Part shown: in pieces, positions 1-36,040 of the stretch
Numbering within the stretch: the stretch's first letter is position 1
Layout of the letters: every line of letters starts with the position of its first letter
Source: Pseudomonadota bacterium
Lineage (GTDB): Bacteria; Pseudomonadota; Gammaproteobacteria; Burkholderiales; Burkholderiaceae_C
NCBI GenBank assembly: GCA_030538085.1
Contig: JAUNUR010000029.1
Span: 1-36,040, forward strand
Direction of reading: 5' to 3'
Length of the DNA stretch: 36,040 bases
Translations under genes and position numbers: made by a program
Notes under the pieces: generated by a model
Database searches by the model: none
What the model was told of the DNA's origin: nothing
What the model saw: the letters and a program-made list of their open reading frames with translations, nothing else

Positions 1-8
1 GACGCTCC

Positions 9-89
9 ATGGATTGCGGCCTTCGCCGCAATGACGAGGGGATGTGAGGGGATTTCTCTGATGGCCCGTGCTGTCGTGATTTTTGAAAA
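9..89 (+). repeat. Dispersed ~80-bp repeat, copy 1
   Basis: This stretch begins with an inverted repeat built on GGATTGCGGCC and GGCCGCAAT-like arms and ends in a short open stretch that would encode MARAVVIFEN. A closely similar copy lies in inverted orientation at 27780-27860; the first 32 bases match exactly and the last 28 nearly so. It is non-coding repeat DNA downstream of the outer membrane factor gene. The small reading frame inside it is carried by both copies, but nothing shows that it is translated. Confidence 0.75.
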
Positions 90-141
90 CGTCAATAACC
101 CGCGATCCAGATGCTGGCAAGCGGCGGCGCCAACCACACGT

Positions 142-176
142 GATGCCCTCCGCGCAACGGTTGCGCCGCCGGCATC
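142..176 (-). terminator. Hairpin overlapping the end of the efflux operon
   Basis: GATGCC (142-147) pairs with GGCATC (171-176), enclosing a perfect inner stem of GCGCAAC (152-158) and GTTGCGC (160-166). It overlaps the stop codon of the outer membrane factor gene. There is no T-run on the minus strand after it, so intrinsic termination is only a possibility. Confidence 0.35.
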
Positions 177-1620
177 AACCGCCTGGCGGCACGGCCGAGG
201 CCGCCCACGGCGCCTGCCAGCCGCCGCCCAGCGCCTGGATCAAGCCCACCGCCGCCTGCTGACGCTGCAGGTGCAACTGCAGCAGGCTGCGCCGCGCACT
301 CAAAGCGCTGGCCTGGGCCTGCACCACTTCGGTGTAGGAGGCCATACCCGCCTGGTAGCGGTTCATCTGCTGCTGCTCGATGCGCTCGGCCGCATCGGCG
401 GCAGCGCGCATGTGCTCGGTCTGCGCGGCCAGCGTGGCCAGGGCGTTGAGTTGGTCTTCGACTTCCTTCATGCTGGTCAGTGCCGCCTGGCGGTAGCGCG
501 CCACGGCGGCGGCGCGAGCCGCCATGGTCTGCTCCACCCGCGCCTCGCGCGCACCGGCGTCGAAGATGTTCTGCGCCAGCGCCAAACCCAGCGACCACAG
601 CAGACTGGGTGCCGACACCAGATCGGCCAGGTGCGCGCCGCCTGCGCCGAGGCTCGCGCTCAGGTTGAGATTGGGGAAGTACGCGCTGCGCGCCACGCCG
701 ATCTGCGCGTTGGCGGCTGTCACGGCGCGCTCGGCGCTGGCCACGTCGGGGCGGCGCAGCAGCAGCAGCGACGGCAATTCAGCCGGCACGCGCGGCACGG
801 TGTGGACCCACGGTGCCGGCGCCACGGCAAGACCCGCCGGCGCCTCGCCCACCAGCAGGGCGATGGCATGCTCGTACGCGGCACGGCTGCGTTGCAGCGC
901 AACGCGCGTGGCCTGGGCGCCCTGCAACGTGCTCTGCGCCTGGAAGGTGTCGGTGCGCGGCACCACGCCGACGTCGTAGCGGTTCTGCGTGATGCGGGCG
1001 TTGCGCTGGTAGCCAGTAATGATCTCGTCCATCAACGCGATCTCGGCATCGGTGGCGCGCAAGGCCAGATAGGCCTCGGCCAGACTGGCCTGCGCGTTCA
1101 GGCGCGCGCCGGCCAGGTCGGCCTCGCTGGCCTGTACGTTGGCGCTTTGCGCGTTCACCGCCTCGCGGATGCGGCCCCACAAATCGGGCGCCCAACTCGC
1201 ATTCAGGTTGATGCTGGCCGAACCGGTGGTGGCGCGGTCTTCACCACCGCTGCGCTGCTGGTTGGCCTGCGCGCCCAGCTGCGGCATGAACTCGGCCTGC
1301 TGCTGGCGCAGCAGCGCCTGCGCCTGTGCCACGTTGGCGGCAGCGACCTTCAGGTTCTGGTTGTTCAGGTCAACGCGCGCGATCAGCCCGTGCAGCACCG
1401 GGTCGTCGAACAACAGCCACCACTGGCCCTGCGACCACGCGCGCGCCTGCTCGGCGCTGACCCAGCCCTCGGCGGGTGCAGCGTTCTTCCACGCCATGGG
1501 CACAGGCATCGGCTCCATGGCGGTCTTGGGCGCCAGCGAGCAGGCGCTGAGCAGACAGGCGGCGGTAATGGCGGCCAGCAGCGATTTCGGACGCGGGCGG
1601 TTATTTTCTTGATGGCTCAT
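175..1620 (-). CDS. RND efflux outer membrane factor lipoprotein (NodT/OprM family)
   Basis: 481-residue outer membrane channel that would dock with the MdtABC pump and carry drugs across the outer membrane. The start at 1620 gives a lipoprotein signal peptide with lipobox LLSAC and lipidated Cys27; a start 9 bases upstream is also possible. The family's duplicated TolC-like architecture is visible: long Ala/Gln-rich helices (LKVAAANVAQAQALLRQQQ, and near the C-terminus ERIEQQQMNRYQAG), beta segments such as INLNASWAPDLWG, and the RRPDVASAER motif typical of NodT-type factors. Length is normal for the family. It is the last gene of the mdt locus, but 669 bases of repeat DNA separate it from mdtC, so co-transcription depends on read-through. 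The specific family name OprM/NodT is firm; the partner pump is inferred from position. Confidence 0.93.
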   Translation of the reverse strand: MSHQENNRPRPKSLLAAITAACLLSACSLAPKTAMEPMPVPMAWKNAAPAEGWVSAEQARAWSQGQWWLLFDDPVLHGLIARVDLNNQNLKVAAANVAQAQALLRQQQAEFMPQLGAQANQQRSGGEDRATTGSASINLNASWAPDLWGRIREAVNAQSANVQASEADLAGARLNAQASLAEAYLALRATDAEIALMDEIITGYQRNARITQNRYDVGVVPRTDTFQAQSTLQGAQATRVALQRSRAAYEHAIALLVGEAPAGLAVAPAPWVHTVPRVPAELPSLLLLRRPDVASAERAVTAANAQIGVARSAYFPNLNLSASLGAGGAHLADLVSAPSLLWSLGLALAQNIFDAGAREARVEQTMAARAAAVARYRQAALTSMKEVEDQLNALATLAAQTEHMRAAADAAERIEQQQMNRYQAGMASYTEVVQAQASALSARRSLLQLHLQRQQAAVGLIQALGGGWQAPWAASAVPPGG

Positions 1621-1763
1621 TCGATGCATTGATTGATTCACCCACATACCGATCACACCTACACCGTCATCCCGGCGAAGGCCGTGATCCACGTGGTGCA
1701 CATGAACGACGGTGCTCGGCGAGACCGCCATGGATTCCGGCCTGCGCCGGAATGACGGGGGTG

Positions 1764-2116
1764 TGGGTGCCTTGGGATGAGACTGGGACACAGACTGTGG
1801 GAGCGGGCTTGCCCGCGATAGAGCATCTGCTCTTCGGATGCGCTTATCGCGGGCAAGCCCGCTACCACAAAAAGAGAAAGCCCAGGGCCGAGCGCAGCGA
1901 TGGCCCGCGTGGCTGCCCCCCTCCCCTCTGGATGCGCCGAGGAGCGCAACGGGCGGGGTGAGCGGGTGCAGCGCAGCATGCACACGCATCGTGATCTGAC
2001 TCGCTGCGGTTGTTTGAGCGTAGAGAACGCAGTGAACGAAGCGAGTTCCGCAGCGCACCCCGCCCGCGAGCACCGCAGGTTGCCCGCAGCGAAGCGGAGG
2101 GACGCAGCCAGTGGGG
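1764..2116 (+). repeat. Long intergenic repeat module, copy 1 (near-identical core)
   Basis: These 353 bases match 6044-6396 with two visible mismatches (positions 2055 and 2092). The similarity extends left to about 1665, through a paired GGATTCCGGCC-type inverted repeat, and right to about 2248, ending in a CCCCAAAGGGGCGAGGGAG element. The module fills the space between mdtC and the outer membrane factor gene, 1621-2289. I see no credible gene in that space; open frames exist in all directions but have repeat-like composition. Confidence 0.9.
1796..1869. repeat. REPIN-like paired REP element, copy 1
   Basis: Two inverted REP-like arms, TGTGGGAGCGGGCTTGCCCG at 1796-1815 and its near-complement at 1850-1869, flank a short spacer. 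Each arm also contains its own palindrome, GCGGGCTTGCCCGC. The layout matches the REP doublets (REPINs) known from pseudomonads and relatives. An identical copy is at 6076-6149. Confidence 0.8.
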
Positions 2117-2130
2117 CGCACTTCTTTTGC

Positions 2131-2160
2131 CTACTTTTCTTGTGCAAGCAAGAAAAGTAG
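2131..2160. repeat. Perfect 12-bp stem hairpin within the module
   Basis: CTACTTTTCTTG (2131-2142) and CAAGAAAAGTAG (2149-2160) form a perfect stem with a 6-base loop. The same stem is present in the inverted module at 5635-5664. At the equivalent place in the third module (6411-6444) a different sequence forms the same structure. It could act as a transcription terminator or an RNA-processing site. Confidence 0.8.
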
Positions 2161-2289
2161 GTCGCCCGCCGGGGCGAACTCCCGGCCAGCGGCACATCCA
2201 ACGCCCGCTGCCCCTCACCCCCACCCTCTCCCCAAAGGGGCGAGGGAGTTTCCGTCGAAACGAGATGCCAAGGCCCAGCGCAAGCCATG

Positions 2290-5200
2290 TCAAGCCACCC
2301 CTCTTGCCAGCATCGTTTCATTCGCCGGCCGCCGCCGCAGCTTGTCCAGCAGCACATAAACCACCGGCGTGGTCAGCAGCGTCAGCAACTGGCTCGCCAG
2401 CAGCCCGCCAATGATCGTCACCCCCAGCGGCTGCCGCAGTTCGGCCCCCACGCCGAAGCCGATGGCCAGCGGCAGCGCGCCCAGCGCGGCGGCCAGCGTG
2501 GTCATCATGATGGGCCGAAAGCGCATCAGCGCCGCCTCGCGCGCGGCCTGCGCAGCCGTCAGCCCGCGCGAGCGCTGCGCATCGAGCGCAAAATCGATGA
2601 TCAGGATGCCGTTCTTCTTCACGATGCCGATCAGCAGAAACACGCCGATCAGCGCCATGATGGAAAACTCCATCTTCATCGCCATCAGCGAGAACACCGC
2701 GCCAAAACCCGCCGAGGGCAGCGTGGTCAGCACCGTCACGGGGTGGATCAGGCTTTCGTACAGGATGCCGAGCACGATGTAGATCACCACGATGGCGGCG
2801 ATGATCAGGATCACCTGCTCGGATTGCTGCTTCTGCGCCTCGCCCGCCGCGCCGCTGAACTGCCCGCGCACGTTGTTGGGCATGCCGATGGCACTCTCTG
2901 CCTCGCGCACGGCCTGGCGCGCCTGGTCCAGCGACACGCCATCGGCCAGGTTGAACGACAGCGTGGACGACAGCTCGCCGCCGTCGTGCATCACCGAGGT
3001 GGGCACGGCGCGCTCGCGCACCGTGGCGAAGGCCGACAGCGGCACCATGCGGCTTTCCTGTGCCGACAGCGGCTGCCCGGTGGAGGCGCTGCGCAGCGCG
3101 GGGTTGGCCGAGGCTGGGGCGGTGGCGCCTGAAGTGGCGGCCGCATCGCCGCTGGCCGCCGCAGTCACCCGCCCCGCCGGCACGAACACGTCGCGCAGCA
3201 CCACGGGCGACTGGGCGAACTCGGGCGCCCATTCCATCACCACAGAGTATTGGTTCATGTCGGCGTACATGGTGGCCACGCTGCGCTGGCCGAAGGCGTT
3301 GTACAGCGCGTTGTTGATGGCGCTGGTGGTCACGCCCAGTTGCGCGGCACGGTCGCGGTCGATGTCAATGAAGGTCTCGACGCCGTTCTCGGTCTGGTCG
3401 TCGTCCACGTCGGTCAGGCGCGCGTCCAGCTTCATCTGGTCCGACAGGCGCTTGACCCAGGTCTTCAGGTCGGCCTGGTTGTCGGCCTTCAGCGTGAACT
3501 GGTAGGTGCTGTTGCTGCTGCGCCCGCCGATGCGCAGCTCTTGCACCGGGTTGAGAAACACGCGCAGGCCGGTGATCTGGTTCAGTGGCGCGCGCAGGCG
3601 GTTGATGACCTCGCGCGTGCTTTCCTTGCGCTCGCTGGGGGGCTTGAGCGCTGCCGACAGGAAGCCGCCGCCCGCGCCGCCACCGCCTGAAAAGCCCACC
3701 ACGGTGGCCACGGCCGGGTCGCGTCGCACGATGTCCACCGCCTGCTGCAGCTTCTCAGCCAGCGCGCTGGACGATATGCTCTGGTCGGCACGCAGGCCAC
3801 CCTGTAGCTGGCCGTTGTCCTGCACGGGGAAGAAGCCCTTGGGAATGGCCATGAACAGGTAAACGTTGAGCGCCACCACCACGGCCAGCACCGTCACCAC
3901 CGTCCACGGCGCGGCCAGCGACCAGTCGAGCGCGTGGCCGTAGGCACGCTCCAGCGCGGCCTGCGCCCGCGCCAGGCCGCGCGCCACGGCGCCGCGGCTG
4001 CGCTGCGCCACGCTTTGCCGTTCGGCCGCATCGCGCTGCGGTTTCAGGAGCATGGCGCACATCATCGGCGTGGTGGTGAGCGAGATGACGAGCGAGATCA
4101 TCACGGCAATCGACAGCGTCATGGCGAACTCACGGAACATGCGCCCCACCGCGCCGCCCATGAACAAGAGCGGAATGAACACCGCCACCAGCGACAGGCT
4201 GATGGTGAGCACCGTGAAGCCCACCTCGCGCGCGCCGCGCAGCGCCGCCTCCAGCCGCGGCACGCCTTTATCGAGGTGGCGGGAAATGTTCTCCAGCACC
4301 ACGATGGCATCGTCCACCACGAAGCCGGTAGCCACTGTCAGCGCCATCAGCGTCAGGTTGTTGAGCGAATAGCCCAGCGCGTACATCACCGCGAAGGTGC
4401 CCAGCAGCGACACCACCGTGGCCACGCCCGGAATCAGCGCCGAGCGCAGGTTGCGCAGGAACAGGCCGACCACCACCACCACCAGCGTGATCGAGATCAG
4501 CAGCGTGAGCTGCACCTCGTGCACCGACGCGCGGATCATGCCGGTGCGGTCGATGGCCACGTCGAGCGTGATGTCCTGCGGCAGTTGCGCGCGCAGGCTG
4601 GGCAGCAGCGCCGTGATGGCGTCGGCCGTCTCGATCAGGTTGGCGCCGGGCTGCTGCGTGACGTTGACCACGATGGCGTGCTTGCCATTGAACATGCCGC
4701 GCGTGCGGGTGTTCTCGACGCTGTCGGTCACGCGCGCCACATCGCCCAGGCGCACCTGCGCGCTACCGCGCGAGGCGACGATGAGGTCGCGGTAATACGC
4801 CGCGCGCAGCCCCGGCGGCGGGGTGTTGACCTGCAGTGCGCGGCCGGATTCGGTGCCGCCCACTTCGACGATGCCCTTGGGCCGGTTGGCGTTGTTGGCC
4901 TGGATGGCGGCGCGCACGTCCTCGCTGGAGAGGCCCAGGTCGTTGAGCGCGAACGGGTTCAGCTCCACCCGCACGGCGGGCAGCGAACCGCCGCCCAGTT
5001 CCACATCGCCCACGCCGGGCACCTGCGCCAGCCGCTGGCTGACGATGTTGCTGACGGCGTCGTACACCTGCCCCGGCGTGCGCGTGTCGGAGGTGAGCGC
5101 GAGGATGAGGAAGGGCTGCGCCGCCGGGTTGCGCTTGCGGTAGGTGGGGTTGCTGCGCAGCGTTGCGGGCAGGTCGACGCGGGCGGCGTTGATGGCGGCC

Positions 5201-5526
5201 TGCACCTCGCGCGCGGCATCGTCGATGTTGCGGTTGAGGTCGAACTGCAGCATCACGCGGGTCTGGCCGGTGCTGCTCCACGACGTCATTTCGTTGACGC
5301 CGGGGATGGTGCCGAGGTAGCGCTCCAGCGGCGTGGCGACGCCGCGTGCCATGTCGGATGGGCTGGCGCCACTGAGGCTGGCGCTGACGCTGATGAAGGG
5401 GAAGTCGACCGCGGGCAGGCGGGCAACGGGGAGCAGGAAGAAGGCGACGATGCCTGCGAGCGCGATGCCCAGGGTGAGGAGGACGGTGGCGACGGGGCGG
5501 TGGATGAAGGGGCGGGAGAGGTTCAC
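2290..5526 (-). CDS. mdtC: RND multidrug efflux permease, MdtC-like
   Basis: 1078-residue inner-membrane proton/drug antiporter of the HAE1 RND family. The usual plan is visible: an N-terminal transmembrane helix after PFIHRPVATVLLTLG, a periplasmic porter domain, the TM2-TM6 block with the proton-relay pair Asp405-Asp406 in GFVVDDAIV, a second periplasmic domain, and the TM8-12 block with SIMALIGVFLLIGIVKKNGI. The start is GTG at 5526, supported by AGGAG 7 bases upstream. The N-terminal LARGVATPLER and PAVDFPFISV segments resemble MdtC rather than MdtB. It would pair with MdtB as a heteromultimer, as in E. coli MdtABC. An unusual 67-residue linker (about 768-834, Ala/Ser-rich) interrupts the second porter domain. 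In most relatives mdtB and mdtC abut; here 1083 bases of repeats separate them. Confidence 0.93.
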   Translation of the reverse strand: MNLSRPFIHRPVATVLLTLGIALAGIVAFFLLPVARLPAVDFPFISVSASLSGASPSDMARGVATPLERYLGTIPGVNEMTSWSSTGQTRVMLQFDLNRNIDDAAREVQAAINAARVDLPATLRSNPTYRKRNPAAQPFLILALTSDTRTPGQVYDAVSNIVSQRLAQVPGVGDVELGGGSLPAVRVELNPFALNDLGLSSEDVRAAIQANNANRPKGIVEVGGTESGRALQVNTPPPGLRAAYYRDLIVASRGSAQVRLGDVARVTDSVENTRTRGMFNGKHAIVVNVTQQPGANLIETADAITALLPSLRAQLPQDITLDVAIDRTGMIRASVHEVQLTLLISITLVVVVVGLFLRNLRSALIPGVATVVSLLGTFAVMYALGYSLNNLTLMALTVATGFVVDDAIVVLENISRHLDKGVPRLEAALRGAREVGFTVLTISLSLVAVFIPLLFMGGAVGRMFREFAMTLSIAVMISLVISLTTTPMMCAMLLKPQRDAAERQSVAQRSRGAVARGLARAQAALERAYGHALDWSLAAPWTVVTVLAVVVALNVYLFMAIPKGFFPVQDNGQLQGGLRADQSISSSALAEKLQQAVDIVRRDPAVATVVGFSGGGGAGGGFLSAALKPPSERKESTREVINRLRAPLNQITGLRVFLNPVQELRIGGRSSNSTYQFTLKADNQADLKTWVKRLSDQMKLDARLTDVDDDQTENGVETFIDIDRDRAAQLGVTTSAINNALYNAFGQRSVATMYADMNQYSVVMEWAPEFAQSPVVLRDVFVPAGRVTAAASGDAAATSGATAPASANPALRSASTGQPLSAQESRMVPLSAFATVRERAVPTSVMHDGGELSSTLSFNLADGVSLDQARQAVREAESAIGMPNNVRGQFSGAAGEAQKQQSEQVILIIAAIVVIYIVLGILYESLIHPVTVLTTLPSAGFGAVFSLMAMKMEFSIMALIGVFLLIGIVKKNGILIIDFALDAQRSRGLTAAQAAREAALMRFRPIMMTTLAAALGALPLAIGFGVGAELRQPLGVTIIGGLLASQLLTLLTTPVVYVLLDKLRRRPANETMLARGVA

Positions 5527-5541
5527 TTGGTCTCTCCTGGG

Positions 5542-5912
5542 GTGTTGCTCCCTCGCCCCTTTGGGGAGAGGGTGGGGGTGAGGGGCTGGGGCGTTGGATG
5601 CGCTGATGGCCGGGAATTCGCCCCGGCGGGCGACCTACTTTTCTTGCTCGCACAAGAAAAGTAGGCAAAAGAAGTGCGCCCCACTTGCCGTGTCCCTCCG
5701 CTTCGCTGCGGGCAACCTGCGATGCTCGGTCGTGGGGCGGCGCTGCGGAACTCGCTTCGCGCTTGCAGCGCTGCGCTCAAACAACCGCAGCGAGTCAGAG
5801 CACGAAGCATGGGCTTGCTGCGCAGCCCATGCCCGCCCCACGCCCTGCGCTTCTCGGCACGGCCAGAGGGGAGTGCAGATCCGAACGGGCCATCGCTGCG
5901 CTCGGCCTGGGC
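5542..5912 (-). repeat. Long intergenic repeat module, inverted copy
   Basis: This is a diverged, reverse-oriented copy of the module found at 1881-2248 and 6161-6536. It starts with the GTGTTGCTCCCTCGCCCC element close to the mdtC start and ends at CATCGCTGCGCTCGGCCTGG. With the direct copy at 6161-6536 it makes a large inverted repeat, with arms of about 370 bases around a spacer of about 250 bases. It contains the 12-bp stem hairpin at 5635-5664 (arms identical to those at 2131-2160). No gene is supported here. Confidence 0.85.
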
Positions 5913-6075
5913 TGGATCAGTTTGCGCTTCTAGACGCCCAGTACCGTCATTCCGGCGCAGGCCGGAATCCACGTGGTGCACATGAACAACGGTGCTGGAC
6001 GAGACCGCCATGGATTCCGGCCTGCGCCGGAATGACGGGGGGATGGGTGCCTTGGGATGAGACTGGGACACAGAC

Positions 6076-6149
6076 TGTGGGAGCGGGCTTGCCCGCGATA
6101 GAGCATCTGCTCTTCGGATGCGCTTATCGCGGGCAAGCCCGCTACCACA
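6076..6149. repeat. REPIN-like paired REP element, copy 2
   Basis: Identical to 1796-1869: two inverted arms of the GCGGGCTTGCCCGC type around a spacer. No RAYT transposase gene, which usually mobilises such elements, is present in the window. Confidence 0.8.
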
Positions 6150-6410
6150 AAAAGAGAAAGCCCAGGGCCGAGCGCAGCGATGGCCCGCGTGGCTGCCCCC
6201 CTCCCCTCTGGATGCGCCGAGGAGCGCAACGGGCGGGGTGAGCGGGTGCAGCGCAGCATGCACACGCATCGTGATCTGACTCGCTGCGGTTGTTTGAGCG
6301 TAGAGAACGCAGTGAACGAAGCGAGTTCCGCAGCACACCCCGCCCGCGAGCACCGCAGGTTGCCCGCAGCGCAGCGGAGGGACGCAGCCAGTGGGGTCGC
6401 CTTTTCTTTG

Positions 6411-6444
6411 GTTACTTTCTTTTGGCGAAACAAAAGAAAGTGAC
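6411..6444. repeat. 14-bp stem hairpin, variant stem of the module
   Basis: GTTACTTTCTTTTG (6411-6424) pairs with CAAAAGAAAGTGAC (6431-6444), with one G-T wobble and the loop GCGAAA. It occupies the same place in the module as the unrelated-sequence stem at 2131-2160, so the fold is kept while the sequence has changed. Confidence 0.78.
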
Positions 6445-6609
6445 TGCGCCGCCGGGCGCACATCCCGGCCAGCAGCGCTTCCAACGCCCAAGCCCCTCAC
6501 CCCCACCCTCTCCCCAAAGGGGCGAGGGAGCAACACATCAAAACAGCCTCTAACGCCCGACCCACCTACGCAAGCAGCTATCTTTTCAAAAGCACCTAGA
6601 CATGCCTTC

Positions 6610-9600
6610 TCACGCATGTCCCACCTCTTCAGCCACACCCCCGCGCCCCCGAACCCGCGCCGCCACCCGGTCAAACCACAGATAAATCACCGGCGTCGTG
6701 AACAACGTCAGCAACTGCGACAACACCAGCCCGCCAAAAATCGCCAACCCCAGCGGCCGCCGCAACTCCGCCCCATCCCCAAACGCCAGCATCATCGGCA
6801 GCGCCGCCGCCAACGCCGCCAGGGTCGTCATCAAAATGGGCCTGAAACGCAGCAGCGCCGCCTGATGAATCGCCTCCTGCGGCGCCATGCCCTGGTGCCG
6901 CTCGGCATCCAGCGCAAAGTCGATCATCATGATCGCGTTCTTCTTCACGATGCCGATCAGCAGGATCAGGCCGATGATCCCCACGATGTCCAGCGGGTGC
7001 CCCGTCACCCACAGCGCCAGCAGCGCGCCCACTCCCGCCGACGGCAGCGTGGACAGAATCGTCAACGGGTGGATATAGCTCTCGTACAGCACGCCCAGCA
7101 CGATGTACACGCACACCAGGGCCGCCAGAATCAGCCACAGCTGGTTCGACAGAGAACCCTCGTAGGCGCCCGCCGAACCCGTCATGCGCAGCGTGATGCC
7201 CTGCGGCAGCCCCTCGGCCTGCGCCGCCGCCTTGATGGCCCGCACCGCCGCGCCCAGCGACACGCCCGGCGCCAGGTCGAACCCCACCGTGGCGGCGGGG
7301 TACTGCGCCACGCGCGTCACCTGCAGCGGCGCGGGCTGCTCCACGATGGCGGCAATGCTCGACAGCGGCGTGGTCGCGCCGCCCGCCGTGCGAAGGGGCA
7401 AATTCATCAGCGCGTGCAGGCTGGCCGCGTCGTCGCGCTGCGCCTCCAGGATCACGCGGTAGTGGTTGGTCTCGGTGAAGATGGTCGAGACGATGCGCTG
7501 GCCGAAGGCGTTGTACAGCGCGTCGTCGATGCTGCTGGCCGTGATGCCGAGGCGCGAGGCGCTATCGCGGTCCACCTGCACGAAGGCCGCCTTGCCCTGC
7601 GCCCCGGCATCGGTGGCGGTGCCGCGCAGCTCGGGCAGGTCGCGCAGCCGAACGGCCAGGCGCTGCGCCCAGGCATCGACCTCGGCGGTGTTCACGCCCT
7701 CCAGCGCAAAGCGGTATTCGGTGGCGCCACTTTCGCTGTCCACCGTCAGATCTTGCGTGGGCTGCACCAACACCGTCGTGCCCGGCGCGGCGCGCTCGGC
7801 GCTGGTGCGCAGGCGCTCCATGATGGCGGGCTGCGATTCGCCAAACAGACCGCGCGGCCGCAGGTTCACCACCAGCCGCCCGTTGCTCAGCATGGTGTTG
7901 TTGGCCGCGTCCACGCCGACCACCGAGCTGACCGACTGCACCGCGCCGTCGCCCAACACGGCCTCGGCCGCCGTGCCCTGCAGCGCCGCCATGCGGTCGA
8001 ACGACACATCGGCCGGCGCCTGCACGCGCAACTGCAGCTGGCCGGTGCTCTGCGTGGGGAACAGGCCTTTGGGGATGGCCCAGTACATCAGCACCGTCAG
8101 CAGCAGCGTGCCCAGCGCGATCAGCAGCGTCAGCGGCTGGTGCGCCAGCACCCAGTGCAGGCCGCGGTCGTACTGCGCGATCACGCGGTCCATGCCGCGC
8201 TGCATGGCGCCGCCGATGCGGCCCTGGGCGTGGTCCAGCGGCTCCAGCCAGCGGGCGGACATCATCGGCACCAAGGTCAGCGACACCACGGCGGAGATCA
8301 AAATCGTCAGCGCCAGCGTCACCGCGAACTCGCGGAACAGGCGGCCAATCACCTCCTGCATGAACAGCAGCGGAATCAGCACCGCCACCAGCGACACCGT
8401 GAGCGAGATGATGGTGAAGCCGATCTCGCCCGCGCCGTCGATGGCTGCCTGCCAGGGCGACTTGCCCATCTCGCGGTGCCTGGAGATGTTTTCTATGACG
8501 ACGATGGCATCGTCCACCACAAACCCCGTCGCAATCGTCAGCGCCATCAGCGTCAGGTTGTTCAGCGAATAGCCCAGCAGGTACATCACCCCCGCCGAGC
8601 CGACCAGCGAGATCGGCACCGCGATGCTGGCGATCAGCGTGGCGCGCAGGCTGTGCAGGAAGAAGAAGATCACCAGCACCACCATCACCACCGCCAGCAG
8701 CAGCTCGATCTGCACGTGCTGCACCGAGGCGCGAATGCCCTGCGTGCGGTCGGTCAGCACCGCCACGCGCACGCTCTCAGGCAGGCCCTGTGTCAGCTCG
8801 GGCAATTGCTGCTTGATGGCGTCGACCGTGGCAATCACGTTGGCGCCGGGCTGGCGCTGCACGTTCAGGATGATGGCGTGCACCAGCTCGCCACTCGTCT
8901 GCCCGGCGGCCGGCGCGTTGGCCGCACCCATGGCCTGCACGGTGCCGCCCTCCTTGATGCCGGCCCAGGCGCCCAGGCGGCTGTTCTCCGAGCCCGGAAT
9001 CACCTCGGCCACGTCCTTCAGCCGCACCGGCGCGCCGCCGCGGTAGCTCACGATCAGTTCGCGGTACTGCTCGGCCGTCAGCAGCTGGTCGTTGCTGTTG
9101 ATGGTGTAGGCGCGGCGCGGGCCGTCGAAGCTGCCCTTGGCGCTGCTCACGTTGGCGCCGTTGATGGCCGTGCGCAGGCTGTCCAGCCCCAGGCCCATGC
9201 TGGCCAGCGCCTCCAGGTTGCCCTGCACGCGCACGGCGGGTCGCTGCCCGCCCGCCAGCGTGACCAAGCCCACGCCGCTGATCTGGCTGATCTTCTGCGC
9301 CAGCCGCGTGTTGACCATGTTCTGCACCTCGGTCAGCGGCAGGCTGTCGGAGGTGATCGCCAGCGTCAGGATCGGCGCGTCGGCCGGGTTCACCTTGGCG
9401 TACACCGGCGGCGCCGGCAGGTCGGCCGGCAGCAGCGAGCCGCCCGCGTTGATGGCCGCCTGCACCTGCTGCTCGGCCGCCGCCATCGACTCCTTCAGCC
9501 CGAACTGCAGCGTGACGATCGACACCCCCGCTGCGCTGGTGCTGCTCATGCGCGCCAGCCCCGCCATCTGGCCGAACTGCCGCTCCAGCGGCGCGGTGAC

Positions 9601-9786
9601 GGTGCGGCTCATCACGTCGGGGCTGGCGCCGGGGTACAGCGTCTGCACCTGGATCGTCGGGTAATCCACCTGCGGCAGCGCCGCCAGTGGCAGAAAGCGC
9701 AGCCCCAGCAACCCCGACAGCACGATGGCCAGCATGAACAGGCCAGTGGCGACGGGGCGGTGGATGAAGAGGCGGGAGGGGTTCAT
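6610..9786 (-). CDS. mdtB: RND multidrug efflux permease, MdtB-like
   Basis: 1058-residue HAE1-family RND permease. It shows the N-terminal helix after RLFIHRPVATGLFMLAIVLS, PQVDYPTIQVQTLYPGASPD characteristic of MdtB, the proton-relay pair Asp425-Asp426 in TGFVVDDAIV, and the conserved IVGIIGLILLIGIVKKNAIM near the C-terminus. ATG at 9786 is chosen over the in-frame GTG at 9801, because a purine-rich GAAGGTGGG lies upstream of the ATG and would touch the GTG. It should act with MdtC as a mixed trimer fed by the MdtA adaptor. The gene is separated from mdtA by a toxin-antitoxin pair on the other strand, so an mdt transcript must pass through 650 bases antisense to that pair, or mdtB needs its own promoter. 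None is obvious. Confidence 0.93.
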   Translation of the reverse strand: MNPSRLFIHRPVATGLFMLAIVLSGLLGLRFLPLAALPQVDYPTIQVQTLYPGASPDVMSRTVTAPLERQFGQMAGLARMSSTSAAGVSIVTLQFGLKESMAAAEQQVQAAINAGGSLLPADLPAPPVYAKVNPADAPILTLAITSDSLPLTEVQNMVNTRLAQKISQISGVGLVTLAGGQRPAVRVQGNLEALASMGLGLDSLRTAINGANVSSAKGSFDGPRRAYTINSNDQLLTAEQYRELIVSYRGGAPVRLKDVAEVIPGSENSRLGAWAGIKEGGTVQAMGAANAPAAGQTSGELVHAIILNVQRQPGANVIATVDAIKQQLPELTQGLPESVRVAVLTDRTQGIRASVQHVQIELLLAVVMVVLVIFFFLHSLRATLIASIAVPISLVGSAGVMYLLGYSLNNLTLMALTIATGFVVDDAIVVIENISRHREMGKSPWQAAIDGAGEIGFTIISLTVSLVAVLIPLLFMQEVIGRLFREFAVTLALTILISAVVSLTLVPMMSARWLEPLDHAQGRIGGAMQRGMDRVIAQYDRGLHWVLAHQPLTLLIALGTLLLTVLMYWAIPKGLFPTQSTGQLQLRVQAPADVSFDRMAALQGTAAEAVLGDGAVQSVSSVVGVDAANNTMLSNGRLVVNLRPRGLFGESQPAIMERLRTSAERAAPGTTVLVQPTQDLTVDSESGATEYRFALEGVNTAEVDAWAQRLAVRLRDLPELRGTATDAGAQGKAAFVQVDRDSASRLGITASSIDDALYNAFGQRIVSTIFTETNHYRVILEAQRDDAASLHALMNLPLRTAGGATTPLSSIAAIVEQPAPLQVTRVAQYPAATVGFDLAPGVSLGAAVRAIKAAAQAEGLPQGITLRMTGSAGAYEGSLSNQLWLILAALVCVYIVLGVLYESYIHPLTILSTLPSAGVGALLALWVTGHPLDIVGIIGLILLIGIVKKNAIMMIDFALDAERHQGMAPQEAIHQAALLRFRPILMTTLAALAAALPMMLAFGDGAELRRPLGLAIFGGLVLSQLLTLFTTPVIYLWFDRVAARVRGRGGVAEEVGHA

Positions 9787-9809
9787 GGCTGTACCACCCA
9801 CCTTCTATC

Positions 9810-9838
9810 TTGAAAAGACCAGTTAAAAGACCTATATT
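9810..9838 (+). promoter_or_regulatory. Sigma70-type promoter of the toxin-antitoxin pair
   Basis: TTGAAA (9810-9815) and TATATT (9833-9838) are separated by exactly 17 bases and point toward the antitoxin gene. This is one of the clearest promoters in the window. Confidence 0.75.
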
Positions 9839-9845
9839 TAGGTCT
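9828..9845. promoter_or_regulatory. Palindromic operator over the -10 box
   Basis: AGACCTA (9828-9834) and TAGGTCT (9839-9845) form a perfect inverted repeat with a 4-base centre covering the -10 box. A further AAAAGACC half-site lies at 9813-9820, repeated at 9825-9832. Such a layout fits autorepression by an antitoxin or antitoxin-toxin complex, as known for Phd/YefM systems. The operator function is inferred. Confidence 0.65.
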
Positions 9846-9861
9846 CGAAAGGAGTCCTGCC

Positions 9862-10110
9862 ATGCCCCACCCTGTTCTTGCCCACACCGCGGCCAGCATT
9901 TCCGAGCTCAAAGCCAACCCCATGAAAGTGGTTGCCAGCGGCAACGGCATGCCGATTGCGGTGCTGAACCGCAACGCGCCGGCGTTCTATTGCGTGCCGG
10001 CCGCGGCGTACGAGGCGATGATGGAATTGATCGACGACGCCCAGTTGCTGAAACTGGTCGAGCAGCGCCAGCACGAGGCCTCGATCGCCGTGATGCTCGA
10101 TGAGCTATAG
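9862..10110 (+). CDS. Phd/YefM-family antitoxin
   Basis: 82-residue antitoxin that should bind and neutralise the RelE-like toxin encoded immediately downstream and repress its own promoter. The N-terminal DNA-binding/dimerisation part (SISELKANPMKVVASGNGMPIAVLNR, followed by PAFYCVPAAAYEAMMEL) is typical of the Phd/YefM fold. The C-terminal helix from about residue 60 would wrap the toxin. AAAGGAG at 9848-9854 gives a strong ribosome binding site. The gene overlaps the toxin start by 11 bases, suggesting translational coupling. Family assignment rests on motif recognition. Confidence 0.88.
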   Translation: MPHPVLAHTAASISELKANPMKVVASGNGMPIAVLNRNAPAFYCVPAAAYEAMMELIDDAQLLKLVEQRQHEASIAVMLDEL

Positions 10111-10393
10111 CCTGCGCTTCAAGGAGTCGGCGCTGAAGGAGTGGCGCCAGCTCAGCGCGCCCGTGCGCGAGCAGTTCAAGAAGAAGCTGGCCGAGCGGCT
10201 GGAACAGCCCCGCGTGCCCAGCGCCGCGCTGCACGGCGCGCGCGATCTCTACAAGATCAAGCTGCGTGCAGCGGGCTTTCGGCTTGTGTATCAGGTCGAT
10301 GACGGCATCGTCACCGTGACCGTGATCGCCGTCGGCAAACGAGAGCGCAGCGCGGTCTATGCGGCAGCGTTGGCGCGCTCGAAGGAGAGCTGA
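10100..10393 (+). CDS. relE: RelE-family mRNA interferase toxin
   Basis: 97-residue toxin very similar along its whole length to E. coli RelE, which cleaves mRNA in the ribosomal A site. The residues known to matter in RelE are all at the same positions: Lys52 and Lys54 (YKIKL), Arg61 (FRLVYQV), Arg81 (GKRERS) and Tyr87. The start overlaps the antitoxin end, as in most such operons. The pair lies inside the mdtA-mdtB interval on the opposite strand; its 3' end is 42 bases from the mdtA stop (convergent). In E. coli, RelE pairs with a ribbon-helix-helix RelB, whereas here the partner is Phd/YefM-like. The toxin looks intact. Confidence 0.92.
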   Translation: MSYSLRFKESALKEWRQLSAPVREQFKKKLAERLEQPRVPSAALHGARDLYKIKLRAAGFRLVYQVDDGIVTVTVIAVGKRERSAVYAAALARSKES

Positions 10394-10435
10394 GAAAGCT
10401 GGGGACGTCATGCGTGCGAACTCGTCAACCGGCCA

Positions 10436-12082
10436 TCATTGCGTCGGGCCCTGAGCACCACGCTGCTCGCGCAACTTCTGCAGATACGCTCGCCGCTCCT
10501 CCGGCGGCATCGCCATCACCTTCTCGCGCACATCGGGCGGCAGGCGATCCATCCAGGCACCACTGGCGGGTCTGGCCAGTGCAGATGCTCCTGAATCAGG
10601 AGCTACTTGCGCAGGATTGGCGGCGACTGGAGGCCGATTCGACTCGGAAGCAGCAGCAGGCACCGGCGCGCTGCCCACACGCGCCGCGCCGCTGGCACCA
10701 CCGCGCGACCCGCGCGCACCTGGCGCGCCCGAGGCACCGCCCCTCGGCCCGCGCGCCTCGCCCGCTAGCGCGACCTTGCCGCCATCCTTGACCCGGTCGC
10801 CGCCTTCGGTGACGACCAGCTCGCCCGCCTGCACGCCCGAGGTGATGAGCACGTCGTCCACCGTGGCGCCGCCGCGCTTCACCGGCCGCATGTGCGCCAC
10901 TCGCTCGGCATCGACCACGTAGACGTAGTCACCCTCCGGCCCGGTGCGCACGGCCGTCACCGGCACCAGCACGCCGGGCGTGGCGCCCAGTTGCAGGCGC
11001 ACGTTGACGAACTGGTTGGGGAACAGGTTGCCACCCGCGTTGTCGAAGCGCGCCTTGGCCTGCAGCGTGCCGGTGGCGGTGTCGATGACGTTGTCCAACG
11101 TCAGGAAGCGCCCCTGCGCCAGCGCATCGTTGCGCGTGCGGTCCAGCGCACTCACGGGCAGAACGGAAGTTGGCCCCCACGCTTCCCCGCTGCGCGAGGT
11201 CCGCTGCCCCCCGAGGGGGCTGGCGCCGCCTTGGGGCGGCCCGGCGGCAGCGCCGCCACGCTGCGCCGCCAGCACGTCCTGCACGCGGTCCTGCGGCACG
11301 GCAAACTTCACGTCGATGGGCGCCATCTGCGTGATGGTGGCGATGCCGGTGGTACCGCCAGCCTGCACCATGTTGCCGGGATCCACCGCGCGCAGGCCGA
11401 TGCGGCCGCTGATGGGCGCGGTGATGCGCGCATAGCCCAGGTTGATGCGTGCGTTGCCTTCGCTGGCGGTGCTGCTCTGCACCTGGCCTTCGAGCTGCTT
11501 GACCAGCGCCACCTGCGTGTCCACGTCCTGCCGGGCGATGGAATCCTGCTTCCACAGCGTCTCGTAGCGGCCCAGCGTGACGCGCGCGGCCGACAGCTGC
11601 GCCTGGATGCGCGCGCGCTCGCCCTGCGCCTGCGCCAGCGCCTGCTCGAACGGACGCGGATCGACGCGCGCCAGCAACTGGCCCTTCTGCACCGCCTGCC
11701 CTTCGGTGAACAGCACCTCGGTCAGCACGCCCGACACCTGCGGGCGCAGCACCACCTGGGTGACGGGCGTGACGGTGCCGAGTGCGTCGATGACGATGGG
11801 CAGATCGCCCTGGCGTGCCCGCGCCGCACCCACCGTGGCCGATGGGCCGCCACCACCCATCATGCCGGCGCCACCACCACCACCACCCGGCCCGCCTCCG
11901 CCACCTGGGCGGGCAGCGGGCGTGGCCGGCGCCTTGGCACGCTGCACCAGCCACCAAGCACTGCCCGCCAGGCCCAGCACGAACAGCAGCGCCAGCACGC
12001 GGCCCAGCCAGCGGTTGCGCGGCCGCACCGGCGCGGGCGATGTGGCGTGGAGCGTGGGCGGGTCGTTAGGCTGGTTGGACAT
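10436..12082 (-). CDS. mdtA: RND efflux periplasmic adaptor, MdtA-like
   Basis: 548-residue membrane-fusion protein linking the RND permeases to the outer membrane channel. In order: an N-terminal membrane anchor (about 25-46), a Gly-rich tract (60-79), the barrel-sandwich/lipoyl domain beginning GDLPIVIDALGTVTPV, a coiled-coil hairpin (about 145-215, ending in INLGYARITAPISGRIG), a beta-barrel (IDVKFAVPQDRVQDVL), and a membrane-proximal domain with GDYVYVVDAERVAHMRPV. It is longer than E. coli MdtA (415 residues). About 33 extra residues (276-308) come from an intergenic-type repeat. A C-terminal tail of about 110 residues, rich in Gly, Ala, Arg and Pro, ends in the charged helix MAMPPEERRAYLQKLREQRG. 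First gene of the mdt locus; no convincing promoter is visible in 12083-12287. Confidence 0.92.
   Translation of the reverse strand: MSNQPNDPPTLHATSPAPVRPRNRWLGRVLALLFVLGLAGSAWWLVQRAKAPATPAARPGGGGGPGGGGGGAGMMGGGGPSATVGAARARQGDLPIVIDALGTVTPVTQVVLRPQVSGVLTEVLFTEGQAVQKGQLLARVDPRPFEQALAQAQGERARIQAQLSAARVTLGRYETLWKQDSIARQDVDTQVALVKQLEGQVQSSTASEGNARINLGYARITAPISGRIGLRAVDPGNMVQAGGTTGIATITQMAPIDVKFAVPQDRVQDVLAAQRGGAAAGPPQGGASPLGGQRTSRSGEAWGPTSVLPVSALDRTRNDALAQGRFLTLDNVIDTATGTLQAKARFDNAGGNLFPNQFVNVRLQLGATPGVLVPVTAVRTGPEGDYVYVVDAERVAHMRPVKRGGATVDDVLITSGVQAGELVVTEGGDRVKDGGKVALAGEARGPRGGASGAPGARGSRGGASGAARVGSAPVPAAASESNRPPVAANPAQVAPDSGASALARPASGAWMDRLPPDVREKVMAMPPEERRAYLQKLREQRGAQGPTQ
10587..10603. repeat. 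Short palindrome inside mdtA
   Basis: GCTCCTGA (10587-10594) and TCAGGAGC (10596-10603) form a perfect stem around a single base. It is read in frame as part of the low-complexity MdtA tail. Similar GCTCCTGA hairpins are common as dispersed repeats in Comamonadaceae, so this may be an absorbed repeat. Confidence 0.55.
11165..11257. repeat. Intergenic-type hairpin repeat embedded in the mdtA frame
   Basis: Three adjacent hairpins are visible: GCCCCC/GGGGGC (11206-11220), GCCGCC/GGCGGC (11225-11240) and GGCGGC/GCCGCC (11243-11257), preceded by CCCACGCTTCCCCGCTGCGC. This resembles a dispersed Comamonadaceae intergenic repeat, but here it is translated as residues 276-308 of MdtA without breaking the frame. 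Confidence 0.7.
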
Positions 12083-12287
12083 GCGTATCCGGGTCGTTCA
12101 GGGCCCGGCGCGCGGGGTGCCGGGTCAGTGCGGTTGTTCTTGCGGGTAGTCGGTCGGAGCGCGATGGCCAGGCAGGCATCGCGCGTGCCGCCATCGTAGC
12201 GGCGGCAACCTGCCCTCTGATGAGCGCTGGTTGAAGAAATGTAAAGTCAGCCGAAGCCGACAGTGCGCCAGGCGCGACCAGCCGTGA

Positions 12288-12605
12288 TCAGGCCGGTAGC
12301 GGCACCAGGCGCCAGCCCTGCGGCGCGACTTGCTGCGCCAGCAGCAGGTCGATATTGGGGTGCGAGCCGGGGTGCGCCCGCGCCTCGACCACGTGCTCGG
12401 CGAACCATTCCAGGCCTTGGGCAATGGCTGCCTTGCTCAGTTGCCCATCAAACGCTTTCGCCAGCGCGTGGTAGATGCGCAGCGAACCCAGCTTGCCCGG
12501 CGCGGCGGGGATGTGGTGCACGACGGCGTCGGCGGCGTCAATCACATCGAGCCCGCGCAGATGATCAACCGGCGGCAGCGTGGCCAGCGTTTCCGCAAAG
12601 CTCAC
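12288..12605 (-). CDS. DUF2322 family protein
   Basis: 105-residue small cytoplasmic protein of unknown function. The sequence ([62 protein letters not shown]) matches what I recall of DUF2322. The GTG start at 12605 is chosen because it overlaps the uppP stop by 4 bases (GTGA at 12605-12602), with GGAGG just before. This suggests translational coupling to uppP and possibly a related role, but no function can be claimed. It has no signal peptide or membrane segment. Confidence 0.8.
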
Positions 12606-13426
12606 GCCTCCCACGCCACCCACCCCATCCACCACGTCAGCAGCACGATCACCCCGAAGGCGATGCGGTACCACGCAAACGGCACGAAGCTGTGGCTGGA
12701 GATGTAGCGCAGCAGCCAGCGCACGCAGATCCAGGCGCTGATGAACGAGAACACCAGCCCCACGGCGAACACCGGCGCATCGGCCCAGCTCAGCAGGTGG
12801 CGGGCCTTGAACAGGCTGTACACGCCCGCGCCGATCAGCGTGGGGATGGCGAGGAAGAACGAGAAATCCGTCGCCGCCTTGCGCGACAGGCCCAGCAGCA
12901 TGCCGCCGATGATGGTGGCGCCGCTGCGGCTGGTGCCGGGGATCATGGCGAAGCACTGCACCAGGCCCACTTTCAGCGCGTCCATCGGCGTCATGTCGTC
13001 CACGCTCTGCACGCGTGCGGCGCTCTGCGGCCGGCGCTCAGCCCACAGGATGACGAAGGCGCCCAGGATGAAGGTGGTGGCCACCACCTGAGGGGTAAAC
13101 AGGTGTGCATCGATGGCCTCGCCAAACAGCAGGCCCAGGATGACGGCCGGGAAGAAGGCAATCACCACGTTCAACGCAAAGCGCTGCGCCGCCTTGTCAC
13201 GCGGCAGCGCCACCACCGTGTGGCGAATCTTCTGCCAGTACACCAGCACCACGGCGAAGATGGCGCCGGTCTGGATGGCGATCTTGAACACGTTGGCCGC
13301 CTCGCCGCCCATGTTCAGCAGGCTGCCCGCCAGGATCAGGTGACCAGTGGAAGAGATGGGGAGAAACTCGGTCAAACCCTCCACGATGCCCATGATCGCG
13401 GCCTTGACCAGCAGGACGGTGTCCAA
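12602..13426 (-). CDS. uppP: Undecaprenyl-diphosphatase (BacA/UppP)
   Basis: 274-residue polytopic inner-membrane enzyme that dephosphorylates undecaprenyl diphosphate to recycle the lipid carrier for peptidoglycan and other envelope polymers; excess gives bacitracin resistance. Both signature motifs are present: [15 protein letters not shown] (Glu16, Glu20, His29) and [10 protein letters not shown] with Arg167. Length is standard. It is divergent from the asd block and ends in a 4-base overlap with the DUF2322 gene. A small hairpin (13447-13463) lies in its leader. Confidence 0.96.
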
Positions 13427-13446
13427 GCGAAAGCCTTTCTGAAAAC

Positions 13447-13463
13447 GCTACATCATTTGTAGC
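13447..13463. repeat. Hairpin in the uppP leader
   Basis: GCTACA (13447-13452) and TGTAGC (13458-13463) form a stem with a 5-base loop, about 20 bases upstream of the uppP start. Together with the stem CCAACAA/TTGTTGG at 13559-13577, this is the only structure I see in 13427-13626, the left part of the 404-base uppP-asd interval. Confidence 0.45.
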
Positions 13464-13626
13464 TTGCGGGCGACGATTCTACGGCCACGTTGACTGATGA
13501 CGTGCGGGATCTCGTCCATCTTCCACGGACATGGTTGGCAATTTCAACGCCCCTGCTCCCAACAACCCTTTTGTTGGTCGGGCCGCTGCCATCCAGTCAG
13601 CAAGCGCTGCATTACAATTGCCCACC

Positions 13627-13737
13627 ATGAACGCAGCTGACCACTTCAGTCCGGCTATCGCCTCGGCCTCCGTGTCGAGCGCACAGGCGTTCCCCCCCCT
13701 CGCTCCCCGCATTACCACGACCACCAAAAAGGGCTGA
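13627..13737 (+). CDS. Candidate threonine-rich leader peptide upstream of asd
   Basis: A 36-codon frame ends with Ile-Thr-Thr-Thr-Thr-Lys-Lys-Gly just before its stop, 93 bases upstream of asd. asd makes aspartate semialdehyde, the precursor of threonine, lysine and methionine. The threonine codons (13714-13725) can pair with GTGGT (13745-13749) plus CGTG (13754-13757), and GGGC/GCCC (13731-13744) forms a nested hairpin over the stop codon. That is the expected layout for translation-dependent control. A TACAAT box at 13613-13618 would start transcription almost at the ATG, so the peptide could be leaderless; no good -35 box or Shine-Dalgarno is seen. There is no T-run after the hairpins, so classical attenuation is not proven. 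Confidence 0.42.
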   Translation: MNAADHFSPAIASASVSSAQAFPPLAPRITTTTKKG

Positions 13738-13830
13738 CCAGCCCGTGGTTCGTCGTGCGCGCCGCCTACCGGAGCCAGACGAGCCCGGCAGGTCAGACAG
13801 ATTCACTTTGTTTGAAAGGCGCGACTGACA

Positions 13831-14970
13831 ATGAACAAGATCGGCAACGTTGTAGGCCTCGTCGGCTGGCGAGGCATGGTTGGCTCGGTCCTGATGGATC
13901 GCATGCAGGCCGAAAAGGACTTCGACCTGATCGAGCCCATTTTCTTCTCCACCAGCAACGCGGGCGGTACCGCGCCCGCGATGGCGAAGAACGAGAAGAC
14001 CCTGAAGGATGCGCACGACATTGATGCCTTGAGCAAGTGCGACATCATCCTGACCTGCCAGGGTGGCGACTACACCACCGAGGTATTCCCCAAGCTGCGC
14101 GCCGCTGGCTGGAAGGGCCACTGGATCGACGCCGCCAGCACACTGCGCATGAAGGACGACGCGGTCATCGTGCTCGACCCCGTGAACATGCCCGTGATCC
14201 AGAACGCGCTGGCCAACGGCGGCAACAACTGGATCGGCGGCAACTGCACCGTCAGCTGCATGCTGATGGGCGTGGGCGCCCTTTACAAGGCCGGTCTGGT
14301 CGAGTGGATGAGCACGCAGACCTACCAGGCGGCCAGCGGCGGCGGCGCGCAGCACATGCGCGAGTTGCTGACGCAGTACGGCACGCTGAACGCCGAGGTC
14401 AAGGCGCTGCTGCAAGACCCCAAGAGCGCCATTCTGGAGATCGACCGCATGGTGGCCGCCAAGCAGCGGGCACTGTCAGGCGACGAAGTGGCCAATTTCG
14501 GCGTGCCGCTGGGTGGCTCGCTGATCCCGTGGATCGACAAGGATCTGGGCAACGGCATGAGCCGCGAGGAATGGAAGGGCATGGCCGAGACCAACAAGAT
14601 CCTGGGCACGGGCGAAGGCTTTGGCGCGCCCGCCGTGCCGGTGGACGGTTTCTGCGTGCGCGTGGGCGCCATGCGCTGCCACAGCCAGGCGCTGACCTTC
14701 AAGCTGAAGAAGGACGTACCCGTGGCCGATATCGAAGCCATGATCGCCGCCGATAACGCTTGGGTGAAGGTGGTGCCCAACAACCGCGAGGACACGATCC
14801 GCGACCTGACGCCCGTGGCCGTGACCGGCACCATGACCATCCCGGTTGGCCGCATCCGCAAGCTGGCGATGGGGCCGGAATACGTGGGTGCGTTTACCAT
14901 CGGCGATCAGTTGCTGTGGGGCGCCGCCGAACCGCTGCGCCGCATGCTGCGGATCTTGCTGACGGCCTGA
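13831..14970 (+). CDS. asd: Aspartate-semialdehyde dehydrogenase
   Basis: 379-residue cytoplasmic enzyme reducing aspartyl phosphate to aspartate semialdehyde with NADPH, the branch point to diaminopimelate/lysine, threonine and methionine. The N-terminal nucleotide-binding motif [18 protein letters not shown], catalytic Cys139 in [12 protein letters not shown] and His284 in MRCHSQA are all present. Length fits the Gram-negative class of Asd. The start follows AAAGG at a distance of 9-10 bases. In many Burkholderiales leuB precedes asd; here the upstream gene is the divergent uppP, so the block has been rearranged. A strong hairpin follows the gene. Confidence 0.97.
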
Positions 14971-14992
14971 GCCGTTTCTTGAAAACGATAGC

Positions 14993-15017
14993 GGGCGGCG
15001 CCCAAATGGCGCCGCCC
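14993..15017 (+). terminator. Hairpin after asd
   Basis: GGGCGGCGCC (14993-15002) and GGCGCCGCCC (15008-15017) form a perfect 10-bp stem with a 5-base loop, 22 bases after the asd stop. The downstream T-run is weak (GTTGTC), so termination may be partial. Confidence 0.65.
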
Positions 15018-15106
15018 GTTGTCAAAGGGCAACAAGGCCGGGGAGGTTTCGACCTCGTATGAACGTGTGAGGATCGTTAACCAGTGTCTCAGCTTGTCAG
15101 CCTAAT

Positions 15107-15135
15107 TTGTTGATGTTAATGTCGATTTTCATATT
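15107..15135 (+). promoter_or_regulatory. Possible fimV promoter
   Basis: TTGTTG (15107-15112) and CATATT (15130-15135) are 17 bases apart in an AT-rich patch upstream of fimV. They match only part of the consensus. Confidence 0.35.
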
Positions 15136-15218
15136 CGTTCCGGCGAGGCTTGGCCTGCCCAACACCAGTCATGCAGAATAAAACCGTACAGACCCGCCCG
15201 GGGTCGAAAGGACAGGGA

Positions 15219-17870
15219 ATGGCCAAGCAGCCATGGACGAGGGGCGTGATGGCTTCAGCCATCGCGCTGGCGATGTTTGGCGCCAGTTTGAATGCGCAAG
15301 CGATGGCCTTGGGCGCCGTCACGGTGCGTTCGGCGCTGGGCGAGCCGCTTCGCGCTGAAATCGAGGTACCGCAGATTTCATCGGACGAAGCCGCGACCTT
15401 CCAGGCCTCCATCGCTTCGCCCGAGGCCTTTCAATCAGCGGGAGTCGAATACTCTCCGGCCTTGAATGGCGCCCGCATCACCTTGCACCGCCGCCCCAAC
15501 GGACAGGCGTATCTGCGCGTTGTCGGTGACCGCCCCGTCAGCGAGCCTTTCCTGGGCATCGTGATCGACGCCAGCTCGTCCAGCGGCCGGGTGGTGCGCG
15601 ACTACACCATGCTGCTCGACCCGCCTGCCCGCGCGGCGCCCGCGCCCGTCACGATCACGCAGTCGCAGGTTCCGTCGCAGCCCGTGGGCTCGGCACCCAC
15701 GCAGATAACGCCCACGCCAAGCGTGGTGCAAACAACGCCCGCCGACGGTGGCGCGGCGCGCCCAAGCCGCGCGCCGGCGCGGGCCGCGCCGGCGGCAAGC
15801 GGCGGCGGCGATCAGGTCACCGTGCAGCGTGGCGACACCGCCTACGCCCTCGCGGCCGCTCACCGCGCGGATGGCGTGTCGCTGGACCAGATGCTGGTCG
15901 CCATGCTGCGCGCCAACCCCAACGCCTTCATTCGCGGCAACGTCAACTTGATGAAGGCCGGCGCCGTCATCAACATGCCCACGGCTGAACAGGCTGCTGG
16001 CACATCTCACCGGGCCGCCCGCCGCGCGGTGGTGGCCCAAAGCCGCGACTTCAACGCCTACCGCCGCGGCGTCGCCATGCGCTCGGGCAGCACGCGCGTG
16101 GCCGCCGCCACGGGCCGTGCATCCGGTGGCGTGCAGGCACAGGTGCAAGACAGCCAAGCCGCGGCACCCGTGCAAGACCGCCTGAAGCTGTCCAGGGGCG
16201 GCACGGCCAGCGGTACCGAGTCGCAAGTCGCCCAGTCGCGCCAGGCCAAGGAGCAAGCCGACCGCGTGGCCGAGCTGAACAAGAACATCAGCGAACTGTC
16301 GCGCCTGCAAACGGCGTCCGGCAGTGGCGCGGCTGCTCCCGCTCCCACGACCCCCACGGTGCCGGCCATCAACGTGCCGACCGAGGCTCCAAACGCCACG
16401 ACGCCCACGCCAGCACCGGTGGCCACGCCCGCTTCAGCGGCGGAATCGGCGGTGGTGGATGCCGCATCCGTCACTGCAGCGGCTGCCGCCAGTGCCGCCT
16501 CGGCGGCTGCATCGGCCGTCGCCCCCGTCGTGGCGGAAGTCACTTCTGCCGCCAGTGAGGCAGAAGCGGCTGCATCGGCTGCCGCAGCAGCCGCCGCCGC
16601 GGCTGCTCCCGCGCCGACACCTCCTCCCGCTCCCCGCCCACGCGTGGTCACGCCACCCGCCCCCGTCGAGGAGCCTTCATTCCTCGGCAGCTTGATGGAG
16701 AACCCGCTGGTTCCCATCGCTGGCGCCGGCCTGCTGGCTTTGCTGGCGGGCTTTGGCTGGTATCGCTTGCGTCAGCGCAGAAAGGATACGGCGCCACTGG
16801 ACAGCTCGTTCATTGAAAGCAGATTGCAGCCCGATTCTTTTTTCGGCGCCAGCGGCGGCCAGCGCGTTAACACCAAGGACGGTGGTGGCTCGGTCACCGG
16901 CCACTCGTCCATGGCCTATTCGCCTAGCCAACTGGACGCCGCTGGCGACGTCGACCCCGTTGCGGAAGCCGATGTGTACCTGGCATATGGCCGTGACATG
17001 CAGGCCGAGGAAATTCTCAAGGAAGCCTTGCGCACGCATCCGGGCCGCACGTCGATCCATCGCAAGCTGGCTGAAATCTATGCCAAGCGCCGCGATGCCC
17101 GCGCGTTCGAGGCCATCGCCACCGAGGCTCACGCCCTCACCCAGGGCCAGGGGCCGGATTGGCTGGCCATCACCAGCCTGGGCAGCGAGCTGGAGCCAGG
17201 CAACAACCTCTATCAACCGGGCGGCGTGCCGTCCACCAAGCCCACGCCAATGCCGTCGGCGCACGCCAGCTTCGGCGCCGATACCGAGCCGCATCCCTCT
17301 TCAGAGGCCGCAGATTACACCAGCGCAAGCGTGCCGCTGGACCTTGATCTTGACCTGGACAGCGCACCGGTGCGCGCCACGGCGCCAGCACCGGCTCCCG
17401 TGGCTGCGCCGGCCGCCGCAGCTGCTGTCGCCAGTGCGGCCGTTGCTCGCACGCAAGTGCCCGCCGCGCCCGCTCCCGCCATGGATGATCACGCGGCTCT
17501 GGACTTCGATCTGGATCTGGACTTTTCACCCCCCTCCGAGACGCCGACGCGGCCACCCGTGGCGCCCCCGGAGCCGCAGCGTCCAATCGAGGTCGCCGCG
17601 CCGCCGGTGCTCGACGACAACGCGGGCATGATCGATTTCGACATGGATGCGCTGTCGACGGACCCTGATTCGCGCTCTGGTGGCGAACTGAAGACCGAGC
17701 AACCCGAGGACGTTGACGAGGACCCGCTGGGCACCAAACTGTCCCTGGCACAGGAGTTCCACGCCATTGGCGACACCGACGGCGCTCGCGCCCTGGTGAA
17801 GGAAGTGATTGCCGAGTCGTCCGGGTCGATGCGCGCGCGCGCGGAGCGTTTCCTGGCGGAACTCAACTGA
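15219..17870 (+). CDS. fimV: FimV-like peptidoglycan-binding polar protein
   Basis: 883-residue inner-membrane protein of the FimV/HubP type, which organises the cell pole and type IV pili in relatives. ATG at 15219 is chosen because AAAGGA lies 6 bases upstream and it begins a clear signal peptide (cleavage after AQAMA); a TTG start 23 codons earlier is less likely. Domains: the FimV N-terminal domain (ALGAVTVRSALGEPLRAEIEV), a LysM-like domain (about 198-252, VTVQRGDTAYALAAAHR), Ala/Pro/Thr-rich linkers with a coiled coil (about 345-370), one transmembrane helix (about 498-516), a TPR-like segment (ADVYLAYGRDMQAEEILKEA), acidic linkers, and the conserved FimV C-terminal domain (LSLAQEFHAIGDTDGARALV). 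The asd-fimV-truA order is typical of Burkholderiales. Confidence 0.93.
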   Translation: MAKQPWTRGVMASAIALAMFGASLNAQAMALGAVTVRSALGEPLRAEIEVPQISSDEAATFQASIASPEAFQSAGVEYSPALNGARITLHRRPNGQAYLRVVGDRPVSEPFLGIVIDASSSSGRVVRDYTMLLDPPARAAPAPVTITQSQVPSQPVGSAPTQITPTPSVVQTTPADGGAARPSRAPARAAPAASGGGDQVTVQRGDTAYALAAAHRADGVSLDQMLVAMLRANPNAFIRGNVNLMKAGAVINMPTAEQAAGTSHRAARRAVVAQSRDFNAYRRGVAMRSGSTRVAAATGRASGGVQAQVQDSQAAAPVQDRLKLSRGGTASGTESQVAQSRQAKEQADRVAELNKNISELSRLQTASGSGAAAPAPTTPTVPAINVPTEAPNATTPTPAPVATPASAAESAVVDAASVTAAAAASAASAAASAVAPVVAEVTSAASEAEAAASAAAAAAAAAAPAPTPPPAPRPRVVTPPAPVEEPSFLGSLMENPLVPIAGAGLLALLAGFGWYRLRQRRKDTAPLDSSFIESRLQPDSFFGASGGQRVNTKDGGGSVTGHSSMAYSPSQLDAAGDVDPVAEADVYLAYGRDMQAEEILKEALRTHPGRTSIHRKLAEIYAKRRDARAFEAIATEAHALTQGQGPDWLAITSLGSELEPGNNLYQPGGVPSTKPTPMPSAHASFGADTEPHPSSEAADYTSASVPLDLDLDLDSAPVRATAPAPAPVAAPAAAAAVASAAVARTQVPAAPAPAMDDHAALDFDLDLDFSPPSETPTRPPVAPPEPQRPIEVAAPPVLDDNAGMIDFDMDALSTDPDSRSGGELKTEQPEDVDEDPLGTKLSLAQEFHAIGDTDGARALVKEVIAESSGSMRARAERFLAELN

Positions 17871-17890
17871 CAGGGCACCTGACCCATCGA

Positions 17891-17917
17891 AAAGCGGCGC
17901 TCTCGTGGCGCCGCTTT
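17891..17917 (+). terminator. Hairpin after fimV
   Basis: AAAGCGGCGC (17891-17900) and GCGCCGCTTT (17908-17917) make a perfect 10-bp stem, followed by GTCTTTCC. It lies 20 bases after fimV and 40 bases before truA, and may partly separate the two. Confidence 0.6.
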
Positions 17918-17957
17918 GTCTTTCCATCGTGCGCCTTGCGGCCACAATGACGGCATC

Positions 17958-18740
17958 GTGAGAATCGCGCTCGGCATCAGCTATCTCGGCACCGCCTACC
18001 AAGGCTGGCAAAGCCAGCCTTCGGGGCAAACGGTGCAAGATCGGCTTGAGTCCGCGCTGGGCCAGTTCGCCACCGTGCCCATCGCCACGCTGTGCGCTGG
18101 CCGCACCGACGCTGGCGTGCACGGGCTGATGCAGGTGGTGCATTTCGACACCAACCTGGTGCGCGAGCCCTTTTCCTGGGTACGCGGCACCAACCGCTTC
18201 CTGCCATCGGATATCGCCGTGCAATGGGCTCAGACCGTGCCCGAAGCCTTTCATGCCCGCGCCGCCGCCCTCGCCCGCCGATACGCCTACGTGCTGCTCG
18301 AATCGCCCGTGCGCCCCAGCGTGGAGGCCGGGCGCGCGGGCTGGACGTTCCGCCCGCTGGATGGCGATGCCATGCGGCAAGCCGCCAGCCACCTGATGGG
18401 CGAGCATGACTTCACGTCATTCCGCGCCTCGGCCTGCCAGGCGTTGTCGCCCGTCAAGCAACTCACACGGCTCGACATCACCCGGCGCGGCACCTACTGG
18501 CGCTTCGATTTCGAGGCCAGCGCTTTCCTGCACCACATGATCCGCAACATCATGGGCTCCCTGGTCACCGTGGGGCAGGGGTTGCAGCCACCCGGCTGGA
18601 TGGCCGAAGTGCTGGCCGCGCGCGACCGCGATGCCGCCGCGCCCACTTTCGCGCCTGACGGACTGTACTTCCTAGGCCCCCGCTACGACACACGCTGGGG
18701 GCTGCCGGAGTGCACGGCGGCCTATGATTGGCTGCCATGA
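17958..18740 (+). CDS. truA: tRNA pseudouridine(38-40) synthase TruA
   Basis: 260-residue enzyme forming pseudouridine in the anticodon stem-loop of many tRNAs. The catalytic Asp51 lies in [28 protein letters not shown] and [13 protein letters not shown] are further family motifs. The GTG start at 17958 begins right at [17 protein letters not shown], the usual N-terminus; a longer frame would start inside the fimV hairpin and is unlikely. The stop overlaps the trpF start by 4 bases (ATGA). Confidence 0.95.
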
Positions 18741-19438
18741 GCAGCGCCCGCCCCCACCGCACCCGCATCAAGATCTGCGGCCTCACGCGCGAGGCCGATG
18801 TGGACGCCGCCGTGGACGCCGGGGCCGATGCCATCGGCTTCGTGCTCTACCCGAAAAGCCCGCGCTTCGTCACGCCCGCGCGTGCCGCCGAACTGGCCCG
18901 CCGCCTGCCGCCCTTCGTCACCCCGGTACTGCTGTTCGTCAATGAAGTGGCGACCCATATAGAAGCTGCCTGTGATCGCGTGGCCGGCGCCGTGTTGCAA
19001 TTTCATGGTGATGAGTCGGCCGCCGACTGCCTGACAGCCGCGAATGCCACGGGCCGCCCCTTTCTGCGCGCGGCGCGCATCCCGGCGCCGCCCGCCAACG
19101 CGCCCGACCTGGCAAGCTTCGCCCGGGATTTCAGCGCCGCGCAGGCCATCCTGCTCGATGCTCACGTCGACGGCTTCGGCGGTGGCGGTAAAACATTCGA
19201 TTGGTCTTGCCTGCCACCCCACATACCCGCCCATCTCGTCCTGTCTGGCGGACTCACGCCCGCCAACGTAGGCAGCGGCATCGCGGCGCTGCGTGGGCGC
19301 GGTTTCTCGCTCGCGGTTGACGTGTCCTCCGGCGTCGAGGCAGACGGGCCAGACGGCAAACCCCGAAAAGGCATCAAGGACGCCGACAAAATCCGGCAAT
19401 TCATCGCCGCCGTGCGCCAGGCGGATGCAAGCCGCTGA
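18737..19438 (+). CDS. trpF: Phosphoribosylanthranilate isomerase
   Basis: 233-residue TIM-barrel enzyme of tryptophan synthesis that isomerises phosphoribosylanthranilate. Cys14 in RIKICGLT and Asp141 in [20 protein letters not shown] match the catalytic pair of the family. The phosphate-binding [10 protein letters not shown] and VDVSSGVE loops are intact. The ATG at 18737 overlaps the truA stop. Downstream, trpB is separated from it by a 2.2-kb unrecognised gene. Confidence 0.96.
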
Positions 19439-19448
19439 AGCCGCACAC

Positions 19449-21638
19449 ATGCCTCGTCCCTGCATCCTGTTTTCAGCCCGGCAGTTTCCCAGCGTCAACG
19501 ACGCTTTCGACTACGCGCCAGAAGCCCCCGAAAGCGTTGGTCTGAGCGGGCTGGCCGAGTGGTTCGACCACATTCCCGACTTGTTTCTGCTGCTGCTGGG
19601 CGAGCAATCCGCCGCCGCGCCATGGCGCGCCTATGCCGACCCATGCGACAACCAATGCCTGGTCACGCCCATGCCCGAGGCCCGTGCACGCTGGCGGGCA
19701 CTGACCGCGCTGGCGCACCACCACCACCCTGAACTGGCCGCCAGCCTGGCGCAAGTGCAGGCCGTGCTGGAAAAAGCTCCTTTTGCCTGGCTGGTGCTGG
19801 ACATCTGGGACAGCCAACCGCCAGCCAAACAAGGCAAGAAAGCATGGCCGCGCTTCGTCAAAGGCCTGCAGGCACGCGCGGCCACGTTGACTGACGCCCT
19901 GCACGCCAGCAGCCCGCAGCACCTGGCGCCTGAACTGGCCCACCTGCTGGCGCACTGGTCACGGGAGTGCGGCTGGTGGTCGCCCGCCGTGGCCGCGCGC
20001 GCCTGGCTGCTGGACGATCCGTTTGAAGAAGTGGCCGCGCGCGTACCCACGCTGGCGGGCCTGCAGGCGCTGCGCTGGCTGGACGCCATTCCAGCCTGGG
20101 TGGTGCAGCGCCAGGGTGCGCGTGAATTCGCGGACCCGATAGGCATCGTCACCCCCTACGGGCGCTGGCTGCTGCCCCTGCACGAAGGCATGACCCGGGT
20201 TGAAACAGGCCCCGACGAGTGCAGCCTGCACTGGGGCTGGCTGGCCTGCCAGCAGGATGTTCCTCCACCCCCAGCCACCAGTACGCCTGAATACCCGCCG
20301 CTGCGCCTGAACGCCCGCGTGTGGGATGTGAACGGCCTGCCCGTCACGCCGCTGCTGCCGGACACCTTGCTGGACATATGCGCGCCCCACGTGCTCTACA
20401 CCCAGCCCTGCACGGGTTCAGCCGCTGACGAAGCCGCGCTCAATCCCGGCCAGTTGCGCCGCCTGCCCGATCTGTCGCCTTTGCTGGAAAACATCAGCAA
20501 CGTCAACTACAGCGACGATGGTTTGGTGCACTTCCAGCGCCGCGTACCCAACCCGGCACAGCCAGACAATCCACACACCTTCGAGGGTTTGATGGATGAC
20601 GGCGGCCAGGTTCTGGTATCGGCGGATCGCTACCGCAGCATTTCCCCGTTCCACAAAACCAAACGCATCGCCACGGTGTGCAAGCAGGCACCGCCGACGA
20701 GCGAGTCCGACGAAAGCTGCTTGTTCGGCATCCTTGATATCCGGGGTCAGGAAGTGCTGCCCTGCCAATACCGGGCCATCCACCCGCTGCGCCCCGCCGA
20801 TAAGCCTCCCAAGGTGCTGGGCAAGGATCGGCTCCTGGCTCAGGCGCAAGATGGCTGCATCCACATCTTCACCATCACCGGCCAGCTGGTGTGTGCCACG
20901 CCCTATGTGCCAACGCAGCTGTTTTTCGCGGAACCGCTCATCGACGGCGCCATGTACCTGACCGATGACCAGTGGGTGTACCAGGTATCGCTGGACGGCG
21001 ACGTGCTGGCCCGTGACATGCCCCTGGACCAGCTCAACCAGGAAATCAGGCAAGCCCGGCGCCAGCAGTTTGGGCTGGACGCCCCGCATCGCCACGTCAC
21101 CGCCGCCGACGTCGTGGCCGAAGCGCCATGGAACACCTTGGCCGAGCTGAGCGCCATCTTCTGTCTGGGCGATGCCCATCGTGCCGCCCGGGTGGCGCAG
21201 CACGTGCGTCAGCAGTTGGAACCCGCCGGCGGAAGCTCCGGCGAAGAAGACGAAAACGAAAACGATGAAGCAGCGGCCATCGCCTGTCTGCGTGCCGACC
21301 AGCCCGCCGCCGCGGCCTTGCTGCACCTGATGCGATGGGCGCTGCTGGAAGAAGACCTGGCCGCCATCATCGACTGGAAAGACACCGACGCACTGGAAAA
21401 CCTGGCCGCCAGCTTGACCATCCCCGAACTGCAAGGCTTCGACTGGCTGGCGAGCGACAATAGCGGCAGCGTTTCCGATGGCATCGCCGCGGCCCGCGCG
21501 TATCTGCGCCCACGGGGCCTGTGCCTGGTGCAATTGCCCACCCAGGGCGACTGCCACGATCTGGCCGTGGCCCGTGCCGACGACCTGCCACGCCTGCTGC
21601 ATATCGCCCAATCGCTGGGGGAAACGCTGCAAACCTGA
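19449..21638 (+). CDS. Large hypothetical protein inserted in the trp operon
   Basis: 729-residue protein whose family I do not firmly recognise. The N-terminal half (1-250) is helical and Trp-rich ([20 protein letters not shown]). Residues about 380-515 contain beta-rich repeats ([58 protein letters not shown]) reminiscent of WG-type repeats. An acidic run, [12 protein letters not shown], lies near residue 600. The last 110 residues ([15 protein letters not shown] to the end, including [19 protein letters not shown]) resemble DUF6630, but only tentatively. There is no signal peptide or membrane helix. It starts 10 bases after trpF; an alternative ATG at 19425 inside trpF is possible. Codon use is like its neighbours, so it is probably long resident and co-transcribed with trpFBA. 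Confidence 0.7.
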
Positions 21639-21694
21639 TAATGCCCGGCTGCGTCTGCGAGCAGACCGGCCGCGCATTGACTAAAAACCCATCC

Positions 21695-22975
21695 ATGACG
21701 CCTTATTGCCTTCCTGACTCCAACGGCCATTTCGGCCGCTACGGCGGCAGTTTCATCAGCGAAACGCTGACCTACGCCATCAACGAACTGAAGGACGCCT
21801 ACGCGAAGTACCAGCACGACGCGGGGTTCCTCAACGAATTCAAATACGAGCTGGCGCACTACGTGGGCCGCCCTTCGCCCGTCTACCACGCCGCGCGCAC
21901 CAGCCGCGAGCTGGGCGGCGCGCAGATCTACCTCAAGCGCGAAGACCTCAACCACACCGGCGCGCACAAGATCAACAACGTCATCGGCCAGGCCATGCTC
22001 GCCAAGCGCATGGGCAAGCCGCGCATCATCGCCGAAACGGGCGCCGGCCAGCACGGCGTGGCCACGGCCACCATCTGCGCCCGCTACGGGCTGGAGTGCG
22101 TGGTGTACATGGGCGCGGAAGACGTGAAGCGCCAGTCGCCCAACGTCTACCGCATGAAACTGCTGGGCGCCACCGTGATTCCGGTCGAAAGCGGCAGCAA
22201 AACCCTGAAGGACGCGCTGAACGAAGCCATGCGCGACTGGGTGGCGAACGTGGACAACACCTTCTACATCATCGGCACCGTGGCCGGCCCGCACCCCTAC
22301 CCCATGATGGTGCGTGACTTCCAAAGCGTGATCGGCCAGGAGTGCCTGACGCAGATGCCTGAGATGCTGACCGAGCAAAAATGCGCGGCCCAGCAGCCCG
22401 ACGCCGTCATCGCCTGCGTGGGCGGCGGCAGCAACGCCATGGGCATCTTCTACCCCTACATCCCGTACGAGAAAACGCGCCTGATCGGCGTCGAGGCCGC
22501 CGGCCAGGGGCTGGACAGCGGCAAGCATTCCGCCAGCCTGCAGCGCGGCTCCAGCGGCGTGCTGCATGGCAACCGCACCTACATCCTGCAGGACGACAAC
22601 GGCCAGATCACGGAAACGCACAGCATCTCAGCCGGCCTGGACTACCCCGGCGTCGGCCCCGAGCATGCGTGGCTCAAGGACACCGGCCGCGCCGAATACG
22701 TGGGCGCCACCGATGCCGAGGCGCTGGCCGCCTTCCACCACCTGTGCCGCGCCGAGGGCATCATCCCGGCGCTCGAATCCAGCCACGCCATGGCCTACGC
22801 CATGAAGCTGGCGCCGACCATGCGACCGGATCAATCCATCCTGGTATGCCTGTCCGGCCGGGGCGACAAGGACATCGGCACCGTGGCCGATCTGGATGGC
22901 GTTGATTTTTACGACAGGCCTTCGATGCGCGGTCACGTGGTCAAGGGCGCCGCCAAACCGGGAGCCAAGCCATGA
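21695..22975 (+). CDS. trpB: Tryptophan synthase beta subunit
   Basis: 426-residue PLP enzyme that condenses indole with serine. The PLP-binding Lys92 lies in [10 protein letters not shown], and the phosphate-binding loop [10 protein letters not shown] is present. ATG at 21695 gives the standard N-terminus ([19 protein letters not shown]), although no good Shine-Dalgarno is seen. It overlaps trpA by 4 bases (ATGA at 22972-22975), as expected for subunits made in equal amounts. Confidence 0.97.
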
Positions 22976-23793
22976 GCCGCATCGACACCACCCTGGCCGG
23001 GCTGAAGGCCAGTGGCCGCAAGGCCCTCATTCCCTACGTGACCGCCGGCTTTCCCTACGCCGACATCACGCCCGCGCTGATGCACGGCATGGTGGCCGCC
23101 GGCGCCGATATCATCGAACTTGGCGTGCCCTTTTCCGACCCCAGCGCCGACGGCGCCGTGATCCAGAAAGCGGGCGACCGCGCGCTGTCGCTGGGCATCG
23201 GGCTGGCGCAGGTGCTGGCGATGGTGAAAACCTTCCGCGAAAAAGATCAGAACACCCCCGTGGTGCTGATGGGCTACGCCAACCCGGTGGAGCGCTACGA
23301 CCAGAAGCATGGTCAGGCAGAAGGCGACAACGCCTTCATCCGCGACGCCGCCGCCGCCGGCGTGGATGGCCTGCTGATCGTCGACTACCCGCCCGAGGAG
23401 TGCGTCGACTTCGCCACCCAGCTGCGCGCGCACGGCATGGACCTGATCTTCCTGCTGGCCCCCACCTCCACCGAGCAGCGCATGCGGCAGGTGGCCCAGG
23501 TCGCCAGCGGCTACATCTATTACGTGTCGCTCAAGGGCGTCACCGGCTCGGGCGCGCTCAACACGGCCGAGGTCGAGGCCATGCTGCCGCGCATTCGCCA
23601 GCACGTGCACATTCCCGTGGGCGTGGGTTTCGGCATCCGCGATGCCGAAACCGCCAAGGCCATCGGCAAGGTGGCCGATGCCGTGGTCATCGGCAGCCGC
23701 CTGATCCAGGTGATCGAAGCCCAGCCGCACGAGCGCGTGGTGGCCGCCGCGATGGATTTCCTGCGCCCCATCCGCGCCGCGCTGGATGCATGA
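22972..23793 (+). CDS. trpA: Tryptophan synthase alpha subunit
   Basis: 273-residue TIM-barrel subunit that cleaves indole-3-glycerol phosphate and channels indole to TrpB. The catalytic residues Glu49 ([12 protein letters not shown]) and Asp60 are at the same positions as in the Salmonella enzyme. [12 protein letters not shown] and GFGIRD are family motifs. Translation is coupled to trpB. Confidence 0.97.
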
Positions 23794-23828
23794 TCCTGGT
23801 GTGCCGACCCGGAGATTTCATGGGCAAG

Positions 23829-23857
23829 TTATTTCCGGGACGGCAAACCAGCATAAT
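23829..23857 (+). promoter_or_regulatory. Possible accD promoter
   Basis: TTATTT (23829-23834) and CATAAT (23852-23857) are 17 bases apart in the 90-base trpA-accD gap. The -10 is good and the -35 poor. Confidence 0.35.
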
Positions 23858-23883
23858 CGCCGCTATCACTCAAGGAGCGTCAC

Positions 23884-24759
23884 ATGAGCAGCTGGCTTGA
23901 AAAACTCCTGCCACCCAAGATTCAGAAATCCGAGAATTCCGAGCGTCGGCAGATGCCGGAGGGGCTGTGGATCAAGTGCCCCGATTGCGACACGGTGCTG
24001 TACAAGACCGACCTGGATCAGAACCAGAACGTCTGTCCGCAGTGCGGCCACCACCACCGCATCGGCGCGCGCGAGCGGCTCAATGTGTTTCTCGACAACG
24101 AGGGCCGCTACGAGATCGGCCAGGAAGTGGTGCCCGTGGACGCACTGCGGTTCAAGGACAGCCGCAAGTACCCCGAGCGCATCAAGAGCGCGATGGAAGC
24201 CACCGGCGAGACCGATGCCCTGGTGGTGCTGGGTGGCGCGGTGCGGGGCATCAGCGTGGTCTGCGCCTGCTTCGAGTTCGATTTCATGACCGGCTCGATG
24301 GGCTCGGTGGTGGGCGAGCGCTTCGTGCGTGGCGTGGAAAACGCCATCGAACAGAAAGTGCCCTTCATCTGCTTCACCGCCAGCGGCGGCGCGCGCATGC
24401 AGGAGGGCGTGCTCAGCCTGATGCAGATGGCCAAGACCAACGCCGCGCTCACGCGGCTGGCGAAAAAGGGGCTGCCCTACATCAGCGTGCTGACCGATCC
24501 CACCACCGGCGGCGTGTCGGCCAGCTTCGCCTTCGTCGCCGACGTGGTGATCGCTGAGCCCAAGGCCATGATCGGCTTCGCCGGCCCGCGCGTGATCGAG
24601 AACACGGTCCGCGTGAAGCTGCCGGAGGGCTTTCAGCGCGCCGAGTTCCTGCGCCAGAAAGGCGCGGTCGACTTCATCTGCGACCGGCGCGAGCTGCGCG
24701 AGAAGATCGCGAACGTGCTCGCCATGCTGCAGCGCCAGCCGGCCGACGCCGTCCAGTAA
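23884..24759 (+). CDS. accD: Acetyl-CoA carboxylase carboxyltransferase beta subunit
   Basis: 291-residue subunit of the carboxyltransferase that makes malonyl-CoA for fatty acid synthesis. The N-terminal zinc ribbon uses Cys32, Cys35, Cys51 and Cys54 (CPDC and CPQC). The crotonase-like body includes [12 protein letters not shown] and [18 protein letters not shown] at 23872 supports the start. Position after trpA is conserved in Burkholderiales; folC, which often follows, is absent here and pncB takes its place. Confidence 0.97.
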
Positions 24760-24920
24760 GCGCGCCTTCGGCGGCCTGCACACCGCCAGGCGCGCCAACT
24801 CACTGAGAGCCTGCGCTCAGAGCATGGGCTCATGGCCCAGCGCCTCGCCCCGTGCAATGTCGTTACACTGATTCATTGGCCCGCCGCCGCCCGACGACGG
24901 GCGACGCACACGAGACAACC

Positions 24921-26144
24921 ATGCCCGGCATCATTCAAAGCCTGCTCGACACCGACCTGTACAAATTCACCATGATGCAGGCGGTGCTGCATCAATTTCC
25001 GGGCGCGGAGGTCGAATACAAGTTCAAGTGCCGCTCGGCCGATGTGCAGCTGGCGCCCTACATCGACGAAATCCGCGATGAGATCCGCCAGCTGTGCGAG
25101 TTGCGCTTCACCGAGGACGAGCTGGCCTACGTCCGCTCGATGCGCTTCATCAAGAGCGACTTCGTCGACTTTCTCGGCCTGTTCAAGCTGAACGAAAAAT
25201 ACATCACCCTCACGCCGCAGGCCAATGGCGAAATCGACATCCGCGTGCGCGGCCCCTGGCTGCACACCATCATGTTCGAGATTCCGGTGCTGGCCATCGT
25301 GAGCGAGGTGTACTACCGCAACACCGCGCCGAACCTGGATTTCGACGAGGGCCGGCGCCGGCTGGACGCCAAGCTCAAGCTGGTTGAAACGCCCGGGCTG
25401 CAAGGCATCCGCATCGCCGACTACGGCACGCGCCGCCGTTTCTCGCGCGAATGGCAGCGCGAGGTGCTGCAGACCATGCAGCGGCGCCTGGGCGCCACGG
25501 GGCAGCTCACCGGCACCAGCAACGTGCTGTTCGCCAAGGAGTTGAACCTGCGCCCCATGGGCACCATGGCGCACGAATACCTGCAAGCCTGCCAGGCGCT
25601 GGGCCCGCGCCTGCGCGACACGCAAGTGTTCGCGTTCGAGAAGTGGGCGCAGGAATACCGCGGCGACCTTGGCATCGCGCTGTCCGACGTGTACGGCATG
25701 AACGCCTTCCTGCGCGACTTCGACATGTATTTCTGCAAGCTGTTCGACGGCGCGCGGCACGATTCAGGCGACCCCTTCAAGTGGGGCGAGCGCATGATCG
25801 AGCACTACCAGGCCAACCGCTGCGACCCGCGTACCAAGACCATCATCTTCAGCGACGGGCTCACCGTGCCGCGCTGCATCGAGCTGTTCGAACGCTTCGA
25901 CGGCCGCATCCAGGTGGCCTTCGGCGTCGGCACCAACCTGACCAATGACGTGGGGCCAGCGGCACTGCAGATCGTGCTGAAGGTGATCGAGTGCAACGGC
26001 CAGCCCGTGGCCAAGATCTCCGACACACCGGGCAAGACCATGGTGGAGGACGAGGGCTACCTGACCTACCTGCGCCAGGTGTTCGACCTGCCAGCGCCGC
26101 CAGCGGCGGTGCCCATCAACCGGCCGGCACCGTTGTTGCGCTGA
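24921..26144 (+). CDS. pncB: Nicotinate phosphoribosyltransferase
   Basis: 407-residue enzyme converting nicotinate and PRPP to nicotinate mononucleotide in NAD salvage. His218 in [10 protein letters not shown] corresponds to the phosphorylated histidine of E. coli PncB. The N-terminal [14 protein letters not shown] and C-terminal [12 protein letters not shown] motifs are diagnostic. ATG at 24921 fits the family N-terminus. The preceding 161 bases hold no clear terminator or promoter beyond a TACACT box near 24866. Confidence 0.96.
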
Positions 26145-26152
26145 TCCGGCAA

Positions 26153-26196
26153 GCTATTATAAAAATAGCGCCCAGCGCTTTATCGACAAGCGCTGG
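26153..26196. repeat. Double-hairpin dispersed repeat
   Basis: GCTATT/AATAGC (26153-26169) is followed at once by CCAGCGCTT/AAGCGCTGG (26172-26196). This double stem is a form I recognise as a dispersed intergenic repeat of Comamonadaceae. It lies between pncB and the antiporter gene and may end the pncB transcript. Confidence 0.65.
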
Positions 26197-26236
26197 AACC
26201 TCATTTCATTCATCATCACACCGCGACTCCAAAGGC

Positions 26237-27682
26237 ATGACTCCAGCATCCACCAGCATCACCCGCCGCCCATTCTTCTGGTTCAGTCGCCTGGGCGCGC
26301 TGCTGATGCTGCTGGCGCTGGCCGCCCCGGCGCGGGCCGCCACGCTGGACGGCAGCCAGTTGTCGCTGCTGTGGGCCGTACCCTTCGTCGGCATCCTGCT
26401 GTCGATCGCCATCTGGCCGCTGGCCGGCCCCATGTTCTGGCATCACCACTTCGGCAAGATCGCGGCGGCCTGGGCGCTGGCGTTCCTGCTGCCGTTCGCG
26501 GCCGTGTTCGGCATCGCGGCGGCGGGCGCTGGTCTGGTGCACGCGCTGCTGGCCGAATACATTCCTTTCATCCTGCTGCTGACGGCGCTGTTCACCGTCT
26601 CGGGCGGCATCTACATCCGCGGCAACCTGCACGGCACGCCGCTGCTCAACACCGGCATCCTGCTGGTGGGCGGCATCCTGGCCAGCTTCATGGGCACCAC
26701 GGGCGCGTCGATGCTGCTCATCCGCCCGCTGATCCGCGCCAACGACAACCGCAAGAGCTGCGCGCATGTCGTCATCTTCTTCATCTTCATCGTCAGCAAC
26801 ATCGGCGGCTCGCTCACGCCGCTGGGCGATCCGCCGCTGTTCCTGGGCTTCCTGAAGGGCGTCACCTTCTTCTGGACGGCGGCGCACATCTGGCCCGACA
26901 CGCTGCTCCTGATGGTCGTGCTGCTGGTGATGTTCTTCCTGCTCGACACCTGGATGTACAAGAAGGAAGGCGTAGCACCCGCCGACCCCACGCCCGACGA
27001 CCACCGCTTCGGCTTCGACGGCGCCGTCAACTTCCTGCTGCTGGGCTGCGTGGTGGCGCTGGTGCTGATGAGTGGCATCTGGAAGCCCGGCGTGGTGTTC
27101 AACGTCTTCGGCACCGACGTGGCGCTGCCGGGTCTGGTGCGCGACCTGGGCATGATCGTCGTCACCATCATCTCGCTGGCCATCACGCCCAAGGACGTGC
27201 ATGACAGCAACCAGTTCAACTGGGAACCCATGAAGGAAGTGGCCAAACTGTTCGCTGGCATCTTCCTGACCATCATCCCGGTCATTGCCATGCTGCAGGC
27301 CGGCACGGACGGCCCCTTCGGCGCCGTGGTCCGCGCCGTGACCAACGCCGACGGCACGCCCAACCCGGCCATGTACTTCTGGGCCACCGGCATGTTGAGC
27401 GGCTTCCTCGACAACGCGCCCACCTACCTGGTGTTCTTCAACACCGCCGGCGGCGACCCGGTGCAGTTGATGGGCCCGCTGGCCACCACGCTGGCAGCCG
27501 TCAGCGCGGGCTCGGTGTTCATGGGCGCGCTCACCTACATCGGCAACGCGCCCAACCTGATGGTCAAGGCCATCGCCGAGGACCGCGGCGTGAAGATGCC
27601 CAGCTTCTTCGGCTACATGGCCTGGAGCTTCGGCATCCTGCTGCCCCTGTTCGTGGTGCTCACGCTGCTGTTCTTCCGCTGA
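26237..27682 (+). CDS. NhaD-like sodium:proton antiporter (CitMHS/IT superfamily)
   Basis: 481-residue polytopic membrane protein with about 12-13 predicted helices after a hydrophobic N-terminus that could be a cleaved signal (ALLMLLALAAPARA). Motifs include LLVGGILASFMGTTGASMLLIRP, SNIGGSLTPLGDPPLFLGFL and GFLDNAPTYLVFFN, which mark the two re-entrant halves of ion-transporter superfamily antiporters annotated as NhaD or sodium:proton antiporter. Substrate choice (Na+/Li+ against protons) is by family resemblance only. The ATG at 26237 has AAAGG very close upstream, so the exact start is slightly uncertain. Confidence 0.88.
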   Translation: MTPASTSITRRPFFWFSRLGALLMLLALAAPARAATLDGSQLSLLWAVPFVGILLSIAIWPLAGPMFWHHHFGKIAAAWALAFLLPFAAVFGIAAAGAGLVHALLAEYIPFILLLTALFTVSGGIYIRGNLHGTPLLNTGILLVGGILASFMGTTGASMLLIRPLIRANDNRKSCAHVVIFFIFIVSNIGGSLTPLGDPPLFLGFLKGVTFFWTAAHIWPDTLLLMVVLLVMFFLLDTWMYKKEGVAPADPTPDDHRFGFDGAVNFLLLGCVVALVLMSGIWKPGVVFNVFGTDVALPGLVRDLGMIVVTIISLAITPKDVHDSNQFNWEPMKEVAKLFAGIFLTIIPVIAMLQAGTDGPFGAVVRAVTNADGTPNPAMYFWATGMLSGFLDNAPTYLVFFNTAGGDPVQLMGPLATTLAAVSAGSVFMGALTYIGNAPNLMVKAIAEDRGVKMPSFFGYMAWSFGILLPLFVVLTLLFFR

Positions 27683-27685
27683 TCC

Positions 27686-27709
27686 CCCGGCGCGGCACGC
27701 CCCGCCGGG
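27686..27709 (+). terminator. Hairpin after the antiporter gene
   Basis: CCCGGCG (27686-27692) pairs with CGCCGGG (27703-27709) four bases after the stop. No T-run follows. Confidence 0.45.
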
Positions 27710-27749
27710 CTCTCACTCCCGTTCCAAATCAAAGCGGCGACCTGCCCGT

Positions 27750-27930
27750 CATTCCAGCGCAAGCTGGAATCCATCGAGATTTTCAAAAATCACGACAGCG
27801 CGGGCCATCAGAAAAGCCTCCTCATATTCCCTCGTCATTGCGGCGAAGGCCGCAATCCATAGGGCGTCACCTTGACACGGTATTGACCCACGGACACCGC
27901 GTGGATTGCGGCCTTCGCCGCAATGACGGG
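27750..27930. repeat. Cluster of inverted repeats including dispersed repeat copy 2
   Basis: The 304-base gap 27683-27986 holds a CATTCCAGCGCAAGCTGGAA hairpin near 27759, then the dispersed repeat at 27780-27860 (inverse of 9-89), then an oppositely oriented GTGGATTGCGGCC arm at 27901-27929. The two GCGGCGAAGGCCGC-type palindromes face each other across about 40 bases, a REPIN-like arrangement. No gene is supported in the gap. Confidence 0.75.
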
Positions 27931-27986
27931 ATGAGGTGAAGGCGTTACATAGGCTTGTCCTGAAGAAACTCTCAATAGAAACGAAA

Positions 27987-29240
27987 TCAGGCCGTGCTAT
28001 ACGCCACGCGCCGCGCGATTTCCGCAATCAGTTGCTGCGCCAGCACCCGCTTGCTGGCGTGCGGCAGTTCAAGCACGCCGCCCTCGTCCACCAGCAGCAG
28101 GGCGTTGTCGTCCTTGCCGAAAGTGGCCGGGCCGATGTTGGCCACCAGCAGCGGCACGCCCTTGCGCGCGCGCTTGGCCTGGGCGTTGGCCTGAAGGTTC
28201 TCGCTTTCGGCGGCAAAGCCGACGCAGTACAGCTCGCCGCCTTGCGCCCGCGCCGAACGCGCGATGTCGGCCAGGATGTCGGGGTTCTCGACAAAGGCCA
28301 GTTGCGGCACCTCGCCCGAGCCGTCCTTCTTGATCTTCTGCTCGGCGGCATTGGCAGGCCGCCAGTCGGCCACCGCCGCCGTGGCGATGAAAATGTCGGC
28401 ATTGGGCGCCTGGCCCACGGCGGCGGCGTGCATGTCGCGCGCCGATTGCACGTCGACGCGCCGCACGCCACGCGGCGTGGGCAGATGCACCGGGCCGGCA
28501 ACCAGCGTCACCTCGGCCCCCGCCTCGCGCGCCGCGCGGGCAATGGCAAATCCCATCTTGCCGCTTGAGTGGTTGGTGATGCCGCGCACAGGGTCGATGG
28601 CCTCAAAGGTCGGCCCCGCCGTGACCAGCACGCGCTGGCCCAGCAACGGCTTGGGCGCCAGAAAGGCGATCAGCTCTTCCAGCAGCTCAGCCGCCTCCAG
28701 CATGCGGCCATCACCGAACTCACCACAGGCCTGATCGCCATGCGCCACGCCCAGCATGTGCGCGCCGTCTTCCGTCACCTGCCGCAGGTTGCGCTGCGTG
28801 GCGGGGTGCGCCCACATTTCGCGGTTCATGGCCGGCCCCAGCAACAGCGGCACGCAGTTCATCGGCCGCGCCAGACACAGCAGCGCCAGCAGCTCGCCCG
28901 CCCTGCCCTGCGCCAACTGCGCGATGAAATCGGCGCTGGCCGGCGCGACGACGATGGCATCGGCCTCGCGGCTGAGGTTGATGTGCGCCATGTTGTTGTC
29001 GGGCCGCGGGTCCCACTGCGACACGTACACCGGCCGGCCCGACAGTGACTGCATCGCCACCGGGGTGATGAACTGGCAGGCCGCCTCGGTCATCACCACC
29101 TGTACGGTGGCGCCGGCCTTGACGAGCAGGCGGCTGAATTCCGCCGCCTTGAAACAGGCCGCCCCGCCGGACAGACCCAGCACGATGTGGCGGCCAGCCA
29201 GCTCGCCGTCAGCGGCATTCGGAATAGTGTTCGTGTTCAT
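27987..29240 (-). CDS. coaBC: Bifunctional phosphopantothenoylcysteine decarboxylase/synthetase
   Basis: 417-residue enzyme of coenzyme A synthesis. The N-terminal flavin-dependent decarboxylase (CoaC) shows His86 (MAHINLS), Asn139 (GPAMNREMW) and Cys172 (QACGEFGDGRM), matching the E. coli catalytic residues. The C-terminal CTP-dependent synthetase (CoaB) starts at about residue 205 with VLVTAGPTFEAIDPVRGITN and HSSGKMGFAIA, and includes AAVADWRPANAAEQKIKK. Length is standard. It is divergent from pyrG across 88 bases. Confidence 0.96.
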   Translation of the reverse strand: MNTNTIPNAADGELAGRHIVLGLSGGAACFKAAEFSRLLVKAGATVQVVMTEAACQFITPVAMQSLSGRPVYVSQWDPRPDNNMAHINLSREADAIVVAPASADFIAQLAQGRAGELLALLCLARPMNCVPLLLGPAMNREMWAHPATQRNLRQVTEDGAHMLGVAHGDQACGEFGDGRMLEAAELLEELIAFLAPKPLLGQRVLVTAGPTFEAIDPVRGITNHSSGKMGFAIARAAREAGAEVTLVAGPVHLPTPRGVRRVDVQSARDMHAAAVGQAPNADIFIATAAVADWRPANAAEQKIKKDGSGEVPQLAFVENPDILADIARSARAQGGELYCVGFAAESENLQANAQAKRARKGVPLLVANIGPATFGKDDNALLLVDEGGVLELPHASKRVLAQQLIAEIARRVAYSTA

Positions 29241-29253
29241 GACGGCAATGTAG

Positions 29254-31317
<2,064 letters not shown>

Positions 31318-31529
31318 GCGTTTTCAATAACCTTCTCCGCAACAAGCTGCGGAGTATTCGCCGCTTCGCTTCCCGCCCCTTCAGGAGCGTTGCTGGAAAC
31401 GCCGCAAGCGGTGGGGAATACGACCCCGTAGAGATTCAACCCCCCAATCCTGCATCCATCGCTCAGCGATGGATGCAGGATTGATCGTGCTTGCTATTTT
31501 GGGGAAGCCTTTGTAGCTTGAGTTAGCCA
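31318..31529. other. Chromosome-integron junction region
   Basis: No gene is supported. The stretch holds a CTCCGCA/TGCGGAG hairpin (31335-31354), facing GTATTC/GAATAC and CCGCTT/AAGCGG arms between about 31354 and 31421, and a 39-base near-perfect palindrome (31445-31483). At its right end GCTTGAGTTAGCC (31516-31528) resembles the first half of an attC site directly after the stop of the leftmost cassette gene. Confidence 0.5.
31445..31483. repeat. 19-bp perfect inverted repeat
   Basis: CAATCCTGCATCCATCGCT (31445-31463) and its exact complement (31465-31483) flank a single C. There is no T-run on either strand. It marks the transition from the pyrG region to the cassette array. Confidence 0.75.
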
Positions 31530-31964
31530 TTAAAGTATTGTTGCGCACCACTTTTCTCCGCGCATGATTTTCACACTATCAACCCTCCATTCCCCTTGTG
31601 ATTTTTGTAGAACATAAAGCAACTTTCCGCCATATAACGAATGGTCGCGGATGGTTTCTACATGCCATTTTTTCCCATACGCTTGGGAAAAAGTTATTTT
31701 TTCAGTGAGAGGATCATACTGCGGAGGCCTTGAAAAACCACCATTCCGCCCATAAGGTCTTTCTTTAGGGGTGCAATACAAGGAAAAAACTTTCTCCATG
31801 AATTTATTTGTGACCTCAAAGTACCCTGAAGGATTTTCGTCACTCCTATATTCCCTTGACAACTTGTAAGATAGCAATTCCCACTGATTCATAGCACCGA
31901 TGAATGCTTCAAGCACAGAGGTTGGTTCATTGTAATTACAGGTTGGATAGGTGATATCAGACAT
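31530..31964 (-). CDS. Cassette protein, possible NTF2-fold immunity-like
   Basis: 144-residue soluble protein. The helical N-terminus (SVLEAFIGAMNQWELLSYKL) and closing beta segments (LYVLQKSQGEWRVDSVKIM) have the look of an NTF2-like fold, and the AMNQWE segment recalls NTF2-fold immunity proteins. This is tentative; no active site can be named. GGAAAA precedes the ATG. It is the leftmost cassette; its attC is reduced to a half-site at 31516-31528. Confidence 0.6.
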   Translation of the reverse strand: MSDITYPTCNYNEPTSVLEAFIGAMNQWELLSYKLSREYRSDENPSGYFEVTNKFMEKVFSLYCTPKERPYGRNGGFSRPPQYDPLTEKITFSQAYGKKWHVETIRDHSLYGGKLLYVLQKSQGEWRVDSVKIMRGEKWCATIL

Positions 31965-31982
31965 GCGATTTTCCGATGTAAT

Positions 31983-32042
31983 GGATAACGCTGGAGTTAA
32001 GCGGGCGCGCGTAGCGCACTCCGCTTGAATGACTTGTTATAC
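31983..32042 (-). other. attC site a (60 bp)
   Basis: GGATAAC (31983-31989) and GTTATAC (32036-32042) are the outer boxes; AGTTAAGCGGG and CCGCTTGAATG are the inner arms. It directly follows the M23 peptidase gene, whose stop codon abuts the outer box. Confidence 0.88.
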
Positions 32043-32555
32043 CTACCCACCCAAGTATGAACCTGGATCGATAAAGAACGCCTTTTTATAGCCTTGCGTT
32101 GAACGATCAATGGCCCAAGGCGCCGGCATGAGGCGAACTATAGAATAATGTAAGTGTGGCGGTTTGCCTTTAGCATTGCCGCTATCACCCACTGTGCCAA
32201 TTAAGCTGCCTGCGCCTACCAAGCTGAATATCGATGTGTCTATCGTGTTTAAATGAGCAAAGTAGTGAAACCGCCACTTTGGCCCCAGAACAACAACGAC
32301 ATTGCCTCCTTTGGGAATTTGACCGGTATAAAGAACGATGCCGTCTGTTGTGCTAGCCACGGCAGAACCTAGCCGGCCAAAGATATCTATACCTTTGTGA
32401 ACCCCGGATGTGCCCCAAGGCTCAAACCAAAAGGACTTTTGATTCCAGTCTGCCTTAGACGCACCAACGACTGGAATTCTGATTCTTTCAGGAACAACAA
32501 AACCAATTGCCAATACGGCAACTACAATCAAAACTGCCTTCTTTGTTTTTGACAT
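32043..32555 (-). CDS. M23-family metallopeptidase, membrane-anchored
   Basis: 170-residue protein with one N-terminal hydrophobic helix (7-21, VLIVVAVLAIGFVV) and a LytM/M23 domain. Zinc ligands and catalytic residues are all visible: His53 and Asp57 (HKGIDIF), His101 (HYFAHL) and His136 in HLHYS. The G-rich SLIGTVGDSGNAKG loop is typical. M23 enzymes cut peptide cross-links in peptidoglycan. The protein should face the periplasm. As a cassette-borne hydrolase it might act in cell-wall remodelling or antagonism; neither is shown. The start is 11 bases from the attC b border and lacks a strong ribosome site. Confidence 0.85.
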   Translation of the reverse strand: MSKTKKAVLIVVAVLAIGFVVPERIRIPVVGASKADWNQKSFWFEPWGTSGVHKGIDIFGRLGSAVASTTDGIVLYTGQIPKGGNVVVVLGPKWRFHYFAHLNTIDTSIFSLVGAGSLIGTVGDSGNAKGKPPHLHYSIVRLMPAPWAIDRSTQGYKKAFFIDPGSYLGG

Positions 32556-32565
32556 ACTTGATCTG

Positions 32566-32625
32566 GTATAACGCCGGAATTAAGCCGCGCCGCGGAGCGG
32601 CGTCGGCTTGAATGAATTGTTAGGC
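32566..32625 (-). other. attC site b (60 bp)
   Basis: Boxes GTATAAC (32566-32572) and GTTAGGC (32619-32625), with inner arms AATTAAGCCGCGCCGC and GGCGTCGGCTTGAATG. The TAA stop of the neighbouring cassette gene is formed inside the GCCTAAC box. Confidence 0.92.
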
Positions 32626-32967
32626 ACCACCCGCGGAGTGCGGATCAAACTGCCAGTCCGTCAAGGACTGGTACACGGTGCCGTCATCATCTTGCACGTG
32701 GCCACCTAGAGCATGAGCAATTTGAAGCATCTTTTGGTACAGAGCGGTGTCGGGCCACTTTGTACTGATGTTGCCTTGGAACCAATCCAGCCATGGCTCC
32801 TCATAGGCCGAATTTCCATGCCAGCGCGCGAAGTAGTCGCCTTGCGAGGTATCGAGTGAAAGCTCGGGATCAGACTCGATGTATGACAACCACTCATGCT
32901 CAGTGATGGGTGAGGCCTCATTGTCCGCCCAGAACTCTGCGCGGGTGATGTATAGCTCGACTCCCAT
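32620..32967 (-). CDS. Cassette protein of unknown function (acidic, Trp-rich)
   Basis: 115-residue soluble acidic protein beginning MGVELYITRAEFWADNEASP, with YFARWHG and EPWLDWFQGNISTKWPD further on. I have no family name. ATG at 32967 is chosen because AGGAGAGG precedes it; a longer frame to 32991 would begin within the attC box. The stop codon is supplied by the attC site. There is no signal peptide. Confidence 0.8.
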   Translation of the reverse strand: MGVELYITRAEFWADNEASPITEHEWLSYIESDPELSLDTSQGDYFARWHGNSAYEEPWLDWFQGNISTKWPDTALYQKMLQIAHALGGHVQDDDGTVYQSLTDWQFDPHSAGGA

Positions 32968-32982
32968 AACCTCTCCTGTGGT

Positions 32983-33099
32983 GCCTAACATTAAAGGTAA
33001 GCGGCGACTGAGCGAAGCGGAGGGAACCCATAAGCAATGCGTGCAATTTACGAAGCAAACGCATTGCTTTTGGGCGTCCGCTTGACCGACGGGTTAGGC
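32983..33099 (-). other. attC site c (117 bp)
   Basis: Boxes GCCTAAC (32983-32989) and GTTAGGC (33093-33099). Inner arms include GGTAAGCGGCG and CGTCCGCTTGACC, with a long stem using AAGCAATGCGT and ACGCATTGCTT. It belongs to the same family as the partial site at the right edge. Confidence 0.9.
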
Positions 33100-33199
33100 A
33101 AGAAGAAGCGCAACCGTGACACAACCCGAATGTGCCAGCCTAAATTGGCTCCAACACCGCATTCCTCCGCCCATCATCCACGCAGCCCTTGCCGAAAAT

Positions 33200-33427
33200 C
33201 TACCCAAGGATGTAGCGTGTGATGGTTTTCGATGTCATTATCAATAACAGGATGCCGACGCCAAAAAACGCCTCCGGCAAAAATAAGTAAATGGCTAAAA
33301 AAACGAGGCTCCAGAGCGACAAATAAAATAACAATCGAGGCCTCGATTTCCTGAAGGCGAATATCAGTTTTCCGTAAAATAAAATGAAGCCGAGAATAGG
33401 AAAAATCAGAATGATGGGATCCCACAT
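33200..33427 (-). CDS. Small cassette membrane protein
   Basis: 75-residue very hydrophobic protein with two or three helices (PIILIFPILGFILFYGKLIF, LLFYLSLWSLVFLAIYLFL, FGVGILLLIM). The function is unknown. It is preferred over an overlapping 86-codon frame on the same strand, which is less protein-like. A weak start context and an upstream 24-codon frame (33431-33505, MSCKKSEKSGSDDDFAHRF...) suggest that translation might be coupled. The 100 bases from 33100 to 33199 hold nothing recognisable. Confidence 0.6.
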   Translation of the reverse strand: MWDPIILIFPILGFILFYGKLIFAFRKSRPRLLFYLSLWSLVFLAIYLFLPEAFFGVGILLLIMTSKTITRYILG

Positions 33428-33430
33428 GGC

Positions 33431-33505
33431 TCAAACACTCACGACTTGAAAGCGGTGAGCGAAATCGTCATCCGACCCTGATTTCTCTGACTTCTTACAC
33501 GACAT
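33431..33505 (-). CDS. Possible 24-codon mini-gene in the cassette leader
   Basis: This frame, reading MSCKKSEKSGSDDDFAHRFQ, starts just inside the cassette border and stops 3 bases before the ATG of the small membrane protein. Charge-rich composition and close spacing fit a coupled leader or small protein, but there is no clear Shine-Dalgarno. Confidence 0.3.
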   Translation of the reverse strand: MSCKKSEKSGSDDDFAHRFQVVSV

Positions 33506-33509
33506 AAAT

Positions 33510-33616
33510 GCCTAACGCTTGAGTTAAGCCGCGTTGCGAAGTGGACGTGCGGCGGCGTAGAGTAGTGTAACAAGGCAAGGCCACAAAGCAACGTCGGCTT
33601 GAACGACTTGTTAGGT
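33510..33616 (-). other. attC site d (107 bp)
   Basis: Boxes GCCTAAC (33510-33516) and GTTAGGT (33610-33616). The arms GAGTTAAGCCGCGTTGC and GCAACGTCGGCTTGAACG match site e. The inner stem differs (TAGTGTAACAAGGCAAGGCC region). Confidence 0.9.
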
Positions 33617-34285
33617 GCTGGCATTGATGTATCTATAAGTTTCATAACTATCTCTGTAAACTTTTTCAATTGCCTTATCGCGCTTTAGCCGGAAATGTTC
33701 ATCCACCTCTTTCTTTTTAAGGTTGTAATGCTTTTTATTAACAAAACCGGCCGAACAAAGAGTTGGGTGCTCAAGTAAAGGCGTAAGGTCTCCACTTAAT
33801 ATTTTCGTATTCACAAATCTGAAATCTAGCAAATGTGGCAAACGATGTAGAAATTCAAGATTATGAATAGGTCCACATTCATTCAAGCACAAAACCCGAA
33901 GATTATAGAGACTGAAAAGCTCTTCGCTTGGGGAGAGTTTTTTGGATTGATTAATGTGCAACCATTTTAGTGAGTCGCCTAGCTGCGATAAACCTAAATC
34001 ATTTTCAAGCTTTAGACAGTACTGCACCTCTAAGCGCTTTATTCCGCTAAGCTTAGATATTCCGTTCAATGACTTTATATTTGACGACCAAATATAGAGG
34101 TAGTCAACTAAGCCAACGGGCGGGAAGTCAACAAAATCCGCTGTGCATGACTTAAATCTATCAGCAAAAATATACCTTTTATCTTTAAGACTGCCGTTGA
34201 ATCGTGAACTGTTTCTAAAATCCGCAAATACCAAATAATCTGGAGGTAGTTGGTCGTGCCAAATTGTGTTGTAAGTCCAGTCCAT
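33611..34285 (-). CDS. Leucine-rich-repeat cassette protein
   Basis: 224-residue soluble protein. The central part has irregular leucine-rich repeats: LNGISKLSGIKRLEVQYCLK, LGDSLKWLHINQSKKL, LYNLRVLCLNECGPIHNLE and LPHLLDFRFVNTKILSG. The C-terminal tail is Lys-rich (NLKKKEVDEHFRLKRDKAI). Such proteins bind other proteins; here the partner is unknown. The stop codon lies in the attC box. GGAAAA precedes the ATG. Composition is the most AT-rich in the window. Confidence 0.8.
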   Translation of the reverse strand: MDWTYNTIWHDQLPPDYLVFADFRNSSRFNGSLKDKRYIFADRFKSCTADFVDFPPVGLVDYLYIWSSNIKSLNGISKLSGIKRLEVQYCLKLENDLGLSQLGDSLKWLHINQSKKLSPSEELFSLYNLRVLCLNECGPIHNLEFLHRLPHLLDFRFVNTKILSGDLTPLLEHPTLCSAGFVNKKHYNLKKKEVDEHFRLKRDKAIEKVYRDSYETYRYINAST

Positions 34286-34303
34286 GATTTTCCTTGATCC
34301 GGC

Positions 34304-34411
34304 ACCTAACGCCTGAGTTAAGCCGCGTTGCGTAGTGGCGCGGCGTTGTGGTAGACGCTACCACAAAAGCCGGCGCCACGAAGCAACGTCGGCTTGAACG
34401 AATTGTTAGGC
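34304..34411 (-). other. attC site e (108 bp)
   Basis: Boxes ACCTAAC (34304-34310) and GTTAGGC (34405-34411). Outside arms equal those of site d, and the inner stem is extended by TTGTGGTAG and CTACCACAA, a perfect 9-bp hairpin. Confidence 0.92.
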
Positions 34412-34426
34412 CGCTAGAACTATGTC

Positions 34427-35524
34427 TTAGCGCTCATTGGGCATCTTCTTTCCCAATGTCGTAATGGCTCCGGCAAACAATCCGCCCAGCCCAGTACGCG
34501 ATATTTGGATCACTTCATTAAGTCCTGATGCAGTTCTCAGTGAAATTTCTTCGTATTGGCAAATCGGAAGTTGGATGTTGTCTTTAAACCTTTTGTCTGG
34601 GCCTCCAGACTTATTAACATATTTCCAAGTTCGTCCTATTACCTTCGCGTCACGCGGGACAGCCTCACTTTCAATGAACTGAGTAGCGGATACGTCTAAA
34701 TTAAGTTCTTTGTAATTTACAGAGCCAACACCAGATTGATCGTAAATAAGAATACGGTCTGGGAAGAAATGAAGAGTCTGCCTGCCTACTCCAATTGCGA
34801 CAGTCTCAATATTGGTTTTCAGGTACGGCGGGGATCCTCTAAAAATCATCGTGCGCTTGCGTCGCACCAAATCACTGGCGCCAGCATGATATTTTCTATC
34901 ATAAACTTTGCCGGATGCTTCAATGTGCCAAGCGCATGAACAACCGGATAGTTTTGTAGCTGCAGAGTGGAGTTCTTGGTACGCAGCCTCCATTTCTGAA
35001 TCGAAGTCGTAAAAAAGAACCACTGTTTTATTAAGTGAATCTCTAATGTAAGTTATATAAACACCAACAACACAAATTGTTGCAATGGCAATGACAAGCC
35101 AAGTGGGTAGGCCTAAATTAAATGTGAGAAGTGCGATGCCAGCCGAAACGCATGCTGCAATGGGCCAAATCCTTATCTTCGAATTTTTATTCTTTATCTC
35201 GTCAAGAAGCTCCCTTGATGACGATTCTACTATTTTAGAAATATCTGCCGACTCGATTTCGACAAGAGGCGCGTGAGTTCCATCTGGAATTTGAACATCT
35301 TGTGCGAGATTTCGATTAATTGAGTGATGATCTTCGCCTTGGCTTGCGGTAGATGGCAAAGTAGCCCTGTAATATAGGCCATGGCGGCCCATGTGGACAT
35401 AATTTCCTCTTGGGCCAATGCCTACTCTAAGGCCCTTTATTCCAGTGGAAACTCCAACCCCAGATTTTGATAAGTTGAATCTTAGCGGACCAACGCTGAT
35501 GCTTTTCCGCAAATAAAACCCCAT
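34427..35524 (-). CDS. DUF4236 membrane protein
   Basis: 365-residue protein. The N-terminus (MGFYLRKSISVGPLRFNLSK, then SGVGVSTGIKGLRVGIGPRG) is the DUF4236 signature. Two adjacent transmembrane helices follow (about 119-137 and 140-160), then a C-terminal domain of about 200 residues with beta-rich stretches (RTMIFRGSPPYLKTNIETVA, LHFFPDRILIYDQSGVGSV). The function is unknown. DUF4236 proteins with membrane helices are widespread in accessory DNA. GGAGG 6-7 bases before the ATG supports the start. It is the largest cassette in view. Confidence 0.85.
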   Translation of the reverse strand: MGFYLRKSISVGPLRFNLSKSGVGVSTGIKGLRVGIGPRGNYVHMGRHGLYYRATLPSTASQGEDHHSINRNLAQDVQIPDGTHAPLVEIESADISKIVESSSRELLDEIKNKNSKIRIWPIAACVSAGIALLTFNLGLPTWLVIAIATICVVGVYITYIRDSLNKTVVLFYDFDSEMEAAYQELHSAATKLSGCSCAWHIEASGKVYDRKYHAGASDLVRRKRTMIFRGSPPYLKTNIETVAIGVGRQTLHFFPDRILIYDQSGVGSVNYKELNLDVSATQFIESEAVPRDAKVIGRTWKYVNKSGGPDKRFKDNIQLPICQYEEISLRTASGLNEVIQISRTGLGGLFAGAITTLGKKMPNER

Positions 35525-35555
35525 GATCTGCCTCCGCGATAATGTTTAACAAGCG

Positions 35556-35615
35556 GCCTAACGCCTGAATTAAGCCGCGCCATGAAGTGGCGTCGGCTTG
35601 AATGAATTGTTAGGC
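35556..35615 (-). other. attC site f (60 bp)
   Basis: Boxes GCCTAAC (35556-35562) and GTTAGGC (35609-35615). Arms are nearly identical to site b, differing mainly in the loop (CGCCATGAAGTGGCG). Confidence 0.93.
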
Positions 35616-35972
35616 CTCAGCCCACTCACCGACTTGCGGGTTGAACAAGGCCATATATTCGGACTCAAAGAGTTCGCTTGCATCCTGTAGCGCCTCAAAG
35701 ATGGCGTCGTCAGAGTTCTCCCAATATGGAACTGAAAATGCTATCTCTGTTGTAAATACCGAAACCTGTATTGGGCAGTCGTCGATGTGCTTTGCAAATT
35801 CACGACAGTCTGAAGTTGTAGTCTCGAGGTTGTAATCATACTTGGCCAGATTACTGACAAACCTCTCGACGGCAGATGGATCAAGAGGCGGGTGCTCGAA
35901 CTCATCTATCTTTCGTCCTTGCTCAACTTGCTTACGAACTATGGGGTGGAAGATCTGGATGTTGTAGCTCAT
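35610..35972 (-). CDS. Cassette protein of unknown function
   Basis: 120-residue acidic soluble protein (MSYNIQIFHPIVRKQVEQGR, CPIQVSVFTTEIAFSVPYWE, DAIFEALQDASELFES). I do not recognise a family. The stop codon is formed by the attC box. AGGAG precedes the ATG by 6 bases. The start lies 19 bases from the cassette border. Confidence 0.8.
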   Translation of the reverse strand: MSYNIQIFHPIVRKQVEQGRKIDEFEHPPLDPSAVERFVSNLAKYDYNLETTTSDCREFAKHIDDCPIQVSVFTTEIAFSVPYWENSDDAIFEALQDASELFESEYMALFNPQVGEWAEA

Positions 35973-35985
35973 TGTTGCTCCTGAG

Positions 35986-36040
35986 GCCTAACGTTGAAGG
36001 TAAGCGGCGCCGGAGCGAAGCGGAGGGAACCCAAAAGCGT
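35986..36040 (-). other. attC site g, cut by the window end
   Basis: GCCTAAC (35986-35992) is followed by GGTAAGCGGCG and CGGAGCGAAGCGGAGGGAAC, matching the start of site c. The rest of the site and its gene lie outside the window. Confidence 0.85.

What the first reader, a model, noticed from the sequence alone, without database searches (positions are those of the whole stretch)
31522..36040. Integron cassette array next to pyrG
Seven minus-strand genes separated by attC sites in regular order, AT-richer than the host, with short leaders and stop codons formed by the attC boxes. Integron arrays are known stores of accessory genes, including toxin-antitoxin and anti-phage functions, and most genes here have no known role. 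No integrase is visible.
Basis: partly seen in the sequence, partly recalled or inferred. Interest (0 to 1): 0.85.

Follow-up and report, generated by a model that had tools for sequence, protein, structure and literature searches.

The report
Integrase-less cassette array with satellite docking sites
The window ends in a genuine integron gene-cassette array whose integrase lies elsewhere in the genome, and in this genus such integrase-less arrays often begin with a copy of the integrase's own docking site, which suggests that one enzyme serves several scattered cassette stores.

Summary
The array is real. Six complete attC sites and half of a seventh lie on the minus strand, found also by a covariance model built only from other genomes. 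Seven cassettes of 46.1% GC sit in a 67.0% GC contig. Each cassette's 5' end pairs best with its own attC (1 of 5040 permutations). The distal cassette encodes an NTF2-fold immunity protein; others an M23 peptidase, a DUF4236 protein and unknowns. The contig ends inside an attC. The genome's one integrase gene over the cut-off is on contig C4; synteny in three relatives gives that resident array another distal flank, C73, so the window array is probably a separate, integrase-less one. Two other integrase-less arrays in this genome begin with a copy of the resident attI. The pattern recurs in the genus: of 24 attC clusters away from a functional intI with at least 800 bp upstream, 15 begin with a clade-matching attI (14 of 23 without one that keeps a decayed intI); 9 do not. 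Fifteen of 18 integrase-less leaders keep the operator box at resident spacing. Four lie in two single-contig genomes. I found no such description in the papers searched.

The parts
35986..36040 (-). 3' half of an attC cut by the contig end
   Evidence: R1 28.4 bits, model positions 23-60, cut at 5'; 51 bp of it recur within 4 bp of the end of contig C73
35609..35992 (-). cassette 7; 120-aa protein of unknown function (35610-35972), stop codon made by the attC box
   Evidence: no Pfam, NCBIfam, PADLOC or PDB match
35556..35615 (-). attC of cassette 7
   Evidence: R1 76.9 bits, R3 71.0 bits
34405..35562 (-). cassette 6; 365-aa protein with N-terminal DUF4236 (34427-35524)
   Evidence: PF14020 58.4 bits, cut-off 27
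34304..34411 (-). attC of cassette 6
   Evidence: R1 62.2 bits; R3 in two pieces of 22.2 and 14.3 bits
33610..34310 (-). cassette 5; 224-aa protein, weakly leucine-rich-repeat-like (33611-34285)
   Evidence: PF12799 17.7 bits, below its cut-off of 27
33510..33616 (-). attC of cassette 5
   Evidence: R1 58.9, R3 51.6 bits
33093..33516 (-). cassette 4; doubtful 75-aa ORF (33200-33427); 3' end and attC of the resident type
   Evidence: 74 bp 96% identical to the first C4 cassette
32983..33099 (-). attC of cassette 4 (resident-type R''/L'' sequence)
   Evidence: R1 58.3, R3 48.2 bits
32619..32989 (-). cassette 3; 115-aa protein of unknown function (32620-32967)
   Evidence: no Pfam, NCBIfam or PADLOC match; best PDB E 0.95
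32566..32625 (-). attC of cassette 3
   Evidence: R1 70.8, R3 65.8 bits
32036..32572 (-). cassette 2; 170-aa M23 peptidase (32043-32555), N-terminus hydrophobic by eye
   Evidence: PF01551 63.1 bits, cut-off 28.7
31983..32042 (-). attC of cassette 2
   Evidence: R1 69.9, R3 62.8 bits
31522..31989 (-). cassette 1, distal end of the array; 144-aa NTF2-fold immunity protein (31530-31964); attC reduced to an R'' remnant
   Evidence: PF15655 57.2 bits, cut-off 25; R'' remnant pairs with its own 5' end
29329..31011 (+). pyrG, host flank of the distal end; no kdsA follows here, unlike in most relatives examined
   Evidence: TIGR00337 784.8 bits; kdsA start found beside pyrG in 15 of 19 relatives' loci and not in the window

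Best explanation
The window holds the distal part of a cassette array in a genome with one integron integrase over the cut-off (contig C4). Shown: it is a cassette array; the integrase is on another contig; the resident array's distal flank is most likely contig C73, not pyrG. Shown in the same genome and genus: integrase-less arrays often start with a copy of the resident 'leader', that is attI plus, about 70-87 bp upstream of the attI core, the palindromic box that in resident integrons lies at the intI start, but without intI. Inferred: these 'satellite' leaders are docking sites at which the single resident IntI inserts and exchanges cassettes in trans, possibly expressed by read-through from a same-strand host gene. 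Inferred and weaker: the window array is itself integrase-less and belongs to the satellite that starts on contig C88.
For: intI over cut-off only on C4. The attI core pattern (up to 3 mismatches) occurs 3 times in 3.5 Mb with 0 in the reversed control: beside intI on C4, and on C88 and C117 at the start of intI-less arrays. C4 left flank - intI - array - C73 gspE order is conserved in G001, G015 and G027. Genus: 15 of 24 attC clusters with at least 800 bp upstream begin with a clade-matching attI; on the 57,490 bases searched the reversed control gives 1, the opposite strand 0, five shuffles 0. Box at resident spacing in 7 of 10 clade A and 8 of 8 clade B intI-less leaders. In single-contig genomes G004 has intI at 624 kb and a satellite with 11 attC at 2.18 Mb; G027 has one intI and three satellites. 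G004 resident and satellite arrays share stretches at up to 98.3% identity over 653 bp; the C88 satellite and the resident C4 array share an ORF-less first cassette at 90%.
Against: The proximal end of the window array is unassembled, so its leader was not seen. 9 of the 24 testable clusters show no attI-like start. The clade A and G027 patterns were drawn partly from sites later counted. The box is missing in 3 of 10 clade A leaders, including C88. One satellite (G027, 2.633 Mb) keeps about 59 bp of the intI start, as a decayed integron would. No recombination assay exists. Most genomes are drafts or MAGs. The C88 flank was not found near pyrG in the relatives' loci examined.
Confidence: 0.7

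Rival explanations
1. The window array is simply the distal part of the resident C4 array, split from intI by assembly at repeated attC sites.
For: C71 and C73 share 51 bp of attC at their ends, so the assembly is ambiguous there. The IntegronFinder 2.0 authors warn of this artefact in draft genomes (PMC9024848, passages).
Against: C73's flank adjoins the resident integron in G001, G015 and G027 together with the C4 left flank. C88 needs a distal end and, among the contigs I found, only C71 remains.
Confidence: 0.25
2. The satellites are degraded complete integrons: whole platforms were duplicated or acquired and then lost intI, keeping attI and the box for a while.
For: G027 at 2.633 Mb matches the resident leader over 176 bp at 83.5%, including about 59 bp of the intI start; G012 C319 has a decayed intI next to its attI. 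CALINs have been proposed to be degraded integrons (PMC9024848, passages).
Against: tblastn with four IntI queries (E up to 0.05) finds no remnant upstream of the other 18 leaders, two of which have under 450 bp to search. In C117, C88, G004, two G027 satellites, G024 C85 and G005 C62 the 130-bp leader starts within about 55 bp of the stop of a same-strand ORF, leaving little room (the C88 ORF has no family match). The one clear decayed integron has a degenerate box; most satellites have good ones. The neighbouring genes identified differ from site to site. But fast drift of unselected intI remnants could mimic this.
Confidence: 0.35
3. The integrase-less arrays arose by off-target insertion at attG-type genomic sites with no relation to attI.
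For: Such insertion is reported for IntI1 (Loot et al. 2024, not held; known to me through passages in PMC12901181 and PMC12444791). It could hold for the 9 clusters without attI.
Against: attG sites are said to differ greatly from attI; here the first junction is preceded by an attI-matching core (22 identical bases in a row between C4 and C117) and in 15 of 18 leaders by a distant box at fixed spacing.
Confidence: 0.1
4. The repeats are not attC but conserved non-mobile repeats.
For: None found.
Against: The independent attC model, the closure test and matches of two of these sites, by position, to sequences beside plasmid resistance cassettes.
Confidence: 0.01

Closest known systems
Sedentary chromosomal integron
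   Same: intI over the TIGR02249 cut-off, divergent from an array starting at attI, attC sites, LexA-like box by sequence at the intI start in clade A
   Different: Here one intI coexists with arrays elsewhere that carry their own attI copy; the window's attC sites are of mixed types rather than homogeneous
[quoted passage not shown]
   Same: Satellites are attC clusters without a neighbouring intI; Xanthomonas shows intI at one locus and CALINs at others (PMC12444791, one section read)
   Different: CALINs are defined without attI and explained as decay, rearrangement or off-target insertion (PMC8618304, passages); here many begin with a copy of the resident attI and box
attG-mediated genomic insertion of cassettes
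   Same: Cassettes placed away from intI by IntI acting in trans
   Different: attG is said to be unlike attI (PMC12901181, passages); these sites are attI copies
Delta-attI-type gene cassettes of mobile integrons (PMC12901181, abstract and passages)
   Same: A piece of attI travels away from intI
   Different: There attI fragments are part of single cassettes; here a leader of about 110-130 bp stands 5' of a whole array

Membership tests
Integron (genome level) | integron integrase gene | tested here: met
   C4:11451-12389, 448 bits against cut-off 265; NF011946 467 bits against 435
Integron (genome level) | attI between intI and first cassette | tested here: met
   C4:12498-12550, immediately before the first GTTAGGC; similar to the sites in G015 and G001; by sequence only, recombination not assayed
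Integron cassette array | tandem attC sites with palindromic R and L boxes | tested here: met
Integron cassette array | units are circularisable cassettes (own 5' end pairs with own attC R'') | tested here: met
   1 of 5040 permutations
Integron cassette array | cassettes are gained and lost between strains | not tested
   I had no second strain of the species; sharing between arrays was seen in G004
CALIN | at least two attC with no intI in the neighbourhood | tested here: inconclusive
   true of contig C71, but its proximal end is missing; synteny favours separation from intI
attG insertion (for C88 and C117, not the window) | junction site unrelated to attI | tested here: not met
   C88 and C117 junctions match attI
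SOS-controlled integron | LexA binds the CTG-N10-CAG box | not testable with these tools
   box found by sequence only
Mobile (class 1-like) integron | location on a plasmid or transposon | tested here: not met
   flanked by pyrG; resident array flanked by gspE; plasmid search finds no record covering most of the array, best cover 4%

The most novel reading that the evidence does not exclude
The integron leader (operator box, spacer of nearly fixed length, attI) is a discrete dispersing element. Without intI it has been copied to many chromosomal loci, each becoming a docking site for cassettes moved in trans by the single resident integrase. The box and its spacing to attI are kept by selection for a role other than intI regulation, for example repressor-controlled recombination or array expression, and the cassettes are read through from the co-directional host gene. 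Many CALINs would then be working satellite integrons and not relics.
Probability: 0.4. Interest if true: 0.85.

Novelty: new variant of a known kind. Interest (0 to 1): 0.68.

Why it matters
CALINs are about as numerous as complete integrons (2961 against 2760 in PMC9024848, passages) and their origin is open: off-target insertion, intI loss or rearrangement (PMC8618304, passages). attI is poorly described outside class 1 integrons and not detected there by the standard tool (PMC9024848, passages), so a leader of this kind could easily be overlooked. If intI-less arrays start with their own attI, the origin and activity of CALINs become directly testable by sequence and by a simple trans-recombination assay, and a bacterium could run several cassette stores from one regulated enzyme.

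Tried and rejected
Rfam gives no hit at gathering threshold in the window and none up to E 1 in the C4 leader and cassettes. PADLOC matches none of 9 cassette proteins. PDB searches for cassettes 7, 3 and 6 give nothing useful. Plasmid megablast matches only short pieces, 4% cover, at attC positions. The attG idea was dropped for attI-bearing arrays. The idea of a mini-cassette bounded by a GTTAWWC motif near the box could not be tested, because I found no orthologous empty site with alignable intergenic sequence: 14 relatives' loci align to the trpB-like gene only up to about its stop. In up to 1.5 kb behind it none of the 14 has the leader core; one of them has no sequence there and one only 112 bp. 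Sigma-70-like promoters in the ORF-less cassette stretch are not above chance (1 found, 1.8 expected). The paper search returned unrelated subjects because 'atti' matches 'attitude'; the terms were too strict and gave 0 papers.

An earlier count gave 19 attI-bearing clusters; the call (85) shows 17 of 34, and the report uses that figure.
Full report
WHAT IS IN THE WINDOW. The window is contig C71 of a 3.50-Mb draft genome of 134 contigs and ends where the contig ends. Its last 4.5 kb is a cassette array on the minus strand. Model R1 (17 attC sites of this and related genomes) gives 58.3-76.9 bits to six sites and 28.4 bits to a half site at the contig end. Three of those sites were in its training set, so I built R3 from 18 sites of other genomes only. 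R3 finds five of the six at 48-71 bits and the sixth, 34304-34411, as two weak pieces. A simple palindrome scan finds four sites here, none in 1-29000 and a mean of none in 10 shuffles.

The units behave as cassettes. In a circle, a cassette's own 5' end and its own 3' R'' box form one attC. Only the true order among 5040 permutations reaches the observed pairing sum of the seven units. The last unit keeps an R'' remnant (10 of 11 bases, counted by eye) although its attC has decayed. GC is 46.1% against 67.0% for 1-31011.

CONTENT. Cassette 1 encodes an NTF2-fold immunity protein (PF15655, 57.2 bits), cassette 2 an M23 peptidase (63.1 bits), cassette 6 a DUF4236 protein (58.4 bits), cassette 5 a weakly LRR-like protein below cut-off; cassettes 3 and 7 have no Pfam family. 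PADLOC matched none of the nine proteins given, seven of them from the window.

THE INTEGRASE AND THE RESIDENT ARRAY. One gene in the genome is over the TIGR02249 cut-off, on C4; four other rows are below it. Upstream of it lie an attI and five attC sites running to the contig end. The first three cassettes there show no convincing ORF, are 306-321 bp long and 86-93% alike. C73 carries the same 51 attC bases as the C71 end, within 4 bp of its own end, followed by host DNA with a gspE gene (TIGR02533, 679 bits against 630). In G001, G015 and G027 the C4 left flank, intI, the array and this gspE flank lie in that order. So C73, not pyrG, is the likely distal end of the resident array. I infer that the window array is another one; its proximal end may be C88, by elimination among the contigs found. 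This is not proven.

SATELLITE LEADERS IN THIS GENOME. Two further contigs, C88 and C117, carry attC-bearing arrays with no intI. Both begin with a sequence matching the C4 attI. The core pattern with up to 3 mismatches occurs 3 times in the genome, 0 times in the reversed control, and all three places abut a first cassette. C4 and C117 share 22 identical bases in a row. In the genus (29 genomes, own included) the pattern gives 10 places in 4 genomes; 8 are followed by GTTAG, C117 by GTATAGG, and one in G012 by neither and looks like chance. The profile R2, trained on these sites and therefore circular for them, finds one other place at E up to 0.01, a weak hit in G017 that I did not follow.

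GENUS-WIDE TEST. Resident integrons fall into clade A (G000, G001, G015, G027) and clade B (G002, G004, G012, G014, G024 and, by the box only, G005 and G016), with different attI cores and boxes. R1 over the genus lists attC in 14 of 29 genomes; only 150 candidates per genome were scored. I examined 34 attC clusters away from a functional intI. Two of them (G015 C16, G001 1989k) had been located by the attI search and one (G012 C319) has a decayed intI. Left out were C71 itself (no sequence upstream) and a weak site on G020 C89 (30.8 bits) that I did not fetch. A clade-matching attI lies within 2.5 kb upstream in 17 of 34, or 15 of 32 without the two. Eight of the 32 have less than 800 bp upstream and are all negative; of the other 24, 15 are positive (14 of 23 without G012 C319). 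The nine negatives are G006 C84, G014 C16, G014 C7, G015 C143, G017 C6, G017 C96, G024 C57, G028 C5 and G028 C7; G017 and G028 have no intI at the threshold, so their attI type is unknown. G006 has none either, yet one of its clusters has a clade B leader. The clade B pattern came from resident sites; the clade A and G027 patterns were drawn partly from satellite sites that are then counted. On the same 57,490 bases the reversed sequence gives 1 hit, the opposite strand 0 and five shuffles 0; in 2.19 Mb of strand sequence from 79 loci of other genera the same patterns give 16 hits, some of which may be true attI sites, a rate that would give about 0.4 here.

THE OPERATOR BOX. The box was not part of that search, so it is a separate test. 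In clade A, CTG-N10-CAG (at most 1 mismatch) ends 108-109 bp before the end of the attI GTTA in 4 of 4 residents and 7 of 10 intI-less leaders (not C88, G015 C16, G015 C180). In clade B, TTTTAGGTTTGYCTAAAC (at most 3 mismatches) ends 91-94 bp before it in 5 of 5 residents and 8 of 8 intI-less leaders. Mean pairwise identity among leaders is 28% (A) and 29% (B) in the middle stretch, 33% and 46% in the box zone (the A box includes ten free bases) and 53% and 54% in the attI zone, yet the length between box and attI hardly varies. tblastn with four IntI proteins found no remnant at E up to 0.05 in up to 3 kb upstream of 18 leaders (two have under 450 bp there); only G012 C319 matched, and its box is degenerate. 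G027 at 2.633 Mb matches the resident leader over 176 bp at 83.5%, of which about 59 bp are intI start.

POSITION. Taking the leader as the 130 bp that end in GTTA, it begins close behind a same-strand ORF at 5 bp (TrpB-like, C117), 25 bp (245-aa ORF without a family match, behind a weak MCE match, C88), 20 bp (BktB, G004), 54 bp (LldD-like, G027), overlapping by 4 (SCO1 ORF, G027), 14 bp (HTH gene, G024) and 32 bp (Fis-type HTH, G005 C62). Among the upstream ORFs that I submitted to Pfam, 13 leaders have a supported gene and in 12 of 13 it points toward the array; G015 C177 is the exception, five leaders have no such gene, and in G015 C16 the gene lies more than 1 kb away. Read-through expression is one reading; avoidance of promoters is another. 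Of 14 relatives' loci with the trpB-like gene none shows a leader core in up to 1.5 kb behind it; one has no sequence there and one only 112 bp.

EXCHANGE BETWEEN ARRAYS. In the single-contig genome G004 the resident array (14 attC, 625-631 kb) and the satellite (11 attC, 2.176-2.180 Mb) share stretches; the best three are 98.3% over 653 bp, 95.7% over 324 and 96.0% over 321. In this genome the C88 satellite starts with the same ORF-less cassette as the resident array (90%), and a G027 satellite starts with a relative (81-83%), while the G027 resident first cassette matches over only about 107 bp. Window cassette 4 carries the 3' end of that cassette (96% over 74 bp).

THE pyrG FLANK. A kdsA start lies beside pyrG in 15 of 19 relatives' loci (family confirmed for one) and not in the window. 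So the pyrG-kdsA linkage seems broken beside the array; I could not locate kdsA in this genome, having used all genome searches.

INTERPRETATION. Known: IntI recognises attI as double-stranded sequence, Pint often carries a LexA box, and two attI sites can recombine (PMC8946536, passages). CALINs are said to be mobilisable in trans (PMC12444791, passages and one section). Added here: integrase-less arrays in this genus often own an attI leader. That the resident IntI uses them is inferred. Whether leaders spread as units or are what remains of whole integrons is open. The short junctions and the contrast with G012 C319 speak for the first, but fast drift of unselected remnants could mimic them, and the G027 remnant speaks for the second.

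NOVELTY. Seven paper searches in an open-licence library listed no report that I recognised as attI copies at CALINs; one search was useless and empty. Of six papers I saw passages and of one a whole section; a seventh, on Treponema (PMC3607928, passages), reports attC remnants after intI loss but left attI aside. Loot et al. 2024 on attG is not held and I know it only second-hand. Subscription papers and preprints were not searched. The genus name is not known to me from a call; the MAG label OTTO1 for G015 hints at Ottowia.

Noticed in passing
L016 12545-13488 (contig C4), L031 7-327 (C88), L197 from about 6735: A family of cassettes of about 306-321 bp without a convincing ORF occupies the first positions next to attI in the resident array and a satellite of this genome and in a G027 satellite; no Rfam match in the C4 copies and no promoter above chance.
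   Followed up: partly
window 30950-31530: kdsA lies beside pyrG in 15 of 19 relatives' loci but not here, where a lipoprotein-like ORF and the array follow, so the linkage seems broken beside the array.
   Followed up: partly
window 31318-31483: 31445-31483 is a near-perfect palindrome and 31318-31442 matches several other contigs of the genome; probably a repeat and a terminator-like element.
   Followed up: no
L032 1-165 (contig C117): An element about 95% alike occurs on nine other contigs of the genome and ends contig C117.
   Followed up: no
G012 C319 23354-24073: A second, decayed intI with attI and attC next to it in a genome that also has an intI over the cut-off.
   Followed up: partly
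G001 C1 1073066-1073641: The intI of a relative with a 4-Mb contig matches in two pieces, so it is probably broken or the assembly has an error there.
   Followed up: no
G005 C48 end (L235): The resident leader of G005 departs from its relatives within the box, near the contig end; possibly an inserted element.
   Followed up: no
L254 1479-2193 (G024 C85): A RelE-type toxin gene and an HTH gene directly precede a satellite leader.
   Followed up: no
alignments: By eye, a second motif like TTATCCG lies about 33 bp before the crossover in both clades and resembles sequence at the left end of the leader; possibly an additional IntI-binding site.
   Followed up: partly
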